From: Streptomyces griseus
GTDB lineage: Bacteria > Actinomycetota > Actinomycetes > Nanopelagicales > Nanopelagicaceae
Reading direction: 5' to 3'
Assembly: GCA_945865365.1 (NCBI GenBank)
Contig: CAMBDL010000003.1
Location: 1 to 64,000, forward strand
Length of the DNA: 64,000 nt
Below the pieces are notes generated by a model. The model did no database searches. It was given only the letters and a program-made list of their open reading frames with translations, and was not told the DNA's origin. How positions within the stretch are numbered: the first letter of the stretch is position 1; each line of letters opens with the position of its first letter. Below, in pieces: positions 1 through 64,000 of this stretch. The translations under genes were made by a program, and so were the position numbers.

Positions 1-841
1 TTAACATGCGATTACTGATTTGAACTAAACCAGTTCTATTTCGAGGTGTTGGGTCTTCGCCTAAGGCAAAGCCAAAGAAATTCCAGCCTGGGCCCTGTAA
101 TTGATTGGAATAGCAATCTTGAACTGGGCCGATAGTAAATTTCGGCATAAGCGTTTTAAACTTTTGACCGCCCCACCATCCAAGACTTCCCTCAATCGTT
201 TGCATCAAGTCAAAGCCTCGAGATCCATTGTTGATTGTGTCGGCTCGTACCCATTCAGCTGCATTTGCACAAACCTGCTGGGCGATTGAGGCCGGTTCAC
301 TTTCATTATTTGGAGTTACCCAAGAACCACTCAGTCCTAACTGCATCCCTTCTATTACGGTGTCGGTGAGCGGCCATGCAGTTGAATACCAACCAAACCC
401 TGATCTAAAGTTATCTGGGACTCTATCGATCCAAGAGTTAACATAAAAACTTGGGTTTCCATCGGCAACACTCGCCCCCGAAAGCGCTCCGCCGTTAACC
501 CGGATAAGCTTGGGATCTAAAATTTCTTGAACTTGACTCTCACTTGAATAGAAATCCCAAGCGCCTGGCGCGTAGATATACCAGCGAATAGTTGAACCTA
601 TTGCTAAATCTGCCATCGCCCAAGGTGCATAAGGGTTAGTGTCAGGGCAACCTGCAACTGCTTCCCAGCCTTGTGCGGCGATTACATCTTTCCAAGCTGT
701 TCCATCTTTTATTTGCAGAGTCGCAGAGACTTTTGCATGACACCCTTCGGCTTGGAACTTTCGCTCTGCGGCATGAGCAATATTTGGAAAAATTGTAAGC
801 ACCACAAATATGGCAACAGCCCAAACTACTCTCCGCTTCAT
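1..841 (-). CDS. Secreted protein of unknown function, partial (C-terminus beyond window edge)
   Basis: Manual reverse-strand translation from ATG at 841 is open to position 1: MKRRVVWAVAIFVVLTIFPNIAHAAERKFQAEGCHAKVSATLQIKDGTAWKDVIAAQGWEAVAGCPD...; clear N-terminal signal peptide. Not in the supplied track because it has no stop inside the window. Confidence 0.8.
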   Translation of the reverse strand, partial: MKRRVVWAVAIFVVLTIFPNIAHAAERKFQAEGCHAKVSATLQIKDGTAWKDVIAAQGWEAVAGCPDTNPYAPWAMADLAIGSTIRWYIYAPGAWDFYSSESQVQEILDPKLIRVNGGALSGASVADGNPSFYVNSWIDRVPDNFRSGFGWYSTAWPLTDTVIEGMQLGLSGSWVTPNNESEPASIAQQVCANAAEWVRADTINNGSRGFDLMQTIEGSLGWWGGQKFKTLMPKFTIGPVQDCYSNQLQGPGWNFFGFALGEDPTPRNRTGLVQISNRML

Positions 842-887
842 AACTTAACCTTAATCAACCGCCACGCCTTTGCCTATCGCTGATTAG

Positions 888-3407
888 TTAACAGCCCTTT
901 GGCTTTGGCTTAACCGCACAGATCTTCTTCAGTTTGGCATTTACTGTCGCTAAAGACTTCTGGCTGGCGGTGAATTTGGCGGTTACTGAATCGATTTGTA
1001 GCTGCATCTCAGCCATCTTGGCGTTAAGTGAGGAGAGCTGGGTTTGTAGCTGTGCAAGTGCAGCTTTGCCATTAGCTTCTACTGTTTCCTTGTCACTAAC
1101 GGCTTGCTTAGTAGCTGCCTCTGCTGTGGTTTTTGCACTATTGGCATCACGAAGATCGCTCTGTGACTTGGCTAGTGCTGAATTAGCATCGGAAAGGGCT
1201 TTATCTGCAGCTAACTTCTCTGCAGCAGCCTTGGCATCTGCTTCTTGTTTGGCTTTGAGTTCTGCTGCGGCCTTTGCTTCCGCTTCTTGTTTGGCTTTGA
1301 GTTCTGCAGCTGCCTTTGCTTCTGCTTCTTGCTTGGCTTTGAGTTCGGCTGCTGCCTTATCGGCGATTGCTTTGGCTTCTGCTGCTGCCTTTGCATCTGC
1401 TTCTTGCTTAGCTTTTAGTTCTGTAGCGGCTTTGGTTTTGGCTTCGACACTTTGTCGGTACTCCTTTGCCGCGGAGCTCAACTTTGCAACTATCTCATTT
1501 ACAAAACTTTGCCCCTCTGAACTTTGTGGGAATTCACTGCTCTTTTCAAGAGAAAGTCTGTATTCGCTCTGAGTATTTGTTTGCGGTTCAATTCCAACTG
1601 AAGTACTTAATCCAAAACTATTAACCGCGAAAGAGTGCCTATTCTTTTCCTTTGGACCAATCAGGTAAAGGTTAGTAAGAACCTTTCTAACCCCTGCAAA
1701 GTTCTCAAGTACTGTTGGGCTGTACTCCGCAATTCTGCTAGTAAAAGGATTAGGTGTAGAGTAATCAGCTACTCTTCCATAACCCCCTGCAAGTCCAGAT
1801 TCATATAGTGCTGGATATCTGATTGATGCCAAGTGTTGCCAAGAACCTGTTCCCACTTTAATTGCTACAGAAAGAACTGAGGAATTCTTCTCTGGGGACA
1901 ATACGGTTAGCCAAGTTATTAGCTCACCAGGAGACCAAGTTATATTGCTTGAATAGAGGTCTGTGTGGGTTGTAAACTCTTCTTTACGAGTTACTAGTTC
2001 GCTTGAAAGTACTTCGACGTTCCAATCTCTTTGAGATGTACGAGGAACACAGGTGACTAACTTGCAAGTGCTTTCATCTAAATTGTAAGCGGTGATAAAT
2101 ACTTGGCGTCTTCCGTTCGTTGTCTCCTGAAGGCCACCCAAGAACCCAGGTGTAGACCCATAACTTCCATTAATAATGAAGTTTGTCCCTGGATGAGATT
2201 TCACAACACGTATTTGCTTAGTGTTGTAGTTGAACCGATTGCTAGTGAGAAAACCTGCTGCCTCAGTTGGGTCTGGGTCAAAATAGATTATGTAATTATC
2301 AAGTGAGCCGTATTTCTTTATCTCCTCGTTAAGTAATGCCCTATCTCTCTCGGCTTTTACTTTAGCCTCTGCTTCTTGCTTGGCTTTGGCTTCTGCTGCA
2401 GCCTTGGCTTCTGCTCTATTCGATTTGTATTTTGCGTACTTCTCCTCATAGCTCTTGCGAGCTTCTCCGCTCAAATTGAGAGCTGCAACTCTCGCCTCTA
2501 ATGGAATGAGCAAATCTTCAGGCACTTCTATCTTCGCAGGCACAAATTCTTGCTTTGAGACAAATTCGTCGCCTCCCACCTGAGCCCATAGTCCAGTTGG
2601 ATTAATCTGCTTAATCAGGTGGTACTTTGTGTTTAATCCAGTATTAGCTCTTGCCTGCACAAAGTTAATTGGTGTTCTAGATGATAAGTCTTCACTTTCC
2701 ATCCATGTATTGCCAAACTCGGCTGCTCGAACGATTCGCGGAGTGTTTCCAAAGTCCTCTATAAAGGAGCCGCCGGGCTGTAACGTCGAGAACTTCGTTT
2801 CATACTTGTAGGTTCCGAAGTATCGCCAATTTGAGCTATTCAGTTGAAGGGCTGCAGAAATCTCGGTTCCATCGCTTACAGTTCTAATGTTTACAACAGC
2901 CCTAACGCGATCTCCTACCTTCCATCCAAAATCATTGATAAATGCATTTACGCCAGTACCTTCGTAGCCAAATTGACCTGGTGTAACACCTGGCCCAACA
3001 TCTTTCAAAGTAGTTCTGCCTACAGTTGGCCTTTCTTCTGGGCCACAATTTGTGCAGTTATTGTTTTCGCCCGTGTCCCATGCGCTAAAAATCGCAACTT
3101 TCTTTATTCGTCCCGTTTTTTGATTATCAAAGTCCTGAACACCTATATAGAAAGGTGGAGTCCAATTACCGATTATTGAAAAGTAGGTTCCATCTCCAGA
3201 TTTAGTTATTACGACATCCCTTGTTATCCAAGTCATGTTTGTGTAAGCCTGAGCCTCTGTCCAAAAGAAATTGACCGCTATAGCTCCGTCGCTATCGGAA
3301 ATCTCCGCACGCGCTGAAGTGAAATGGGTTGTACATAGCAGAAAGAGTGAAGTTACTAGTGCGATAAAACTATTTGAACGGCGTCTCATTTGGTTAGCCA
3401 CAATCAT
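888..3407 (-). CDS. Secreted multi-domain protein, possible duplicated DUF3472-like domains, long AEAKAKQEA coiled-coil and KPKPKGC C-terminus
   Basis: 839-aa ORF, signal peptide, 'FGYEGTG..W.VGDRVRAVV..RTVSDGTEISAAL..WRYFGTYKYET' resembles DUF3472; low-complexity Ala/Lys/Glu repeats; C-term ...LATVNAKLKKICAVKPKPKGC. Confidence 0.85.
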   Translation of the reverse strand: MIVANQMRRRSNSFIALVTSLFLLCTTHFTSARAEISDSDGAIAVNFFWTEAQAYTNMTWITRDVVITKSGDGTYFSIIGNWTPPFYIGVQDFDNQKTGRIKKVAIFSAWDTGENNNCTNCGPEERPTVGRTTLKDVGPGVTPGQFGYEGTGVNAFINDFGWKVGDRVRAVVNIRTVSDGTEISAALQLNSSNWRYFGTYKYETKFSTLQPGGSFIEDFGNTPRIVRAAEFGNTWMESEDLSSRTPINFVQARANTGLNTKYHLIKQINPTGLWAQVGGDEFVSKQEFVPAKIEVPEDLLIPLEARVAALNLSGEARKSYEEKYAKYKSNRAEAKAAAEAKAKQEAEAKVKAERDRALLNEEIKKYGSLDNYIIYFDPDPTEAAGFLTSNRFNYNTKQIRVVKSHPGTNFIINGSYGSTPGFLGGLQETTNGRRQVFITAYNLDESTCKLVTCVPRTSQRDWNVEVLSSELVTRKEEFTTHTDLYSSNITWSPGELITWLTVLSPEKNSSVLSVAIKVGTGSWQHLASIRYPALYESGLAGGYGRVADYSTPNPFTSRIAEYSPTVLENFAGVRKVLTNLYLIGPKEKNRHSFAVNSFGLSTSVGIEPQTNTQSEYRLSLEKSSEFPQSSEGQSFVNEIVAKLSSAAKEYRQSVEAKTKAATELKAKQEADAKAAAEAKAIADKAAAELKAKQEAEAKAAAELKAKQEAEAKAAAELKAKQEADAKAAAEKLAADKALSDANSALAKSQSDLRDANSAKTTAEAATKQAVSDKETVEANGKAALAQLQTQLSSLNAKMAEMQLQIDSVTAKFTASQKSLATVNAKLKKICAVKPKPKGC

Positions 3408-3571
3408 TCATAGTTTCTTTGAAAAACCGGGATTTCATAGATATTCGAATCACTTATTTAGTGATTGACTAGTTCAAGTCTTGGGTCCATGATGGAAGTT
3501 TACTCACCCTGTCAATAGCTCGTGAACAAAGTCCCACTGATGGCTTATCAGTTGGTACCAAAGAGAGTACC

Positions 3572-5803
3572 TCAGCAGCCCTTTGGTTTAGGCTTAGCGG
3601 AACAAATCTTCTTAATCTTTGCATTAGCAGTGTTCAAGCCAGTTAATGCAGCTACGAGCTTGCTATTTAGTTGCGAGAGCTGATTTTGCACAGTAGCAAC
3701 TGATTCAGATAGAACTTTGAACTGTTCTTCAAAGGAAGTAATCCTTGCGGCCTGTTCACGATTAAACTTTTGAGCATCAGCTAATGCGGCGTTTGCTGCC
3801 GCTAATTCAGATTGTGCTTTAGCTAATGCTGCTTTGTCTGCGGCAGCATCTTGTTTGGCTTTGAGTTCTGCTGCTGCCTTTGCTTCTGCTTCTTGTTTAG
3901 CTTTCAATTCTGCTGCCGCCTTTGCATCTGCTACTGCTTTGTCTTGTGCGATCTTTGCAGCAGCCTTATCTGCGAGAACTTTGGCATCTGCGTCTTGTTT
4001 TGCTTTGAGTTCTGCAGCGGCCTTTGCTTCTGCTTCTTGTTTGGCTTTGAGTTCTGCTGCGGCCTTTAGATCTGCTGCGGCCTTGGCGTCAGCATCCTGC
4101 TTAGCCTTTAGATCGGCTGCTGCTTTATCTGCCGCAGCCTTTGTATCTGCATCCTGTTTGGCTTTGAGTTCTGCTGCGGCTTTCGCTTCTGCTTCTTGCT
4201 TGATGAGAAATTCCGCCTTTGTGAAAACACGAAAAGAAGCACGATCTTTGCCTACCGTGTCAGCAAGAATCACCAGATCCTTCACTTTTACAAATTGACC
4301 AGTAGAGAGTGGTGCTGTTGAATATCGTTCGACATCGTCACGTGGATTGAACACTAAATCTTGCTCCGAAGGTTGAATACTGATTGGACCCTTAAGCCCA
4401 ACTACCTTCATATCGATTAAATAAACTAAAAGTCCATCGTTGCCCTTCAAGAAGTCAAACTCACTCTCAGTCCTAAACTCAACAGCAAGAGCCGTAGTTC
4501 CATCCAGTGGATGTACATACAGTCTTTTTCCAGAAACTTGATTCAGAGGGGAAAGTGTGTGCGTTACGGAAGAGTTTGGTGTGAAATCACAATCAATGTC
4601 GCTATCTTCAAACCAGCCTTGCACCCACCTTTGAAATCCAAAAAATGAATTTGCAGTCCCAGATGTATTGCCCATAAAGTCAAAAGGTCCTGGAGATTTT
4701 CCTGAGCTCCCAGTTCCTGGTATGTAGTAGTCATACATTCCAAGCAAGTGGCCATACTCGTGTGCGAAAACTTTCCAGGACGGAACAGGATCACTAATAG
4801 TCCCAATTCCGCCCCCAACCAGCTGGGTGTTGTAAATCAATTTTCCACCAATATCAAAGTCAACGCCTATATATGCGGAGCCGTAATACTTCATCGATAA
4901 AGCCGTTGGGGCAAAAATATTCATAGAGGAATAACCATCCAGGCTACCTTTGCTCTGTGCGATATTCAGAGCTTCCCTAACTAGTCTGAAATCTTGTTGT
5001 ACCCCATCGACTAGAAATCCCCCTGCAGCGTTTGGTGCAAAACTCTTTTCTAAGCTGTTAAGTCTTACGACCGTGGGGAAGATGGTAAAAGTTGGTCTAA
5101 ATTTTCCATTCGAACTTGAATAATAAAAATTTTCCACAACTTTCGGTGCGAGAACATTCTCAACAGCTGATTCTGGATTTTGAGTAAGTACGGCGTCTGG
5201 AAAATCCACGACCAGAATCAAATTCTTGGTGATTCCTAACTGAGGCACTCGAGCCGAGTTGCGGGGGAATCCAAGGCGACCTCCACCCTCAGCATAATCT
5301 TTCACTTTGCAATCTACAGCTCTTTGAGGCAAAAAATCTAAGCGAAATGTTTCACCTTTATTATAGTAGACAGTCTGATTAGGAGTTTCAAGAACTAATC
5401 TTCCATTATCTTGCGTCTTTAAAATTAGTCTCCAAATGTGGTTAGCGGCATTCTTAAAATAATAGCCATTCAGATCACGACTTAGAGAACCAATTTGCCA
5501 CTGAGGTGATTGATAACTGTCAGTAACTAACTCTTCTAATACGTAACAACCAATAATTGATTGTGGTTCTGATACAAAGTCAGTGGAATCCTTAGCGAGC
5601 AATTTGAACTCGTTACCCGAAGGTACGCGCAGTAAAACGGTTTTTGGAGTAGACAACTCTGGAGTTGCGTCTACAACTTCAGGGCAGCTCGCTAACCAAT
5701 TTGGCTTTTTTCGCTCTGCAGCAGCCGATGGTTGCGAGTAAGCAAGAAAAAGACAACTTATAAGAATCATAACAATTAAGTTGTTACCCTTATTATGGTG
5801 CAT
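3572..5803 (-). CDS. Secreted M6-like zinc metalloprotease with C-terminal coiled-coil tail
   Basis: 743 aa; signal peptide; HExxH motif in 'WKVFAHEYGHLLGMYDYY' and 'GPFDFMGN' as in immune-inhibitor-A-like peptidases; AAAELKAKQEAEAK repeats; C-term LNTANAKIKKICSAKPKPKGC. Confidence 0.85.
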   Translation of the reverse strand: MHHNKGNNLIVMILISCLFLAYSQPSAAAERKKPNWLASCPEVVDATPELSTPKTVLLRVPSGNEFKLLAKDSTDFVSEPQSIIGCYVLEELVTDSYQSPQWQIGSLSRDLNGYYFKNAANHIWRLILKTQDNGRLVLETPNQTVYYNKGETFRLDFLPQRAVDCKVKDYAEGGGRLGFPRNSARVPQLGITKNLILVVDFPDAVLTQNPESAVENVLAPKVVENFYYSSSNGKFRPTFTIFPTVVRLNSLEKSFAPNAAGGFLVDGVQQDFRLVREALNIAQSKGSLDGYSSMNIFAPTALSMKYYGSAYIGVDFDIGGKLIYNTQLVGGGIGTISDPVPSWKVFAHEYGHLLGMYDYYIPGTGSSGKSPGPFDFMGNTSGTANSFFGFQRWVQGWFEDSDIDCDFTPNSSVTHTLSPLNQVSGKRLYVHPLDGTTALAVEFRTESEFDFLKGNDGLLVYLIDMKVVGLKGPISIQPSEQDLVFNPRDDVERYSTAPLSTGQFVKVKDLVILADTVGKDRASFRVFTKAEFLIKQEAEAKAAAELKAKQDADTKAAADKAAADLKAKQDADAKAAADLKAAAELKAKQEAEAKAAAELKAKQDADAKVLADKAAAKIAQDKAVADAKAAAELKAKQEAEAKAAAELKAKQDAAADKAALAKAQSELAAANAALADAQKFNREQAARITSFEEQFKVLSESVATVQNQLSQLNSKLVAALTGLNTANAKIKKICSAKPKPKGC

Positions 5804-5831
5804 AGATTGAGCCTACTCACTTTAGGAGAAA

Positions 5832-5906
5832 TATTTAATTGGGTAGTACATAACCCTGAGCGTGAGAATTTAGCAATGGGGGGTCCTATTTAATCGGGAA
5901 GTACAA
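5832..5906. repeat. Pair of imperfect 19-bp direct repeats (TATTTAATTGGGTAGTACA / TATTTAATCGGGAAGTACA), possible IS-end remnant
   Basis: 5832-5850 and 5887-5905 match at 17/19 positions, offset 55 bp. Confidence 0.5.
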
Positions 5907-6089
5907 TGGCAGAGGCAGTAGGAGCGAGAGCTTTGCTCTAGCCTAGATGTGGAGGCACGGAAGGAACTGAGTACCTACACATCTGCTTCAAATCCTCCAG
6001 CGATTGTGTATGAATTAAAAAAGCAATGATTGCAATTGCTTTGATTTCGAGAAATAATTTAGGCACGAAGATAAGTAAATACGCACTAC

Positions 6090-6165
6090 TGGTGCCCCGA
6101 GTGGGGGTCGAACCCACACTGGGAGGATTTTAAGTCCTCTGCCTCTGCCATTGGGCTATCGGGGC
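6090..6165 (-). tRNA. tRNA with anticodon UAA (Leu), class I-like shape, CCA encoded
   Basis: GCCCCGA TA GCCCAATGGCAGAGGC A GAGGA CTTAAAA TCCTC CCAGT GTGGG TTCGACC CCCAC TCGGGGC A CCA; cloverleaf folds by eye. Confidence 0.88.
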
Positions 6166-6307
6166 CACGTGTACAAGAACCTGAGTGTACTAGGGGAAAA
6201 TACAGGTTTTATCCACGTAAAAAGCATTGTTTAGCAATGAAATCGGGTCTAGGTTCATTAAGTAATTCAATTCATTGCTATCTATGGTTACCAGGAGGGA
6301 ACTCACT

Positions 6308-6682
6308 ATGGCAAAAGATTTAGAGGAAGTTACACGTCTGATCAATCTATACATCGATGGTGCAGGAAAAGGAGATGCGGATAAGTTAAATGAAGCATTT
6401 CATTCCAGCGCACGTTGGTTTGGAACAATGGCAGGAACTGACTATGACATGGACAAAGCTGGCTTTGTTGCACTGATGGTTGGATCACCTGGAGATGGTG
6501 GAAATCTTGTAGCAAAAATTACAGATATCCAGATCGATGGAACTGCTGCTTTTGCAACAGTTAAGGAAGAGGGTTTCTGGGGAACATTAAACTTTACTGA
6601 CTACTTCTCATTGTCAGTTCTTGAAGGACGTTGGCAGATTACCTGCAAGACGTTTGCTCACACTGGCGGTTCACACGAATAA
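6308..6682 (+). CDS. NTF2-like / putative lumazine-binding-type (SnoaL-like) small protein
   Basis: 124 aa MAKDLEEVTRLINLYIDGAGKGDADKLNEAFHSSARWFG...; RBS AGGAGG upstream of ATG 6308. Confidence 0.8.
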   Translation: MAKDLEEVTRLINLYIDGAGKGDADKLNEAFHSSARWFGTMAGTDYDMDKAGFVALMVGSPGDGGNLVAKITDIQIDGTAAFATVKEEGFWGTLNFTDYFSLSVLEGRWQITCKTFAHTGGSHE

Positions 6683-6926
6683 GTCTTAACGATTAAGAGT
6701 TATAGGACAGTGACAATCTGAGCTTGTTAAAAGAAATAATAGACGGGATAGAGAGCTTTTCCAAGGGGAAAATAGGCCAACCTACCTGACTTTACTGCTG
6801 CTACTGATGACCGTACTGCTAACAATTGCCAGACCTTCCTGACTTTTTACCCCCAGGACAGGAGATCTCTATGATGAACCTACTGCTTGAATATTGATGA
6901 CCTTTCTGCATCTTAAACAGTGCAGG

Positions 6927-9812
6927 CTAGTTCTTGAGTAAATAGTGATCCGTAACCACTTTTAGATGCTTCTCGCTTAACTCTAATTGGTCAAGCTCGA
7001 ACAACGTGATAATAATTTGATGTTTTGGTCGTTGAAGTTTTTCAGTGATATCCACCAAATTTAAAGTCTGTTCCCAAAGGCTGAGAAGTTGAACCCTTTC
7101 AGGCTCAGTCCACTCTTCTTCATGATTCTCGTATTCAACCGACTTTTTGGATATTTGGATTTGTAAGCGAGGTTCTGCCATTTCGATCCACCTTACGAAT
7201 CGACCCTGAATTGCTGTGGCTTTACGACCCAATTGATCGCCAATCTCTTCTAGATCATTTCCACTGTTAAACAGAGTAAGGGCAAGTAAATCCTCTTCAA
7301 GTGTCCATCTCTTACCTGACCGACTGCCACTAACGTCGCTTACTTCAGAGACAGATTCAGATTTAATTCTAGGCAAAGGTTTGAGATCGGAAATTTCAGA
7401 AAGACTCTCTGAGCCTCGACATCCAGTGCTCATCCATAGATGACACCCAAAGAAGTTTCCATTTCTTCCACTCTTAACTTCATAGGCTCCAAGATCACAT
7501 TTCTTGCATCGCTTAACCCCATCTTTTGGATGATTTTCACAGTTGTAGATGCTGGGAGTCTCTACGTCCATTTCCGTCGGTTCACCACAGATAAGACATG
7601 GTGGCGTCTTGAATTTACAGACGGGCCAGTTTGTGCAGGAAAGACCTCGCACTTTCTCTTTTTTAATTAGCCAACCCGATTTGCATGAAGGACAGTTGGA
7701 AATCTTCGATTCTTCGAAACCAATATGTTCTCCACTTTCAGATTTCTGCATCTCAAGAGCGAAGGTTGATGGGGCCTTGATTGAAGAAATTACATGAGTT
7801 GCTTTTCTGGCTCTAGAAATTCCTACATAAAAAACTCGCCGCTCAGACGCATTTGGAAAACTAAAATCTTGATCTCTAACTAAGTCTAAAAGTGGATCAT
7901 CTTGAATTAAAGATGGAAAGCCTACGCCCGAGGAATTGACATCAAGAACGATTACATGGTCGGCTTCTAATCCTTTAGCCCTATGTATGGTGGAGATAGA
8001 GACTGGGCCCGCCCAAAGGCCATCGACTTCAGAAAGTTTAGGCAAACTACGGTTGTATCTAGCGATTATAAATAGCTCGCTGTTAGGGTCTTGGGCGTCC
8101 TTACCAATCTCAGTAATAACTTTCTTTATATTATCTACATGGGTGATTGGATCTGTATCCCAATAAAAGTTGAGTGATTGGTCGTATTTAGCTGTATCTC
8201 CTTTTGCGATCAATTCCTTAGGAATTTGACGAGAATTTTGCATTACGAATTCTCCTGAATACTGACAAAGACTCTGAGGCATCCGAAAAGTCTCACTCAA
8301 AAATAATTGTTCCCGCTTTTTCTCCCAGTTACCCAGACTGATCATAATTTCAGGATCACTGCCCGCAAATTCATTAATGGCTTGCCAGTCATCGCCTACG
8401 AAAGTAAATTCAATACTTGGATTATTTGCTTTGAGGCTCTCAATTAGAGCCCAGCGATCTTTTGAAATGTCTTGGAACTCATCAACCATAATGTGTTTAT
8501 AGGGTAAAAATTCACTTGTGGCATTAAGAATTTTTGTCGCCTCAAGAATCAAACCCGTAAAATCTGTTTGTTTGATTCTGTTTAGTTCAGACAGATATTG
8601 TTCGTAGAGCGATAGGAATATCTTGCCGAAGACTACTTCTCTATCAGTCTTGCACTTGGCCAGCAAATCTTCACCCTTGAAGTCTCCCGCCCGATAGAAG
8701 CCCAGAAATCTCTTCGTCAATTCGAATATTTTGGAAGTGTAACCAGCCTTATTTGCTGCCTCGAGTATCGCAGCGGTACTCATTGGGCGAATGGGTATCT
8801 CGAAATCTCGAAGGTATTTCTCAAGTTTACTAATTAGTTTTCCATCAAGAAGATCTTGATACGAAAGATTTATCAAAGAAGTTTTATTCACTTTATGTGT
8901 TTCTACTTTAGAAACCATTTCTTCGACATATTTCTCTGAATCAATCCAAGGTAAGGTTTGATTATTACGATCTATCCCAAAGTATTCAATGTAGATTCCC
9001 TGAAAAAGACTAAAGTCTGGTCGGTACCACAATCCTGTTCCCTTAGTCTCTTCATACGGTGCTTCATACTTGTATGGAACCTGATTGCAAAAAAGGTAGT
9101 TTGATATCAACCACTCACCATGACTTTTAACCCTGTCTCCCGAAAGGGTCAATGGAATACCGCTTCTTACAAACTGTGCATACTCTTCAATGTTTTTGAA
9201 CTCGTCATGTTGAAAGTAGGGAACAAGTAATTGAGAAAAAAACTGCTGAAGTAATTTTTTTGTATTCTCGTCAATTCCTTGGTCATAGAACTTCTCGATG
9301 AATTCGATTAAATCCTTATCCTTGCTAAAGGCGATGCCCTCAAGAGATTCCATCGAATTGAAATCAGATGGTGAAGCTTTCCCGAGTTGATTAACACTTT
9401 TGATAATCACTTGTCTTGCAAAACCATGAAATGTACGGCTGACTACGTCTAGATCCATCTTTTCAGCTCGTTCAGCAATTTCTTCCGCAGCCTTCTTGTT
9501 GAAGGCCAAAAGGAGAGTTTCTGGACCTGTGACTCTCTCATCTGTGATCAAGTACTTCGCACGTCCCAAGAGTGCAGAAGTTTTTCCCGTTCCAGCTCCT
9601 GCGACTACAAGCGTCTCTGGGGCAAAGGAGGTGGCGACTTTTTGCTGAGATTTATTAAGTTTTTTCGTCAGGGTATAGGTGAAAAGCTCTTTGTACTTAC
9701 TTCGAGCTTTTCTCTCTTTCACGCCTCTACGCAAGCTGATGAAGTTAAATACATCTACCTCTATCTGGCGTTTCTTGATAGCAAGTGAACGAGGGATCAG
9801 ATTTTTAGCCAT
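6927..9812 (-). CDS. UvrD/Rep-family (SF1) helicase, HelD/helicase-IV-like, with C-terminal zinc-ribbon region
   Basis: 961 aa; Walker A 'VVAGAGTGKTSALLGRAKYL'; 'IMVDEFQDIS' motif II; 'FVGDDWQAINEFAGSD' motif III; 'STIHRAKGLEADHVIVLD' motif V; 'RRVFYVGISRARKATHV' motif VI; Cys-rich C-terminal zinc-ribbon repeats. Confidence 0.92.
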   Translation of the reverse strand: MAKNLIPRSLAIKKRQIEVDVFNFISLRRGVKERKARSKYKELFTYTLTKKLNKSQQKVATSFAPETLVVAGAGTGKTSALLGRAKYLITDERVTGPETLLLAFNKKAAEEIAERAEKMDLDVVSRTFHGFARQVIIKSVNQLGKASPSDFNSMESLEGIAFSKDKDLIEFIEKFYDQGIDENTKKLLQQFFSQLLVPYFQHDEFKNIEEYAQFVRSGIPLTLSGDRVKSHGEWLISNYLFCNQVPYKYEAPYEETKGTGLWYRPDFSLFQGIYIEYFGIDRNNQTLPWIDSEKYVEEMVSKVETHKVNKTSLINLSYQDLLDGKLISKLEKYLRDFEIPIRPMSTAAILEAANKAGYTSKIFELTKRFLGFYRAGDFKGEDLLAKCKTDREVVFGKIFLSLYEQYLSELNRIKQTDFTGLILEATKILNATSEFLPYKHIMVDEFQDISKDRWALIESLKANNPSIEFTFVGDDWQAINEFAGSDPEIMISLGNWEKKREQLFLSETFRMPQSLCQYSGEFVMQNSRQIPKELIAKGDTAKYDQSLNFYWDTDPITHVDNIKKVITEIGKDAQDPNSELFIIARYNRSLPKLSEVDGLWAGPVSISTIHRAKGLEADHVIVLDVNSSGVGFPSLIQDDPLLDLVRDQDFSFPNASERRVFYVGISRARKATHVISSIKAPSTFALEMQKSESGEHIGFEESKISNCPSCKSGWLIKKEKVRGLSCTNWPVCKFKTPPCLICGEPTEMDVETPSIYNCENHPKDGVKRCKKCDLGAYEVKSGRNGNFFGCHLWMSTGCRGSESLSEISDLKPLPRIKSESVSEVSDVSGSRSGKRWTLEEDLLALTLFNSGNDLEEIGDQLGRKATAIQGRFVRWIEMAEPRLQIQISKKSVEYENHEEEWTEPERVQLLSLWEQTLNLVDITEKLQRPKHQIIITLFELDQLELSEKHLKVVTDHYLLKN

Positions 9813-9814
9813 TG

Positions 9815-10720
9815 TTAGCGAGTCTTAGCCTTAAACGGTACAGAGGCACTAGGTAATTGAGGATGTGCGATGGGGTAGTACAACTGACCAATTCGATTCA
9901 GCATTTCTGGCAGAATTTTCGAAACAGCGATTACGTCACCCAATGCAGTATGGGCATTGATTATGCGTTCATTGAAACCATTTATTACGGTGTCCAATTT
10001 GTAATTGGGTAGGTCAATGGTGTTTCTCGCCAACCAAAGAGTGTCTAAAGCTGGAATCAAGTCGAGGTCATGCCCAGCCTCATTTAATTCATATGCTAGA
10101 AAGTTTTCTTCGAATCGAGCGTTATGAGCCACGATTATTGAGTCTTGGATTAACTCTAGAATTCTTCCGCTTGCCTCATCAAAAGTGGGTGCACCAGTAA
10201 GCATCCTTAATTCGATGCCATGAATGTCTGTGCGACCCACATTTCCATCTTCAGGGTTGATCAGTGTTTCGAATCTATCTAACTCATTTCCATCCCTGTC
10301 GATTTTCAGGATTGCAATCTCAAGAATTTTGCTTCCAGGGGGATTGAACCCTGAGGTTTCCAAGTCGATAATCGCAAATGGACCGTCAAGTTCATGTATT
10401 CCGCTCTTATCTGCGAATCCAAACAATTTACCCTTTTCACCCGCTTGTGCGAATAAGGGTCCAGAATAAGTTCGATTACCGCTGGCCGAACCAGCCTTCT
10501 TTGTAGAGGGAGCTTTTGGTTTTGCAGGTGTAGGTGCAGGCGGTTTAGGAGTGTAGGTAGGTGCTTTCTTTGCTGGGGAAGAAGTTCTTGCGGTACTCGA
10601 GTAGGTAGATTTCCTAGGCGAAGCCCCTTTCTTAACTGGCTGCTTCTTTGGAGATGAAAAAAGCATGGAGGCGAATTTGTACATACCCCAGAGGATTGCC
10701 AAGGTAACTATTAACTCCAT
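9815..10720 (-). CDS. DnaQ-like (DEDDh) 3'-5' exonuclease with N-terminal transmembrane segment and Pro/Lys linker
   Basis: 'FAIIDLETSGFNPPGSKILEIAI' ExoI motif, 'IIVAHNARFEENFL' ExoII, 'NAHTALGDVIAV' ExoIII; N-term MELIVTLAILWGMYKFASMLF hydrophobic. Confidence 0.88.
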   Translation of the reverse strand: MELIVTLAILWGMYKFASMLFSSPKKQPVKKGASPRKSTYSSTARTSSPAKKAPTYTPKPPAPTPAKPKAPSTKKAGSASGNRTYSGPLFAQAGEKGKLFGFADKSGIHELDGPFAIIDLETSGFNPPGSKILEIAILKIDRDGNELDRFETLINPEDGNVGRTDIHGIELRMLTGAPTFDEASGRILELIQDSIIVAHNARFEENFLAYELNEAGHDLDLIPALDTLWLARNTIDLPNYKLDTVINGFNERIINAHTALGDVIAVSKILPEMLNRIGQLYYPIAHPQLPSASVPFKAKTR

Positions 10721-10861
10721 GTTCTGACTTTAGCGCTGCCTCCGACATTAAAGAATGCCTCCAATAAATCCAGGCGCCCCGGAACCAGGTCAGAGAGCTT
10801 CCAGGACGGGTATAAGCCACAGGCTCATGAATTGTCAGTGGCTGCTGATAACTTCTTAAGT

Positions 10862-11014
10862 ATGGAAAACTTACAAGGTTTTGAAGGCTTATCAGCGCTA
10901 GAAGAATCGGCCGTTCGACTTCATGAAATATACAAATCTCTCATGACTGGGGGATTTACTGAAGATGAAGCCCTCTCTCTTATAGCCAAGATGACACACA
11001 AAAGTTCAGAGTGA
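10862..11014 (+). CDS. Small protein of unknown function (50 aa)
   Basis: MENLQGFEGLSALEESAVRLHEIYKSLMTGGFTEDEALSLIAKMTHKSSE; composition coding-like, no strong RBS. Confidence 0.5.
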   Translation: MENLQGFEGLSALEESAVRLHEIYKSLMTGGFTEDEALSLIAKMTHKSSE

Positions 11015-11094
11015 TGTTCTTTATAGAAATTAGCTCTGGTGACAATATCAGCGATTTGCGCCATTATTGAATCAGTGGGCGTTAGGGAGGCACA

Positions 11095-11619
11095 ATGAAT
11101 CTTAAGACCACCGAAGAAATCATCGCTAGGTCAATAGCCCAAGCATTTCCAGCCGCAAATCTTGATATTGAAGGCAATGGGGCGCAGGTTGTTTATAACA
11201 TTACCTTAAACGAAAAGTTGCTAGTACGACTTGACCATATAGGTGCAGTTTTCAACTTTCCCACACGAGGTTCAGGGAAAATGTCCTGGAGTGGAATCAA
11301 GGAGGGTTCACCTGAAACAGTTGCCGCAAGTATTGTTCAAGACCTGGCAAATGCTGGCTTTACAGTTCTATCGCCTGTGGGTAAACGAATTCAGAAAAGA
11401 CCTGTGTTTATTGGACGATATACATTCTGCCCGCAATGTAATGAACATTCTTTAATCAGAAGAATTGTGTACGGAATGATCTATCAAGAACTTGATAGTG
11501 AAAAATTCGTATCTGGTGGACGCGGAATTGGATTCAATGATCCTGAGATTAGATGTATTGGATGCGGCTGGGAAGGCATCCCAGAAGATGTGAGATTTAC
11601 CAAGAAAATTCGAGGTTAA
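11095..11619 (+). CDS. Hypothetical protein with C-terminal zinc ribbon (CPxC...CxxC)
   Basis: 174 aa; 'FCPQCNEHSLIRR...IRCIGCGWEG'; RBS GGGAGG before ATG 11095. Confidence 0.7.
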   Translation: MNLKTTEEIIARSIAQAFPAANLDIEGNGAQVVYNITLNEKLLVRLDHIGAVFNFPTRGSGKMSWSGIKEGSPETVAASIVQDLANAGFTVLSPVGKRIQKRPVFIGRYTFCPQCNEHSLIRRIVYGMIYQELDSEKFVSGGRGIGFNDPEIRCIGCGWEGIPEDVRFTKKIRG

Positions 11620-11623
11620 TCAA

Positions 11624-11836
11624 ATAGGACGACTCATTCCAACTGGTATACCCAATCAGGGTCATTCCATAGATTTTGAATATACAGGTGAAGATAAGGA
11701 CAAGAAGTGTTTCATGGTCTGCGAATGTGGGTGGAAAATTGAAATTGAATCATTCCGCCATCCTTGGAGTCTCATAGAGACCCGAGTAAGAATGAGAAAG
11801 CATATGGAAGATTTGGGGCTGAGCTCAGGTGAGTAA
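11624..11836 (+). pseudogene. Possible coding remnant or non-ATG small ORF with CxCGW motif
   Basis: Open frame IGRLIPTGIPNQGHSIDFEYTGEDKDKKCFMVCECGWKIEIESFRHPWSLIETRVRMRKHMEDLGLSSGE*; coding-like but no ATG/GTG/TTG start near the 5' end. Confidence 0.4.
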
Positions 11837-12018
11837 ACCTATTCACTTTCAAGACGGTACTTTTGACTCTTATTCGCTGACCGCGGATTCCAACATGATC
11901 AAAATTGATTGCTATCTTCTTGGATGATGAAAAGCCCAGAAACTAAGGTCGTTTGAATAGTTTCTTTTGGGTATTTGCCTCTGATTGAGCTCAAAACAAG
12001 AACTCTCGCCTTAAAACA

Positions 12019-12047
12019 TTGAAGCTGGGGTCAATAGTTTCTATGAT
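12019..12047 (+). promoter_or_regulatory. Sigma70-type promoter for the GHKL operon (TTGAAG-17-TATGAT)
   Basis: TTGAAG 12019-12024, TATGAT 12042-12047, 17-nt spacer, 33 nt before ATG 12081. Confidence 0.5.
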
Positions 12048-12080
12048 TAGGTGCCAAAGTATTCTCCCTAAAGGAATCTA

Positions 12081-13532
12081 ATGACCTCAAAGAAATTCGA
12101 CATCACCCCAGACATACGTCTGTTGGTGGATATTGGCGAGGCTAATTACGAGGTGCCACAAGCAATAAGTGAACTCATCGCAAACTCAATGGATGCACGA
12201 TACCTGGATGAAAAAGTAAAAATTGAAGTATTTATTGATGACAATGAAATTTCAATCATTGACAATGGAATCGGAATGACAGAAAACATCTTGGCGGAAG
12301 CATTGAGATTAGCAGCTCAAATGGATACCGTCACTGGAAATACAAAAGCAAGAAAAGGAATGTACGGACTTGGACTAAAGGCAGCCTGCGCGAGTCTAGG
12401 TAAACATTGGAATATCGTTACCCGTCCAGAAGGCGATCCTAACCAATATTCAGTTGAAATTGATCTTGTTGACTGGCTCAAGAAGAAGGACAGAAAGAAT
12501 TGGGAAGTTGAGGTCAAATCCGAGAAATTTAAAAAAGGAGAAGGACCAATTGGTGACCGTGCTCACGGTACGGCTATTACCATAACAAAGCTCAAGGAAA
12601 AATTCGTTATGGTGACCGCTGTCACTGAAAAATTGGGAATGGCTTATAAACCACATCTCGAGTTTGGTGATTCAATTTTTGTAAATTCAACTTTGGTTAC
12701 ACCTAAGACTTATACGTTAGTAGAAGATAGAAGATATGAAATAGATTTGGAAATAAATGGCTATAAAGTAACTGGCTGGTACGGATTGGATACTAAAACT
12801 CACAATAGTGGTGATTATGGAATAAACATTTATCGTGAGAAACAACTTGTAGAAGCCTGGAACAAAGATTTCTTGAGGGCACACCTCATGAGTTCAAGAG
12901 TGGTTGGTGAGATTGATCTCCCTTTTGTAGCTGCAAATTTCCATAAACTTGGATTTAACAAAACTTCTGAAGAGTGGCGCTTGGTTAAAAAATATATGAC
13001 AGAAGCACTGAAACCAGCTGTAAAGGCTTCCGGCCGAATGGCTCAGGGCAAGAAGGATAACTTGCGTCAGGCCAAGGCAATTCGTGGATTAGATTTAGCT
13101 TTAGGTCTGATTTCGCCAGAAGATCAGAATTTTGATGGCATTATTGATATTGCTACCGGCGAAGATAATATAAAAACTTCTACTCCATCAAGGCAAACCC
13201 AAAATGTAGTAACTGGCAATTTTCAAACCCTAAAAATAGGCGAAGACGAAATTCCTATTTCTTATGTTTTTGAAAAGTTAGACGAAACAATCCCCTGGGA
13301 CTATATCTTTGATGAGGACACGGGAGATTTGCAAGCGGTGATTAATACCGAATCTCTAATTTACACGGAGACCACAGATATTGAACTGATAGTGGTTATG
13401 GCTTTAGCCGAAGCCGTTATGGCTTTTTCCATAAAGCATCGAGGACTTGAATACATTAAAGCTAAAGAAAATCGAGATAATTGGATGCACTTGGTCATAA
13501 AAAGTCGCCCGAAGTCCTGGGTAAGAAAATGA
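12081..13532 (+). CDS. GHKL (Hsp90/MutL/MORC-like) ATPase
   Basis: 483 aa; N-box 'QAISELIANSMDA', 'ISIIDNGIGM', 'KGMYGLGLKAAC' = GHKL ATP-binding motifs. Confidence 0.9.
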   Translation: MTSKKFDITPDIRLLVDIGEANYEVPQAISELIANSMDARYLDEKVKIEVFIDDNEISIIDNGIGMTENILAEALRLAAQMDTVTGNTKARKGMYGLGLKAACASLGKHWNIVTRPEGDPNQYSVEIDLVDWLKKKDRKNWEVEVKSEKFKKGEGPIGDRAHGTAITITKLKEKFVMVTAVTEKLGMAYKPHLEFGDSIFVNSTLVTPKTYTLVEDRRYEIDLEINGYKVTGWYGLDTKTHNSGDYGINIYREKQLVEAWNKDFLRAHLMSSRVVGEIDLPFVAANFHKLGFNKTSEEWRLVKKYMTEALKPAVKASGRMAQGKKDNLRQAKAIRGLDLALGLISPEDQNFDGIIDIATGEDNIKTSTPSRQTQNVVTGNFQTLKIGEDEIPISYVFEKLDETIPWDYIFDEDTGDLQAVINTESLIYTETTDIELIVVMALAEAVMAFSIKHRGLEYIKAKENRDNWMHLVIKSRPKSWVRK

Positions 13533-14179
13533 CAAAGGATATTGAATCCGACAAATTTACCAATTTAGTGGTGGCGTGGAATAAATATGATTCGATGCCA
13601 TTTAACGAGTGGGTGTTACAGGTATCGGAGTCATACTTTTTAAGTGGATTGACCCTGAAAATGGCTTCTAATTTTCTCAATTGTCAGCCGGCTGAACTTC
13701 AAGCAGTTTTAAACCTAGCAATGCTTGAGGATGAAAATCTCATTTTGTTAGCAAAACTTAAGCCACCGAGCACGACATGGTTTAGCTTAGCCGCAGCCTC
13801 CACAGATGGTCTCAAAGCAGCCATTCAAGCACTCATGGAAACTAAGGATCATAAATCTCCTTTCCTCGTGGTTGAAAGTGCAATCAGAGAGGTTGAAGGG
13901 CCCACAGTCTTTGAAAGAATTGCCGGACTCAGCTCTGAAGTTTTTGGTCATTCGGCTAAGAAGGCACAAACCTACGGACTATTAACCGACAACGGGATAA
14001 AAGCTTTGAAGGGATGGCAGACAAGAGTTAAATCCGGAAAAACTCTAACGCCTGCACAAATGGCATATGCAGATGGATTACTTCGAGAGTTAGTGACAAA
14101 TGGAGCAATAACACGCGAAACAAAGGATGGCGATAAAGAACTTTGTGACGAAATTTTAGATGCTTTAGGCTATGAATAG
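13529..14179 (+). CDS. Unknown 216-aa protein, translationally coupled (ATGA) to the GHKL ATPase
   Basis: MTKDIESDKFTNLVVAWNKYDSMPF...; ATGA overlap 13529-13532. Confidence 0.8.
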   Translation: MTKDIESDKFTNLVVAWNKYDSMPFNEWVLQVSESYFLSGLTLKMASNFLNCQPAELQAVLNLAMLEDENLILLAKLKPPSTTWFSLAAASTDGLKAAIQALMETKDHKSPFLVVESAIREVEGPTVFERIAGLSSEVFGHSAKKAQTYGLLTDNGIKALKGWQTRVKSGKTLTPAQMAYADGLLRELVTNGAITRETKDGDKELCDEILDALGYE

Positions 14180-17100
14180 AAACTCAGGACAAGCTTCAGA
14201 CGATTTTAAGTCGCTAAGTGTAAGAAGTTTTTACTCCACTACTGGACATCGGATATTAAACGAAGCTCTTACTCCAATCCTGTCCCTGTCAACTAACTAT
14301 GACCGACTTACTGGATATTTTACTGTTGAGTCATTAGCTTCAGTCGCAGCAGGGTTGGAAGCTATTTACCGTAAAAGTGGAAAGATGCGATTGGTGATTG
14401 GAATTCATGACGTACCAGGAGATTTATTGGCAGCAAGGGCGCTAGGAAGTCTGTTACCAGAGACCCTAGTTAATCAAGTAAAGGAAAAATTTTTCGTTGA
14501 GGTCGGACAGCTGTCAGACATGACTTCCAAGAGTGCAATAGCGGGTATTGCCTGGATGCTCCGATTAGGTTTATTGGAAGTTCGGGTGGCTTCCCCGAAA
14601 AGCCAGCAAGGTATTTATCATCAGAAACGAATGATTTTCAAAGATTCAAACGGAAATGTAATTGCGGGTACTGGGAGCCTGAATGAAACAATAGGTGGTT
14701 TGTACAACGTTGAGGAGATGCAATTCAGTTTCTCATGGAAAAGTGTGGAAAACCCGACTCTAGAGTTGGTTCATAGTTTTGAGCAAATCTGGAAAGGCCT
14801 TGAGCCTGACATAGACATAATCCCACTAGATGAAGCGTTTGCCACGGAAATCTTGGAAAAATTAGGGAATCCATCTAATCCCTTTGAGGAGCTTTCATCT
14901 TTAAGAACTGCTAAAAATATTGATTTCACTTCACTCATACAACTCATACGTACTTCATCTTCGTTCACACCCTTCAATCTATCTTTTGCCAGCCTATACC
15001 CTCACCAGGAACGTGTTTTTCATGAATCTTTAAGTAGATGGCCAGTCAGAGTGATGTTGGCTGATGAAGTGGGTCTGGGAAAAACACTAGAAGCAGGAAT
15101 CTTGATTTCCTATATGTTGCGGATGAAACTAGTTCAAAATGTCACAATTCTTTGCCCCGCAGGGTTATTGAGACAATGGCAAGAAGAAATGGATCGACAC
15201 TTCAAACTAGATTTTTGGATTTACGAATCCGGGAGTAAATCATTTGTTTCTGCTAATTCTGAACACATAAGTAGCGTTTCAAGCAATGCCCTCAGATCGG
15301 CCCCTAAATTAAAATTAGTTTCGGCTCAATGGGCGAGATTGAATGAAAACGAGTTTAAGAAACTATTGCCTGAAATGCTCGTTGTTGACGAAGCTCATGC
15401 TGCACGTGTGAATGTAGATCAATACGGCTCCAAATCAACTCGACTATGGAAGCTTTTGGATTCTGTGAAGGAGTTAATCCCTCATGTCTTATTGTTGACT
15501 GCTACCCCGATGCAGGTTCACCCATCTGAATATCATGGGCTTCTAAATCTCCTAGGACTTCCAGGCCAGTGGAAGAAATTCGCAAAGTATGAAGAATCAC
15601 TGAAAATTGTAAGCACTCAGTCTAGTTCGATAGGCCTGAATGAGGCTAAGACAATGGCCGACTTGTTACTTTCATCATTTGAATCCTATTCCTGGTTACC
15701 TGAATTGCTTACAAGCAAAGAGTCTCTTTTAATTATGGAATTGCGGCAATCTCAAAGTCAAAGTTCAGCTGCATCGGCAATTCTCATTCAGAACCAGCTG
15801 GAGGTATTTAGGAAGATTCTGACTAAAGTACACCCAGGTCATTTCCTTACTTGTAGAAATACAAAAAGCGGATTAGAAAAGTTTGGATACAAATTTCCTG
15901 TCCGGAAATTTGACGCACCAGAGATAACAATGAGTGGAAAACTAGAAAAGTATGAGTGGGCCGTTGAAAGTTATCTTTCTCAGGCATATGGTAAAACGGA
16001 AGAGTCGCTAAAACCTGGTGGTAAGTTTCCAATAGGTTTTGCCAAATCTGGTTTTTACCAAAGATTAGTTTCTTCGCTGTTTGCGTCTCGAGCGAGCCTT
16101 CTCAAAAGGAAAGCGAAACTTAATCTTATTGGAGAGGCTCTCAACGATTCAAATTCTGAATTGCTAATCAAACTTTTAAGTGATTTTGACTTTGAAGATG
16201 AAGATTTAAATTCGGACGAATTTGGTCAGTTAGCGCCCGAAATAGATGGTCAAAATGGCCTAAGTAAAGTTCTGGAGAACGTTAAACAAGCCATAATTCT
16301 TGAAAATTCCTACATCGAGGAGCTGCTTCGAATCTTGGATGGAGTGGGCGAAAGCATTGAAAACCATGATCCCAAATTTTCAGTGGCCATGAAGTCGCTT
16401 GAAAAGTTCTTAGGTGAAGGACCAGTTTTAGTCTTCTCTCGCTATACAGATACCCTTGACGGATTTCTAAATCTATTTTGTAACTCTCATTTATTGAATC
16501 AAGTACCAGGATTTGCACTTTACACCGGGGGAAAAGCATGGATTCAAACTTCTATGGGAGTCGTGCCTGCAACAAAATCAGATGTCACGGATGCCCTAAA
16601 TAGTGGCGTGATTTCCTTAGTCTTTTGTTCAGATGCTGCTTCTGAGGGCTTGAACTTGCAGACTGCAAAGACTTTAATCAATTTAGACGTACCGTGGAAC
16701 CCAGCACGTCTTGAACAACGGATTGGGCGTATCGCTCGTTTGGGTCAAAAATCTGCTGAAGTAAACATCATAAATTTGTGGTACCCGGATAGCATTGAAG
16801 CAATAATGTATGTCCGTCTATTGAGTCGACAAGCGGATTATCAACTTGCTGTTGGTGAAGCTGCAGATATCTTTGCAGATGCCATTAGAAATGAAGTACG
16901 TAACAAGTTTGCTGGCGAACAAGTGAGTACAAAAAATGAGTACTTAGAATTGCAACGAGTACGTGAGGATTATCAAAGAATCGCACTGGAAAAGATTTGG
17001 CAAACTGATGGAGATTTGCCCCCTGCGTCCACTAACCTTAGAATTGACTTACTTGAGTTTATTAGGTTGTCTGATGCTGAACTTGATACCTCTAGATACT

Positions 17101-17543
17101 CAAGTGAGCTGACCGCGGAACCAGGGACCCCAAAATCTTTCACACTGTTGCATCCAGCATTTGATGAGATTGGCGAGCTTCTAACCTCAGTCGAGAACCT
17201 AGGTAATTCAAACTTATGTCTCATTTTGGATGATAAAAAGTTACTTGCATTTTGCACTTATGATCAGTCAGGTCGCATAAGATTGCTGAACATCATGTCA
17301 CTTGGCCGAATTTTTCAATCTATTTGTGGGAAATTCACTTTGAATGAGTCAGATTTCTCTGGAGACTCTTTTGAGGAGACACACCTAAGTATTCGCTTGA
17401 GAAACTTTCGGCTAGAGCAGTCAAATATTCCCAATCATTTGTATGCAACAGTCCCTTTTGAAGGGATTTTTGCTCCTTGGAGCGAACAAAGCTTTATCAA
17501 TTTAGAGGTTCAGGAGTTATGTAAAGTGAATGTAGAGTCCTAG
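14172..17543 (+). CDS. PLD-nuclease-like domain fused to SNF2/RapA-type helicase
   Basis: 1123 aa; '[25 protein letters not shown]' = PLD HxK(x)nGSxN; '[18 protein letters not shown]' Walker A; '[12 protein letters not shown]' DEAH; '[36 protein letters not shown]' motifs V/VI. Confidence 0.93.
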   Translation: [1123 protein letters not shown]

Positions 17544-17545
17544 TT

Positions 17546-18094
17546 ATGAAGGTTAGATTGGTAAGGCCGAGTTGGTACAAGAGTGAACCCACAGCAGAGG
17601 CCAATGAGGGCGTTAATTTGCTGGATGGTGTTTGGCGAGAGGCAACAAATCTATTCATACTTCAAGGAGAGGTAAGAAAAGGATTAGGAAAATCAGAACC
17701 TCTGGGAATCCAACCCTTTCTCAATGATGTAATTTCTCAAAGATTTCTGGATTCTGGCTGGACGGGAGATGAAGGCAGATTTACAAAGGGACAAACTTGG
17801 TTTCGGATTACATTTAGGCACCAAATGAGCCTTGGTAGTGATTTCTATGATGCGATTCGATTACCAAAGGCAGAAGATGTCAAACAATGTGTGATTCTTG
17901 CCGCCGATGACGATTTCCTCAAAGTTATCACGCCACGCGATTGGCGGTCTTTATGTTCATTCTCCAAGCTTTCTGCTCAACTGGCGCAGATGGATGGGAG
18001 TTTTTCTCCCCCACTTCTCATCGGCGAATTAAAACCCTTGTCCGCCTTATCCCAAAAATCACATGGATTAATTTACGGATCGAGATTGCGTTAA
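17546..18094 (+). CDS. Unknown 182-aa protein, candidate restriction endonuclease by position
   Basis: MKVRLVRPSWYKSEPTAEANEGVNLLDGVWREATNLFILQGEVRKGLGK...; starts 3 nt after the helicase stop; last gene of operon opposite a methyltransferase. Confidence 0.75.
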   Translation: MKVRLVRPSWYKSEPTAEANEGVNLLDGVWREATNLFILQGEVRKGLGKSEPLGIQPFLNDVISQRFLDSGWTGDEGRFTKGQTWFRITFRHQMSLGSDFYDAIRLPKAEDVKQCVILAADDDFLKVITPRDWRSLCSFSKLSAQLAQMDGSFSPPLLIGELKPLSALSQKSHGLIYGSRLR

Positions 18095-18096
18095 AT

Positions 18097-19353
18097 TTAC
18101 CTTCGCATCTCATGGGCAAGAACTTTTCCCACTCGCTCAATCAATCCGATTACCAAAGCGTTCCCCATAAAGAATGCCCGTCTTCCATCCTTCAAAAGGT
18201 TGCCTGATTGATTGATACTTGTCCAACCGTCAGGGAATCCGTTTAAGCGCTCGAGTTCCATAGGCGTCAATCTTCGATAGCCACGGCTTGTCTTAATTAT
18301 GTGTTTAAACCGCGAAGGAGTGGAGCCTCCTTCTCCAGTTAGGATAGTTCGACTTGGGTTTGTTGGTAAGTCAGGAAATGCCATTTTCCCTTCTGCGTAA
18401 TTGTAATTGGTGCCGCTGCCCTTATGCGTTCTGGCAATACTTTTAGCCCCCTTTAGATATTTCCATTCTTTAATTCGATTCTCTTCCACCCAATATTCAT
18501 TTGGGACTTTAGAGTCTGGGATAAGTACATTCCCGAGGACCATAGGTTTGTTTGACAACACCGCTTCGGTTTTAACCGTATAGGCAATCCCATTTGAATA
18601 ATATCCAGAGGTGAGGAAAGGAGACTTGTTCGTTTTTTTGTTGAAAGATGCACTAATACGATCTGCAGATTCATCCAATTTCACTTCATGCAGTTCATGG
18701 GAAAGCTTCTTAATTGGTAAAGCACGCGCAAGTATTCCTAACTTTGAAATGACTAATTCCGGTGAAGGCCCCTCAAAGTTCCGCTTGCATCTGGTTGCGA
18801 CGATAAATACTCGAATACGCCGTTGAGGGAATCCGTAGTCTGCGGCATTCACCACTCTCCACTCAATGTTGTATCCGACATCACCGAGAGTCTTCAGCAT
18901 GATAGCAAAATCTCGGCCTCTTTGACTTGAGGGAGATTTAAGGAGCCGATCGACATTCTCAAGAAAAACAAATTTTGGTTTTTGGTCTTCCACAAGACGC
19001 AGTATTTCCCACCACAGCACACCCTTTTTCCCCTTAAGCCCCTTAGCGCTGTTGAGTGATTTTGCAACAGAATAATCCTGGCATGGAAATCCCCCAACAA
19101 GTAAATCTGTTTTTCTTGGGAGAGATTCGACTAGGGCAATATCTTCATTGCTATGACCGTCTGCTCCGAAGCGAGCAACGTAAACATCAGAGGCGTGCTG
19201 AACTTTTGTCCCTGGTTCCCATTGATTTGAGAAAATTGTTTTCCAGCCAGCACGTGCTAGACCAATGCGAAATCCCCCAACACCCGCAAACAACTCTGCG
19301 ACATTTCCGACAGGGTTCGCTGGCTCTCTGAAACCTCTTGATTTATAAGCCAC
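18097..19353 (-). CDS. DNA (cytosine-5-)-methyltransferase
   Basis: 418 aa; 'VAELFAGVGGFRIGL' motif I, 'GGFPCQDYSVA' motif IV, 'FVFLENVDRLL' motif VI, 'GFPQRRIRVFIVATR' motif VIII, 'GNALVIGLIERVGKVL' motif X; GTG start with GGAGG RBS. Confidence 0.95.
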   Translation of the reverse strand: MAYKSRGFREPANPVGNVAELFAGVGGFRIGLARAGWKTIFSNQWEPGTKVQHASDVYVARFGADGHSNEDIALVESLPRKTDLLVGGFPCQDYSVAKSLNSAKGLKGKKGVLWWEILRLVEDQKPKFVFLENVDRLLKSPSSQRGRDFAIMLKTLGDVGYNIEWRVVNAADYGFPQRRIRVFIVATRCKRNFEGPSPELVISKLGILARALPIKKLSHELHEVKLDESADRISASFNKKTNKSPFLTSGYYSNGIAYTVKTEAVLSNKPMVLGNVLIPDSKVPNEYWVEENRIKEWKYLKGAKSIARTHKGSGTNYNYAEGKMAFPDLPTNPSRTILTGEGGSTPSRFKHIIKTSRGYRRLTPMELERLNGFPDGWTSINQSGNLLKDGRRAFFMGNALVIGLIERVGKVLAHEMRR

Positions 19354-19440
19354 TTATTTCCTCCACCGAGAAGCATAGGAACTTCCACTGACAATAGGTG
19401 GGATCGACTCGCAGGCATTAGCCCCGCTACCTTCAAAGTA

Positions 19441-19463
19441 CCTAGTAATCGACGCAAACTAGG
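19441..19463. repeat. Inverted repeat CCTAGT-N11-ACTAGG upstream of methyltransferase
   Basis: Perfect 6-bp arms at 19441-19446 and 19458-19463. Confidence 0.35.
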
Positions 19464-19477
19464 CGTAGCATTTTTTT

Positions 19478-19798
19478 GTGAATATAAGGAAACCCGAAGA
19501 TCTCCTAGCTGCTTGGGAAGAAGTGCATGGAGTGCTGGAAAGTAAGGACTTAAGGTGGCGCTTTCTTCACCATGAATGCATGAGAGATATTTTGAAACAG
19601 CGACCAGAGCGGATTGCTGTTGCAGTAAGGCGGAATGCCAAACTACATGACGTCTTAGCAGACCTCTATGCACAAGACAATGCAACCCAGGATTTTCTTG
19701 ACAAGCACTACCCATATAGAGACTCACAACCTGAAGAGCTGGGAAGCCGTATAGAGCAGCGAGAAAAAGATGGTGGACGCTGGGGAAGACGATTCTGA
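19478..19798 (+). CDS. Hypothetical protein (106 aa), GTG start
   Basis: MNIRKPEDLLAAWEEVHGVLESKDLRWRFLHHECMRDILKQRPERIAVAVRRNAKL...; soluble, charged composition typical of a real protein; no clear RBS. Confidence 0.5.
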   Translation: MNIRKPEDLLAAWEEVHGVLESKDLRWRFLHHECMRDILKQRPERIAVAVRRNAKLHDVLADLYAQDNATQDFLDKHYPYRDSQPEELGSRIEQREKDGGRWGRRF

Positions 19799-19929
19799 AG
19801 GCTACTGTCTTTAGTGACAAATGGAACCAATAGCCTGGAATCGGCGAGTAGTGCCTTGAAGCCAGGATTAAATGATAAAAACTCCACAACTTTGACTACC
19901 TTTAACCCCAGTTTATAAGCAGTTTCAGA

Positions 19930-19945
19930 ACTTTTCTATTATAGA
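19930..19945. repeat. 16-bp direct repeat copy A (ACTTTTCTATTATAGA), candidate att/operator
   Basis: Identical to 22360-22375; the two copies bracket the integrase module. Confidence 0.5.
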
Positions 19946-20073
19946 AATCATTATATCTTTATGTGGAATTGTTTATGAAAGTCAGTGAATTCCTGTGTTT
20001 TACAAGAATTAGGCTTTTATAGAGTCTGTTAAATTTGGTGAATGCTTAAATAGGCGAAATATAGTTAAATTAT

Positions 20074-20280
20074 TTGATAACCGCATGTTTGCTGCAATCC
20101 CTTTAAGCAGTCATTGGTAAATCAAAATTCACTACATGCGATTAAAAAGAATTGAATTTCACTTCGATATTTTGATACCGCATGTTGGGGCATTTTCTCT
20201 TGACTGTTTATTAGTAAAGCAAAATTTCATACATGCGGTTAGGAAAAATCGAATTTAACTTCTATATTTTCAAACCGCAT
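20074..20280. repeat. 97-bp-period degenerate tandem repeat with inverted ACATGCGGTT motifs (iteron/ori-like or recombination arm sites)
   Basis: CCGCAT(G) at 20081, 20178 and 20275; CATGCG at 20135 and 20232; every offset is 97 bp. Confidence 0.8.
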
Positions 20281-20303
20281 CACTATAACACTATGTACTA
20301 TAC

Positions 20304-20421
20304 CTACTATAGTAGACCATATTTTGTAGAGCTACGTGTATAAAAATAATTATTTTTTCCGTACGCACATTACTGCAAAGATAGTAACTATAGTAGAGAT
20401 AGTGGATAGTCTACATAGTAG
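20304..20421. promoter_or_regulatory. Cluster of palindromes CTACTATAGTAG / ACTATAGTAG / CTACATAGTAG plus AT-rich palindrome AAAAATAATTATTTTT
   Basis: 20304-20315 perfect 12-bp palindrome; 20387-20396 repeats its last 10 nt; 20411-20421 CTAC-ATA-GTAG; 20342-20357 perfect 16-bp palindrome. Confidence 0.5.
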
Positions 20422-20426
20422 GGAAG

Positions 20427-20957
20427 TTAATACTTTTTAGGTCTGCCTGGCCCTTTTTTTATTTGATTGAGACGCCGATATGACGTGCCAACGGCATCTC
20501 TTGAAGAAATTTCTATTTGCTCCAGTTCTAAAAGTTCAAATAGTGTGAATTTGAATTGAATCCTATCTTTGAGGTGGCAGGAAGTCTCTGATGTGAAGAT
20601 AGTGTGCCAAAGATTTATTTCAGAGATTTGTCCTCCTCCCTCGCTAGCCTCGTCAATGAGTTGAAATAAGCGGAACCGTAAAGAGGAATTAAAACACCTC
20701 TTTTCAGAGCCAGATGCGCAACACTTGATAGGAGTCAACTCGGCATTTTTTTTGTAAGTTGAGCCCATAAGAATCCCTAGATTTTTATACTGAAAGTAAA
20801 TTTCTAGGTATGCAAGTGGAAAATATCCACCTTGTATTTGAAAAAAACTAAAAAAGCTGGCATGTTTTTTGAAAAAGGAATCGTAGATCGAGACTCCCAA
20901 GAAATCAGCTAGCTCATACATATCGAGACTCTCGCCCATGTACTTATCAAATATCAT
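20427..20957 (-). CDS. Unknown protein with C-terminal AT-hook-like GPGRPKKY, downstream of integrase
   Basis: 176 aa; GRP-type AT-hook at C-terminus; codirectional with the integrase. Confidence 0.65.
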   Translation of the reverse strand: MIFDKYMGESLDMYELADFLGVSIYDSFFKKHASFFSFFQIQGGYFPLAYLEIYFQYKNLGILMGSTYKKNAELTPIKCCASGSEKRCFNSSLRFRLFQLIDEASEGGGQISEINLWHTIFTSETSCHLKDRIQFKFTLFELLELEQIEISSRDAVGTSYRRLNQIKKGPGRPKKY

Positions 20958-21037
20958 AATTGCCTTTCATTAATTGTTGGATGTTTGAGACCAGTGAGAG
21001 CTCAGAGGAACCTGAGCTCTCACTGGTACTTTTGGAA

Positions 21038-22198
21038 TTAGATGGCTCTTTTGTTTAGGCGGACTTGCTCTTTTAGAAGAGCATCCTCAGCTCTTTTAGC
21101 AGCTTCTCTAACCGCGCTACTTTCAGGAGTGATGTAGTGGTCTTCGAGTGTTTTTGTTGATGTGTGACCAGAGAACGCTTTAGTGGTTCCTAGGTCTGCT
21201 CCTCTTAGAAAGTTGGTAAAACAGGACTTCCTAAGTTGATAGCGCGTATAGCACTTCACCCCAGCGCGGTCGCAGAGCTGCCGCATCCAGTCTTTGTCGA
21301 GCGTCTCGTCTCGAAGTCGACCAATCGAATTTGGAAAGAGAACGTCGTTATCTTCAACCCACCTTGCCTTGTTGAGAGCTTGATGGCGCTTATGAGCAAG
21401 AAGAATTGATATTTGCCTTTTAGTCAAAGGCTTGGCGGTACTAGAGCTGGTTTTTGTAGGTGCAAAGTGAAGAGGTTTACCTTTCACCCGTTGAACTTGA
21501 CGTTCATTAGTGATCAACCAACCCGCATCAGTTTGGTGTAGGTCCGTCCATTTAAGCCCCATGATTTCTGAGGGGCGAAAACCCAATTCAGCACCAATCA
21601 TTAAGCGGGCTAAATCAAAGGGAGACTCCTTTGCAACTCTGTAGAGTTTTGTTAAATCCTCTAAAGGAATTGCTTGTGAAATTACTGGTTTCATAGAAAG
21701 CATCCTTACGCCTTCTGCTGGATTATGAACCTGCTCATGATTCTGCAGACCGTCAGCGTAGGCTTTTGACAGAGTGCGTAAGACTCCAAGAATTGATCCG
21801 TGGCCATAGCCCTTGTCTGCAAGGGTGTTGAGTAGATCTTTGATTGCAGCTGGTGATAGCTGCGATGCAGGCATTGAGCCAATATATGGTGTGATCAGGT
21901 TTTTGATTGTAGATGAGTAGAACCTAGTGCTATTTGGTCGAATTAGATGGCGTTGAGTTGGTAACCAATTATTTAGGTATTCCTCAACGGTTTGTTTTGG
22001 ATTAACCACGTAAGTGCCTTTAAAACGCTTGCGTGCTGTTACTTGTTCTACTAACCAAGTTTCAGCCTCAATCTTCTTTTTGAAAGATTGTGTACGTCTA
22101 ATGCCATGGATGTCATAACATGCCACAGTCCATCGATTACGGTTTTTGAATATAGTTCCCTCGCCATTTGCACGAGTTCGTTTCTTTCCAGTGTTCAT
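21038..22198 (-). CDS. Tyrosine recombinase / phage-type integrase
   Basis: 386 aa; N-terminal 'GTIFKNRNRWTVACYD' AP2-like arm-binding region, SAM-like 'TVEEYLNNWL', catalytic 'GAELGFRPSEIMGLKWTD', 'YQLRKSCFTNFLRGADLGTTKAFSGHTSTKTLEDHYI'. Confidence 0.95.
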   Translation of the reverse strand: MNTGKKRTRANGEGTIFKNRNRWTVACYDIHGIRRTQSFKKKIEAETWLVEQVTARKRFKGTYVVNPKQTVEEYLNNWLPTQRHLIRPNSTRFYSSTIKNLITPYIGSMPASQLSPAAIKDLLNTLADKGYGHGSILGVLRTLSKAYADGLQNHEQVHNPAEGVRMLSMKPVISQAIPLEDLTKLYRVAKESPFDLARLMIGAELGFRPSEIMGLKWTDLHQTDAGWLITNERQVQRVKGKPLHFAPTKTSSSTAKPLTKRQISILLAHKRHQALNKARWVEDNDVLFPNSIGRLRDETLDKDWMRQLCDRAGVKCYTRYQLRKSCFTNFLRGADLGTTKAFSGHTSTKTLEDHYITPESSAVREAAKRAEDALLKEQVRLNKRAI

Positions 22199-22359
22199 CG
22201 CATCCTCCTTAAGGATGTTGTACCGATTGTCACTGTGTCATTAAGAACTTTTTACAGTTCCCGTTCGCTATGGAGCGAGTTACTACAATTCTAAACTATA
22301 AAAAGAATTTTCGCATTCCTGGATGATTACTAACTGCTTCGCGCTAATATAAAAATATT

Positions 22360-22375
22360 ACTTTTCTATTATAGA
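22360..22375. repeat. 16-bp direct repeat copy B (ACTTTTCTATTATAGA)
   Basis: Identical to 19930-19945. Confidence 0.5.
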
Positions 22376-22450
22376 TTTACGCTTAGAAATTAGTTTTTAT
22401 TATAGAGTTATACGAAAACCTTCCCAATTAAGAGTTAAGAGGTGGTGGTT

Positions 22451-22478
22451 GCTCGATCTATCACGCGATAGATCGGGC
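22451..22478. terminator. Strong hairpin overlapping the ppx stop codon (CGATCTATC-ACGC-GATAGATCG), no T-tract
   Basis: 9-bp perfect stem 22454-22462/22467-22475, extendable to 12 bp with one G-T. Confidence 0.45.
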
Positions 22479-23387
22479 AATTCCATCCAAGATATCTGAT
22501 TCAGATGCAACAAATGCTTTCGCTCCGGTGGCTTTCATAATCTCTGAAAGAACTAGCGCACCTGCAGGAATAACATCAACGCGACCAGGGTGCATATAGC
22601 CCAACGCTAAACGAGCTTCACGTGATGCAGTTAAAAACATATCGGCAACTTCATGAGTGTGTTCTGCGCTGACTCGGGCTAAGTGAATTGCATATCGATC
22701 GTATTCAGTTAAACCCAGGGCCGCGGCGGCAACAGTTGTTGCGGTGCCAGCAACTGCGATGAGAGTCTTGGCGGTTGTGATGGGCACTAGCGCTGCGGCT
22801 TTATTAATAGCTTCTTGAATATCAGCGCGTGCTGCCACTATTTCAGTGGTCGAGGCTGGATCGCTGGTGAAGTGGCGTTCGGTCATGCGAACACAGCCAA
22901 TGTTGACGCTCTTGGCATGTTCAACATGAGTGGTACCAAAGACAAATTCAGTTGATCCGCCGCCAATATCAACGACTAGAAACGGACCATCGGCTGGGGA
23001 TAGATCCTGAATCGCGCCGGTAAATGAGAGTGATGCCTCTTCATCTCCGCTGATTACTTCAGGTTCAATACCTAGGCGTTCGCGCACGCCATCGACGAAT
23101 AGGTGGCGATTAGTGGCATCGCGAGTGGCACTGGTGGCACAGAAGCGAATCTTTTGAACTCCGCGCTTAGCGATCTCTGCGGCGAAGAGATCGACTGCAG
23201 CGAGTGTGCGCGCAATTGCATCGGGATGAAACTCGCCGCTTTGATCTACGCCTTGGCCGAGTCGAACAATCTGCATGGTGCGAATTACTTCGCGAAAATT
23301 ATTACCCTCGATATCGGCAATCAGTAAGCGTATTGAATTCGTTCCACAATCAATCGCTGCTACTCGCATGGGTTGCCCTGCCACCAC
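22461..23387 (-). CDS. ppx: Exopolyphosphatase (Ppx/GppA family)
   Basis: 'AAIDCGTNSIRLLIADIEG', 'FLVVDIGGGSTEFVFG'. Confidence 0.93.
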   Translation of the reverse strand: MVAGQPMRVAAIDCGTNSIRLLIADIEGNNFREVIRTMQIVRLGQGVDQSGEFHPDAIARTLAAVDLFAAEIAKRGVQKIRFCATSATRDATNRHLFVDGVRERLGIEPEVISGDEEASLSFTGAIQDLSPADGPFLVVDIGGGSTEFVFGTTHVEHAKSVNIGCVRMTERHFTSDPASTTEIVAARADIQEAINKAAALVPITTAKTLIAVAGTATTVAAAALGLTEYDRYAIHLARVSAEHTHEVADMFLTASREARLALGYMHPGRVDVIPAGALVLSEIMKATGAKAFVASESDILDGIARSIA

Positions 23388-23848
23388 TGTGGAAGTGCCG
23401 CGAGTGCTTCATCACCAAGTGGATTTACATCGGGGCCGGCAGCTAAAGAATGTGCGACCAGAGAGTGTAAACATTTAACACGAGTGGGCATTCCCCCAGC
23501 AGATACATCCTCAACTTCTGGAACATTAATTCCTAAAGCCGAACGTGCTGCGATGTAATCATCATGGGCTGCGTAATATGCCCCGGCAAGTTCAGCATCA
23601 GTTGCTAAGCGATCATTCATATCTGCCATGAGGCCAGTAGTTTCTAAGGTAGAAATCACCGCAGTTAGCCGTGGGCAGGTTGCATAATAAAAAGTTGGGA
23701 ATGGTGTGCCATCGGCTAAGCGTGGTGGAGTTTCAACAACTGCAGGTTTACCGCACGGGCAACGATACGCAATCGCATGCACATCACGAGGTGTGCGGCC
23801 TAACTGGTTTTCAATACAATCTAAATCAGATTGGCTTACTTCTCTCAA
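23360..23848 (-). CDS. DUF501 family protein
   Basis: 'IENQLGRTPRDVHAIAYRCPCGKPAVVETPPRLADGTPFPTFYYATCPRL'; conserved neighbour of ppx in actinobacteria. Confidence 0.9.
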   Translation of the reverse strand: MREVSQSDLDCIENQLGRTPRDVHAIAYRCPCGKPAVVETPPRLADGTPFPTFYYATCPRLTAVISTLETTGLMADMNDRLATDAELAGAYYAAHDDYIAARSALGINVPEVEDVSAGGMPTRVKCLHSLVAHSLAAGPDVNPLGDEALAALPQWWQGNPCE

Positions 23849-24252
23849 CTTTTGCCAGCTTCACTAATCGATGCGATCAAACGTGTGTACCAAGGTTGGC
23901 CATTGGTTAAAGAGTTAGCAACCTTAGTAGTGGTAACAGGTGTCGCAGATGTGTCGCCTTCTGTAACGATGTATTGACGCTCCCCTGGCAGAACGAAATG
24001 CAGACGCTCGCGCGCCTGTGACTTTACGTACTCAGGGTCTTGCCACAACAACAGCTCTTTGCGTGCAGCATCTAGCGCTTTATTATCTGAGCTGAGTTGG
24101 GCATTTAGAGCACTGATTTGTGCACGCTGTGTGAAGTAATGCTTAATCGGTGGCGCAAGCGTGAGTGTAAGAAAAAACACGACTGCAAATAACGCCAAGG
24201 TACGACTAGACGTGCGACGACGAGTAAATCTGAGTTGTCGCCGACGTGCCAT
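23845..24252 (-). CDS. Septum formation initiator (FtsB/DivIC-like)
   Basis: Single TM, short coiled coil, 'LLLWQDPEYVKSQARERLHFVLPGE'; located next to eno. Confidence 0.88.
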   Translation of the reverse strand: MARRRQLRFTRRRTSSRTLALFAVVFFLTLTLAPPIKHYFTQRAQISALNAQLSSDNKALDAARKELLLWQDPEYVKSQARERLHFVLPGERQYIVTEGDTSATPVTTTKVANSLTNGQPWYTRLIASISEAGKS

Positions 24253-24264
24253 CGCTTGGCCTAC

Positions 24265-25554
<1,290 letters not shown>

Positions 25555-25623
25555 TCATCACTTACATTGTTATGCCAAGTGAGACCTCAACGCTGAAATC
25601 ACACAAACTTTGATGGGCTAATC

Positions 25624-26265
25624 CTACCGTGCCTCGATGGCCGCAATCTGTGCACTCACTTGTGCAGCCTGCTTACGTAGCGCGGCTTCAGCATCGATTC
25701 CATTGGCGTGTGCCCACGCGATCACAGAAAGCAGGGCTTGACCCACTGCACTTTCATCGGCAAGGCCATGCATGCTCTGTGGAATTTCAAGCTCAACATC
25801 ATGTGTTTTCGCGCGGTATAAAAGTTTTTCTATTAAAGGTAGCGCCGGCTGTGCCATTGCAATGCCATCGAGAGCTGAAGTACGGCCCTTTTCAAGCCGT
25901 TTTATCTCCTCCCAATTTTTAAGAACATCATCAGCTCCGTCGACTTTCAAGCCTTCAAAGACGTGCGGATGACGGCGAATTAACTTATCGGCGATAGTGC
26001 GGGCAACATCTTCGATTGTAAATGGATCATTCTCATCATCTTGAGCGATGCGAGCATGGAAATAGACTTGAAGCAGTACATCGCCGAGCTCTTCGCGCAT
26101 ATCTGTGCGGTTGCCGCTGTGTACGGCATCGACAAATTCGTAAGACTCTTCAAGTAAGTACTTAAGTAATGAGTCATGAGTTTGCTCGGCATCCCACGGG
26201 CAACCACCAGGAGAACGAAGCCGGTCCATTACTTCAACTAAGCGCTGAAGTTGTGAACCCTGCAT
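25624..26265 (-). CDS. mazG: Nucleoside triphosphate pyrophosphohydrolase MazG
   Basis: 'LVEVMDRLRSPGGCPWDAEQTHDSLLKYLLEESYEFVDAV...REELGDVLLQVYFHARIA'. Confidence 0.95.
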   Translation of the reverse strand: MQGSQLQRLVEVMDRLRSPGGCPWDAEQTHDSLLKYLLEESYEFVDAVHSGNRTDMREELGDVLLQVYFHARIAQDDENDPFTIEDVARTIADKLIRRHPHVFEGLKVDGADDVLKNWEEIKRLEKGRTSALDGIAMAQPALPLIEKLLYRAKTHDVELEIPQSMHGLADESAVGQALLSVIAWAHANGIDAEAALRKQAAQVSAQIAAIEAR

Positions 26266-26274
26266 GAAAGTGAA

Positions 26275-26880
26275 TTACTTAGTGGCAGGTGTAACTGCAG
26301 AGCTTGCAGGATCAGTTGCAACAACATCTGCAACAGTTGGATCCCACTTGCCATAACGTGGATTAATAGTCACACCAAGTGTGGCTGCCTTCTCTACAAA
26401 TAACTTTTGAACGGATGTACCCAGATCGGCTTGTGCAACGCCGCTAGCGGTAAGTACTTGGCTAATCTTGTCTGATAATGAGATTGCTTCAATGTATGCA
26501 TCCAAGTTCTCTGCAGCGATTCCTGCCCCAACTAAAGCCGAAGGTAATGAGGCCACTCCACCAACTTGGTCGGTGATGCTGGCACGTCGAGTATCAATCT
26601 CAGCTTTGGTGACCGTAATCTTTAAGTCTTTAGAAGTTGCTTGTAGCAACGCAGTTAAAACAAAGAAGCGCAGTTGGCCGAGAGTAAGTGCTGCGCCGGT
26701 TTCAAGCTGCATTTGTGAGGTATCAACACCAACGCGTGCTGCAAGAATTGAATCAACACTGCCCTGCACCTTTGCTTGAGTGATCTTTACATCTCCTATT
26801 GTTGCTGCAGCTCCTACTTGGGAACAGCCAGTCAGGAAAAGAGCGCTTGCTACGGCGGCTACGGCCAGAAACTTCTTCAC
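26275..26880 (-). CDS. SurA-N-like secreted lipoprotein
   Basis: GTG start at 26880; 'KKFLAVAAVASALFLTGCSQVGAAATIGDVKITQAKV' lipobox LTGC. Confidence 0.85.
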   Translation of the reverse strand: MKKFLAVAAVASALFLTGCSQVGAAATIGDVKITQAKVQGSVDSILAARVGVDTSQMQLETGAALTLGQLRFFVLTALLQATSKDLKITVTKAEIDTRRASITDQVGGVASLPSALVGAGIAAENLDAYIEAISLSDKISQVLTASGVAQADLGTSVQKLFVEKAATLGVTINPRYGKWDPTVADVVATDPASSAVTPATK

Positions 26881-29800
26881 TATGAACTCACTTTCGGTGC
26901 TTGGCTTAGTTGGTTGACGGCCTCTATGACCCAGGCCAGAAGAGAAGTATCCACTATTAATGGCGCACTCTCGGACGGATTCCATGCGTTACCGGCCTTT
27001 AACGCCACCAAAACCGTGCGTGTGGCCGGTTTATAGAGTGAGCCCGGATACAGGCGAGATAGACGCATCTGCTTGGACTCAGGCAGGGCTAAGGGTGCCA
27101 AGCGCAGGAACTTGCCTTGAACAACGACCTCGGTTAATTTCGCCGCCTTTGCCAGCGCGCGCAGCGATGCGACACCTAACAAGGCCGTTGCCTCATGTGG
27201 CAGTTCGCCAAAACGATCCAAAAGCTCTGCGGCAATAGATTCCACATCGGCGGGGTTCTTAACATCGGCTAAGCGGCGATAAAGATCTAAACGCAAACGC
27301 TCACCCAGTACGTACTCAGTAGATAGATGAGCATTAATCGGTAGCTCAACTTTACAATCACTGACTTTTTCTTGGGTCTCAATAATTCCGGCTTTGTAAT
27401 CATTAACAGCTTCACCAACCATGCGCATATATAAATCAAAGCCAACATCGGCAATATGGCCAGATTGTTCGCCACCCAATAAATTACCTGCACCACGTAT
27501 CTCTAAATCTTTTAGTGCAACACGCATACCCGAACCTAAATCGGTATTTGCCGCAATTGTAGTTAAGCGCTCATGTGCTAGTTCAGATAATGGTTGATCG
27601 GGCGGATAAAGAAAATATGCATAAGCACGTTCGCGGCCACGACCAACACGACCACGCAACTGGTGTAGTTGAGATAAACCAAAGCGGTCGGCACGTTCAA
27701 CAATTAATGTATTAGCATTTTGAATATCTAGTCCACTTTCAACAATTGTTGTACTTACTAAGATATCAAAGTCACGATTCCAAAATCCTAAGATGACATC
27801 TTCTAATGCACCTTCGCTCATCTGACCATGTGCCACCCGAATTCTGGCTTCAGGTACTAACTCTTGAATTCGCGATGCAGCTTGGTCAATAGTTTCAACA
27901 CGATTGTGTAAGTAGAAAATCTGTCCATCTCGCAAAAGTTCGCGGTGAATTGCCGCCTTAATCTGTCCTTCTTCAGCCGGTCCCACGTAGGTCAATATTG
28001 GATGTCGCTCTTCTGGCGGAGTCGTTATCGTCGACATCTCGCGTATGCCAGTTACGGCCATCTCTAAAGTTCGGGGAATCGGCGTTGCCGACATTGCTAG
28101 AACATCTACTGTTGTGCGCATCTTTTTAAGCGCCTCTTTTTGTTCAACGCCAAAGCGCTGCTCCTCATCGACAATAACTAGCCCCAGATCTTTAAATACA
28201 ACATCGCTAGAGAGGATTCGGTGGGTACCAATGACTACGTCGACCGTGCCTTTAAGTAATCCATCCAACGCCTCTTTGCTCTCTTTGGCCGAGTTAAATC
28301 GTGAAAGCCCAGCTACCTTGAGTGGAAAGCCGGCATAGCGTTCGGCAAAGGTCTTAGTGTGTTGCTGCACCAGCAATGTTGTTGGCACCAATACTGCAAC
28401 CTGCTTGCCATCTTGCACTGCTTTAAAAGCCGCACGAATTGCAATCTCGGTTTTACCGTAGCCAACATCGCCGCAAATAATTCGATCCATCGGGTAGGGG
28501 CGTTCCATGTCGCGTTTAACATCATCGATTGTTGATAACTGATCTGGTGTTTCAATATAGGAAAACGAGTCTTCGAGTTCCCGCTGCCACGGTGTATCGG
28601 GTGAAAAAGCAAAGCCTGGTGAGCTAGTGCGCGCTGCATAGAGACGTATTAACTCACCGGCAATCTGGCGTACTGCTTTGCGTGCACGACTCTTAGCTTT
28701 TTGCCATTCACCGCTACCTATACGGTGCACGGTTGGGGCTTCTCCTCCAACGTACTTGCTCACTTGCTCCAGCGCATCGGTTGGCACAAATACTCGATCA
28801 CCTGGTTGTCCTCGTTTAGCCGATGCATATTCGATTACTAAATATTCGCGCGTTACATCGGCAACCGTGCGCTGCAATAGTTCAACATAACGACCGATTC
28901 CATGTTGCTCGTGCACAACAAAGTCACCAGTCCGTAACTCCAAAGGATCAATCGCCTGCTTACGCTTAGATGGAAGTCGGTCTCCATCTTTAACGCTACC
29001 TTTACTGCCGGTTAAATCGCGTTCGGTCATGAAAAAGATTTGATCGCTTTCACTTTCAAAACCATGCGCGATTACCGACGTAGTTAGATGCACGCTGCCT
29101 TTAGTCGGTTTAGCAGTAAGTTTTTCGACGACGTGTACTGGCAGATCAGCATTTCGAAATATTCCCGCATAGCGCTCTAACATTCCATGGCCGTGAGTCG
29201 CAAAAACAACGGTAAAGTGGGCATCTATCGCAGTACGTAGAGCATCAATAGTGCGATCGATATCCCCGCGCATGGGGTCAATCGCGCTGTAATCTAAAAA
29301 CTCGGTGTCCTCGGCTAAGTCACTTCCAAAGGGGCTTAGTGAGTTACTGACTAGCCCGCAGTGTTGGATTTCGCCAACGAGCTCAGCCCACGACATATAT
29401 GTGCCTGAACCATCATGAATAGGCGCAACTGCCCCATGAGCCGCGTTAGACCATGAGGCATTGAGGAACTCTTCATTAGTTGCAAGTAAGTCACCTGCGC
29501 GCGATTTGATTCGCTCTTGATCGATAAAAATTACTTGGGTATTAGTAGGCATGCGCGCCAGCAAGGTCTCAGTCTCATCAATGAGTAATGGAATCAGCGA
29601 CTCCATGCCTTCAAAAACTATTCCCTCACTGATCTTTTCTAGTAGCTCTGCTGCAGAGGCAAGCTCTGACTTTAAAGTTAGAGCGCGCGCCTTAATCAGT
29701 GCCGTTAATAAAAGTTCGCGGCACGGATAAATCTCAACGCTTCCAATAACCGGCTCAAATGTGCGTTGATCTGCAACTTCAAAATAGCTTAAATCTTCAA

Positions 29801-30344
29801 TCTCATCACCAAAGAAATCTATGCGAATCGGATGTGCGCTCAGAGGTAAGAAGAGATCAACGATTCCTCCGCGAACTGCGAACTCTCCACGGCGTTCTAC
29901 TAAATCAGTTCGAGAATATGCAAGTGCACCTAAATGTCTAACGAGTTCATCAAGGGATTGCTCATTCCCAATCTCTAATTTCATCAAGGGGGCTTTGCCT
30001 AGTTCGGCAATGATTCGGTGGATTGCACCACGCACTGGTGTAACGACAATTGGATTAATTGAGTGCGCTGAATTGAGAGCGTAGAGCGTTTGAATTCGCG
30101 CAGCTACCGTATCGCTGCGAGGACTCAAACGTTCGTGTGGCAGAGTTTCCCAGGCCGGAAACTCCATAACGTTGCTATGCAGTTCGCGCAGTTCGTTCAC
30201 TAAATCCTCTGCACTGCGACTCGAGCTTGTAATCACTAAGACAGGCGAAATATCAGCGCGTGCAGCAATCAAAAATGGATACAGCGGTGAAGGCGCCACA
30301 ATGTGAGATGCCCCAGGGCCAGCGGTATTGAGTAATCCGCGCAT
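26880..30344 (-). CDS. mfd: Transcription-repair coupling factor Mfd
   Basis: 'GDFVVHEQHGIGRYVEL', 'DRIICGDVGYGKTEIAIRAAFKAV', 'VDEEQRFGV', 'LHQLRGRVGRGRERAYAY'; start taken as internal ATG 30344. Confidence 0.96.
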   Translation of the reverse strand: MRGLLNTAGPGASHIVAPSPLYPFLIAARADISPVLVITSSSRSAEDLVNELRELHSNVMEFPAWETLPHERLSPRSDTVAARIQTLYALNSAHSINPIVVTPVRGAIHRIIAELGKAPLMKLEIGNEQSLDELVRHLGALAYSRTDLVERRGEFAVRGGIVDLFLPLSAHPIRIDFFGDEIEDLSYFEVADQRTFEPVIGSVEIYPCRELLLTALIKARALTLKSELASAAELLEKISEGIVFEGMESLIPLLIDETETLLARMPTNTQVIFIDQERIKSRAGDLLATNEEFLNASWSNAAHGAVAPIHDGSGTYMSWAELVGEIQHCGLVSNSLSPFGSDLAEDTEFLDYSAIDPMRGDIDRTIDALRTAIDAHFTVVFATHGHGMLERYAGIFRNADLPVHVVEKLTAKPTKGSVHLTTSVIAHGFESESDQIFFMTERDLTGSKGSVKDGDRLPSKRKQAIDPLELRTGDFVVHEQHGIGRYVELLQRTVADVTREYLVIEYASAKRGQPGDRVFVPTDALEQVSKYVGGEAPTVHRIGSGEWQKAKSRARKAVRQIAGELIRLYAARTSSPGFAFSPDTPWQRELEDSFSYIETPDQLSTIDDVKRDMERPYPMDRIICGDVGYGKTEIAIRAAFKAVQDGKQVAVLVPTTLLVQQHTKTFAERYAGFPLKVAGLSRFNSAKESKEALDGLLKGTVDVVIGTHRILSSDVVFKDLGLVIVDEEQRFGVEQKEALKKMRTTVDVLAMSATPIPRTLEMAVTGIREMSTITTPPEERHPILTYVGPAEEGQIKAAIHRELLRDGQIFYLHNRVETIDQAASRIQELVPEARIRVAHGQMSEGALEDVILGFWNRDFDILVSTTIVESGLDIQNANTLIVERADRFGLSQLHQLRGRVGRGRERAYAYFLYPPDQPLSELAHERLTTIAANTDLGSGMRVALKDLEIRGAGNLLGGEQSGHIADVGFDLYMRMVGEAVNDYKAGIIETQEKVSDCKVELPINAHLSTEYVLGERLRLDLYRRLADVKNPADVESIAAELLDRFGELPHEATALLGVASLRALAKAAKLTEVVVQGKFLRLAPLALPESKQMRLSRLYPGSLYKPATRTVLVALKAGNAWNPSESAPLIVDTSLLAWVIEAVNQLSQAPKVSS

Positions 30345-30452
30345 GCACTGCCCCCAAACGTCTATTGGCCCCAACTCCCAAAGGGAGGGGGCTTACGTGC
30401 AGTGAAGTCTAATTTATTTTGCCATGCACCTGCTAACTGAGAGGATTGGTCA

Positions 30453-33167
30453 ATGACAACCCAGCCTGGTGCAGTAGCCGCAGATGATGCGGGCCTGCGC
30501 AGCGACGTTCGCCAATTAGGCGATTTACTGGGTCAAACCTTGGTTCGACAAGAGGGCCCAGAACTTCTGGCCCTTGTTGAAGATGTTCGAAAAGCTGTGC
30601 GCGAAGGTGATGGCGTTGAACTTTTGGCATCACTATCAGTTGAAGATTCAGTGCAGCTTGTGCGTGCATTCAGCACCTACTTTCATTTAGCTAACGTTGC
30701 AGAACAAGTACACCGTGCCCGTGTGCTTGCAGATTCACGCGCTGAAGGCGGATCTTGGCTTACACGTGCCGTTAATAAAATTGAAGCTGCACTGAGTGCG
30801 CAAACTCCCGGGCATGAATTAACACGTGAAGAGATATCTGTATGGATTAATGAGATGTCTGTACGACCAGTCTTTACTGCACACCCAACCGAGGCTGCAC
30901 GTAGATCGATATTAAATAAAATGGGTCGCGTCGCTGAATTATTAGATAGCCCACGCGATCCATCGCAAGGTGATCGTTTAGCAGAAACTATTGATTTACT
31001 GTGGCAGACCGATGAGCTTCGCTTAGATCGGCCAGAGCCACTTGATGAAGCAATGAATGCGCTGTATTACTTGGATGATTTGTTTCGCCAAACCGTGCCT
31101 GAAGTTCTCAATGACTTTGCACGCCAGATGAAACGAATTGGTATCGATGTTCCAGTTACTGCGCGTCCGCTTTCATTTGGAAGTTGGATTGGTGGTGACC
31201 GCGACGGGAATCCAAATGTTACCGCTCAAGTCACAAGCGATGCGATGGTGTTACAAGTAGGCCATGCAATTAGAGTCACTATCGCCGCTATGGATGCGTT
31301 ACGGCAACTGCTCTCAGTTTCTACGCGAATCGTTGGCGCAACACCCGAGCTAAGTGCATCGGTTGCCAAAGATCTTGAGCATCTCCCCGAATTTGAAGCG
31401 CGCTTCTTACGTTTAAATGCCGAAGAGCCATATCGGCTTAAAGCAACCGCGATTGTGCATCGGTTAGCATTGACTCGAACTCGTCACACAGTGGGTGGAC
31501 CACATGTAGAACACCGTGATTACAAAGATACCGCCGAACTTTTAGCTGATTTAACGCTAATGCGGGAATCACTCTTTGCAAATAAAGGTGAATTGATTGC
31601 TACTGGCCTACTTGAGCGCACGATCCGTACCGTTGCAGCTTTTGGAATCACGCATGCCACCATGGATATTCGTGAGCACTCTGATGCTCACCACCACGTA
31701 CTGAATCAACTTCTGAATATCCCTGACTACTTAGATAAAAGCCATGATGAAAAGTTTGAAATTCTTACTGCGCTTCTAGCCAGTGGAAGTACATATGATG
31801 CAAGCGCCTTAGATGCTGCAGGTAAGAATACATATGAGACGTTTGTTGCAATCTCAGATCTAATCGCACGCTTTGGCCCTGAAGCCATTGAAACATACAT
31901 AGTCTCAATGACCAAGGGCGCTGATGATTTGATTGCAGCCGTTGTACTCGGCGCGCACGTTGGGCTAGTAGATCTTGCTAATAAATCAGTGCGAGTTAGT
32001 TTTGCACCCCTCCTTGAAACCGTTGCCGAACTTCGCTCCGCAGGTGAAATTCTTGAAAAACTTTTAAGCAATACAACGTATAGATCTGTAGTTTCACTAC
32101 GAGGCAATGTGCAAGAAGTCATGCTGGGTTATTCCGACTCTAATAAAGACGCTGGAATCGCAACCAGCCAATGGGAGATTCACCGAGCACAACGCTCATT
32201 GCGCGATGTTGCAATCAAATACGGTGTGAAACTTCGTATGTTCCATGGTCGTGGTGGTTCAGTTGGTCGAGGCGGTGGACCAACATATGAAGCGCTCATA
32301 GCCTTGCCATGGGGCAGTGTTGATGGACAGATTAAGATGACTGAGCAAGGCGAGGTTATTAGCGATAAGTACGCCCTTGCATCCCTTGCCCGTGAAAATG
32401 TTGAGCTCGCTCTGGCCGCAAGTCTGGAAGCGACAGTATTAAATCGAGGCCCACGTCAAAGCCCAGAAGCACTGGCTATGTGGAATGAGTGCATGCAGTT
32501 AGTCAGTGATAGTTCATTTGTACGATATCGCCAACTCATTGACCATGAAGATCTTCCCGAATATTTCTATGCCTCTACCCCCGTTGAACAGCTTGGAAAT
32601 CTATTTTTAGGTTCGCGTCCATCACGTCGTCCTGATGCTAAAGCTGGTCTGGATTCACTACGCGCGATTCCATGGGTATTTGGCTGGACTCAATCGCGTC
32701 AGATTGTGCCGGGTTGGTACGGAGTGGGTACTGGGCTAAAGGCTGCACGTGAAGCTGGAAAATCCGATGTCTTAGCAACGATGCTCACAGACTGGCACTT
32801 CTTTCATACATTTATCAGCAATGTTGAAATGACTCTAGCGAAGACTGATTTGGTATTGGCCCGCAGATACGTAAATGCCCTTGTTCCCCAAGAGCTCCAT
32901 CACTTCTTAGATGATATTCAAGCCGAGTTTGATTTAACCGTTGCAGAGATTCTCTTGCTTACTAAGAAGACCTCTCTGCTTGGAGACCAAGCTATTCTTG
33001 CTCGCACACTTCAAGTGCGTGATGCCTATTTATCACCAATCCATTTACTTCAAATTAACTTGCTCAAACGCGTACGTGAAGCGGGTGAAGCCGCGGATCC
33101 TATTTTGCGCCGCGCTTTGTTGTTAACTATCAATGGTGTGGCGGCAGGACTTCGAAATACTGGTTGA
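30453..33167 (+). CDS. ppc: Phosphoenolpyruvate carboxylase
   Basis: 'VFTAHPTEAARRSILNK', 'GGDRDGNPNVTA', 'MLGYSDSNKDAGI', 'FHGRGGSVGRGGGPTYEA'. Confidence 0.97.
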   Translation: MTTQPGAVAADDAGLRSDVRQLGDLLGQTLVRQEGPELLALVEDVRKAVREGDGVELLASLSVEDSVQLVRAFSTYFHLANVAEQVHRARVLADSRAEGGSWLTRAVNKIEAALSAQTPGHELTREEISVWINEMSVRPVFTAHPTEAARRSILNKMGRVAELLDSPRDPSQGDRLAETIDLLWQTDELRLDRPEPLDEAMNALYYLDDLFRQTVPEVLNDFARQMKRIGIDVPVTARPLSFGSWIGGDRDGNPNVTAQVTSDAMVLQVGHAIRVTIAAMDALRQLLSVSTRIVGATPELSASVAKDLEHLPEFEARFLRLNAEEPYRLKATAIVHRLALTRTRHTVGGPHVEHRDYKDTAELLADLTLMRESLFANKGELIATGLLERTIRTVAAFGITHATMDIREHSDAHHHVLNQLLNIPDYLDKSHDEKFEILTALLASGSTYDASALDAAGKNTYETFVAISDLIARFGPEAIETYIVSMTKGADDLIAAVVLGAHVGLVDLANKSVRVSFAPLLETVAELRSAGEILEKLLSNTTYRSVVSLRGNVQEVMLGYSDSNKDAGIATSQWEIHRAQRSLRDVAIKYGVKLRMFHGRGGSVGRGGGPTYEALIALPWGSVDGQIKMTEQGEVISDKYALASLARENVELALAASLEATVLNRGPRQSPEALAMWNECMQLVSDSSFVRYRQLIDHEDLPEYFYASTPVEQLGNLFLGSRPSRRPDAKAGLDSLRAIPWVFGWTQSRQIVPGWYGVGTGLKAAREAGKSDVLATMLTDWHFFHTFISNVEMTLAKTDLVLARRYVNALVPQELHHFLDDIQAEFDLTVAEILLLTKKTSLLGDQAILARTLQVRDAYLSPIHLLQINLLKRVREAGEAADPILRRALLLTINGVAAGLRNTG

Positions 33168-33170
33168 TTA

Positions 33171-33740
33171 TTAACTATTGAAAGCGGTCTGTGTTCGCTC
33201 TAACCCTTGAGTAATTAAGGATTCAACGACATCTGCGCCACGTTGAATAAACTCGGCTAGATCTTTTTGTTCAACCTTTGAAAATACTTTGAGAACAAAA
33301 TCTGCTGGATCTTGTTGACCCATTGGCCGACCGATTCCTAAGCGAACACGGTAATAATCAGATGTATTAAAGGCTGAAGTCATGGACTTCAAGCCATTAT
33401 GGCCGTTATCTCCACCACCAACTTTGCTGCGAATGCTCGCAAAGGCAATGTCGAGTTCATCGTGCAGAGCGATAATATTTTCTGGCTCAACCGAATAAAA
33501 ATTAGCGAGCGCCTTTATTGGACCACCAGTCTCATTCATATAGCTCTTAGATTTGGCCACAATGATTGAGTGCTCACCATTGTTTAACTTGTAGGCAGCA
33601 ATATCCGTACGCGATTTATGCGACGATAATTTGATGCTATGGCGACGAATAAGTTGATCGACGACCATCTGACCTACGTTATGACGGGTGGCAGCGTATT
33701 GATCACCGGGATTACCCAGCCCCACTACCAACCACGTCAT
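33171..33740 (-). CDS. pth: Peptidyl-tRNA hydrolase
   Basis: 'WLVVGLGNPGDQYAATRHNVGQMV', 'KSYMNETGGPI', 'HDELDIAF'. Confidence 0.96.
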   Translation of the reverse strand: MTWLVVGLGNPGDQYAATRHNVGQMVVDQLIRRHSIKLSSHKSRTDIAAYKLNNGEHSIIVAKSKSYMNETGGPIKALANFYSVEPENIIALHDELDIAFASIRSKVGGGDNGHNGLKSMTSAFNTSDYYRVRLGIGRPMGQQDPADFVLKVFSKVEQKDLAEFIQRGADVVESLITQGLERTQTAFNS

Positions 33741-33758
33741 GACGGTAAGCGTAAGGGG

Positions 33759-34376
33759 TTAAGCGTCCTTCTTCTCTGAATCAGCGGCAACGGCTGGAAC
33801 ATCGGTCGCAGCGGCAACTGGTGCCACTTCTTCAACGGCCGTTGAGCGCTCTGAAAGGTGAACAACGATCATCTTTGGATCTGACTCAAGTTCGACGCCA
33901 GCAGGAAGTTTGACATCTGCGGCATAGAGCGATGTACCAGCTGCAAGGCCATTGATATCGAGTTCGAAGAAGCTTGGAATTGCAGTTGCCTCAACGCGCA
34001 CCTCGATAGTGTTGTTAACGTGCTCTAGAACGCCATCGCGATCGTGCTCACCGATTGTGTGAACAGGAACTGACACGACAACTTTTTCACCGCGGCGAAC
34101 AAGCACGAGATCGATGTGTTCAATGATCTGCTTGAGTGGGTGGCGAACAATCGCCTTTGGAAGTGTGAGCTCAGTCTTACCATCGATAACGATGTCGAGC
34201 AAAACATTTGACTGCTTCAACGCTACGCCTAGTTCGCGTGAAGGAAGTGTGATGTGCTGTGGCTTCTCGCCATGACCGTAGATGACAGCAGGAACTAATC
34301 CATCGCGACGTGCACGACGTGATGCGCCTTTACCAAATTCGGTACGAGTGACGCCATTAATAGTGATCTCTGCCAT
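33759..34376 (-). CDS. rplY: 50S ribosomal protein L25/general stress protein Ctc
   Basis: 'RTEFGKGASRRARRDGLVPAVIYGHGEKPQHITL'. Confidence 0.95.
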   Translation of the reverse strand: MAEITINGVTRTEFGKGASRRARRDGLVPAVIYGHGEKPQHITLPSRELGVALKQSNVLLDIVIDGKTELTLPKAIVRHPLKQIIEHIDLVLVRRGEKVVVSVPVHTIGEHDRDGVLEHVNNTIEVRVEATAIPSFFELDINGLAAGTSLYAADVKLPAGVELESDPKMIVVHLSERSTAVEEVAPVAAATDVPAVAADSEKKDA

Positions 34377-34526
34377 TTTTATTACTCCTCATAGTGGAAA
34401 CTTCGGTTTGTACACAAAGTTCCAGAAAGGATTTAACTCCTACACCGTCGATTACGGAAGTAATTCATACCCTCGCCGGAACAGCCCAAAGGTTAGCCTG
34501 TAGGGCCAAGAATGTGCAAATTGCGC

Positions 34527-35507
34527 TTAGGAAAGGCCGTCGAAGAGGCTGGTAACTGAGCCATCTTCAAATACTTCGCGAATTGCACGCGCAATCAGTG
34601 GGGCGATTGATAGCACAGTCAGCCCGTCGAATTTTTGATCCTCTGTGATTGGCAGAGTATTTGTAATAACAACTTCCGATGCCTTTGAGGATTTAAGGCG
34701 ATCAATTGCTGGCCCCGATAGAACTGCGTGGGTCGCCGCAACGATTACATCTTTAGCACCGGCTTCAAATAATGCATCTACAGCCTTAGTGATTGTTCCG
34801 GCAGTATCGATCATGTCATCAATAACCACGCATGTTTGGCCCTGTACATCGCCAACTACCCGACCAGTAATAGATTCGTTTGGAATCCGTGGATCGCGAG
34901 TCTTGTGAATAAATGCAATCGGGCAGCCACCTAAAAGATCTGACCAACGTTCAGCAACACGTACGCGACCTGAGTCTGGAGAAACAATTGTTAAACGTGA
35001 GCGATCAACTTTGCTGCCAACGTAATTAGCTAACATCGGAAGTGCAAAGAGATGATCAACCGGACCATCAAAGAAACCTTGAATCTGTGATGTGTGTAGA
35101 TCTACAACCATTAAGCGATCAGCGCCGGCAGTCTTAAAAAGATCGGCCATCAAACGTGCAGAGATTGGTTCGCGGCCACGATGCTTCTTATCTTGGCGTG
35201 CATAACCATAAAAGGGTGCAACGACGGTAATGCGCTTAGCAGATGCACGCTTGAGCGCATCGACCATAATGAGCTGTTCCATAATCTGCTTATTTACCGG
35301 TGCGGTATGGCTCTGTAAAACAAATGCATCACAACCTCGAACTGATTCTTCGAAGCGAACAAAGATTTCGCCATTGGCAAAGTCATATGCAGAAGTTGGA
35401 GTTAATTGAATTCCAAGCTCTGCGGCAACATCATCGGCTAACTCGGGGTATCCGCGACCACTAAATAAACGCAACCGCTTTTCTGAGGATAACCGGATCT
35501 CGCCCAT
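34527..35507 (-). CDS. prs: Ribose-phosphate pyrophosphokinase
   Basis: 'FYGYARQDKKHRGREPISARLMADL', 'VVIDDMIDTAGTITKAVDAL'. Confidence 0.97.
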   Translation of the reverse strand: MGEIRLSSEKRLRLFSGRGYPELADDVAAELGIQLTPTSAYDFANGEIFVRFEESVRGCDAFVLQSHTAPVNKQIMEQLIMVDALKRASAKRITVVAPFYGYARQDKKHRGREPISARLMADLFKTAGADRLMVVDLHTSQIQGFFDGPVDHLFALPMLANYVGSKVDRSRLTIVSPDSGRVRVAERWSDLLGGCPIAFIHKTRDPRIPNESITGRVVGDVQGQTCVVIDDMIDTAGTITKAVDALFEAGAKDVIVAATHAVLSGPAIDRLKSSKASEVVITNTLPITEDQKFDGLTVLSIAPLIARAIREVFEDGSVTSLFDGLS

Positions 35508-35509
35508 AT

Positions 35510-36928
35510 TTAGCCCTTCGTATCACTAGCTTCGGCTGCTTGTGCAGACTGTGTACCTGAGCGCTTGCGCAGGACCCAACTTAATACATTTTTTTGCTTA
35601 GCTCTGCCAACACCTATTGCCCCGGCTGGAACATCTTCGGTAATCACCGAGCCCGCCGCTGTATAGGCCCCGTCGCCAATCGTTACTGGAGCCACCAACA
35701 TGGTGTCGCTACCGATGCGAACATGGTCGCCCACCGTGGTGTGGTGCTTCTCGACACCGTCATAGTTAACAAAAATAGTTGCCGCTCCGATATTTGTACC
35801 TTCACCGATAGTTGCATCGCCAACATAGGACAGATGCGGCACCTTTGAGCCCTTACCAACGGTGGAGTTTTTCATCTCTACAAATGCGCCAGCTTTAGAG
35901 CCATCACCCAAAACGGTTCCATCGCGTAGATATGTAAATGGGCCAACGCCAGCGCCTTCTCCAATAACGCTGCCTGTGGCAATCGATTCCAGAACGCGAG
36001 CGCCCTCTTTGACTATGCAGTCGGTCAATGTCGTACGGGGGCCAATAACGGCTCCAGGGGCGATCTGAGTTGAACCAAGAACGGCACTGCCCGGAAGAAT
36101 CGTTACATCCTTAGATAGGTGTGCAGTTGAATCGATCCAGGTTGTCGTTGGATCGATGATAGTTACACCTTCACGCATCCAGTTTTCATTGATGCGATCA
36201 CGCATTAGTGCAGCTGATTCAGCTAGCTGAATTCGATCATTGACGCCTAAGATTTCAGTAAAGTCATCGATAACGATTGCGGCAATTGATGCGCCTTCGC
36301 CTTTAAGGACTCCAATTACGTCGGTTAAATAGAGTTCGCCTTGAGCATTTGAATGAGTAATTTTCGTGATTGCGCTAGCAAGTGCTGCCCCATCAAATGC
36401 ATACACGCCAGAGTTAATTTCAAAGATTATTTTTTCATCGTCGGTAGCATCTTTTTCTTCAACAATGCGTATGAGTTCACCAGATTCATCACGAACAATT
36501 CGACCATAGCCAGTTGGATCTGGATGCTCGGCAGTTAACACTGAGGCTACAAATTTTCCAGAAACATGTGCATCGAGAAACTGTGCAAGTGATTGCCCAG
36601 TTAACAGTGGTGTATCCCCAGCAAGAACTAAAACAGTTCCTGATGGCGTCTTCCCAGTAAGAGCTAACTGCGTTGCATGTCCGGTTCCACCGCGATGCTC
36701 TTGAAATACTGTTGTTGCCGCCGGTGCAATGTCGGCGATATGGGCCTCCACGCTTTGGCGAGAAGAGCCAACAACTATGCGCAGATCTCGTGGTGATAGT
36801 TCTGAGACTGCGTGAAGAACGTGTCCTAATAAGGAGCGGCCGGCAACGCTATGCAAAACTTTTGCTTGAGTTGATTTCATCCGCGTGCCTTCACCTGCTG
36901 CCAGGATAATCACGGTTTCAACGCTCAC
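35510..36928 (-). CDS. glmU: Bifunctional GlmU (UDP-GlcNAc pyrophosphorylase/GlcN-1-P acetyltransferase)
   Basis: 'IILAAGEGTRMKST', hexapeptide repeats, 'GAFVEMKNSTVG'. Confidence 0.97.
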   Translation of the reverse strand: MSVETVIILAAGEGTRMKSTQAKVLHSVAGRSLLGHVLHAVSELSPRDLRIVVGSSRQSVEAHIADIAPAATTVFQEHRGGTGHATQLALTGKTPSGTVLVLAGDTPLLTGQSLAQFLDAHVSGKFVASVLTAEHPDPTGYGRIVRDESGELIRIVEEKDATDDEKIIFEINSGVYAFDGAALASAITKITHSNAQGELYLTDVIGVLKGEGASIAAIVIDDFTEILGVNDRIQLAESAALMRDRINENWMREGVTIIDPTTTWIDSTAHLSKDVTILPGSAVLGSTQIAPGAVIGPRTTLTDCIVKEGARVLESIATGSVIGEGAGVGPFTYLRDGTVLGDGSKAGAFVEMKNSTVGKGSKVPHLSYVGDATIGEGTNIGAATIFVNYDGVEKHHTTVGDHVRIGSDTMLVAPVTIGDGAYTAAGSVITEDVPAGAIGVGRAKQKNVLSWVLRKRSGTQSAQAAEASDTKG

Positions 36929-36961
36929 AAGTGAATCCTATCGGTGGCCTTTACTTAGTTG

Positions 36962-37033
36962 CTCCGCCACCAGGTATCGATCCTGGACCCTGGGCTTCAA
37001 AGGCCCATGTGCTAGCCACTACACAATGGCGGA
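36962..37033 (-). tRNA. tRNA-Gln(TTG)
   Basis: TCCGCCA...TGGGC CTTTGAA GCCCA...TGGCGGA, discriminator G, CCA not encoded. Confidence 0.93.
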
Positions 37034-37099
37034 ACCCGTATTCTCCCTTATAAAAGCTGGTGCTGATGACCACCGTGCCGCGCCTTGAGGGCCACTGAT

Positions 37100-38014
37100 C
37101 TAGGAAAGTACTTTTGCCCCGCCTACCGGCCCATATGCACGAGCGATGCTGCCAACTACACCGCTGGCCGTTAGTGCAACGGCTAAATCAAGGCCCGCTT
37201 CTTCATCGGCAACAAGAAATGCAACTGTAGGACCGGAACCAGATACGAGTGCACCAAGTGCGCCGTATTCCTGCCCAACATCTAGAACTAGGCGAAGCGC
37301 TGGGCGAAGTGAACATGCTGCAGCTTGTAAATCATTAGTTAAGGATGCGCCAACGGTTTTTGGATCGGCCGCTAATAAAGCTTGCATTAAAACCTCATGT
37401 GTTTGTGGTTCGGCAATATCTAACTCTGCCCGCAAGCGATCGCACTCTGCATATACGGCCGGGGTAGTTAGCCCCACGGAAGAAAGTGCTAACACCCAGT
37501 GATACGTTCCGCGAGAAAGTGCTGGAGTTAACGCTTCGCCATGTCCGGTACCAATTGCTGTTCCGCCACTTAACATAAATGGAACGTCGCTGCCTAACTG
37601 CGCAGCAATTTCTGACATCTCTTCACGATTCATTCCAAGTGAAAATAGATAATCAATCGCAACAATTGTTGCAGCAGCATCTGCGCTTCCACCTGCCATA
37701 CCTCCGGCAACGGGAATTGATTTCTTAATTTCAATATGCACATCTATCTCTAAGTCGTACTCTTGAGCAATGAGCTCGACTGCCTTTACCGCCAAATTAT
37801 TACTATCGGTAGGAACCCCATGTGTGTGATCTCCACTAATAGAAATTGAAACTCCAGAGTTAGGTTGCGCTAACGTAATGCTTACTTCATCAAAGATTGA
37901 GATGGCTTGAAAGACTGTAACTACATTGTGAAAACCATCGGCCTCGCGTGGACCAACCGAGAGCTGCAAATTCACCTTTGCAGGCACGCGCACTGTCACG
38001 GTTTTAACTGGCAT
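37100..38014 (-). CDS. ispE: 4-diphosphocytidyl-2-C-methyl-D-erythritol kinase
   Basis: 'VRVPAKVNLQLSVGPREADGFHNVVTVFQAIS', 'KSIPVAGGMAGGSADAAA'. Confidence 0.96.
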   Translation of the reverse strand: MPVKTVTVRVPAKVNLQLSVGPREADGFHNVVTVFQAISIFDEVSITLAQPNSGVSISISGDHTHGVPTDSNNLAVKAVELIAQEYDLEIDVHIEIKKSIPVAGGMAGGSADAAATIVAIDYLFSLGMNREEMSEIAAQLGSDVPFMLSGGTAIGTGHGEALTPALSRGTYHWVLALSSVGLTTPAVYAECDRLRAELDIAEPQTHEVLMQALLAADPKTVGASLTNDLQAAACSLRPALRLVLDVGQEYGALGALVSGSGPTVAFLVADEEAGLDLAVALTASGVVGSIARAYGPVGGAKVLS

Positions 38015-38035
38015 GAATTGACCCTATTGCCTCGG

Positions 38036-38878
38036 TTAATAAAAGTCAGGTGCAATTGATGCGATGGCGCAAAAACTTGAAATCTCTAGCGCTTCTCCGC
38101 GAAGCGTTGGATCGATTCCCGCCTCAATTAAAATAGCTTCGGCCGCAGCCGACGTGCCATAGAGTGAGGAAAGCGCCGAACGCAGCATTTTTCGCCGTTG
38201 GGCAAAGGCGGCGTCGATAATTGTAAAGACCTTTGTGCGCAAAATTTCATCTCCCGGTGTCGGGCGACGTGTGAAGGAGACAAGCTTGGAGTCAACGTTT
38301 GGTGCTGGCCAAAAAACCGAGCGCGATACCGAACCTGCGCCTTTGACATCGGCCCACCATGCAGCTTTCACACTTGGGATTCCATACTCCTTTGTACCCG
38401 GACGGCCGGCAAGTCGATCTGCAACTTCGGCCTGCACCATAACTACTCCAGTACGAAGCGTTGGAAATTTCTCGAGCAGATGCAAGAGAACGGGCACTGA
38501 AACGTTATAGGGAAGGTTGGCAACTAAGACTGTAGGTGCATACGGCAGACTCTGCAACGTCAATGCATCGTGATGTATGACAGTTAAATTCTCGGGATAT
38601 TCAAAATTCTCACTAACAGTTATGGGTAGCTGCCGGGCAAGTCGATCATCAATTTCAACGGCTATAACTGATGCTGCGCTCTGTAAAAGCGCCAGTGTCA
38701 GCGAACCTAAACCTGGGCCAATCTCAAGTGCAACATCATCACTTCCAACTTGAGCAGTGCGAACAATTTTGGTACAGATATTTGAATCAATAACAAAGTT
38801 TTGTCCCAATGACTTTGAGGGTTTTAAATCAAGTGCGGCAGCTAGCTCACGAATTTGCTTGGCTCCAAGTAAGGTCAC
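38036..38878 (-). CDS. rsmA: 16S rRNA dimethyladenosine transferase
   Basis: 'SLGQNFVIDSNICTKIV', 'ALEIGPGLGSLTLALL', 'LVANLPYNVSVPVLL'. Confidence 0.96.
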   Translation of the reverse strand: MTLLGAKQIRELAAALDLKPSKSLGQNFVIDSNICTKIVRTAQVGSDDVALEIGPGLGSLTLALLQSAASVIAVEIDDRLARQLPITVSENFEYPENLTVIHHDALTLQSLPYAPTVLVANLPYNVSVPVLLHLLEKFPTLRTGVVMVQAEVADRLAGRPGTKEYGIPSVKAAWWADVKGAGSVSRSVFWPAPNVDSKLVSFTRRPTPGDEILRTKVFTIIDAAFAQRRKMLRSALSSLYGTSAAAEAILIEAGIDPTLRGEALEISSFCAIASIAPDFY

Positions 38879-39735
38879 GGCGCGAAACTTCCAAATAAGC
38901 GCTCTGCGTTATTGCTGAGTGCAACAGCTAACTCACCCACATCGCTATTTCGTTGCGCTGCCATTGCACGGACAATCGTTGCAATCTGTGCAGGTGTATT
39001 TCCTGCACCGCGATGGGGCATGGGTGATAAGAATGGCGAATCGGTTTCGACTAATAATTGATCAATAGGTACCAGCTTTACGGCTTCGCGCAGAGCTGGT
39101 GCGTTCTTAAAAGTTAAAGTGCCAGCAAAGGAGAGTATGTAGCCACGCTCAATACAGAGTTTGGCCATAGCAACATCGCCTGAAAAGCAGTGAAAGATAA
39201 CCTTTTCGGGCGCACCGACTTCAAGTAAAACCGACAAAATATCATCATGTGAATCGCGATCGTGAATCACCAAGGCTTTATCTGTCTTCTTAGCTAGCTC
39301 TATGTGCCATTTGAAAGACTCTTGCTGACGTGGGCGAAGCTCCACTGGGGTGCGAAAATAATCTAAACCTGTTTCACCAATTGCACGCACTCGTGGATGT
39401 TGTGCAAGTTCGGCGATGACAGCCCAATCGGCTTCAAGATCCTTAACAACCGGTGCTTCATTTGGATGCAATGCAACGGTGGCCAGAACAGATGTATTCC
39501 ATTTTTGGGCAGCGGCTACACACCATTTAGATTGCTCGGCTGAATAACCGACCTGCACAATTCGATCCACGTTAACTGATTTAGCTTCTGCGATGATATC
39601 TGCGACCTCTTGTGAATCTGGCGCGGTGTCAGTGATGATCTCCATGTGTGCATGGGCATCTACCGTTGGAAATGGAAGCGGTTCTGGTAATGGTGCACGT
39701 GGGCGATCGATGTCGCGGTTATGCCGATCAGCCAT
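38875..39735 (-). CDS. tatD: TatD family hydrolase
   Basis: 'VDAHAHMEI', 'AIGETGLDYFRT', 'LLVETDSPFLSPMPHRG'. Confidence 0.93.
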   Translation of the reverse strand: MADRHNRDIDRPRAPLPEPLPFPTVDAHAHMEIITDTAPDSQEVADIIAEAKSVNVDRIVQVGYSAEQSKWCVAAAQKWNTSVLATVALHPNEAPVVKDLEADWAVIAELAQHPRVRAIGETGLDYFRTPVELRPRQQESFKWHIELAKKTDKALVIHDRDSHDDILSVLLEVGAPEKVIFHCFSGDVAMAKLCIERGYILSFAGTLTFKNAPALREAVKLVPIDQLLVETDSPFLSPMPHRGAGNTPAQIATIVRAMAAQRNSDVGELAVALSNNAERLFGSFAP

Positions 39736-39740
39736 TGGTC

Positions 39741-41306
39741 TTAAGCGTTAGTCTCTAGACGAGGAAAAAGAACTGGAGTCTTAGTAACGTGAGCACCTTG
39801 TGGTAGCTGTCCCCACGTTGCAACGTCACTAATTTTTTGTGCGCTTAATTCACCTAACGACGCCTGTACTCCCAAACTTTCCCACAAGATTTCACACGTT
39901 GCCGGCATTACTGGATGTAGCAATACTGCTAAAGCGCGCAGTGATTCTGCGGTGTTATATAAAATACCTTCAAGTGTGGCTTGGTTTAATGGATCTTTAG
40001 CAAGAATCCATGGCTCTTTCTCGGTGACATATCCATTAACTTTCTTACAAAACTCCATTATCGCGAGGATTCCGCCTTGGAAATCTAGCGCACACATTGC
40101 TGCATCGGCTTTATCAACGGCGGTGCGAAGGGCCTGTTCGAGAGCTTCATCTGAACTAACTGCCGGCACGAGGCCGCCGCAGTACTTTTCGACCATAGCA
40201 GCAGATCGTGAAGCTAGGTTTCCAAAGTCATTAGCCAGCTCTGATGTATATCTGGCCGACATGTCTTCCCAAGAAAAAGAGCCGTCGGTTCCAAATGGAA
40301 TCGCACGTAAGAAGTAATAACGGAAGGCATCGACACCAAAGTGATCAGTGATGTCTTTAGGTGCTATTCCGGTGAGCTTGCTCTTACTCATCTTTTCGCC
40401 GCCAACTAACAACCAGCCATGCGCAAAAACCTTCTTTGGTACATCTAGATCTGCGGCCATTAACATTGCCGGCCAAATTACTGCGTGAAAGCGCAAAATA
40501 TCTTTACCGACTAAGTGCACATCTGCTGGCCATGTTGCCGCAAACTTTTTTCCACCTTCACTATCTGGTGCATCGGTTAAACCAACTGCAGTTGCATAGT
40601 TCAAAAGCGCATCGAACCAAACATAGACAACTTGATCCGTATCCCAAGGAACTGGAATTCCCCAATCAAAGGTAGAGCGTGAGATTGAAAGATCTGAAAC
40701 TCCGCCTTCTAGAAATGAAATAACTTCATTGCGCGCACTTTCAGGCTGACATGCATCGGGATTTGCCCGATAGTGTGCAAGAAGCTGGTTGGTGAAGGCT
40801 GAGAGTTTAAAGAACCAGTTATTCTCGTTGACAAGTTCAATTGGCTTGCTGTGAATCGGACAACATTTATTTCCATCAATCTCGATTAAATCACCAGGCA
40901 ATTTAAACTCTTCGCAACCTACGCAATACGGGCCCTCATATTTTCCAGCATAAATGTGGCCAGAGTCTTTTAGTGATTGTAAAAACTTTTGTACACGTTC
41001 AGTATGTCGAACTTCAGTGGTACGAATAAAATCATCATTGGCGATATTTAAGCTAGCCCAATTGGGTTTCCACGCATCGTGAACTAAGCGATCAACCCAT
41101 ACTTGTGGGGCAGTGTCATTTTCTTGCGCGGTGCGCATAACTTTTTGGCCATGTTCGTCGGTGCCAGTGAGAAACCAAACTGATTCGCCTTTTTGTCGGT
41201 GCCATCGAGTGAGAACATCGCCGGCAACGGTTGTATAGGCATGGCCAATGTGAGGCGCATCATTCACGTAGTAGATAGGCGTAGTTAAGTAGAAAGATTT
41301 GCTCAC
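39741..41306 (-). CDS. metG: Methionyl-tRNA synthetase
   Basis: 'TPIYYVNDAPHIGHAYTTVAGDVL', 'GEKMSKSKLTG'. Confidence 0.97.
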   Translation of the reverse strand: MSKSFYLTTPIYYVNDAPHIGHAYTTVAGDVLTRWHRQKGESVWFLTGTDEHGQKVMRTAQENDTAPQVWVDRLVHDAWKPNWASLNIANDDFIRTTEVRHTERVQKFLQSLKDSGHIYAGKYEGPYCVGCEEFKLPGDLIEIDGNKCCPIHSKPIELVNENNWFFKLSAFTNQLLAHYRANPDACQPESARNEVISFLEGGVSDLSISRSTFDWGIPVPWDTDQVVYVWFDALLNYATAVGLTDAPDSEGGKKFAATWPADVHLVGKDILRFHAVIWPAMLMAADLDVPKKVFAHGWLLVGGEKMSKSKLTGIAPKDITDHFGVDAFRYYFLRAIPFGTDGSFSWEDMSARYTSELANDFGNLASRSAAMVEKYCGGLVPAVSSDEALEQALRTAVDKADAAMCALDFQGGILAIMEFCKKVNGYVTEKEPWILAKDPLNQATLEGILYNTAESLRALAVLLHPVMPATCEILWESLGVQASLGELSAQKISDVATWGQLPQGAHVTKTPVLFPRLETNA

Positions 41307-42145
41307 GTGCTCATCTTATTCGCATCGACCACGGCGGCATAAACAAGACGCTTGGCTATTCCAAATTCGGTGGCAACGCTGGCGATAGCGGCTTTGCGAT
41401 CCATGCCGGCATCTTCAAATTCGCGGACCCGCAAAACCATATCGTCGGCAGTGACGGCAGCTGAATCTTTGGTGGCTCCAGCAATCACAACAGTTATTTC
41501 ACCAAGCACCTCATGTGTGTCGGCCCACGTTGAAAGTTCACTCAAGCTTCCTCGAACTGTTTCTTCATAGCGTTTTGTCATTTCGCGACATATAGCGCCT
41601 AAGCGTTCTGGACCAAAGACACTTATGGCATCACCTAAAGAATCTCCCAGTCGATGAGGGGCCTCAAAGAAAACCATGGTGCGCTCTTCAAAACGAAGTT
41701 TTTCATAAGTTGCCAATCGTGCACCACTACTGCGTGGGGGGAAACCTTCAAAAGTAAAACGATCGGTTGGAAGGCCAGAAAGTGCAACCGCCATTGTTAC
41801 TGCACTTGGCCCAGGAATAACCTGAACATCGACTCCAGCTTTAATCGCATCACGCATTAATCGAAAACCTGGATCACTAATTGTTGGCATGCCTGCATCA
41901 GAGACGACTAACACAAGTGCACCAACTGAAAGCTCTTGCAATAACTCTCGTGTGCGCTCCTCTTCATTGCCTTCAAAGAAAGATACAACTCGTGCAGTGA
42001 ATGTCACATTGATATCGGCACACAAACGATGAAATCTACGCGAATCCTCTGCAGCGATAATCGTGGCCTCTTCAATCACTTTCTTAAGGCGCGCTGTGGC
42101 ATCCCCGGGATTACCAAGTGGAGTCGCAGCAAGGATCAAAGACAT
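41303..42145 (-). CDS. rsmI: 16S rRNA (cytidine-2'-O)-methyltransferase
   Basis: 'LILAATPLGNPGDATARL', 'VSDAGMPTISDPGFRLMRDAI', 'EAPHRL'. Confidence 0.95.
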   Translation of the reverse strand: MSLILAATPLGNPGDATARLKKVIEEATIIAAEDSRRFHRLCADINVTFTARVVSFFEGNEEERTRELLQELSVGALVLVVSDAGMPTISDPGFRLMRDAIKAGVDVQVIPGPSAVTMAVALSGLPTDRFTFEGFPPRSSGARLATYEKLRFEERTMVFFEAPHRLGDSLGDAISVFGPERLGAICREMTKRYEETVRGSLSELSTWADTHEVLGEITVVIAGATKDSAAVTADDMVLRVREFEDAGMDRKAAIASVATEFGIAKRLVYAAVVDANKMST

Positions 42146-42196
42146 AGGCTCATCATCTCAGTAATTTTGGGGCCTCAAGCCCATACGATTACGTAC

Positions 42197-43471
42197 ATGA
42201 TCGCAGCGCTGGCCCCCATCGTCATCGCTCTACTATCCCTCGTACTTCGCTTAGTGAACTTAGCTACCCCCAAGGGCTATGTCTTTGATGAGGTTTACTA
42301 CGTCGATGGTGCGCGTGATTTCTTAAAGTTTGGTGTCGAAGTGAGCGGCAATGGACCCGAATTTATTGTGCATCCCCCGGTTGGGAAATGGCTTATTGCA
42401 GGTGGAATCAAAATTTTTGGTAATAATGAATTCGGCTGGCGCTTTGCTGTTGCACTTGTTGGAACTTTATTGATTCTGCTTTTTGCACGGTTAGTACATG
42501 TACTTTTCTTTTCGCCCCTACTGACCGCCTTGGGTGGCGCATTAATGGCAATGGATGGATTAGCCCTCGTCCACTCTCGAACCGCACTACTTGATCTATT
42601 TTTGACCTTCTTTGTACTGCTAGCAGTGTATTTATGGCATCAAGAAAGACATTGGTGGGCGGCAATCTCAATGGGTCTTGCGATGGGTACAAAGTGGAGT
42701 GCAGCATATTTCTTAGCAATTATTGCACTCATCTCGTTATATCGGGTGTTTACCGAACACTCTGGAAAAGATTTGGTTAAGCCAACATTGAAGAAATTAT
42801 TTCAATATGGATTACTTCCTATCGCGCTCTATATGACAACCTGGAGTGGTTGGTTTCTTAGCAGTCGCGGATGGGATCGTCAGTGGTCATCAAATGTAAT
42901 TACTTCGTGGTGGCACTATCACGCAGAGATACTGGGATTTCATACCGGCTTAACTGAAAAACATTCTTACGAGGCTAACCCTTGGTCTTGGATGATCATG
43001 GGAAGACCAACCTCATTTTTTTATGATGCCCCTAATACTTGTGGCGCTACTTCTTGCGCACAGGAAGTTCTTGCGATCGGCACACCGATTTTGTGGTGGC
43101 TCGGTACCGTCGCCGTAGTTGTCTCATTGGGGTTCTGGATTAGGCTTTTAATTCTCAAGAAATCTAATGCCGCATTAAATCTAATTGTTATCGGCATGAG
43201 TGCAGGCTATTTGCCCTGGTTCTTCTTTCAGAAGCGAACCGTCTTTTCTTTTTACTCCATCATCTTTGAGCCTTTTATGTTGCTGGCACTTGTTTATTGC
43301 GCAAAGTTAGTGCTTGATAGCGATTTAAAATCTGGTCTTTCACAAGCGATTGTGGCGACGGTAGTTGTCGTTATCTTCCTAAATTTTATTTATTTCTTGC
43401 CACTATTTACTGGCGATGTCATCACATATGACGCCTGGTTTAAGCGTATGTGGTTAAGCTCCTGGATTTAA
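42197..43471 (+). CDS. Dolichyl-phosphate-mannose--protein mannosyltransferase (PMT/GT39)
   Basis: 'RLVNLATPKGYVFDEVYYVDGARDFL', multiple TM segments; start taken at ATG 42197. Confidence 0.92.
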   Translation: MIAALAPIVIALLSLVLRLVNLATPKGYVFDEVYYVDGARDFLKFGVEVSGNGPEFIVHPPVGKWLIAGGIKIFGNNEFGWRFAVALVGTLLILLFARLVHVLFFSPLLTALGGALMAMDGLALVHSRTALLDLFLTFFVLLAVYLWHQERHWWAAISMGLAMGTKWSAAYFLAIIALISLYRVFTEHSGKDLVKPTLKKLFQYGLLPIALYMTTWSGWFLSSRGWDRQWSSNVITSWWHYHAEILGFHTGLTEKHSYEANPWSWMIMGRPTSFFYDAPNTCGATSCAQEVLAIGTPILWWLGTVAVVVSLGFWIRLLILKKSNAALNLIVIGMSAGYLPWFFFQKRTVFSFYSIIFEPFMLLALVYCAKLVLDSDLKSGLSQAIVATVVVVIFLNFIYFLPLFTGDVITYDAWFKRMWLSSWI

Positions 43472-44242
43472 CTATTGATTAGCTGCGCGGCTTTGATTGA
43501 GATTTTCAACGGCTTCATCGGCTAACTGCTGGTCAAAGATTTCATCACGAGATGGCGATACTGCCGCGAGCGCTATGCGCTCTAATCGCTCTTGATCCTC
43601 ACTCCAAGCACCAGGGGTGGTTAGGTCTATTACTCGTTTTGGCACAATCGCTTTCGGTGCGCTCACATATGTTGGCACTGGTACTTCAGTTGGCGCCCAA
43701 GTGTTACGTACTGCTGCACTTCCCTTAGGCAGAATAACTACACCTTTGAGTTCACGTTCAGATAATGGAATCCAGTGCTCTTGACTGTTCTTAGGCGTAA
43801 CCACTTCAGCCAAATTTGTCGCAGAGACTCCTGCAGTACGACGCTGCAACTGCTGTATGCGGCGATGTTGAATACTATCGGCAACGCTTTGTCGGCGTAC
43901 ATTGGCGATATATATTAAAACGCCGGTAGCAGGGACAAGTGCATAAATAATTGGCATCGTATTCATAAACCCACCTACGATTGTTGAAATGAGTAAAGAT
44001 GTTAGCAAGACAAAGATAATTCGCCGGCGAAGTAAAAGTTGTGCAATTTTTGCTTCACGATCAAGATCTACATGTAGAGCGCCTGAATCTGTGTGCAGTG
44101 AAGAGTTTGCTACAACAGTGAGTGCAACTTTGAAACGTTCAACTGATTTACCAGAAAACTCATTGCGATCATGAATCCAGCGTGGGGCAAAGTACGCCGC
44201 CCACATGCCGATGATCGCAATATAGATGAGTCCGGAAGCCAT
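43472..44242 (-). CDS. SepX/GlpR-like divisome membrane protein
   Basis: 'IYIAIIGMWAAYFAPRWIHDRNE' N-terminal TM typical of the actinobacterial family; context with rimJ and moeA-like gene. Confidence 0.75.
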   Translation of the reverse strand: MASGLIYIAIIGMWAAYFAPRWIHDRNEFSGKSVERFKVALTVVANSSLHTDSGALHVDLDREAKIAQLLLRRRIIFVLLTSLLISTIVGGFMNTMPIIYALVPATGVLIYIANVRRQSVADSIQHRRIQQLQRRTAGVSATNLAEVVTPKNSQEHWIPLSERELKGVVILPKGSAAVRNTWAPTEVPVPTYVSAPKAIVPKRVIDLTTPGAWSEDQERLERIALAAVSPSRDEIFDQQLADEAVENLNQSRAANQ

Positions 44243-44293
44243 GATGCTTAAAGATAAAGGAGATTGGCTAACTTTTCTGGGATTTAGGCACTA

Positions 44294-44899
44294 CTAAAGC
44301 GCCGAATTTTCCTTCACAAAAGTAATGTGATCTCGCCAATCTCCATCAATATGTAAGTACCTGGCTCGCTCACTTTCAAAGTTATAGCCAGCTTTTTCAG
44401 CGACTCGACGCGAAGCTGCATTTTCAGGACGCAGATTTATTTCCACGCGGTGGAGCTCCAAAGACTCAAAGGCATACTGTGTGAGAATTTCTACCGCTGC
44501 CGTAGTAAAGCCTTTGTTGGCATAGTTTTTATCTATCCAATACCCAATATGTCCCCCGCGAAGCGCGCCATAAATGACCCCGCCTAGTGATATTTGGCCA
44601 ATTAAGTTGCGTTGATGCCACACGGCAAATGAAAATGAACGACCACAGCGGGCTTCTGCGTTCAGGGTTCGAACCATCTCATAGTACGTAGGTAGAGCTT
44701 TATGGGAATCAATGGGTGGAACTGTTGCCTCCCATGGAGAAAGCCACTGCCGATTCTCGGCGCGGACCCTGTTCCAGTGAGTTCGATCGCGAAACCTGAG
44801 AGGGCGTAAGTAAATATCCTCCCCACTAAGGAGAACGGGCCAGCGGTTTCTCATAGCTAAGTTAAATGTATCTGCGTTCGAGGATAACAACCGTGACAT
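44294..44899 (-). CDS. RimJ/RimL-type GNAT N-acetyltransferase
   Basis: 'IYLRPLRFRDRTHWNRVRAENRQWLSPWEAT', 'GYWIDKNYANKGFTTAAVEILTQYAFE'. Confidence 0.9.
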   Translation of the reverse strand: MSRLLSSNADTFNLAMRNRWPVLLSGEDIYLRPLRFRDRTHWNRVRAENRQWLSPWEATVPPIDSHKALPTYYEMVRTLNAEARCGRSFSFAVWHQRNLIGQISLGGVIYGALRGGHIGYWIDKNYANKGFTTAAVEILTQYAFESLELHRVEINLRPENAASRRVAEKAGYNFESERARYLHIDGDWRDHITFVKENSAL

Positions 44900-45779
44900 G
44901 TTCGCCGGCCTTCACGTGCTCCTCTTTTTCACCTATTGCAATAAAGGCCGTTGCATCTGAAAGCGTGGAAAACTCTTCTTGGGCCGACAGTGGCACTACC
45001 GAATTACCATCTTCAGATAAAGCGGCTCGGATATAAGAGCGTAGGCCAGAGGTAGATTCGATAGCTTTTTCAAGAGTTGCCTTAACGCAAGGACGGTGAA
45101 TTGTTGCCGCCCCTAACATTGTGCGAATCATTGGTCTTACAAAGAGTTCAAAAGAGATGTATGCAGCGATTGGATCACCGGGAAGAGTTACAACTGGGGT
45201 TTTATCTGGCCCAATAACGCCATAGTTATGTCGCCCGCTCATCTCAATTGCAACATCAATGGTGGTTATTTCTCCCATTCGTGAGAGCGCTCGCGTAATA
45301 AGGTCGAAAGAATCATCGTGACGCTCGCCGCTGATAATTATTAAATCTGCACGAACTAATTGATCTTCTATAACACTGAGTAGCTCATCTTCATCATCTG
45401 GAATCGAATGAACTCGATAGGCAACTGCCCCAACTTCGCGAACTGCAGTTGTAAGCAGCCATGAATTTGTTTCATACTCTTCATCGCCTTTAAGTGCCAC
45501 ACCTGGTTCAACAAGATCTGGGCCGGCCGATAAAACAACTACTCGTGGATGCGGACGGGTTGGCAGATGATCCAAGCCAATTGAGGCGGCAAGTCCGATC
45601 TGGGTCGAGCGAATACGGCTACCGCTGCGCATCACTAGCCGTTCGCCGGCAAAAACATCCTCGGACAGAGTTGCACCATGCGCATCCAAGAGCGGCATAT
45701 CAAATGACTCTAAGGGCTTACAAATAGCGAGAAGAGAGGTGAGAAATTCATCTACCCGCGTGTGCTCTGCCATAATCAC
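44862..45779 (-). CDS. MoeA-like / gephyrin-like Glp protein
   Basis: 'GPDKTPVVTLPGDPIAAYISFELFVRPMIRTMLG', gephyrin/MoeA fold motifs but short N-terminus. Confidence 0.85.
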   Translation of the reverse strand: MIMAEHTRVDEFLTSLLAICKPLESFDMPLLDAHGATLSEDVFAGERLVMRSGSRIRSTQIGLAASIGLDHLPTRPHPRVVVLSAGPDLVEPGVALKGDEEYETNSWLLTTAVREVGAVAYRVHSIPDDEDELLSVIEDQLVRADLIIISGERHDDSFDLITRALSRMGEITTIDVAIEMSGRHNYGVIGPDKTPVVTLPGDPIAAYISFELFVRPMIRTMLGAATIHRPCVKATLEKAIESTSGLRSYIRAALSEDGNSVVPLSAQEEFSTLSDATAFIAIGEKEEHVKAGEHVTVVILERRYI

Positions 45780-45840
45780 ACCATACTTGTAAGCTCTGCC
45801 TTTTTTGGGATTTAGACCCGCGAAATACTGGAGGGACGAG

Positions 45841-46389
45841 ATGAATCAGAACACAGTGAAGAAAGAGTTGCGCGCACGATTGCGCCGGGAGCGAACTCAA
45901 AACTTCTCTGCCTCTGACTTCACTGTGATTGTGAACTCTCCAGAAATTGCCAGTGCCACAACTATCGCTTCCTATGTCTCTTACGGGGTAGAACCCAGTA
46001 CTGACGAAATTAATCAAGGCTTCCTCAAGGCTGGCAAGAAGCTACTTCTACCGCGAGTAAATGGCGAACTCCTTGACTGGGTGTATTGGAATGGCGATTT
46101 AAAAAAATTAAAAGTGAGTAAAAATGTAGCAGAGCCAATAGGTCCAGCAACTACGGATTTTAGTGAGCTTTCAGTGGTCATTGTTCCAGCGCTTCACATT
46201 GACAACGATGGCTATCGATTGGGCCAAGGTGGAGGCTTTTACGATCGAGCCCTTACCTATCTTCCTGGTTGGAAAATCGGTTTAGTTCATACTGGTGAGT
46301 TAACTGGAATGACGCTTCCACGAGAGGCTCATGATGTTCCACTAGATGCAGCAGCTACGCCATTGATCGTTGTGCGTTTTAAGCGTTAA
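45841..46389 (+). CDS. 5-formyltetrahydrofolate cyclo-ligase
   Basis: 'VPALHIDNDGYRLGQGGGFYDRAL' signature; ATG 45841. Confidence 0.93.
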   Translation: MNQNTVKKELRARLRRERTQNFSASDFTVIVNSPEIASATTIASYVSYGVEPSTDEINQGFLKAGKKLLLPRVNGELLDWVYWNGDLKKLKVSKNVAEPIGPATTDFSELSVVIVPALHIDNDGYRLGQGGGFYDRALTYLPGWKIGLVHTGELTGMTLPREAHDVPLDAAATPLIVVRFKR

Positions 46390-47531
46390 AGTATTGGAAG
46401 ATTTCGCGCCATTACTATTCGTTGAATTTGATTAGTGCCTTCATAAATCTGCGTTAACTTTGCATCTCGCATCATGCGCTCAACTGGATAGTCAGAGACA
46501 TAGCCATATCCACCAAGAATCTGCACGGCATCCTGCGTTACCTTCATGGCGGTGTCACTCGCAAAACACTTACTGGCTGCTGAAAAGAAACGCAGATCAT
46601 TTTCATTGTTTTCACTCTTTGAGGCAGCTGCGTACGTCAATACGCGTGCGGCCTCAATATTCATAGCCATATCAGCCAACATAAACTGCACGCCTTGGAA
46701 ATCAAATATCTCTTTACCAAACTGCTTTCGCTCATGCGAATACTTGGCCGCAACATCTAAGGCGCCTTGGGCTAAGCCAAGTGCTTGTGCAGCAATGGTT
46801 ACACGTGTGTGATCTAATGTATTCATAGCGAGAATGAAACCTGTACCTACCTCACCGAGGCGTCGATCATCGCTTAATTCAACGTTATCAAAATATACTT
46901 CGCGTGTAGGTGAGCCTCTAAAACCCATCTTCTTTTCAGGTGCGCCAAAAGATACGCCTGAATCGGATTTTTCAACAATAAAAGCGGTAATTCCCTTTGA
47001 GCCAAGGGCTGGATCGGTCTGTGCCATAACGGTATAGAACTCAGATACCCCTGCATTTGAAATCCACTTTTTACTTCCATTTAATATCCAACTATCGCCA
47101 TCGCGGAGCGCTTTTGTGCGTAATGCAGATGCATCCGAGCCAGCTTCTGATTCAGAGAGTGCATAAGAAAATCCCTTGCCTGCAACTAACTGACTAAGCC
47201 AACGAGTTTTTTGTTCTTCATTTCCGCCTAAAATCAATGGCAATGAACCAAGTTTGTTAACCGCAGGAATGAGTGATGAAGCACCACAGACTCGTGCAAC
47301 TTCTTCAATAATGATCACGGTAGCTAATGCATCGGCACCGTCACCACCGTATTGGGTTGGAACATGTGCTGCAGATAGCCCCGACTTTTGTAGAGCACTG
47401 GCAGCTTCCTGCGGATAACGGTGCTCTTCATCTACAGCTTGGGCAAAGGGTGCAATCTCTTTCTCCGCTAACGCTCGCACGCTTGCTCGCAGATCTACAT
47501 ACTCGCTGGGCAAACTAAATAAGTTTTCCAT
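46386..47531 (-). CDS. Acyl-CoA dehydrogenase
   Basis: 'YALSESEAGSDASALRTKA', 'QILGGYGYVSDYPVERMMRDAKLTQIYEGTNQIQRIVMAR'. Confidence 0.95.
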   Translation of the reverse strand: MENLFSLPSEYVDLRASVRALAEKEIAPFAQAVDEEHRYPQEAASALQKSGLSAAHVPTQYGGDGADALATVIIIEEVARVCGASSLIPAVNKLGSLPLILGGNEEQKTRWLSQLVAGKGFSYALSESEAGSDASALRTKALRDGDSWILNGSKKWISNAGVSEFYTVMAQTDPALGSKGITAFIVEKSDSGVSFGAPEKKMGFRGSPTREVYFDNVELSDDRRLGEVGTGFILAMNTLDHTRVTIAAQALGLAQGALDVAAKYSHERKQFGKEIFDFQGVQFMLADMAMNIEAARVLTYAAASKSENNENDLRFFSAASKCFASDTAMKVTQDAVQILGGYGYVSDYPVERMMRDAKLTQIYEGTNQIQRIVMARNLPIL

Positions 47532-49378
47532 TATTTTTCATCTCTATCACGTTTGGCTAGTTGTTGTAGGAGATTATTGTACTCAGCTAATTCATCAGGC
47601 TTGCCCATAGCTGCAGCTCGGGCCGTATTTCGATCAATCCGGTTTGCTTCTCGTGAATCATCTTTAACCCAGCTAATAAAAGTTGCAACTAAAGCCAGAA
47701 GGATAGGGATCTCTCCCATGGCCCAGCCAAGTGAGCCGCCAGTTTTTTGGTCTGCTAATAGATCTATAAGCCATGGAGTCTGCATTGAGGCGAAATAGCC
47801 TTGATCAATAAGTGTTGTTGTGGACATTAAAGCGACCGAGAAAAATGCGTGAATGCTCATGGCTGCAAAGATAATTACGATACGTACTAAATGCGGAATG
47901 CGCCGTGGATTTGGGTCAATTCCAATAACGACATGAAAGAAGAGAATGCCTGCCAGAATGAAGTGGATATTCATAAAAAGATGGCCCGCATAGCTCTGCA
48001 TGAGGCTTCCAAATAAGTTTGTGAAGTACAGGGCAAAAATTGATCCATCAAAGAATGCCAGTGCAACTATTGGGTTAGTGTAAAAAACTGCCAACTTAGA
48101 GTGCAAGGTAGCTAGAAGCGTCCCACGCACACCTCGCTCATCTTTATTTCGTCCTTGCGGCAGAGTTCTTAGCGCTAAAGTTATTGGCGCGCCTAATACG
48201 ATGCCAATTGGCGCAATCATTCCTAAAATCATGTGAGCTACCATGTGATATGAAAATGCAAAGTGGGCATAGAGACCGAGACCACCACTTGTTGCAAAAT
48301 CTATGGCAGCGATTCCACTGGCAAATGCGACTGTTCGCCCAACTGGCCACTTGTCACCACGTCGCGTAAGAACAACTACGCCCTTTATATATAAAGCAGC
48401 GGCAGTGACAAGTAGCCCTATCATTAAAGCATCTGGCTCATAACTCATAATTAATCGACTCCATGTTGGTGGTGGTGGAGTAGTGATTCCAGCCACTGCA
48501 ATTGCAGGATCAAATTTTGGAGTTATAGGTCTAGTCGGTGCCTCGTTGGAAGATAACCACACACCCATGGCAAGTGTTGTAATCATGATCAAGGCTTCAG
48601 CGAGAATTAAGCGTGCAAAAGCCTTCCAATCAATTGATTCACGATTTGCCAAGTTCTTACGGTGCAGGTAGCCAATGGTGATGAGAATAGTTGTAGCAAC
48701 AATTTTTGCTATTACTACGTAGGCATATGCGGTACTCCACGCCTCTTTAAAATCTAGCCTTGCCCAGGCATTAACAGTGCCGCTGACTACAACAGCAATT
48801 ACTGACCATAACGCTAATTGACTAAAGCGCGGCACGGCGATTGGGCGATCTTGTGGATCAAGCAGAGCAATCGAAATTATTCCACCAACCCACAGTGATA
48901 ATCCAACAACGTGGATTACTAGTGAGCCTATTGCTAATCCATGCGACCCGCTGGATTCTGCATGGCTTTGAAAAACCGGAGCAACTAAGCCAACTAACGA
49001 GAGAATGAGAAGAAAAATGGTGGCCAGAATATGCCGGATTCGGAGTGCAAAAAACGCTACTAAAAGTGCAACGACAACTTCAAATAAAAGATACTGCCCG
49101 AGAGTAATTTGTGTTACGAATGAACGCAGCACTGTCGGATCAAGTGCAACAGATATTGATTGACCTAGAATATTTGCAAGGGTAAAGAGAATTACACCGA
49201 TTGTTCCTAGTGCCCACATAAGCGCAGAACCCCACAGCAAGCGCCTGAGTTTTAAAGACGAAGTTGAGAGCTTGCCTTCGTGATCTAGAAGTAAAAACCC
49301 CATTGAAAGTAAAGTTCCAATTGTTGCAAAGCTGCCGAGTAAAGACAGGTACTTAAAAATTGTGGAAAATGCGATCAT
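47531..49378 (-). CDS. CopD-domain / CtaG (caa3 assembly factor) fusion membrane protein
   Basis: N-term CopD-like 'GLSLWVGGIISIALL'; C-term CtaG-like 'AFSYHMVAHMILGMIAPIGIVLGAPITLALR'. Confidence 0.9.
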   Translation of the reverse strand: MIAFSTIFKYLSLLGSFATIGTLLSMGFLLLDHEGKLSTSSLKLRRLLWGSALMWALGTIGVILFTLANILGQSISVALDPTVLRSFVTQITLGQYLLFEVVVALLVAFFALRIRHILATIFLLILSLVGLVAPVFQSHAESSGSHGLAIGSLVIHVVGLSLWVGGIISIALLDPQDRPIAVPRFSQLALWSVIAVVVSGTVNAWARLDFKEAWSTAYAYVVIAKIVATTILITIGYLHRKNLANRESIDWKAFARLILAEALIMITTLAMGVWLSSNEAPTRPITPKFDPAIAVAGITTPPPPTWSRLIMSYEPDALMIGLLVTAAALYIKGVVVLTRRGDKWPVGRTVAFASGIAAIDFATSGGLGLYAHFAFSYHMVAHMILGMIAPIGIVLGAPITLALRTLPQGRNKDERGVRGTLLATLHSKLAVFYTNPIVALAFFDGSIFALYFTNLFGSLMQSYAGHLFMNIHFILAGILFFHVVIGIDPNPRRIPHLVRIVIIFAAMSIHAFFSVALMSTTTLIDQGYFASMQTPWLIDLLADQKTGGSLGWAMGEIPILLALVATFISWVKDDSREANRIDRNTARAAAMGKPDELAEYNNLLQQLAKRDRDEK

Positions 49379-49899
49379 CGATCTCTAAAGAGCTTTCGCG
49401 CATATAAAGAGAGCCCGATAAGCATGATGAAAGCGATAATAAGAATAAAGATTATAAAAACATTAGTACCCCAGCTACTACTTGCCGGCGTTTGTGACTT
49501 GGTAGGGGTTGGAGTTGGTTCACTTGGTGAAATCACACTTGGTGCTGAAAAGTTAAATGTAAAAGAGCCCTCTAACGCAGCATCGCCCTCAGAATAGAGT
49601 AGATAGCTAACTCGATAGATTCCGGTGAGAGTGAGTGAACTTAATCCGACAGTTGCGCTCACACCATCAACCATGATTGTTCCATCATCAACGCGAGTGC
49701 CTTCTGGATCAGTGACTATTAACTCATTTGCATCTGGCAATAGCGCAATTTGTGTCGTAAGAGTTACTGAAGTGGGCGCAGATGTAAGACTAGAGCCGCT
49801 GATGGGATTGGTCGTAATTAAGGAGTTTGCAGTTGCACTTGCCATACCAAAGTATGCAAAAACAATCAGAAAAGCCGAGATCCGCTTAATTTTCATCAC
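49375..49899 (-). CDS. CopC-domain copper-resistance protein with C-terminal TM
   Basis: Signal peptide, 'TTNPISGSSLTSAPTSVTLTTQIAL...GIYRVSYLLYSEGDAALEGSFTFNF'. Confidence 0.87.
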   Translation of the reverse strand: MMKIKRISAFLIVFAYFGMASATANSLITTNPISGSSLTSAPTSVTLTTQIALLPDANELIVTDPEGTRVDDGTIMVDGVSATVGLSSLTLTGIYRVSYLLYSEGDAALEGSFTFNFSAPSVISPSEPTPTPTKSQTPASSSWGTNVFIIFILIIAFIMLIGLSLYARKLFRDR

Positions 49900-49996
49900 A
49901 AACTCCTGCCTTTCTAGCCTCGATTCGCACCTATCGTCTCACTTCTTTAGACTTGCTTTCTACCCCCGCTAGGGTGCAATTCAGATCGGAGCAAGG

Positions 49997-50230
49997 ATGC
50001 CTACATATCAATATGCATGCAACACCTGTGCCCATGAGTTCGAGGCCATCCAATCCTTCTCTGATGATTCGCTGACGCACTGCCCGCAGTGTCAGGGGGA
50101 GATCAGAAAGGTTTATACCGCTGTTGGGGTAGTTTTTAAAGGTTCAGGATTTTATAAAACAGATTCAGTAGTAAATAAAACAACGACACCTACCCCAGCG
50201 CCTACGCCTCCGGCGCCAAAGACTGATTAA
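49997..50230 (+). CDS. FmdB-family zinc-ribbon protein
   Basis: 'MPTYQYACNTCAHEFEAIQSFSDDSLTHCPQCQGEIRKVYTAVGVVFKGSGFYKTD'. Confidence 0.95.
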   Translation: MPTYQYACNTCAHEFEAIQSFSDDSLTHCPQCQGEIRKVYTAVGVVFKGSGFYKTDSVVNKTTTPTPAPTPPAPKTD

Positions 50231-50343
50231 TCCTCGTGATGCGGTGGTTTATCTGACTTAATTTCTTCTTCGCGCCGAGCTTGTTCGGCAGCTGCTTCGG
50301 GGTCGATCTCGTCTGAAGTAACTGAAGGGAAGAGATCGCTCAT
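50227..50343 (-). CDS. Small acidic protein (38 aa)
   Basis: MSDLFPSVTSDEIDPEAAAEQARREEEIKSDKPPHHED* read manually; convergent with fmdB; below track length cutoff. Confidence 0.5.
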   Translation of the reverse strand: MSDLFPSVTSDEIDPEAAAEQARREEEIKSDKPPHHED

Positions 50344-50377
50344 ATCAATATTCTAGCGCTAGTGGAGGAAGTACGTC

Positions 50378-52483
50378 GTGTTTGAGAATTTAGGTAAGTT
50401 CATTGTTAGGCGCAGCAAGGTAGTGCTTCTGCTATTTGTTCTAATGACTTTATTTGCAGGTGGAGTTGGCTCCCTTGTATTTGGAACTCTCGATAGTGGT
50501 GGCTATTCCGATAAAAACAGTGAGTCCGCCAAAGCCACTGAATACATCATCAATAAATTCAATGTCCAAGAGCCAATTGTTACTCTGGTGGTTGATTCAA
50601 CAATTGGTGTCAATGATCCAGGCGTTGCCACAAAAGCTGCCGCCCTAGAACAAGAGATTCTTAACGTCCAGGGAGTTTCAAAGACATTCTCTTACTGGTC
50701 TACCGGTGGTGCTTCTACAATGCGATCGACCGATGGCAAAGCTGGCTTCATTCTAGTTTATGCCGATTTAAAAGCCGATGACTGGGATGGATTCCAATCT
50801 CTGGGAAATAGCATTCAATCGCGCTTTGATGGTAAGTACAAAGGTCTCGACGTATATGCCGGGGGTGCTGGCGTCATTACCCACGCAATTAACCACAAGA
50901 TTGAAAAAGATTTACTCCTTGCAGAATTTATTGCAATTCCACTTACTTTTCTCCTTTTGCTCTTTGTCTTTGGTGCCATGGTCGCATCGGCAATGCCACT
51001 TTTTGTTGGCGTGAGTGCAATCTTGGGCTCGTTCCTCCTTATATTTTTAATTAGCCAATTCACGAGCGTGAGCGTCTTTGCTTTGAACCTCATTACCGGT
51101 CTTGGATTAGGTCTTGGAATCGATTATGCGCTACTGATGGTCAATCGTTTTCGTGAAGAGCTTCATCACGGTAAAAGCGTTGAAGATTCGGTGGTTATCA
51201 CCGTTGCAACTGCGGGAAAGACGGTCTTTTATTCAGGACTCACTGTTCTGGTTACGATGGCATCAATGTTATTTTTTCCACTCGATTTTTTGAAGTCCTT
51301 TGGTTACGCTGGTATCGCAGTAATTTCAATGGCAATAATCGGTGCAGTATGTGCACTTCCCGCACTTTTAGCTTTGCTAGGTGAAAAAGTTGATAAGGGT
51401 GTCGTTCGAAGAAGTGCAATTACTCCTAAGGAAGATGGTCGTTGGGCTCAGACTGCGCGAACCGTTATGCGCCGTCCAATTCCAGTGGTGGTCGCTGCAG
51501 TGACAATCCTTGGAATCATGGCACTGCCTGTGCTCAATATCGCTTTTGCCCAGATTGATTCTCGCGTTTTACCCGCAACTGATCGTGCCGCGATTTCTTC
51601 ACAAGTGATTGAGACTCGCTTCGATGGCTTAGTAGGAAGCCCCATAGAGGTTGTAGTGCCTAATGGTGTTGGCCAGGAAAGTGAAATCTCAAGCTTTCTT
51701 AACAGAGTAAAAAATGTAGATGGCATCGTACGAGTAGGTGCAATTGAAACTTATGGCAGAGATATTCGCGTTCAAGTTATTTCATCTATCGCATCACGTA
51801 GCACTGCATCAGAGAGAGTTATCCATGAGATTCGCGCCTTGGATAAACCAAGTGGAACCCTTATTGGAGGCTCAGCAGCCGACTTTACCGATTCACAAGA
51901 TGGTATTGCAAGCAAACTTCCCTTTGCATTAGGTTGGATTGCACTGACGGTCTTGATTTTAATCTTTATCTTTACGGGCTCAATCATCCTTCCATTTAAG
52001 GCAATAATCCTCAATGCTCTCTCGTTATGCGCCACATTAGGTGTAATCACATGGATATTTATCGACGGCCATTTAAAGTGGCTCGTTGGTGATTTCACAG
52101 TTACGGGTACTTTAGATACGGGCTCTGTGATCCTAGTTGCTGTTGTTGTGTTTGGACTTTCAATGGACTACGAACTATTTCTACTCTCACGTATTCGCGA
52201 AGAGCATCTGAGCGGTAAGAGTAATGTTGAATCTGTTGCCGTTGGCTTACAGCGTTCGGCCCGAATTATTACTGCCGCTGCACTTCTCTTAGCTGCTGTC
52301 TTTGCAACTTTTGTAACAAGTGGTGTTACCTCGATTAAAATGCTCGGTTTTGGTGTTGCACTTGCAGTTCTACTTGATGCAACATTGGTTCGTGCATTAT
52401 TGGTGCCAGCACTTATGCGCTTATTTGGTGAACGTAACTGGTGGGCGCCAGAGTGGATGCAGCGCTTTACCTTAAAACACTAA
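50378..52483 (+). CDS. MMPL-family (RND-like) transporter
   Basis: 701 aa, 'GLGLGIDYALLMVNRFREEL', 'VFGLSMDYELFLLSRIREEH'. Confidence 0.95.
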   Translation: MFENLGKFIVRRSKVVLLLFVLMTLFAGGVGSLVFGTLDSGGYSDKNSESAKATEYIINKFNVQEPIVTLVVDSTIGVNDPGVATKAAALEQEILNVQGVSKTFSYWSTGGASTMRSTDGKAGFILVYADLKADDWDGFQSLGNSIQSRFDGKYKGLDVYAGGAGVITHAINHKIEKDLLLAEFIAIPLTFLLLLFVFGAMVASAMPLFVGVSAILGSFLLIFLISQFTSVSVFALNLITGLGLGLGIDYALLMVNRFREELHHGKSVEDSVVITVATAGKTVFYSGLTVLVTMASMLFFPLDFLKSFGYAGIAVISMAIIGAVCALPALLALLGEKVDKGVVRRSAITPKEDGRWAQTARTVMRRPIPVVVAAVTILGIMALPVLNIAFAQIDSRVLPATDRAAISSQVIETRFDGLVGSPIEVVVPNGVGQESEISSFLNRVKNVDGIVRVGAIETYGRDIRVQVISSIASRSTASERVIHEIRALDKPSGTLIGGSAADFTDSQDGIASKLPFALGWIALTVLILIFIFTGSIILPFKAIILNALSLCATLGVITWIFIDGHLKWLVGDFTVTGTLDTGSVILVAVVVFGLSMDYELFLLSRIREEHLSGKSNVESVAVGLQRSARIITAAALLLAAVFATFVTSGVTSIKMLGFGVALAVLLDATLVRALLVPALMRLFGERNWWAPEWMQRFTLKH

Positions 52484-52484
52484 G

Positions 52485-52557
52485 TGTCCCCGGCGGGAGT
52501 TGAACCTGCGACCTACCGCTTAGGAGGCGGTTGCTCTATCCACTGAGCTACGGGGAC
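52485..52557 (-). tRNA. tRNA-Arg(CCT)
   Basis: GTCCCCG...ACCGC CTCCTAA GCGGT...CGGGGAC A. Confidence 0.92.
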
Positions 52558-52649
52558 CTACATAGAGGGCAATCTTGTCATGGATTAATCCCCACATTAG
52601 ACTCAAGAATCTAACGAAAAGGATGTTATTTCCTCATGAGAGGCCAACA

Positions 52650-53876
52650 ATGAAAGCGCTAGTTATAGGCGCGGGCGGAGTTGGCGCAGCAATAGTCAAT
52701 ATCGCCTCACGCAAAAGCTTTATTACATCAATGGTGGTTGCAGATCGAACTCTGTCTCGAGCCGAGGGCGCAGTAGCACGGGTCAAAGATTCACGTTTTT
52801 CTGCCGCTGAAGTCAACGCCGCAGAGTTAGAAGATCTGCGCGCCTTAATCCGAAAAGTCAAGCCTGACGTTGTTATCAATGCGGTGGATCCACGATTTGT
52901 TATGCCGATCTTTCTTGCATGTGAAATTGAAAATATTAATTACATTGATATGGCCATGTCGCTGTCGCGTCCACACCCTCACTATCCAAACTCTGAAACT
53001 GGTGTAAAGCTAGGCGATGAACAGTTTGCGCGCGATTGGAACTGGAAAGAGCGCGATATCTTCGCCTTAGTCGGAATGGGCATTGAACCTGGTATGAGCG
53101 ATGTCTTCGCCCGTTACGCGTCAGACCATCTCTTTAGCCGATTAGATTCAATAACAATTATGGATGGCTCTAATTTAACGGTGGAGGGCTACGACTTTGC
53201 CCCATCATTTTCAATTTGGACAACTATTGAAGAGTGTTTAAATCCACCATTGGTTTGGGAGGACGGTCGCGGCTGGTTTACTACTGAACCATTTAGTGAA
53301 ATCGAAATCTTTGACTTTCCGGAAGGAATTGGACCGGTCGAGTGTGTCAACGTAGAGCATGAAGAAGTAGTTTTGATTCCACAAAAAGTTGATGCTAAGA
53401 AAGTTAACTTCAAGTATGGCTTAGGCGCGCAGTTCATCACAACGTTGAAGACAATTCATATGTTAGGCATGGATCGCAAAGAGAGTGTTGATGTTCAGGG
53501 AATTTCAGTTTCACCGCGTGACTTGCTTGCAGCCTCGCTTCCAGATCCAGCAACCCTTGGCTCGCGTATGAAAGGTAAGACTTGTGCTGGTGCTTTAGTA
53601 AAGGGCCTCAATAAAGCGGGTCAACCCTATGCATGTTATTTGTATAACGTCGTTGATAATGAGTGGTCAATGAAAAATTATGGAGATCAAGCCGTGGTCT
53701 GGCAGACCGCAATTAATCCAATTATTGCGATGGAGTTGATCCATACTGGAATCTGGAAACCCGAAGGTGTTGCAGGTCCAGAGTGGTTTGAGGCAAAGCC
53801 TTTCTTAGACTTACTAGAATCTTATGGAACTGAGTGGAAGATTCGCGATGAGGATCCAGCTGGAATCGTTATTTAA
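52650..53876 (+). CDS. Saccharopine dehydrogenase-family oxidoreductase
   Basis: 'MKALVIGAGGVGAAIVNIASRKSFITSMVVADRTLSRAEGAVARV'. Confidence 0.92.
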   Translation: MKALVIGAGGVGAAIVNIASRKSFITSMVVADRTLSRAEGAVARVKDSRFSAAEVNAAELEDLRALIRKVKPDVVINAVDPRFVMPIFLACEIENINYIDMAMSLSRPHPHYPNSETGVKLGDEQFARDWNWKERDIFALVGMGIEPGMSDVFARYASDHLFSRLDSITIMDGSNLTVEGYDFAPSFSIWTTIEECLNPPLVWEDGRGWFTTEPFSEIEIFDFPEGIGPVECVNVEHEEVVLIPQKVDAKKVNFKYGLGAQFITTLKTIHMLGMDRKESVDVQGISVSPRDLLAASLPDPATLGSRMKGKTCAGALVKGLNKAGQPYACYLYNVVDNEWSMKNYGDQAVVWQTAINPIIAMELIHTGIWKPEGVAGPEWFEAKPFLDLLESYGTEWKIRDEDPAGIVI

Positions 53877-55547
53877 ATGAAGAGAGAGTTCGATGTACTC
53901 ATCATCGGTTCTGGTTTTGGTGGCTCAGTCTCTGCCCTTCGCCTGCGTGAAAAGGGCTACAGCGTTGCAGTATTAGAGGCTGGACGCCGCTTTGAGGACA
54001 GAGATTTTCCTAAAACATCCTGGCGACTTCGCAAGTTTCTCTTTGCGCCAGCATTAGGTTGTTACGGGATCCAACGAATTCATGTTTTACCCGACGTTTT
54101 AGTTTTGGCGGGTGCTGGAGTCGGCGGCGGTTCATTGGTCTATGCAAATACTTTGTATCAACCGGGCGACGAATACTTTAAAGACCCACACTGGTCAGGT
54201 ATTACGGATTGGAAATCTGAACTAGAGCCTTGGTTTGACCAAGCACGACGCATGCTAGGTGTTATAGAGAATCCTTACTTTTCTCCAAGTGATCGAGCCA
54301 TGAAAGATGTTGCCGATGAGATGGGTGTGGGGCATACATTTCAAATGGCACCAGTGGGAATTTTTTTTGGAGAAGGTCAAGGTATCAAATCAGCCGATCC
54401 TTTCTTTGGTGGCGTGGGTCCTGAACGCAGTGGTTGTCAGCAATGTGGTGCATGCATGACTGGCTGTCAATTCAATGCAAAAAATACTTTGCCGAAGAAT
54501 TATTTAGGATTAGCTGAATCTGCAGGTGCAAAGGTTTTCCCAATGACTACCGTTAAGTCACTTAAGGAAAATGAAGATGCCACGTGGGAAATTAGTGCAG
54601 TAAAAACCAATGACCCATATGCAACGATAGTAAAATTTAAAGCAGATTACGTGATAGTTGCTGCAGGCACTTTTAATACTCAGAAGCTTTTGCATGACAT
54701 GAAGCGAAAAAATCTGCCAAAATTATCTGACCACCTTGGAAAGCTCTCGCGCACAAATAGTGAAGCCCTCACTGGCGCTATGATGAAGGACACCACAATA
54801 GATTTTAGCCAAGGTAGCGCAATTACTTCTTCATTCTTTCCTGATGAGCACACACACATTGAGCCCGTTCGCTATGGCAAGGGCAGCAACTTCATGGGGC
54901 TTATGCAAACAATTATGACTGAAGGTTACGATTCAAAAACTCGGCGCAGACATTGGTTAAAGCAGTTTGTAGCTAACCCGGCATTGCTTGGAAAGATTCT
55001 CAATGTGCGCCGTTGGAGTCAGCGCACTGTTATCGCTTTGACTATGCAAAATGTTGATTCATCTGTAACCGTGCGCGGCAAACGCGGGCTGTTTGGTTGG
55101 CGCTTAACCTCGACTAACGACCCTCTCAAACCTAACGCCACGTATATTCCTGCAGCTAATGAAGTAGTAAGGCGTATCGCCGAAAAACATGGTGGCATCG
55201 CTGGTGGCCATATTGGTGATTTGATCGATGCGCCTTTTACCGCTCACTTTGTGGGTGGCTGTGTCATTGGTGATACATCTGAAAATGGCGTCATTGATCC
55301 ATACCATCGCGTATACAACTATCCGACTTTGCACATTATTGATGGCTCAACAATCACGGCTAACTTGGGAGTTAATCCATCGCTGACAATTACAGCCCAG
55401 GCCGAACGTGCAGTGTCGCTGTGGCCTAATAAAGGTGAGATAGATTTACGTCCGGTGCAAGGCCAAGAATACAAGCGGTTATCCCCAACTGCTCCGCATA
55501 ATCCCTTTGTTCCAAGCGGTGCAATTGGTCAACTAAAAATTAATTAG
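53877..55547 (+). CDS. GMC-family oxidoreductase (cholesterol-oxidase-like)
   Basis: 'FDVLIIGSGFGGSVSALRLREKGYSVAVLEAGRRFEDRDFPKT', 'DGSTITANLGVNPSLTITAQAERA'. Confidence 0.93.
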   Translation: MKREFDVLIIGSGFGGSVSALRLREKGYSVAVLEAGRRFEDRDFPKTSWRLRKFLFAPALGCYGIQRIHVLPDVLVLAGAGVGGGSLVYANTLYQPGDEYFKDPHWSGITDWKSELEPWFDQARRMLGVIENPYFSPSDRAMKDVADEMGVGHTFQMAPVGIFFGEGQGIKSADPFFGGVGPERSGCQQCGACMTGCQFNAKNTLPKNYLGLAESAGAKVFPMTTVKSLKENEDATWEISAVKTNDPYATIVKFKADYVIVAAGTFNTQKLLHDMKRKNLPKLSDHLGKLSRTNSEALTGAMMKDTTIDFSQGSAITSSFFPDEHTHIEPVRYGKGSNFMGLMQTIMTEGYDSKTRRRHWLKQFVANPALLGKILNVRRWSQRTVIALTMQNVDSSVTVRGKRGLFGWRLTSTNDPLKPNATYIPAANEVVRRIAEKHGGIAGGHIGDLIDAPFTAHFVGGCVIGDTSENGVIDPYHRVYNYPTLHIIDGSTITANLGVNPSLTITAQAERAVSLWPNKGEIDLRPVQGQEYKRLSPTAPHNPFVPSGAIGQLKIN

Positions 55548-55554
55548 GAGAAAA

Positions 55555-56325
55555 ATGCAGAGCTGGGCATTAGTTACTGGAGCAACATCTGGAATTGGTG
55601 AGAGCTTTACTCGCCTACTTGCTGCAAACAATTACAACATTGTTTTAGTTGCACGAGATGTTAATCGCCTGAATGAACGGGCTCAAGCGCTGGAATCAAA
55701 GTTTGGAGTAAAGACCCAGATACTTCAAGCCGATTTGGCTACAGAAGTTGGGTGTGCACTGATCGAAGAATTTGTATTCAATAACCAGATCGATGTCTTA
55801 ATCAACAATGCTGGCTTTGGAATCAATAAGTCATTCACCACCAGTGGCTTAGCGATCGAACAAGAGATGTTGAATGTCTTAGTACGCACGCCCATGCGCC
55901 TTATGCACTGCGTTCTACCTTCAATGAAGGCGCGTGACAAGGGAATCATTATTAATGTCTCCTCCGTTGCAGGCTGGATCGCTGGAGGTACTTATAGTGC
56001 CTCGAAGTCATATCTGACGGTGCTCTCAGAGTCGCTTAATACCGAGCTTGCCGCTACAAAAATTCGTGTCAGCGCTTTGTGTCCCGGCTTTACTCGCACC
56101 GAGTTTCATCAAAGAGGCAGAATGTCGATGAAAGGCTTGCCAGTGTTCATGTGGCTAGATGCCGATGCGCTAGTAGCCAAGTCATGGAGCGAGGCCCTGG
56201 CAGGTAAGGCGGTCTCGGTTCCAGGTTGGCAATATAAACTCCTGACATTCATCATCTATTTACTGCCACGGCCATTTATTAGAAAAATAGGAATGAATGT
56301 GCGCGTTAAGCAGCGCACTCCTTGA
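55555..56325 (+). CDS. Short-chain dehydrogenase/reductase
   Basis: 'ALVTGATSGIGESF', 'VLINNAGFGINKSF', 'YSASKSYL'. Confidence 0.95.
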   Translation: MQSWALVTGATSGIGESFTRLLAANNYNIVLVARDVNRLNERAQALESKFGVKTQILQADLATEVGCALIEEFVFNNQIDVLINNAGFGINKSFTTSGLAIEQEMLNVLVRTPMRLMHCVLPSMKARDKGIIINVSSVAGWIAGGTYSASKSYLTVLSESLNTELAATKIRVSALCPGFTRTEFHQRGRMSMKGLPVFMWLDADALVAKSWSEALAGKAVSVPGWQYKLLTFIIYLLPRPFIRKIGMNVRVKQRTP

Positions 56326-56433
56326 TTGGGTGAGCTGGATTCACCGCGATTCTTAAGGTATGAGGCGATTTTAACAGGATATTTTCAGGCAAATTTCGCT
56401 ACGATTGCTAAATACTAAGTGGAGGTTTTTATC

Positions 56434-57075
56434 ATGCGTAAGTTAGCAACTCTTGGCACTATCTTATTTTTTGCTGTAAGCGTGATAATTGCACCTCCCG
56501 CTTCTGCTGCCGTCAAGATTAGTAATGGTGTTGCATGCACTAAATCTGGATCGATTAAAAAGACAAGCAACGGCAAATATAAGTGCGGCAAGAATCCACT
56601 ATCTACTAGTAAAAAATTGACATGGCTGTCAATAGACTGTCTGACAATGGCTAATGGTTACAACAAAGCAAAATCAATGTTACCCGCTGCAAAAATTGCA
56701 ACAGATAAAACTGTCGCTAATTTTGATGCTGATATTCAAAACCAAAAATTAGTGCTTGAAACAACGTTGGTCAAAATTGAACTTTATAAAGTTAAAATGG
56801 CGGATTCCATGGCAAAACTTGCCGCATTGAAAGCCGATACGGCAAATCTAACAAAGAATAAAAACAACATCGATTCCTACCAGCGGGCTGTAACCTCCTG
56901 GAATAGTGCTATCGCAAGTCTTACAAAGATCACAGGTCCCACTGGTGACGTACAACGTGCGATTAATCGCATAACTAGCTTTAAAACCACAGCGCTAGCC
57001 TCTTATGGTGGAATTAAGGTCGATCTAGCAAATAGTTTAACCACCACAAAACTAATGTGTAGCAAGGGTCTCTAA
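56434..57075 (+). CDS. Exported coiled-coil protein of unknown function
   Basis: Signal peptide MRKLATLGTILFFAVSVIIAPPASAAVKISNGVACTKSGSIKKTSNGKYKCGKNPL. Confidence 0.8.
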   Translation: MRKLATLGTILFFAVSVIIAPPASAAVKISNGVACTKSGSIKKTSNGKYKCGKNPLSTSKKLTWLSIDCLTMANGYNKAKSMLPAAKIATDKTVANFDADIQNQKLVLETTLVKIELYKVKMADSMAKLAALKADTANLTKNKNNIDSYQRAVTSWNSAIASLTKITGPTGDVQRAINRITSFKTTALASYGGIKVDLANSLTTTKLMCSKGL

Positions 57076-57162
57076 AGAGCTTTCTTGTAACTACCGCCTT
57101 CCATCAAGAGGGTGGGGCTTTCCCTATGTGGATTTCTCAATACTCTGACTTAGATTGCATAG

Positions 57163-58530
57163 ATGCGCACTGCCATTATTCGAAGCATAGGAGCTGTGCT
57201 ATTAATCGTGCACTGTCTGCTGAGCGTTTTTGGAAACTATAAAGGACTCTGGAGCGAACTTTTTCTTTATAACGCTATTGTGCTGTGTGCAATTTTTGTC
57301 ACTGTAAATGCGCCTCGAATAACTGACCCATTCGCACAGTCGATCATCGTTGGAGCTTTAATATTCTGGCTCGTGGGTTCAGTTATCTCAAGCCTTTCAA
57401 CATATGGCATCATCCCCGCCTTGTCGCCACATATATCTAACCTGGCGTATCTACTTTTTTACCCTCCAGCAATAATCGGCATCACTCGATTAATTACACC
57501 AAGCCGGAAGCTATCTCTTTTGGAGATCTTTGACGCCTTTATCTTCGGTCTTGGATTAAGCACGTTAGGGGCCGCTCTATTTCTGAAGCCGCTATTGCCA
57601 CACTTTGATGGTGATTTATTCACTAGTTTCTTTGCAATTAGTTACCCAATCGCCGACCTGATCCTTATATCCATAACGCTTTCCCTAATCGCATCCGAAG
57701 GCTTCTCCCAAGCATCACTCATTCTTACTTGTGGAATCCTCATTTTCACAGCTACGGATTTATTATTCCTGTGGCTCAATGTTCAGGGAAGTTACAGTTT
57801 TGGCACAGTAGTTGACGATGGATGGCTTGTTGGACTGCTCTTGATCTCAGAAAGTGCGTGGCATCAGAGTAGTGAGGGTTTGCACGAAAGGGGAATTAAT
57901 CCCATCCTGATTGCATTATCAATTTTTCTTAGTGCGACATTACTTGCTGGAATAGCGCTTAAGCCAGGATACTTTCCACAATTTGTCCTATTACCCGCGG
58001 TAATTACTTTGCTACTTACTTTTATTCGAATGACAATTGCACTACGTGCTGCGAAAAACATTGGCCACGAAAGAATCCTTGCGCGAACTGATGAACTGAC
58101 AGGCTTACCAAATCGACGCCGTTTGATATCAGAGATTGAAAGTTTTATCGCTAAAGATGGCGCTCTCCTTCTTCTAGATCTCGATGGATTTAAACCAGTC
58201 AATGATGCGCATGGCCATGAAACTGGCGATAAAGTTCTGCAGCAAGTTGCCCTTAGATTCAGCCGTGCCCTACCTTCTACTGCACTTCTCGCACGATTAG
58301 GTGGCGATGAGTTTGGTGTGCTCTATGAAGGAAGCCATGAATCGGCAATGGAGATTGCTCTAGCACTTCGTGCAACGCTGAGTTATCCATTTAGAATTAA
58401 TAGCGACGAGATTCTTATCGGAGTCAGTATTGGAGTCGCAGCAAATAATGGTGCGACGGACTTACTCAAACGCGCCGACTTGGCAATGTACCGCGCTAAA
58501 CGTGAGGGTATTGGCGTATGTCAACTTTAA
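57163..58530 (+). CDS. Membrane diguanylate cyclase (GGDEF)
   Basis: Multiple TM then 'ARTDELTGLPNRRRLISEIE', 'LARLGGDEFGVLYEG'. Confidence 0.93.
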   Translation: MRTAIIRSIGAVLLIVHCLLSVFGNYKGLWSELFLYNAIVLCAIFVTVNAPRITDPFAQSIIVGALIFWLVGSVISSLSTYGIIPALSPHISNLAYLLFYPPAIIGITRLITPSRKLSLLEIFDAFIFGLGLSTLGAALFLKPLLPHFDGDLFTSFFAISYPIADLILISITLSLIASEGFSQASLILTCGILIFTATDLLFLWLNVQGSYSFGTVVDDGWLVGLLLISESAWHQSSEGLHERGINPILIALSIFLSATLLAGIALKPGYFPQFVLLPAVITLLLTFIRMTIALRAAKNIGHERILARTDELTGLPNRRRLISEIESFIAKDGALLLLDLDGFKPVNDAHGHETGDKVLQQVALRFSRALPSTALLARLGGDEFGVLYEGSHESAMEIALALRATLSYPFRINSDEILIGVSIGVAANNGATDLLKRADLAMYRAKREGIGVCQL

Positions 58531-59860
58531 TCTCTTTCAGGCGCGCTAGTGATTCAAGTCGCTCAAGCCCATGATCCACAATTCGCTGCGGATATGAAAT
58601 ATCGATCTGATGCAACCAGGGTTCATGAATCTGTGCGGCGGGTAAGTGAGCTAGTTCAGGAATATATCTACGGATGTAGTCGCCATTCTCATCAAAGCGC
58701 TTACCTTGTTCTACTGGATTAAAGACACGGTAGTACGGTGAGGCATCGGTACCAGTGCCTGCTGTCCACTGCCAACCGTGAGCATTTGAAGCTACATCGT
58801 AATCAACTAAGTGTTCCATGAAGAAATCTGCGCCCAGCTGCCATTCAAGGTGTAAATCCTTAACTAAAAATGAGGCTACCACCATGCGTGTGCGGTTATG
58901 CATCCACCCTTCCTGCACGAGTTGGCGCATTGCAGCATCTACAAATGGGTACCCTGTCTTTCCAGCTTTCCACGCTTCGAATTTTTCATCTGGCTGGTTG
59001 TAACGCATATCCGCAAAGCGTGGTGCATAATAATTTTTTTCGGTTCCAGGATTATTGAAAAGTACGTCGGCATAAAACTCACGCCAGGCAATCTCTTTAC
59101 GAAACACATCGTGAGCTTTGCTTTCACCAAGATCAACTAACAAGGTTCGTGGATGTATTTCGCCCCACTTCAAATGTGCACCAAGCTTGCTGGTTCCATC
59201 TATGCCTGGAATATTGCGGCTCTCGTCATAACTATCGAGTCCATTTTTCTTAAAGTATGCCCATCGTGCCAACGCCGCTTTTTCACCAGCTACTGAAATT
59301 CTTGTTCCTTCTGGAATTTTCCAATCCGGAAAATTTCTATCGCGCTCAGTTGGAGTTGCGCACTGTATATTCTTTGGTGCCGCAACTGGCTTACGCCACC
59401 CATGCACGCACCAGGCGCGATAAAAAGGGGTGTACACCTTGTACGGTGTCGAATCACTTGGTTTCAGGACCCTGCCTGGTGCAACTGCGTACGGGCTTCC
59501 TGTTGAAATAAGTGGAATCCCTGCAGCTGCAACTCCTTCATCGCGCGCAACTCCATAGGGCTCATACTCTTTAGAAATATGCACTGCTGAAGCGTTGTAG
59601 CGTTGTAGCAAACTCTGCAATACGTCTACCTGATTACCCACCATCACATGCAATGAGTTACCTAATGAATCATCCAAAGCTCGAAGTGATGCTCCTAGGT
59701 AGGCTAAACGCTTACTCCCTGATTCATCAATCAAATTCTTATCTAGAATAAATACTGGAACTACTTCATCACTACTTGCGATAGCCTCTAAAAGTGCAGG
59801 GTGATCAGTGATTCGGAGGTCACGACGAAACCAGATAATGCTTCTTTTAGGCCCAGACAT
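58496..59860 (-). CDS. phrB: Deoxyribodipyrimidine photolyase
   Basis: 'IIWFRRDLRITDHPALLEAI', 'WREFYADVLFNNP', 'MHNRTRMVVASFLVKDLHLEWQLGADFFMEHLVDYDVASNAHGWQWTAGTGTDASPYYRVFNPVEQGKRFD'. Confidence 0.96.
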   Translation of the reverse strand: MSGPKRSIIWFRRDLRITDHPALLEAIASSDEVVPVFILDKNLIDESGSKRLAYLGASLRALDDSLGNSLHVMVGNQVDVLQSLLQRYNASAVHISKEYEPYGVARDEGVAAAGIPLISTGSPYAVAPGRVLKPSDSTPYKVYTPFYRAWCVHGWRKPVAAPKNIQCATPTERDRNFPDWKIPEGTRISVAGEKAALARWAYFKKNGLDSYDESRNIPGIDGTSKLGAHLKWGEIHPRTLLVDLGESKAHDVFRKEIAWREFYADVLFNNPGTEKNYYAPRFADMRYNQPDEKFEAWKAGKTGYPFVDAAMRQLVQEGWMHNRTRMVVASFLVKDLHLEWQLGADFFMEHLVDYDVASNAHGWQWTAGTGTDASPYYRVFNPVEQGKRFDENGDYIRRYIPELAHLPAAQIHEPWLHQIDISYPQRIVDHGLERLESLARLKEIKVDIRQYPHV

Positions 59861-59877
59861 GGGTAGATTTAACCATT

Positions 59878-60693
59878 ATGAATGAGATTAAGCGCTTTCA
59901 AATCCGCGGAGTTCCGGGAGAAGTTAAACGCGTTCGCTTCGGTGATAGAACCGTTGATTATTGGCTGCCAAAGCAGGAGCCAGAGCATCTGCTGATTGCC
60001 CATGACGGGCAGAATATTTTTGATGGAACTACATCTACTCACCGCCACCAAACGTGGCAGATGGCCCAATCAGCGCTAAGAGTGAGTAAATCCTTAAACA
60101 TCAATCCTCCGGCAATTATCGGAGTCTGGCACAGTCAATCAAAGGAGAATCCATGGGGACGCGGAAAGGATCTCACTCCTGCACGATATTTTCGTGAGGG
60201 TCTTCCTGTACATACAGACTTCGCTGATATTTTAGTTGCTGATCAATTAGAGAGTGATCAGTATTTAGCAACTATCTTTAATGAAATCATTCCGGCAATC
60301 GCTCCTCGTGTATCACCTACACATACAGCGATGATCGGTTCTAGCATGGGCGGTTTAGCTACTTTGTATGCAATCGGGGAAAATCCACATATGTTCAATA
60401 CAGCGTTAGCGCTTTCACCACATTGGCCCTTTGCAGGTAATGGATTAGTAGAAAAAACGATTTCGTCACTGCCAGCACCAGGAAGCCACAAAATCTGGAT
60501 GAGTCACGGCACGAAAGGTTTGGACTCCGCCTACGCACCATTTCAAATCTATGCAGATCAACTTCTTCGTGCTCGCGGTTACCAATCCCATGACTTTAAA
60601 AGCAAGGTGTACAACCGCAGTGGACATAATGAACGTTCATGGGCTAAGTATTTAGATCAACCACTGCGCTTCTGGTTAGATGGTAAAAATTAA
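59878..60693 (+). CDS. Esterase-like alpha/beta hydrolase
   Basis: 'LLIAHDGQNIFDG', 'TAMIGSSMGGLATLYAIGENP'. Confidence 0.88.
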   Translation: MNEIKRFQIRGVPGEVKRVRFGDRTVDYWLPKQEPEHLLIAHDGQNIFDGTTSTHRHQTWQMAQSALRVSKSLNINPPAIIGVWHSQSKENPWGRGKDLTPARYFREGLPVHTDFADILVADQLESDQYLATIFNEIIPAIAPRVSPTHTAMIGSSMGGLATLYAIGENPHMFNTALALSPHWPFAGNGLVEKTISSLPAPGSHKIWMSHGTKGLDSAYAPFQIYADQLLRARGYQSHDFKSKVYNRSGHNERSWAKYLDQPLRFWLDGKN

Positions 60694-62648
60694 TATTTAT
60701 AAGGCGCTGGAACTGTAAACTTGGCAATTGGTAGGGTGGCATGGGCACCCAGCGAGTTAGTTGTCACGGCCTTAATCTCAATTTTCTTCTTCCCAAACTC
60801 CACGGGATCAAGAAAAATGCTATATGGCGCGCCTGTATCTATCCCTTGAGAGATCCATTTGCTTGTGCCAAGAACTCTGGTAAAGAATTCAACTGATAAC
60901 AAATCTACTGAACTAACTCCCGCTCTTACTCTATAAAAGCCCGTTAGATCATCGGTCCGAATCGATAATTTGCTAACTTTTACCGCTCCCATATCGATTG
61001 CTTTTGATGCTTTAAATACCACCGTAGAGAGTGCTGGTACGGTAAAGCTCACTTTATTTATTTTTGATGTGGCTACTGATTGACCGAGTAATAATTGCCA
61101 ATCGGAGTTTGATGTAGCTGTAGCGACTTCTACAGTTTCATCGGAATCAGAGTTATTAAAGGCCACTATATACTCACGATTTTCAGCGGCCTCCTTCTTT
61201 GATATAACAAAGAGGGCATTCTTAGAATAACGCTGAAGCATTACGCCATTAGCTAAACCTGGATTAGTGCGGCGCAACTCTGAAATCTCTTTTAAGTAAG
61301 TTGCAATCGGGCTGATATGTGTTAACTGAAATGAGTCACCAGTACCTACTGGTGGAGTTCCGATGCGATTTTCTTTCTTCCAAATCTCCACTTGCGTAGC
61401 AAACATGTCTTGTCGCGCCATTTGATCTGAGCCATTATTTGTGCCAGTCATTCCAACTTCATCACCATAATATACAACTGGAATTCCACGTGAAAAATAC
61501 ATTAATGCATTCGCTAAATTCACTCTTGGCAATAACTGACCGGCAGGTTGCAATCGCTTACGATCAAGAATAAAGCCAAGGCGACCTACATCATGGTTTC
61601 CTAAAAATGTAACTAAATTACTAGCTGAAGATGTTGGGCTGGTGTAATAATCATCATTTTCAAAGAGCATGGAAAGCGTTGGCGCATTGGAATATCCTGA
61701 TGCGTACTCTGTTGCACCAGCTTGGAATGGAAAATCTAAGACCGTTTGGATCTTGTTGCGACGCACATATTCCATGAGGTTAAATGTGTTGTAGTCATAC
61801 ACTTCACCAAAGATAGTGAAATCCTTAATACCTACGCTCGTTGCAGCGCTGTGTATTTGTGGTGACCAATTCTTAAAGAAGTTATCGTCTACATGCTTGG
61901 CTGTATCGACTCTAAAGCCAGAGATTCCATAATCTGTGAGCCACTTTGAGTACACCTGCGCCCAGCCCTGCCACACTTGTGGTTTTTCGGTAGCTAGATC
62001 ATCGAGACCATAGAAATCTCCAAGTTTGTTGCAGTTGCCCTCTCCCCAACAACGGCCTATGTCGCCAACATTGTGGTAATTATTCAGGTTATTGAGCCAA
62101 GCGGGCTTCTTGGCACTCTTTGACTCTTCAGGAATATATGCCTGCGTACCGCGATACTTAATAACATCACCAGTGTGGTTAGTGACAATGTCTAAGATTA
62201 TTTTTAAATCTAGCTTTTTAGCGCATGCAGCAAAATTCGACATATCTGCATTACTTCCTAGGTGTGGATCTACATTGAGAAAATCAACACCCCAGTAGCC
62301 GTGATAGCCAGATCCTGCACTAATCGCTTCCTGTTGTGTAACAACAGGAGTTAACCACACTGCAGTAAAACCTAAGGCTTTAATCCGGGCCAAACCATCA
62401 TCTCCCGGCAGGCATGTTCCTGTTAAGCCTTTCAAATCTCCACCATGGTTAAAAGCTGTCAGCGTCTCGTTAAATCCACCAATATTATTATTACTTTTAT
62501 CTCCATCTTTATATCGATCGGGCATAACAAAGTAAATTAAATCTTTTGCCAAACCAACCTTGGGAGATTTAACCGTGGCGCCATAAGAAAGGGTTGAAAT
62601 AGATAAGAGTGCACAAATAAATAGCGCAACAGCGCCTTTGCGCTTCAC
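60690..62648 (-). CDS. Secreted GH13 alpha-amylase
   Basis: Signal peptide; 'KIILDIVTNHTGD', 'GISGFRVDTAKHVD', 'FLGNHDVGRLG'. Confidence 0.95.
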   Translation of the reverse strand: MKRKGAVALFICALLSISTLSYGATVKSPKVGLAKDLIYFVMPDRYKDGDKSNNNIGGFNETLTAFNHGGDLKGLTGTCLPGDDGLARIKALGFTAVWLTPVVTQQEAISAGSGYHGYWGVDFLNVDPHLGSNADMSNFAACAKKLDLKIILDIVTNHTGDVIKYRGTQAYIPEESKSAKKPAWLNNLNNYHNVGDIGRCWGEGNCNKLGDFYGLDDLATEKPQVWQGWAQVYSKWLTDYGISGFRVDTAKHVDDNFFKNWSPQIHSAATSVGIKDFTIFGEVYDYNTFNLMEYVRRNKIQTVLDFPFQAGATEYASGYSNAPTLSMLFENDDYYTSPTSSASNLVTFLGNHDVGRLGFILDRKRLQPAGQLLPRVNLANALMYFSRGIPVVYYGDEVGMTGTNNGSDQMARQDMFATQVEIWKKENRIGTPPVGTGDSFQLTHISPIATYLKEISELRRTNPGLANGVMLQRYSKNALFVISKKEAAENREYIVAFNNSDSDETVEVATATSNSDWQLLLGQSVATSKINKVSFTVPALSTVVFKASKAIDMGAVKVSKLSIRTDDLTGFYRVRAGVSSVDLLSVEFFTRVLGTSKWISQGIDTGAPYSIFLDPVEFGKKKIEIKAVTTNSLGAHATLPIAKFTVPAPYKY

Positions 62649-62650
62649 CG

Positions 62651-63502
62651 TTAGCCCTTTACTGAACCGGCAGTTAGCCCATTCACAATGTACTTTTGAA
62701 GTGATAAGAAGATAATGACGATTGGAATCGAAGCCAGGATTGATCCAGCTGCAAAAGCTCCCCAGTTGGATGCATATTGACCGCCGATGAACTGCTGTAA
62801 GCCAACGGCAACGGTACGCCCCTGCATCTCGACCAAGAATAATCGCGCGACAATAAACTCATTGAAGGTTCCAATAAAACTCAACAAACACACAACAGCT
62901 AGCACTGGAGTTGCAAGTGGAATAAAAATTAACCAATAAGTCTGAACTGGACTAGCACCATCGATCTTCGCGGCTTCATCGAGCTCAGCAGGAATCGAAT
63001 CTACGAAGCCCTTAAGCAGCCAGATATTCACACCCATCGAGCCACCTAAGTAGACAAGAATCAAACCGGCTTGGCTACCAAGGCCAATACTTGGAGCAAA
63101 CGAGTAAACGCGTTCCATGATTACGTACACAGCAGAGAGAGCTAAAACCGCTGGAAACATCTGGACTAGTAGAAGTAATTGAATGCCGAATTTCTTGCCT
63201 TTAAACTTCAGGCGACTAAATGCAAAAGCTGAGGCTGCACCGATAACTACTGAACTGATCGCCACTACCGAAGCAATAATTAGAGAGTTCTTCACCCACG
63301 ACAAGTATGGAATCTTGGGCGATGAAAAGAGCATCTTGTAGTTTTCCCACGAAATTTCTCTTGGTAGGAAGGAGCTTAACTGAAGGCTTCCACCCGAACT
63401 AAACGAGGATAAGACCACCAAATAGAGTGGAAATATCGCAAAAAGACACATAGAGGTTGCAAATGCGTGACGCCACAGATTTTCTCTCAGCCACTTATTC
63501 AT
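62651..63502 (-). CDS. Maltose-type ABC transporter permease (MalG-like)
   Basis: 'IPAELDEAAKIDGASPVQTYWLIFIPLATPVLAVV' EAA motif. Confidence 0.93.
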   Translation of the reverse strand: MNKWLRENLWRHAFATSMCLFAIFPLYLVVLSSFSSGGSLQLSSFLPREISWENYKMLFSSPKIPYLSWVKNSLIIASVVAISSVVIGAASAFAFSRLKFKGKKFGIQLLLLVQMFPAVLALSAVYVIMERVYSFAPSIGLGSQAGLILVYLGGSMGVNIWLLKGFVDSIPAELDEAAKIDGASPVQTYWLIFIPLATPVLAVVCLLSFIGTFNEFIVARLFLVEMQGRTVAVGLQQFIGGQYASNWGAFAAGSILASIPIVIIFLSLQKYIVNGLTAGSVKG

Positions 63503-64000
63503 CCGAAGGTCTCCATAACTTTAGATTTACGCAGTCCATAGAATGAAATTGACGCTATGAGTAAGAAAATAATGACCGAGATTGCGCTGGCCAAACCAAA
63601 GTCATTCATACCGGTACCAAATGCGATTTGATATGTGTAGCTAATCAAAATATCTGTGGCGCCAGCAATTTCACCATCTAAGGTATCTCTTGGACCACCG
63701 CCAGTCAAAAGATAAATTAGGTTGAAGTTATTAAAATTAAAAGCAAAAGATGCAATAAGTAATGGGGACAAAATCTGTAAAAGAAGCGGCAAAGTTATTC
63801 GTCTAAATACCTGACGTGGATTTGCGCCATCAATAGCTGCCGCCTCTAATAGCTCTGATGGAATCGCTTGCAAAGAGCCAGAGCAGATCAGATAGAAGTA
63901 CGGGAAACCGAGCCATAGGTTTACCAGCAGCACTGCAGCACGCGCGAAGGTTGCGCTAGAGAACCAAGCGATATTAGTATTTAAAATATTATTGATGGCA
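63499..64000 (-). CDS. Maltose-type ABC transporter permease (MalF-like), N-terminus beyond window
   Basis: 'IPSELLEAAAIDGANPRQVFRRITLPLLLQILSPLLIASF' EAA motif; frame remains open to 64000. Confidence 0.9.
   Translation of the reverse strand, partial: AINNILNTNIAWFSSATFARAAVLLVNLWLGFPYFYLICSGSLQAIPSELLEAAAIDGANPRQVFRRITLPLLLQILSPLLIASFAFNFNNFNLIYLLTGGGPRDTLDGEIAGATDILISYTYQIAFGTGMNDFGLASAISVIIFLLIASISFYGLRKSKVMETFG

What the first reader, a model, noticed from the sequence alone, without database searches (positions are those of the whole stretch)
12019..19353. Candidate composite defence system: GHKL/MORC-like ATPase + 216-aa unknown + PLD-SNF2 helicase + 182-aa unknown, with convergent 5mC methyltransferase
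Seen: four + strand genes coupled end-to-end (ATGA overlap at 13529-13532, 8-nt overlap at 14172-14179, 2-nt gap at 17544-17545) behind one sigma70-like promoter, facing a cytosine-5 methyltransferase. Motifs show a GHKL ATPase (ELIANSMDA/DNGIGM/GLGLKAA) and a PLD nuclease domain fused to a SNF2 translocase. Known: bacterial MORC/MutL-like GHKL ATPases linked to R-M-type helicases and methylases were described from comparative genomics (Iyer, Abhiman, Aravind), and PLD proteins, SNF2 helicases and 5mC methylases co-occur in DISARM. Inference: this is a self/non-self discriminating system in which methylation protects host DNA, the GHKL ATPase acts as clamp or sensor, and PLD-SNF2 translocates and cuts. 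The combination has no drmA/drmB/drmE-like gene here, so it is not recognisable DISARM, and two of its subunits are unassigned.
Basis: partly seen in the sequence, partly recalled or inferred. Interest (0 to 1): 0.88.

Follow-up and report, generated by a model that had tools for sequence, protein, structure and literature searches.

The report
Six-gene GATC defence cassette, unarmed recogniser
A freshwater actinobacterium carries a mobile six-gene anti-virus cassette in which a restriction enzyme that seems to have lost its cutting residues appears to have been kept only to recognise the DNA word GATC, while a separate motor protein with a nuclease domain is predicted to do the cutting.

Summary
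In detail: four tightly coupled + strand genes (GHKL ATPase, 216 aa, PLD-SNF2, 182 aa) converge on a 5mC methyltransferase. It is incomplete: a sixth gene (106 aa, 19478-19798 +) belongs to the unit. The block 12038-19798 recurs at another chromosomal site in a related genome at 83% nucleotide identity, with no homology outside, and all six genes are under strong purifying selection. The first three genes also occur in two other genomes of the genus and on a Haladaptatus plasmid; the fourth gene is seen in one of those two (the other contig ends).
Two gaps are filled. Methyltransferase relatives sit beside Sau3AI/MutH or BglII/BstYI restriction enzymes, so its mark is probably a GATC-containing site. 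The 182-aa protein is a distant BglII/BstYI/BamHI-like protein (profile E 4e-6, 0 of 500 shuffles; the eight best structural matches are OkrAI and BamHI) without catalytic acids. The 216-aa protein is all-helical.
Best reading: an R-M-like defence in which an unarmed GATC enzyme finds unmethylated DNA and the ATPase and PLD-SNF2 motor destroy it. It fails DISARM and MZA membership and falls in the MORC/paraMORC R-M kind of Iyer et al. 2008, as a new variant. Activity is untested.

The parts
12019..12047 (+). Sigma-70-like promoter TTGAAG-N17-TATGAT of the operon
   Evidence: the same hexamers and spacing (TTGATG-N17-TATGAT) precede the second copy in L001 (junctions printed)
12038..19798 (.). 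Conserved mobile block (cassette) holding exactly six genes
   Evidence: blastn to L001 9956-17715, 83.2% identity over 7764 columns, nothing outside except a tRNA
12081..13532 (+). GHKL+S5 ATPase, paraMORC-like (P0001, 483 aa)
   Evidence: Pfam HATPase_c_3 1.6e-19, Morc6_S5 2.7e-5 below its cut-off; NCBIfam BbrUII/HgiDII 1.4e-10 and MzaB 1.1e-9, both far below cut-off; MORC-type S5 motif with Gln in place of Arg, GINIYREKQL
13529..14179 (+). All-helical 216-aa subunit (P0002), possible ParB-like helical DNA-binding part; found only in this system in the searches made
   Evidence: AlphaFold2 13 helices, pLDDT 78, pTM 0.50; Foldseek ParB/Spo0J probability 0.72-0.92 but E above 1; no significant family hit
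14172..17543 (+). PLD (HKD) nuclease domain fused to a RapA-like SNF2 translocase (P0003, 1123 aa)
   Evidence: invariant HKD and helicase motifs across five homologues
17546..18094 (+). Unarmed BglII/BstYI/BamHI-type protein, proposed GATC reader (P0004, 182 aa)
   Evidence: hhalign E 3.6e-6, probability 87.5%, 0 of 500 column shuffles; two best non-self hits among 395 ORFs; Foldseek top eight = OkrAI and BamHI; no conserved Asp/Glu between W72 and residue 98, Arg78 and Arg87 invariant
18097..19353 (-). Cytosine-5 DNA methyltransferase, GATC-type family (P0005, 418 aa)
   Evidence: PADLOC PDLC03329 5.9e-142; relatives beside Sau3AI/MutH or BglII/BstYI enzymes
19478..19798 (+). 106-aa gene of unknown function, divergent from the methyltransferase; last gene of the conserved block (P0006)
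   Evidence: Conserved in L001 17395-17715, 87% amino-acid identity, dN/dS 0.06; no family hit

Best explanation
The cassette is a mobile, R-M-like defence system aimed at a GATC-containing site. The methyltransferase puts 5-methylcytosine on that site and so marks host DNA. The 182-aa protein is a former GATC-type restriction enzyme of the BglII/BstYI/BamHI branch that has lost its catalytic acids and keeps the site-recognition role: it marks unmethylated foreign sites without cutting. The GHKL ATPase, with the helical 216-aa subunit, closes on DNA as an ATP-gated clamp once a site is bound and recruits the PLD-SNF2 protein, which translocates along the DNA and cleaves it with a dimeric HKD site. 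Shown by computation: gene content, conservation, purifying selection, families of the three catalytic proteins, remote homology of the 182-aa protein and loss of its acids.
For: Exact six-gene block at two unrelated loci with dN/dS 0.03-0.08 on every gene. Core genes in four genomes of the genus and, for the first three, in Haladaptatus. Methyltransferase relatives paired with Sau3AI/MutH enzymes (G114, G618, G095; Priestia, Lactiplantibacillus) or BglII/BstYI enzymes (G066, G015, G043, G045; Macrococcus, Psychrobacillus). The 182-aa protein lies beside the methyltransferase in the same convergent position as those active BglII-like enzymes. Its homology to them: hhalign 3.6e-6 with 0 of 500 shuffles; ranks 1-2 of non-self among 395 ORFs, five of the best ten BglII-like; best Pfam hit of its orthologue is Endonuc-BglII, E 0.21; Foldseek top eight of 350,542 chains all OkrAI or BamHI. 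Catalytic acids absent. A prediction met: G095 has the 182-aa gene without an adjacent methyltransferase, yet a 78% identical methyltransferase lies on the same contig, although 10 of 135 genomes of the genus have one above 70%. GATC is the rarest of 256 tetramers relative to expectation in the cassette, ratio 0.46 against 0.83 in the chromosome of this window.
Against: The P0004 model is weak (pLDDT 65.5; four of five models near 46; Foldseek E 0.012 at best; TM 0.45) and its alignment has three sequences, two of them 84% alike. The alignment of the central hairpin differs between profiles. Pfam does not reach its cut-off. G060 shows no methyltransferase, but its contig ends inside the system and the genome is 82% complete. 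GATC is also depleted in the flanks of L001 and throughout the Haladaptatus plasmids, so depletion is only weak support. In G095 the methyltransferase has its own Sau3AI-like partner, so it may serve that system alone. No activity data exist.
Confidence: 0.5

Rival explanations
1. The 182-aa protein is an active or conditionally active nuclease with a moved active site, and the cassette is a BglII-type R-M system assisted by a GHKL/PLD-SNF2 complex.
For: Fold homology to active REases; active sites are known to migrate in PD-(D/E)xK enzymes (established knowledge); D102 is invariant and residue 99 is acidic in all three.
Against: No conserved acid in the hairpin that carries the catalytic D and E in BglII-type enzymes; invariant Arg78 and Arg87 near those places; the PLD domain already supplies a complete HKD motif.
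Confidence: 0.13
2. Two unrelated systems lie side by side: a GHKL/216-aa/PLD-SNF2 defence module that does not need methylation, and a GATC methyltransferase with a decayed BglII-like partner.
For: Haladaptatus has the three-gene core without the 182-aa gene; G095 has the methyltransferase paired with a Sau3AI-like enzyme; in Iyer et al. 2008 operon content is mosaic.
Against: The 182-aa gene is the fourth gene of the same operon in window, L001 and G095, 2 nt from or overlapping the helicase gene, and keeps dN/dS 0.08, so it is not decaying; the six genes move as one block.
Confidence: 0.22
3. The 182-aa protein acts as an immunity or control factor: it occupies GATC sites and blocks or times restriction, for example during establishment in a new host, rather than targeting the nuclease.
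For: An unarmed site-binder could shield sites; the system is mobile and R-M systems often need timing control (established knowledge).
Against: It is co-translated with the nuclease-motor, the opposite of usual control-gene order; the separate 106-aa gene next to the methyltransferase is a better placed regulator.
Confidence: 0.1
4. Not defence: a DNA repair or recombination module using GHKL and SNF2 proteins.
For: MutL-like ATPases and SNF2 proteins act in repair (established knowledge).
Against: Sporadic distribution, 4 of 296 genomes of the order, mobility, coupling to R-M genes, and defence-family matches.
Confidence: 0.05

Closest known systems
MORC/paraMORC-linked R-M operons (Iyer, Abhiman, Aravind 2008, PMC2292703)
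   Same: GHKL+S5 ATPase in operon with an SF2 helicase (SWI2/SNF2 or HKD-fused), a nuclease domain and a cytosine methylase; laterally mobile
   Different: Here the HKD domain is on an SNF2-type helicase, whereas the paper notes it on Rad25-like ones; an unarmed BglII-like protein and a 216-aa helical subunit are present, neither described in the text read; S5 motif has Gln where MORCs have Arg
MZA (mzaABCDE)
   Same: GHKL ATPase matched by MzaB models (7e-6 PADLOC, 1.1e-9 NCBIfam)
   Different: 37 bits against a cut-off of 850; no match to another Mza component was listed for the other cassette proteins (from memory, MZA also has a Z1 helicase, an AIPR protein and others)
DISARM
   Same: PLD, SNF2 and 5mC methylase functions; P0003 matches DrmD models (4e-54)
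   Different: No DrmA, DrmB or separate DrmC in the cassette; PLD fused to SNF2; 208 bits against a DrmD cut-off of 610. In Haladaptatus a drmABC set follows the three-gene core directly
PLD-helicase anti-phage proteins (NCBIfam NF042964; PADLOC PLD_Helicase; PbeA)
   Same: Same PLD + SF2 helicase architecture over about 900 residues
   Different: 294 bits against a cut-off of 1100; different partner genes
BglII/BstYI (PF09195), BamHI and OkrAI restriction enzymes with their methyltransferases
   Same: P0004 by profile and by model; P0005 family paired with BglII/BstYI and Sau3AI enzymes
   Different: P0004 lacks the catalytic acids and is shorter; cleavage must come from another protein
BbrUII/HgiDII restriction enzymes
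   Same: GHKL ATPase domain similar to P0001 (1.4e-10)
   Different: 40 bits against a cut-off of 550

Membership tests
MORC/paraMORC-linked R-M systems (Iyer 2008) | GHKL domain with ATP-binding motifs followed by an S5 domain | tested here: met
   HATPase_c_3 1.6e-19; Morc6_S5 2.7e-5, just below its curated cut-off; motifs invariant in five homologues
MORC/paraMORC-linked R-M systems (Iyer 2008) | MORC-proper S5 motif GhXhhpXXRhl | tested here: not met
   GINIYREKQL / GLNLYRENQL: Gln at the Arg position in all five, so paraMORC-like rather than MORC proper
MORC/paraMORC-linked R-M systems (Iyer 2008) | Operon with an SF2 helicase and a nuclease, often with a cytosine methylase | tested here: met
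DISARM | drmA helicase and drmB (DUF1998) genes present | tested here: not met
   No Pfam or PADLOC match to DrmB in the ORFs scanned; P0003 is matched by SNF2 families, not by DUF1998
DISARM | Separate PLD gene drmC | tested here: not met
   The PLD domain is fused to SNF2
MZA | MzaB over curated cut-off | tested here: not met
   37.2 bits against 850
MZA | Z1-type helicase and AIPR protein | tested here: not met
   Neither found among the cassette proteins; that these define MZA is recalled, not tested
NF042964 PLD anti-phage protein | Score over curated cut-off | tested here: not met
   294 bits against 1100
BglII/BstYI restriction endonucleases | PD-(D/E)xK fold of the BglII/BamHI branch in P0004 | tested here: inconclusive
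   Significant by profile against shuffles and top structural matches, but Pfam below cut-off and weak model
BglII/BstYI restriction endonucleases | Catalytic D...E-x-Q/E | tested here: not met
   No conserved acid in residues 72-98; Arg78, Arg87, Thr89 invariant
GATC-type 5mC methyltransferases | Methylation of a GATC-containing site | not testable with these tools
   Only neighbours and family were tested

The most novel reading that the evidence does not exclude
A previously undescribed defence system in which a domesticated, cleavage-dead type II restriction enzyme serves as the sequence- and methylation-reading subunit that directs a GHKL-gated PLD-SNF2 nuclease-motor; the site-finder and the cutter of a restriction system are split, with the finder derived from a former cutter.
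Probability: 0.42. Interest if true: 0.8.

Novelty: new variant of a known kind. Interest (0 to 1): 0.62.

Why it matters
If right, it shows how an ordinary type II enzyme can be turned into the recognition subunit of a multi-protein restriction machine, and it gives a concrete, cheap test (the GATC methylome, and binding without cutting) for how GHKL/MORC-type ATPases in bacterial defence choose their targets. The role of prokaryotic MORC-like ATPases, proposed as DNA looping in 2008, would become directly testable in a system with a predicted site.

Tried and rejected
Pfam, NCBIfam, PADLOC and PDB sequence searches of the 216- and 182-aa proteins, and family searches of the 106-aa protein, gave nothing significant. 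IMG/VR scans with A1, A2 and P0008 found no relatives. The genome-contig scan with a single sequence found only one relative. Searching the phylum (298 genomes) with the 216-aa profile gave only the own genome. A literature search for DISARM + MORC returned nothing; the YprA/ARMADA and BREX-related papers do not mention MORC proteins. DISARM and MZA were considered and rejected on defining features. The Haladaptatus drmABC adjacency was considered as a sign of a DISARM link, but it is a single case. GATC depletion was tested as evidence for the target and found only weakly informative, because flanks and plasmids show it too. Island borders: no shared 14-mers were found between the tRNA-Leu region and the integrase region. 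The base-contacting residues of BglII-type enzymes were not assessed in P0004.
Full report
OBSERVATION. The promoter-like site at 12019-12047 is a weak consensus match, but its hexamers and 17-nt spacing recur in front of a second copy of the cassette (junctions), which makes it credible.

UNIT. The cassette of genome G002 (L001) aligns with window 12038-19798 at 83% identity and stops sharply at both ends. The flanking genes differ, so this is one transferred block at two chromosomal sites. Comparing the two copies, dS is 0.8-1.1 and dN/dS 0.03 to 0.08 for all six, 0.06 for the small gene, so all six are maintained. The integrase at 21038-22198 is outside the shared block.

DISTRIBUTION. The 216-aa protein is a specific marker. 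It was found in 4 of 296 genomes of the order, all in one genus, in no other genome of a 298-genome phylum sample, and on one plasmid, of the archaeon Haladaptatus (43% identity). In all five places it sits between the GHKL ATPase and the PLD-SNF2 protein. The 182-aa protein follows in window, L001 and G095; G060's contig ends inside the PLD-SNF2 gene; Haladaptatus has no recognisable fourth gene. In G060 and G095 a ResIII/Rad25-like helicase and an 88-aa gene precede the GHKL gene.

ATPASE AND NUCLEASE-MOTOR. P0001 has a GHKL domain and an S5-like domain; nearest named relatives are BbrUII/HgiDII and MzaB, both far below cut-off. Its S5 motif is MORC-like with Gln for Arg. P0003 is a PLD + RapA-like SNF2 fusion; the residues H150, K152, D158, S169, N171, E172 and the helicase motifs are invariant in five homologues from bacteria and an archaeon, so catalytic competence is likely.

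METHYLTRANSFERASE. P0005 belongs to PADLOC family PDLC03329 (5.9e-142). On plasmids, relatives at 42-48% lie near Sau3AI/MutH-family or BglII/BstYI-family enzymes; two others checked lie near neither. Within the genus, orthologues at 71-78% lie beside Sau3AI/MutH-like enzymes (G114, G618, G095) or BglII-like enzymes (G066, G015, G043, G045); G064 has neither that I recognised. Sau3AI cuts GATC, BstYI RGATCY and BglII AGATCT (established knowledge). I infer a GATC-core specificity for P0005, not yet the exact motif or the methylated cytosine.

THE 182-AA PROTEIN. A pairwise profile comparison with the BglII/BstYI-like enzyme next to a P0005 relative gave E 9e-4. Against a wider BglII/BstYI profile the value was 3.6e-6, probability 87.5%, score 43.5, while 500 column shuffles reached at most 24.7 and three unrelated alignments at most 20.0. 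Adding the four genus enzymes gave 1.2e-5. In a blind comparison with 395 ORFs from the session, the two best non-self hits and five of the best ten were BglII/BstYI-like; the ORF set contained loci fetched because of that family, so it is a control on ranking, not a database search. Of all Pfam models, the only hit listed for its L001 orthologue was Endonuc-BglII, at E 0.21. An AlphaFold2 model made without templates (pLDDT 65.5, pTM 0.68) had OkrAI and BamHI, enzymes whose sites contain GATC (established knowledge), as its eight best matches in the PDB (probability 0.35-0.92, E 0.012-0.22). Sequence and structure therefore point the same way, though each alone is modest. The catalytic acids are missing: between Trp72 and residue 98 no Asp or Glu is conserved in the three sequences, and Arg78 and Arg87 are invariant near the expected positions. 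The exact pairing of columns in this hairpin differs between alignments; the absence of conserved acids does not depend on it.

THE 216-AA PROTEIN. All-helical, 13 helices. ParB/Spo0J DNA-binding domains are the only targets with Foldseek probability of 0.7 or more among the 50 listed, but at E above 1. I treat a ParB-like DNA-binding or clamp-like part as a lead only.

MECHANISM. The best reading is a split R-M system: P0005 marks self, P0004 reads unmarked GATC-type sites, P0001 with P0002 acts as an ATP-gated clamp, P0003 translocates and cuts. G095, with P0004 but no adjacent methyltransferase, carries a 78% identical methyltransferase on the same contig, as this reading predicts; the background frequency in the genus is 10 of 135, so this is supportive and not decisive. 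GATC is the most under-represented tetramer of the cassette (15 against 32.9 expected; chromosome ratio 0.83), but related DNA shows the same tendency.

KNOWN OR NEW. Iyer et al. 2008 described MORC/paraMORC ATPases with SF2 helicases (SNF2-type among them, HKD domains on Rad25-like ones), nucleases and cytosine methylases in mobile R-M operons (PMC2292703), so the general kind is known. The six-gene composition matches no curated PADLOC or NCBIfam system, and an unarmed type II enzyme as a subunit was not found in the papers searched; most subscription papers are not held, so absence there is weak evidence.

LIMITS. No experiment, no methylome, three P0004 sequences, one archaeal case, and no complex prediction. 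Figures of Iyer et al. were not visible, only text and legends.

Noticed in passing
window 6927-10720 (-): UvrD-like SF1 helicase (961 aa, with a Top1-type zinc ribbon) next to a DEDDh exonuclease (301 aa), probably another defence or repair pair in the same low-GC region
   Followed up: partly
window 21038-22198 (-): Tyrosine recombinase beside housekeeping genes (ppx/gppA, eno); GC drops from about 0.47 to 0.42 in the region 6-22 kb, suggesting an island, but no flanking direct repeats were found
   Followed up: partly
window 20071-20410: AT-rich stretch with a 19-nt direct repeat (TATTTGATAACCGCATGTT) and long imperfect inverted repeats between the cassette and a 176-aa unknown gene (20427-20957 -)
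   Followed up: partly
window 20990-21027: Perfect 16-bp inverted repeat with a 6-nt loop just downstream of the integrase gene
   Followed up: no
L024 492-12359 (Haladaptatus plasmid): The three-gene core is followed after 365 nt by drmA, drmB and drmC homologues; single case, could be a composite with DISARM
   Followed up: partly
L012 7954-14870 (G114): SNF2 helicase + MORC-proper ATPase + 271-aa gene + Sau3AI/MutH enzyme convergent with a 77% identical methyltransferase: a sister arrangement of the kind in Iyer 2008
   Followed up: yes
L073/L011 (G095 contig 58): Dense defence contig: Sau3AI R-M, kinase-helicase 1130 aa, PLD protein 479 aa, a GHKL-like 374-aa-plus protein and the core module within about 38 kb
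   Followed up: partly
L001: Public record titled Bifidobacterium breve MAG (CAMDBB010000004.1) has the same length and coordinates as contig 4 of G002, a genome of the window's genus; title or placement looks wrong
   Followed up: no
L033 and L024 (Haladaptatus plasmids): Strong plasmid-wide GATC depletion (ratio 0.08-0.41) with a MutH/Sau3AI enzyme and two cytosine methylases nearby
   Followed up: partly
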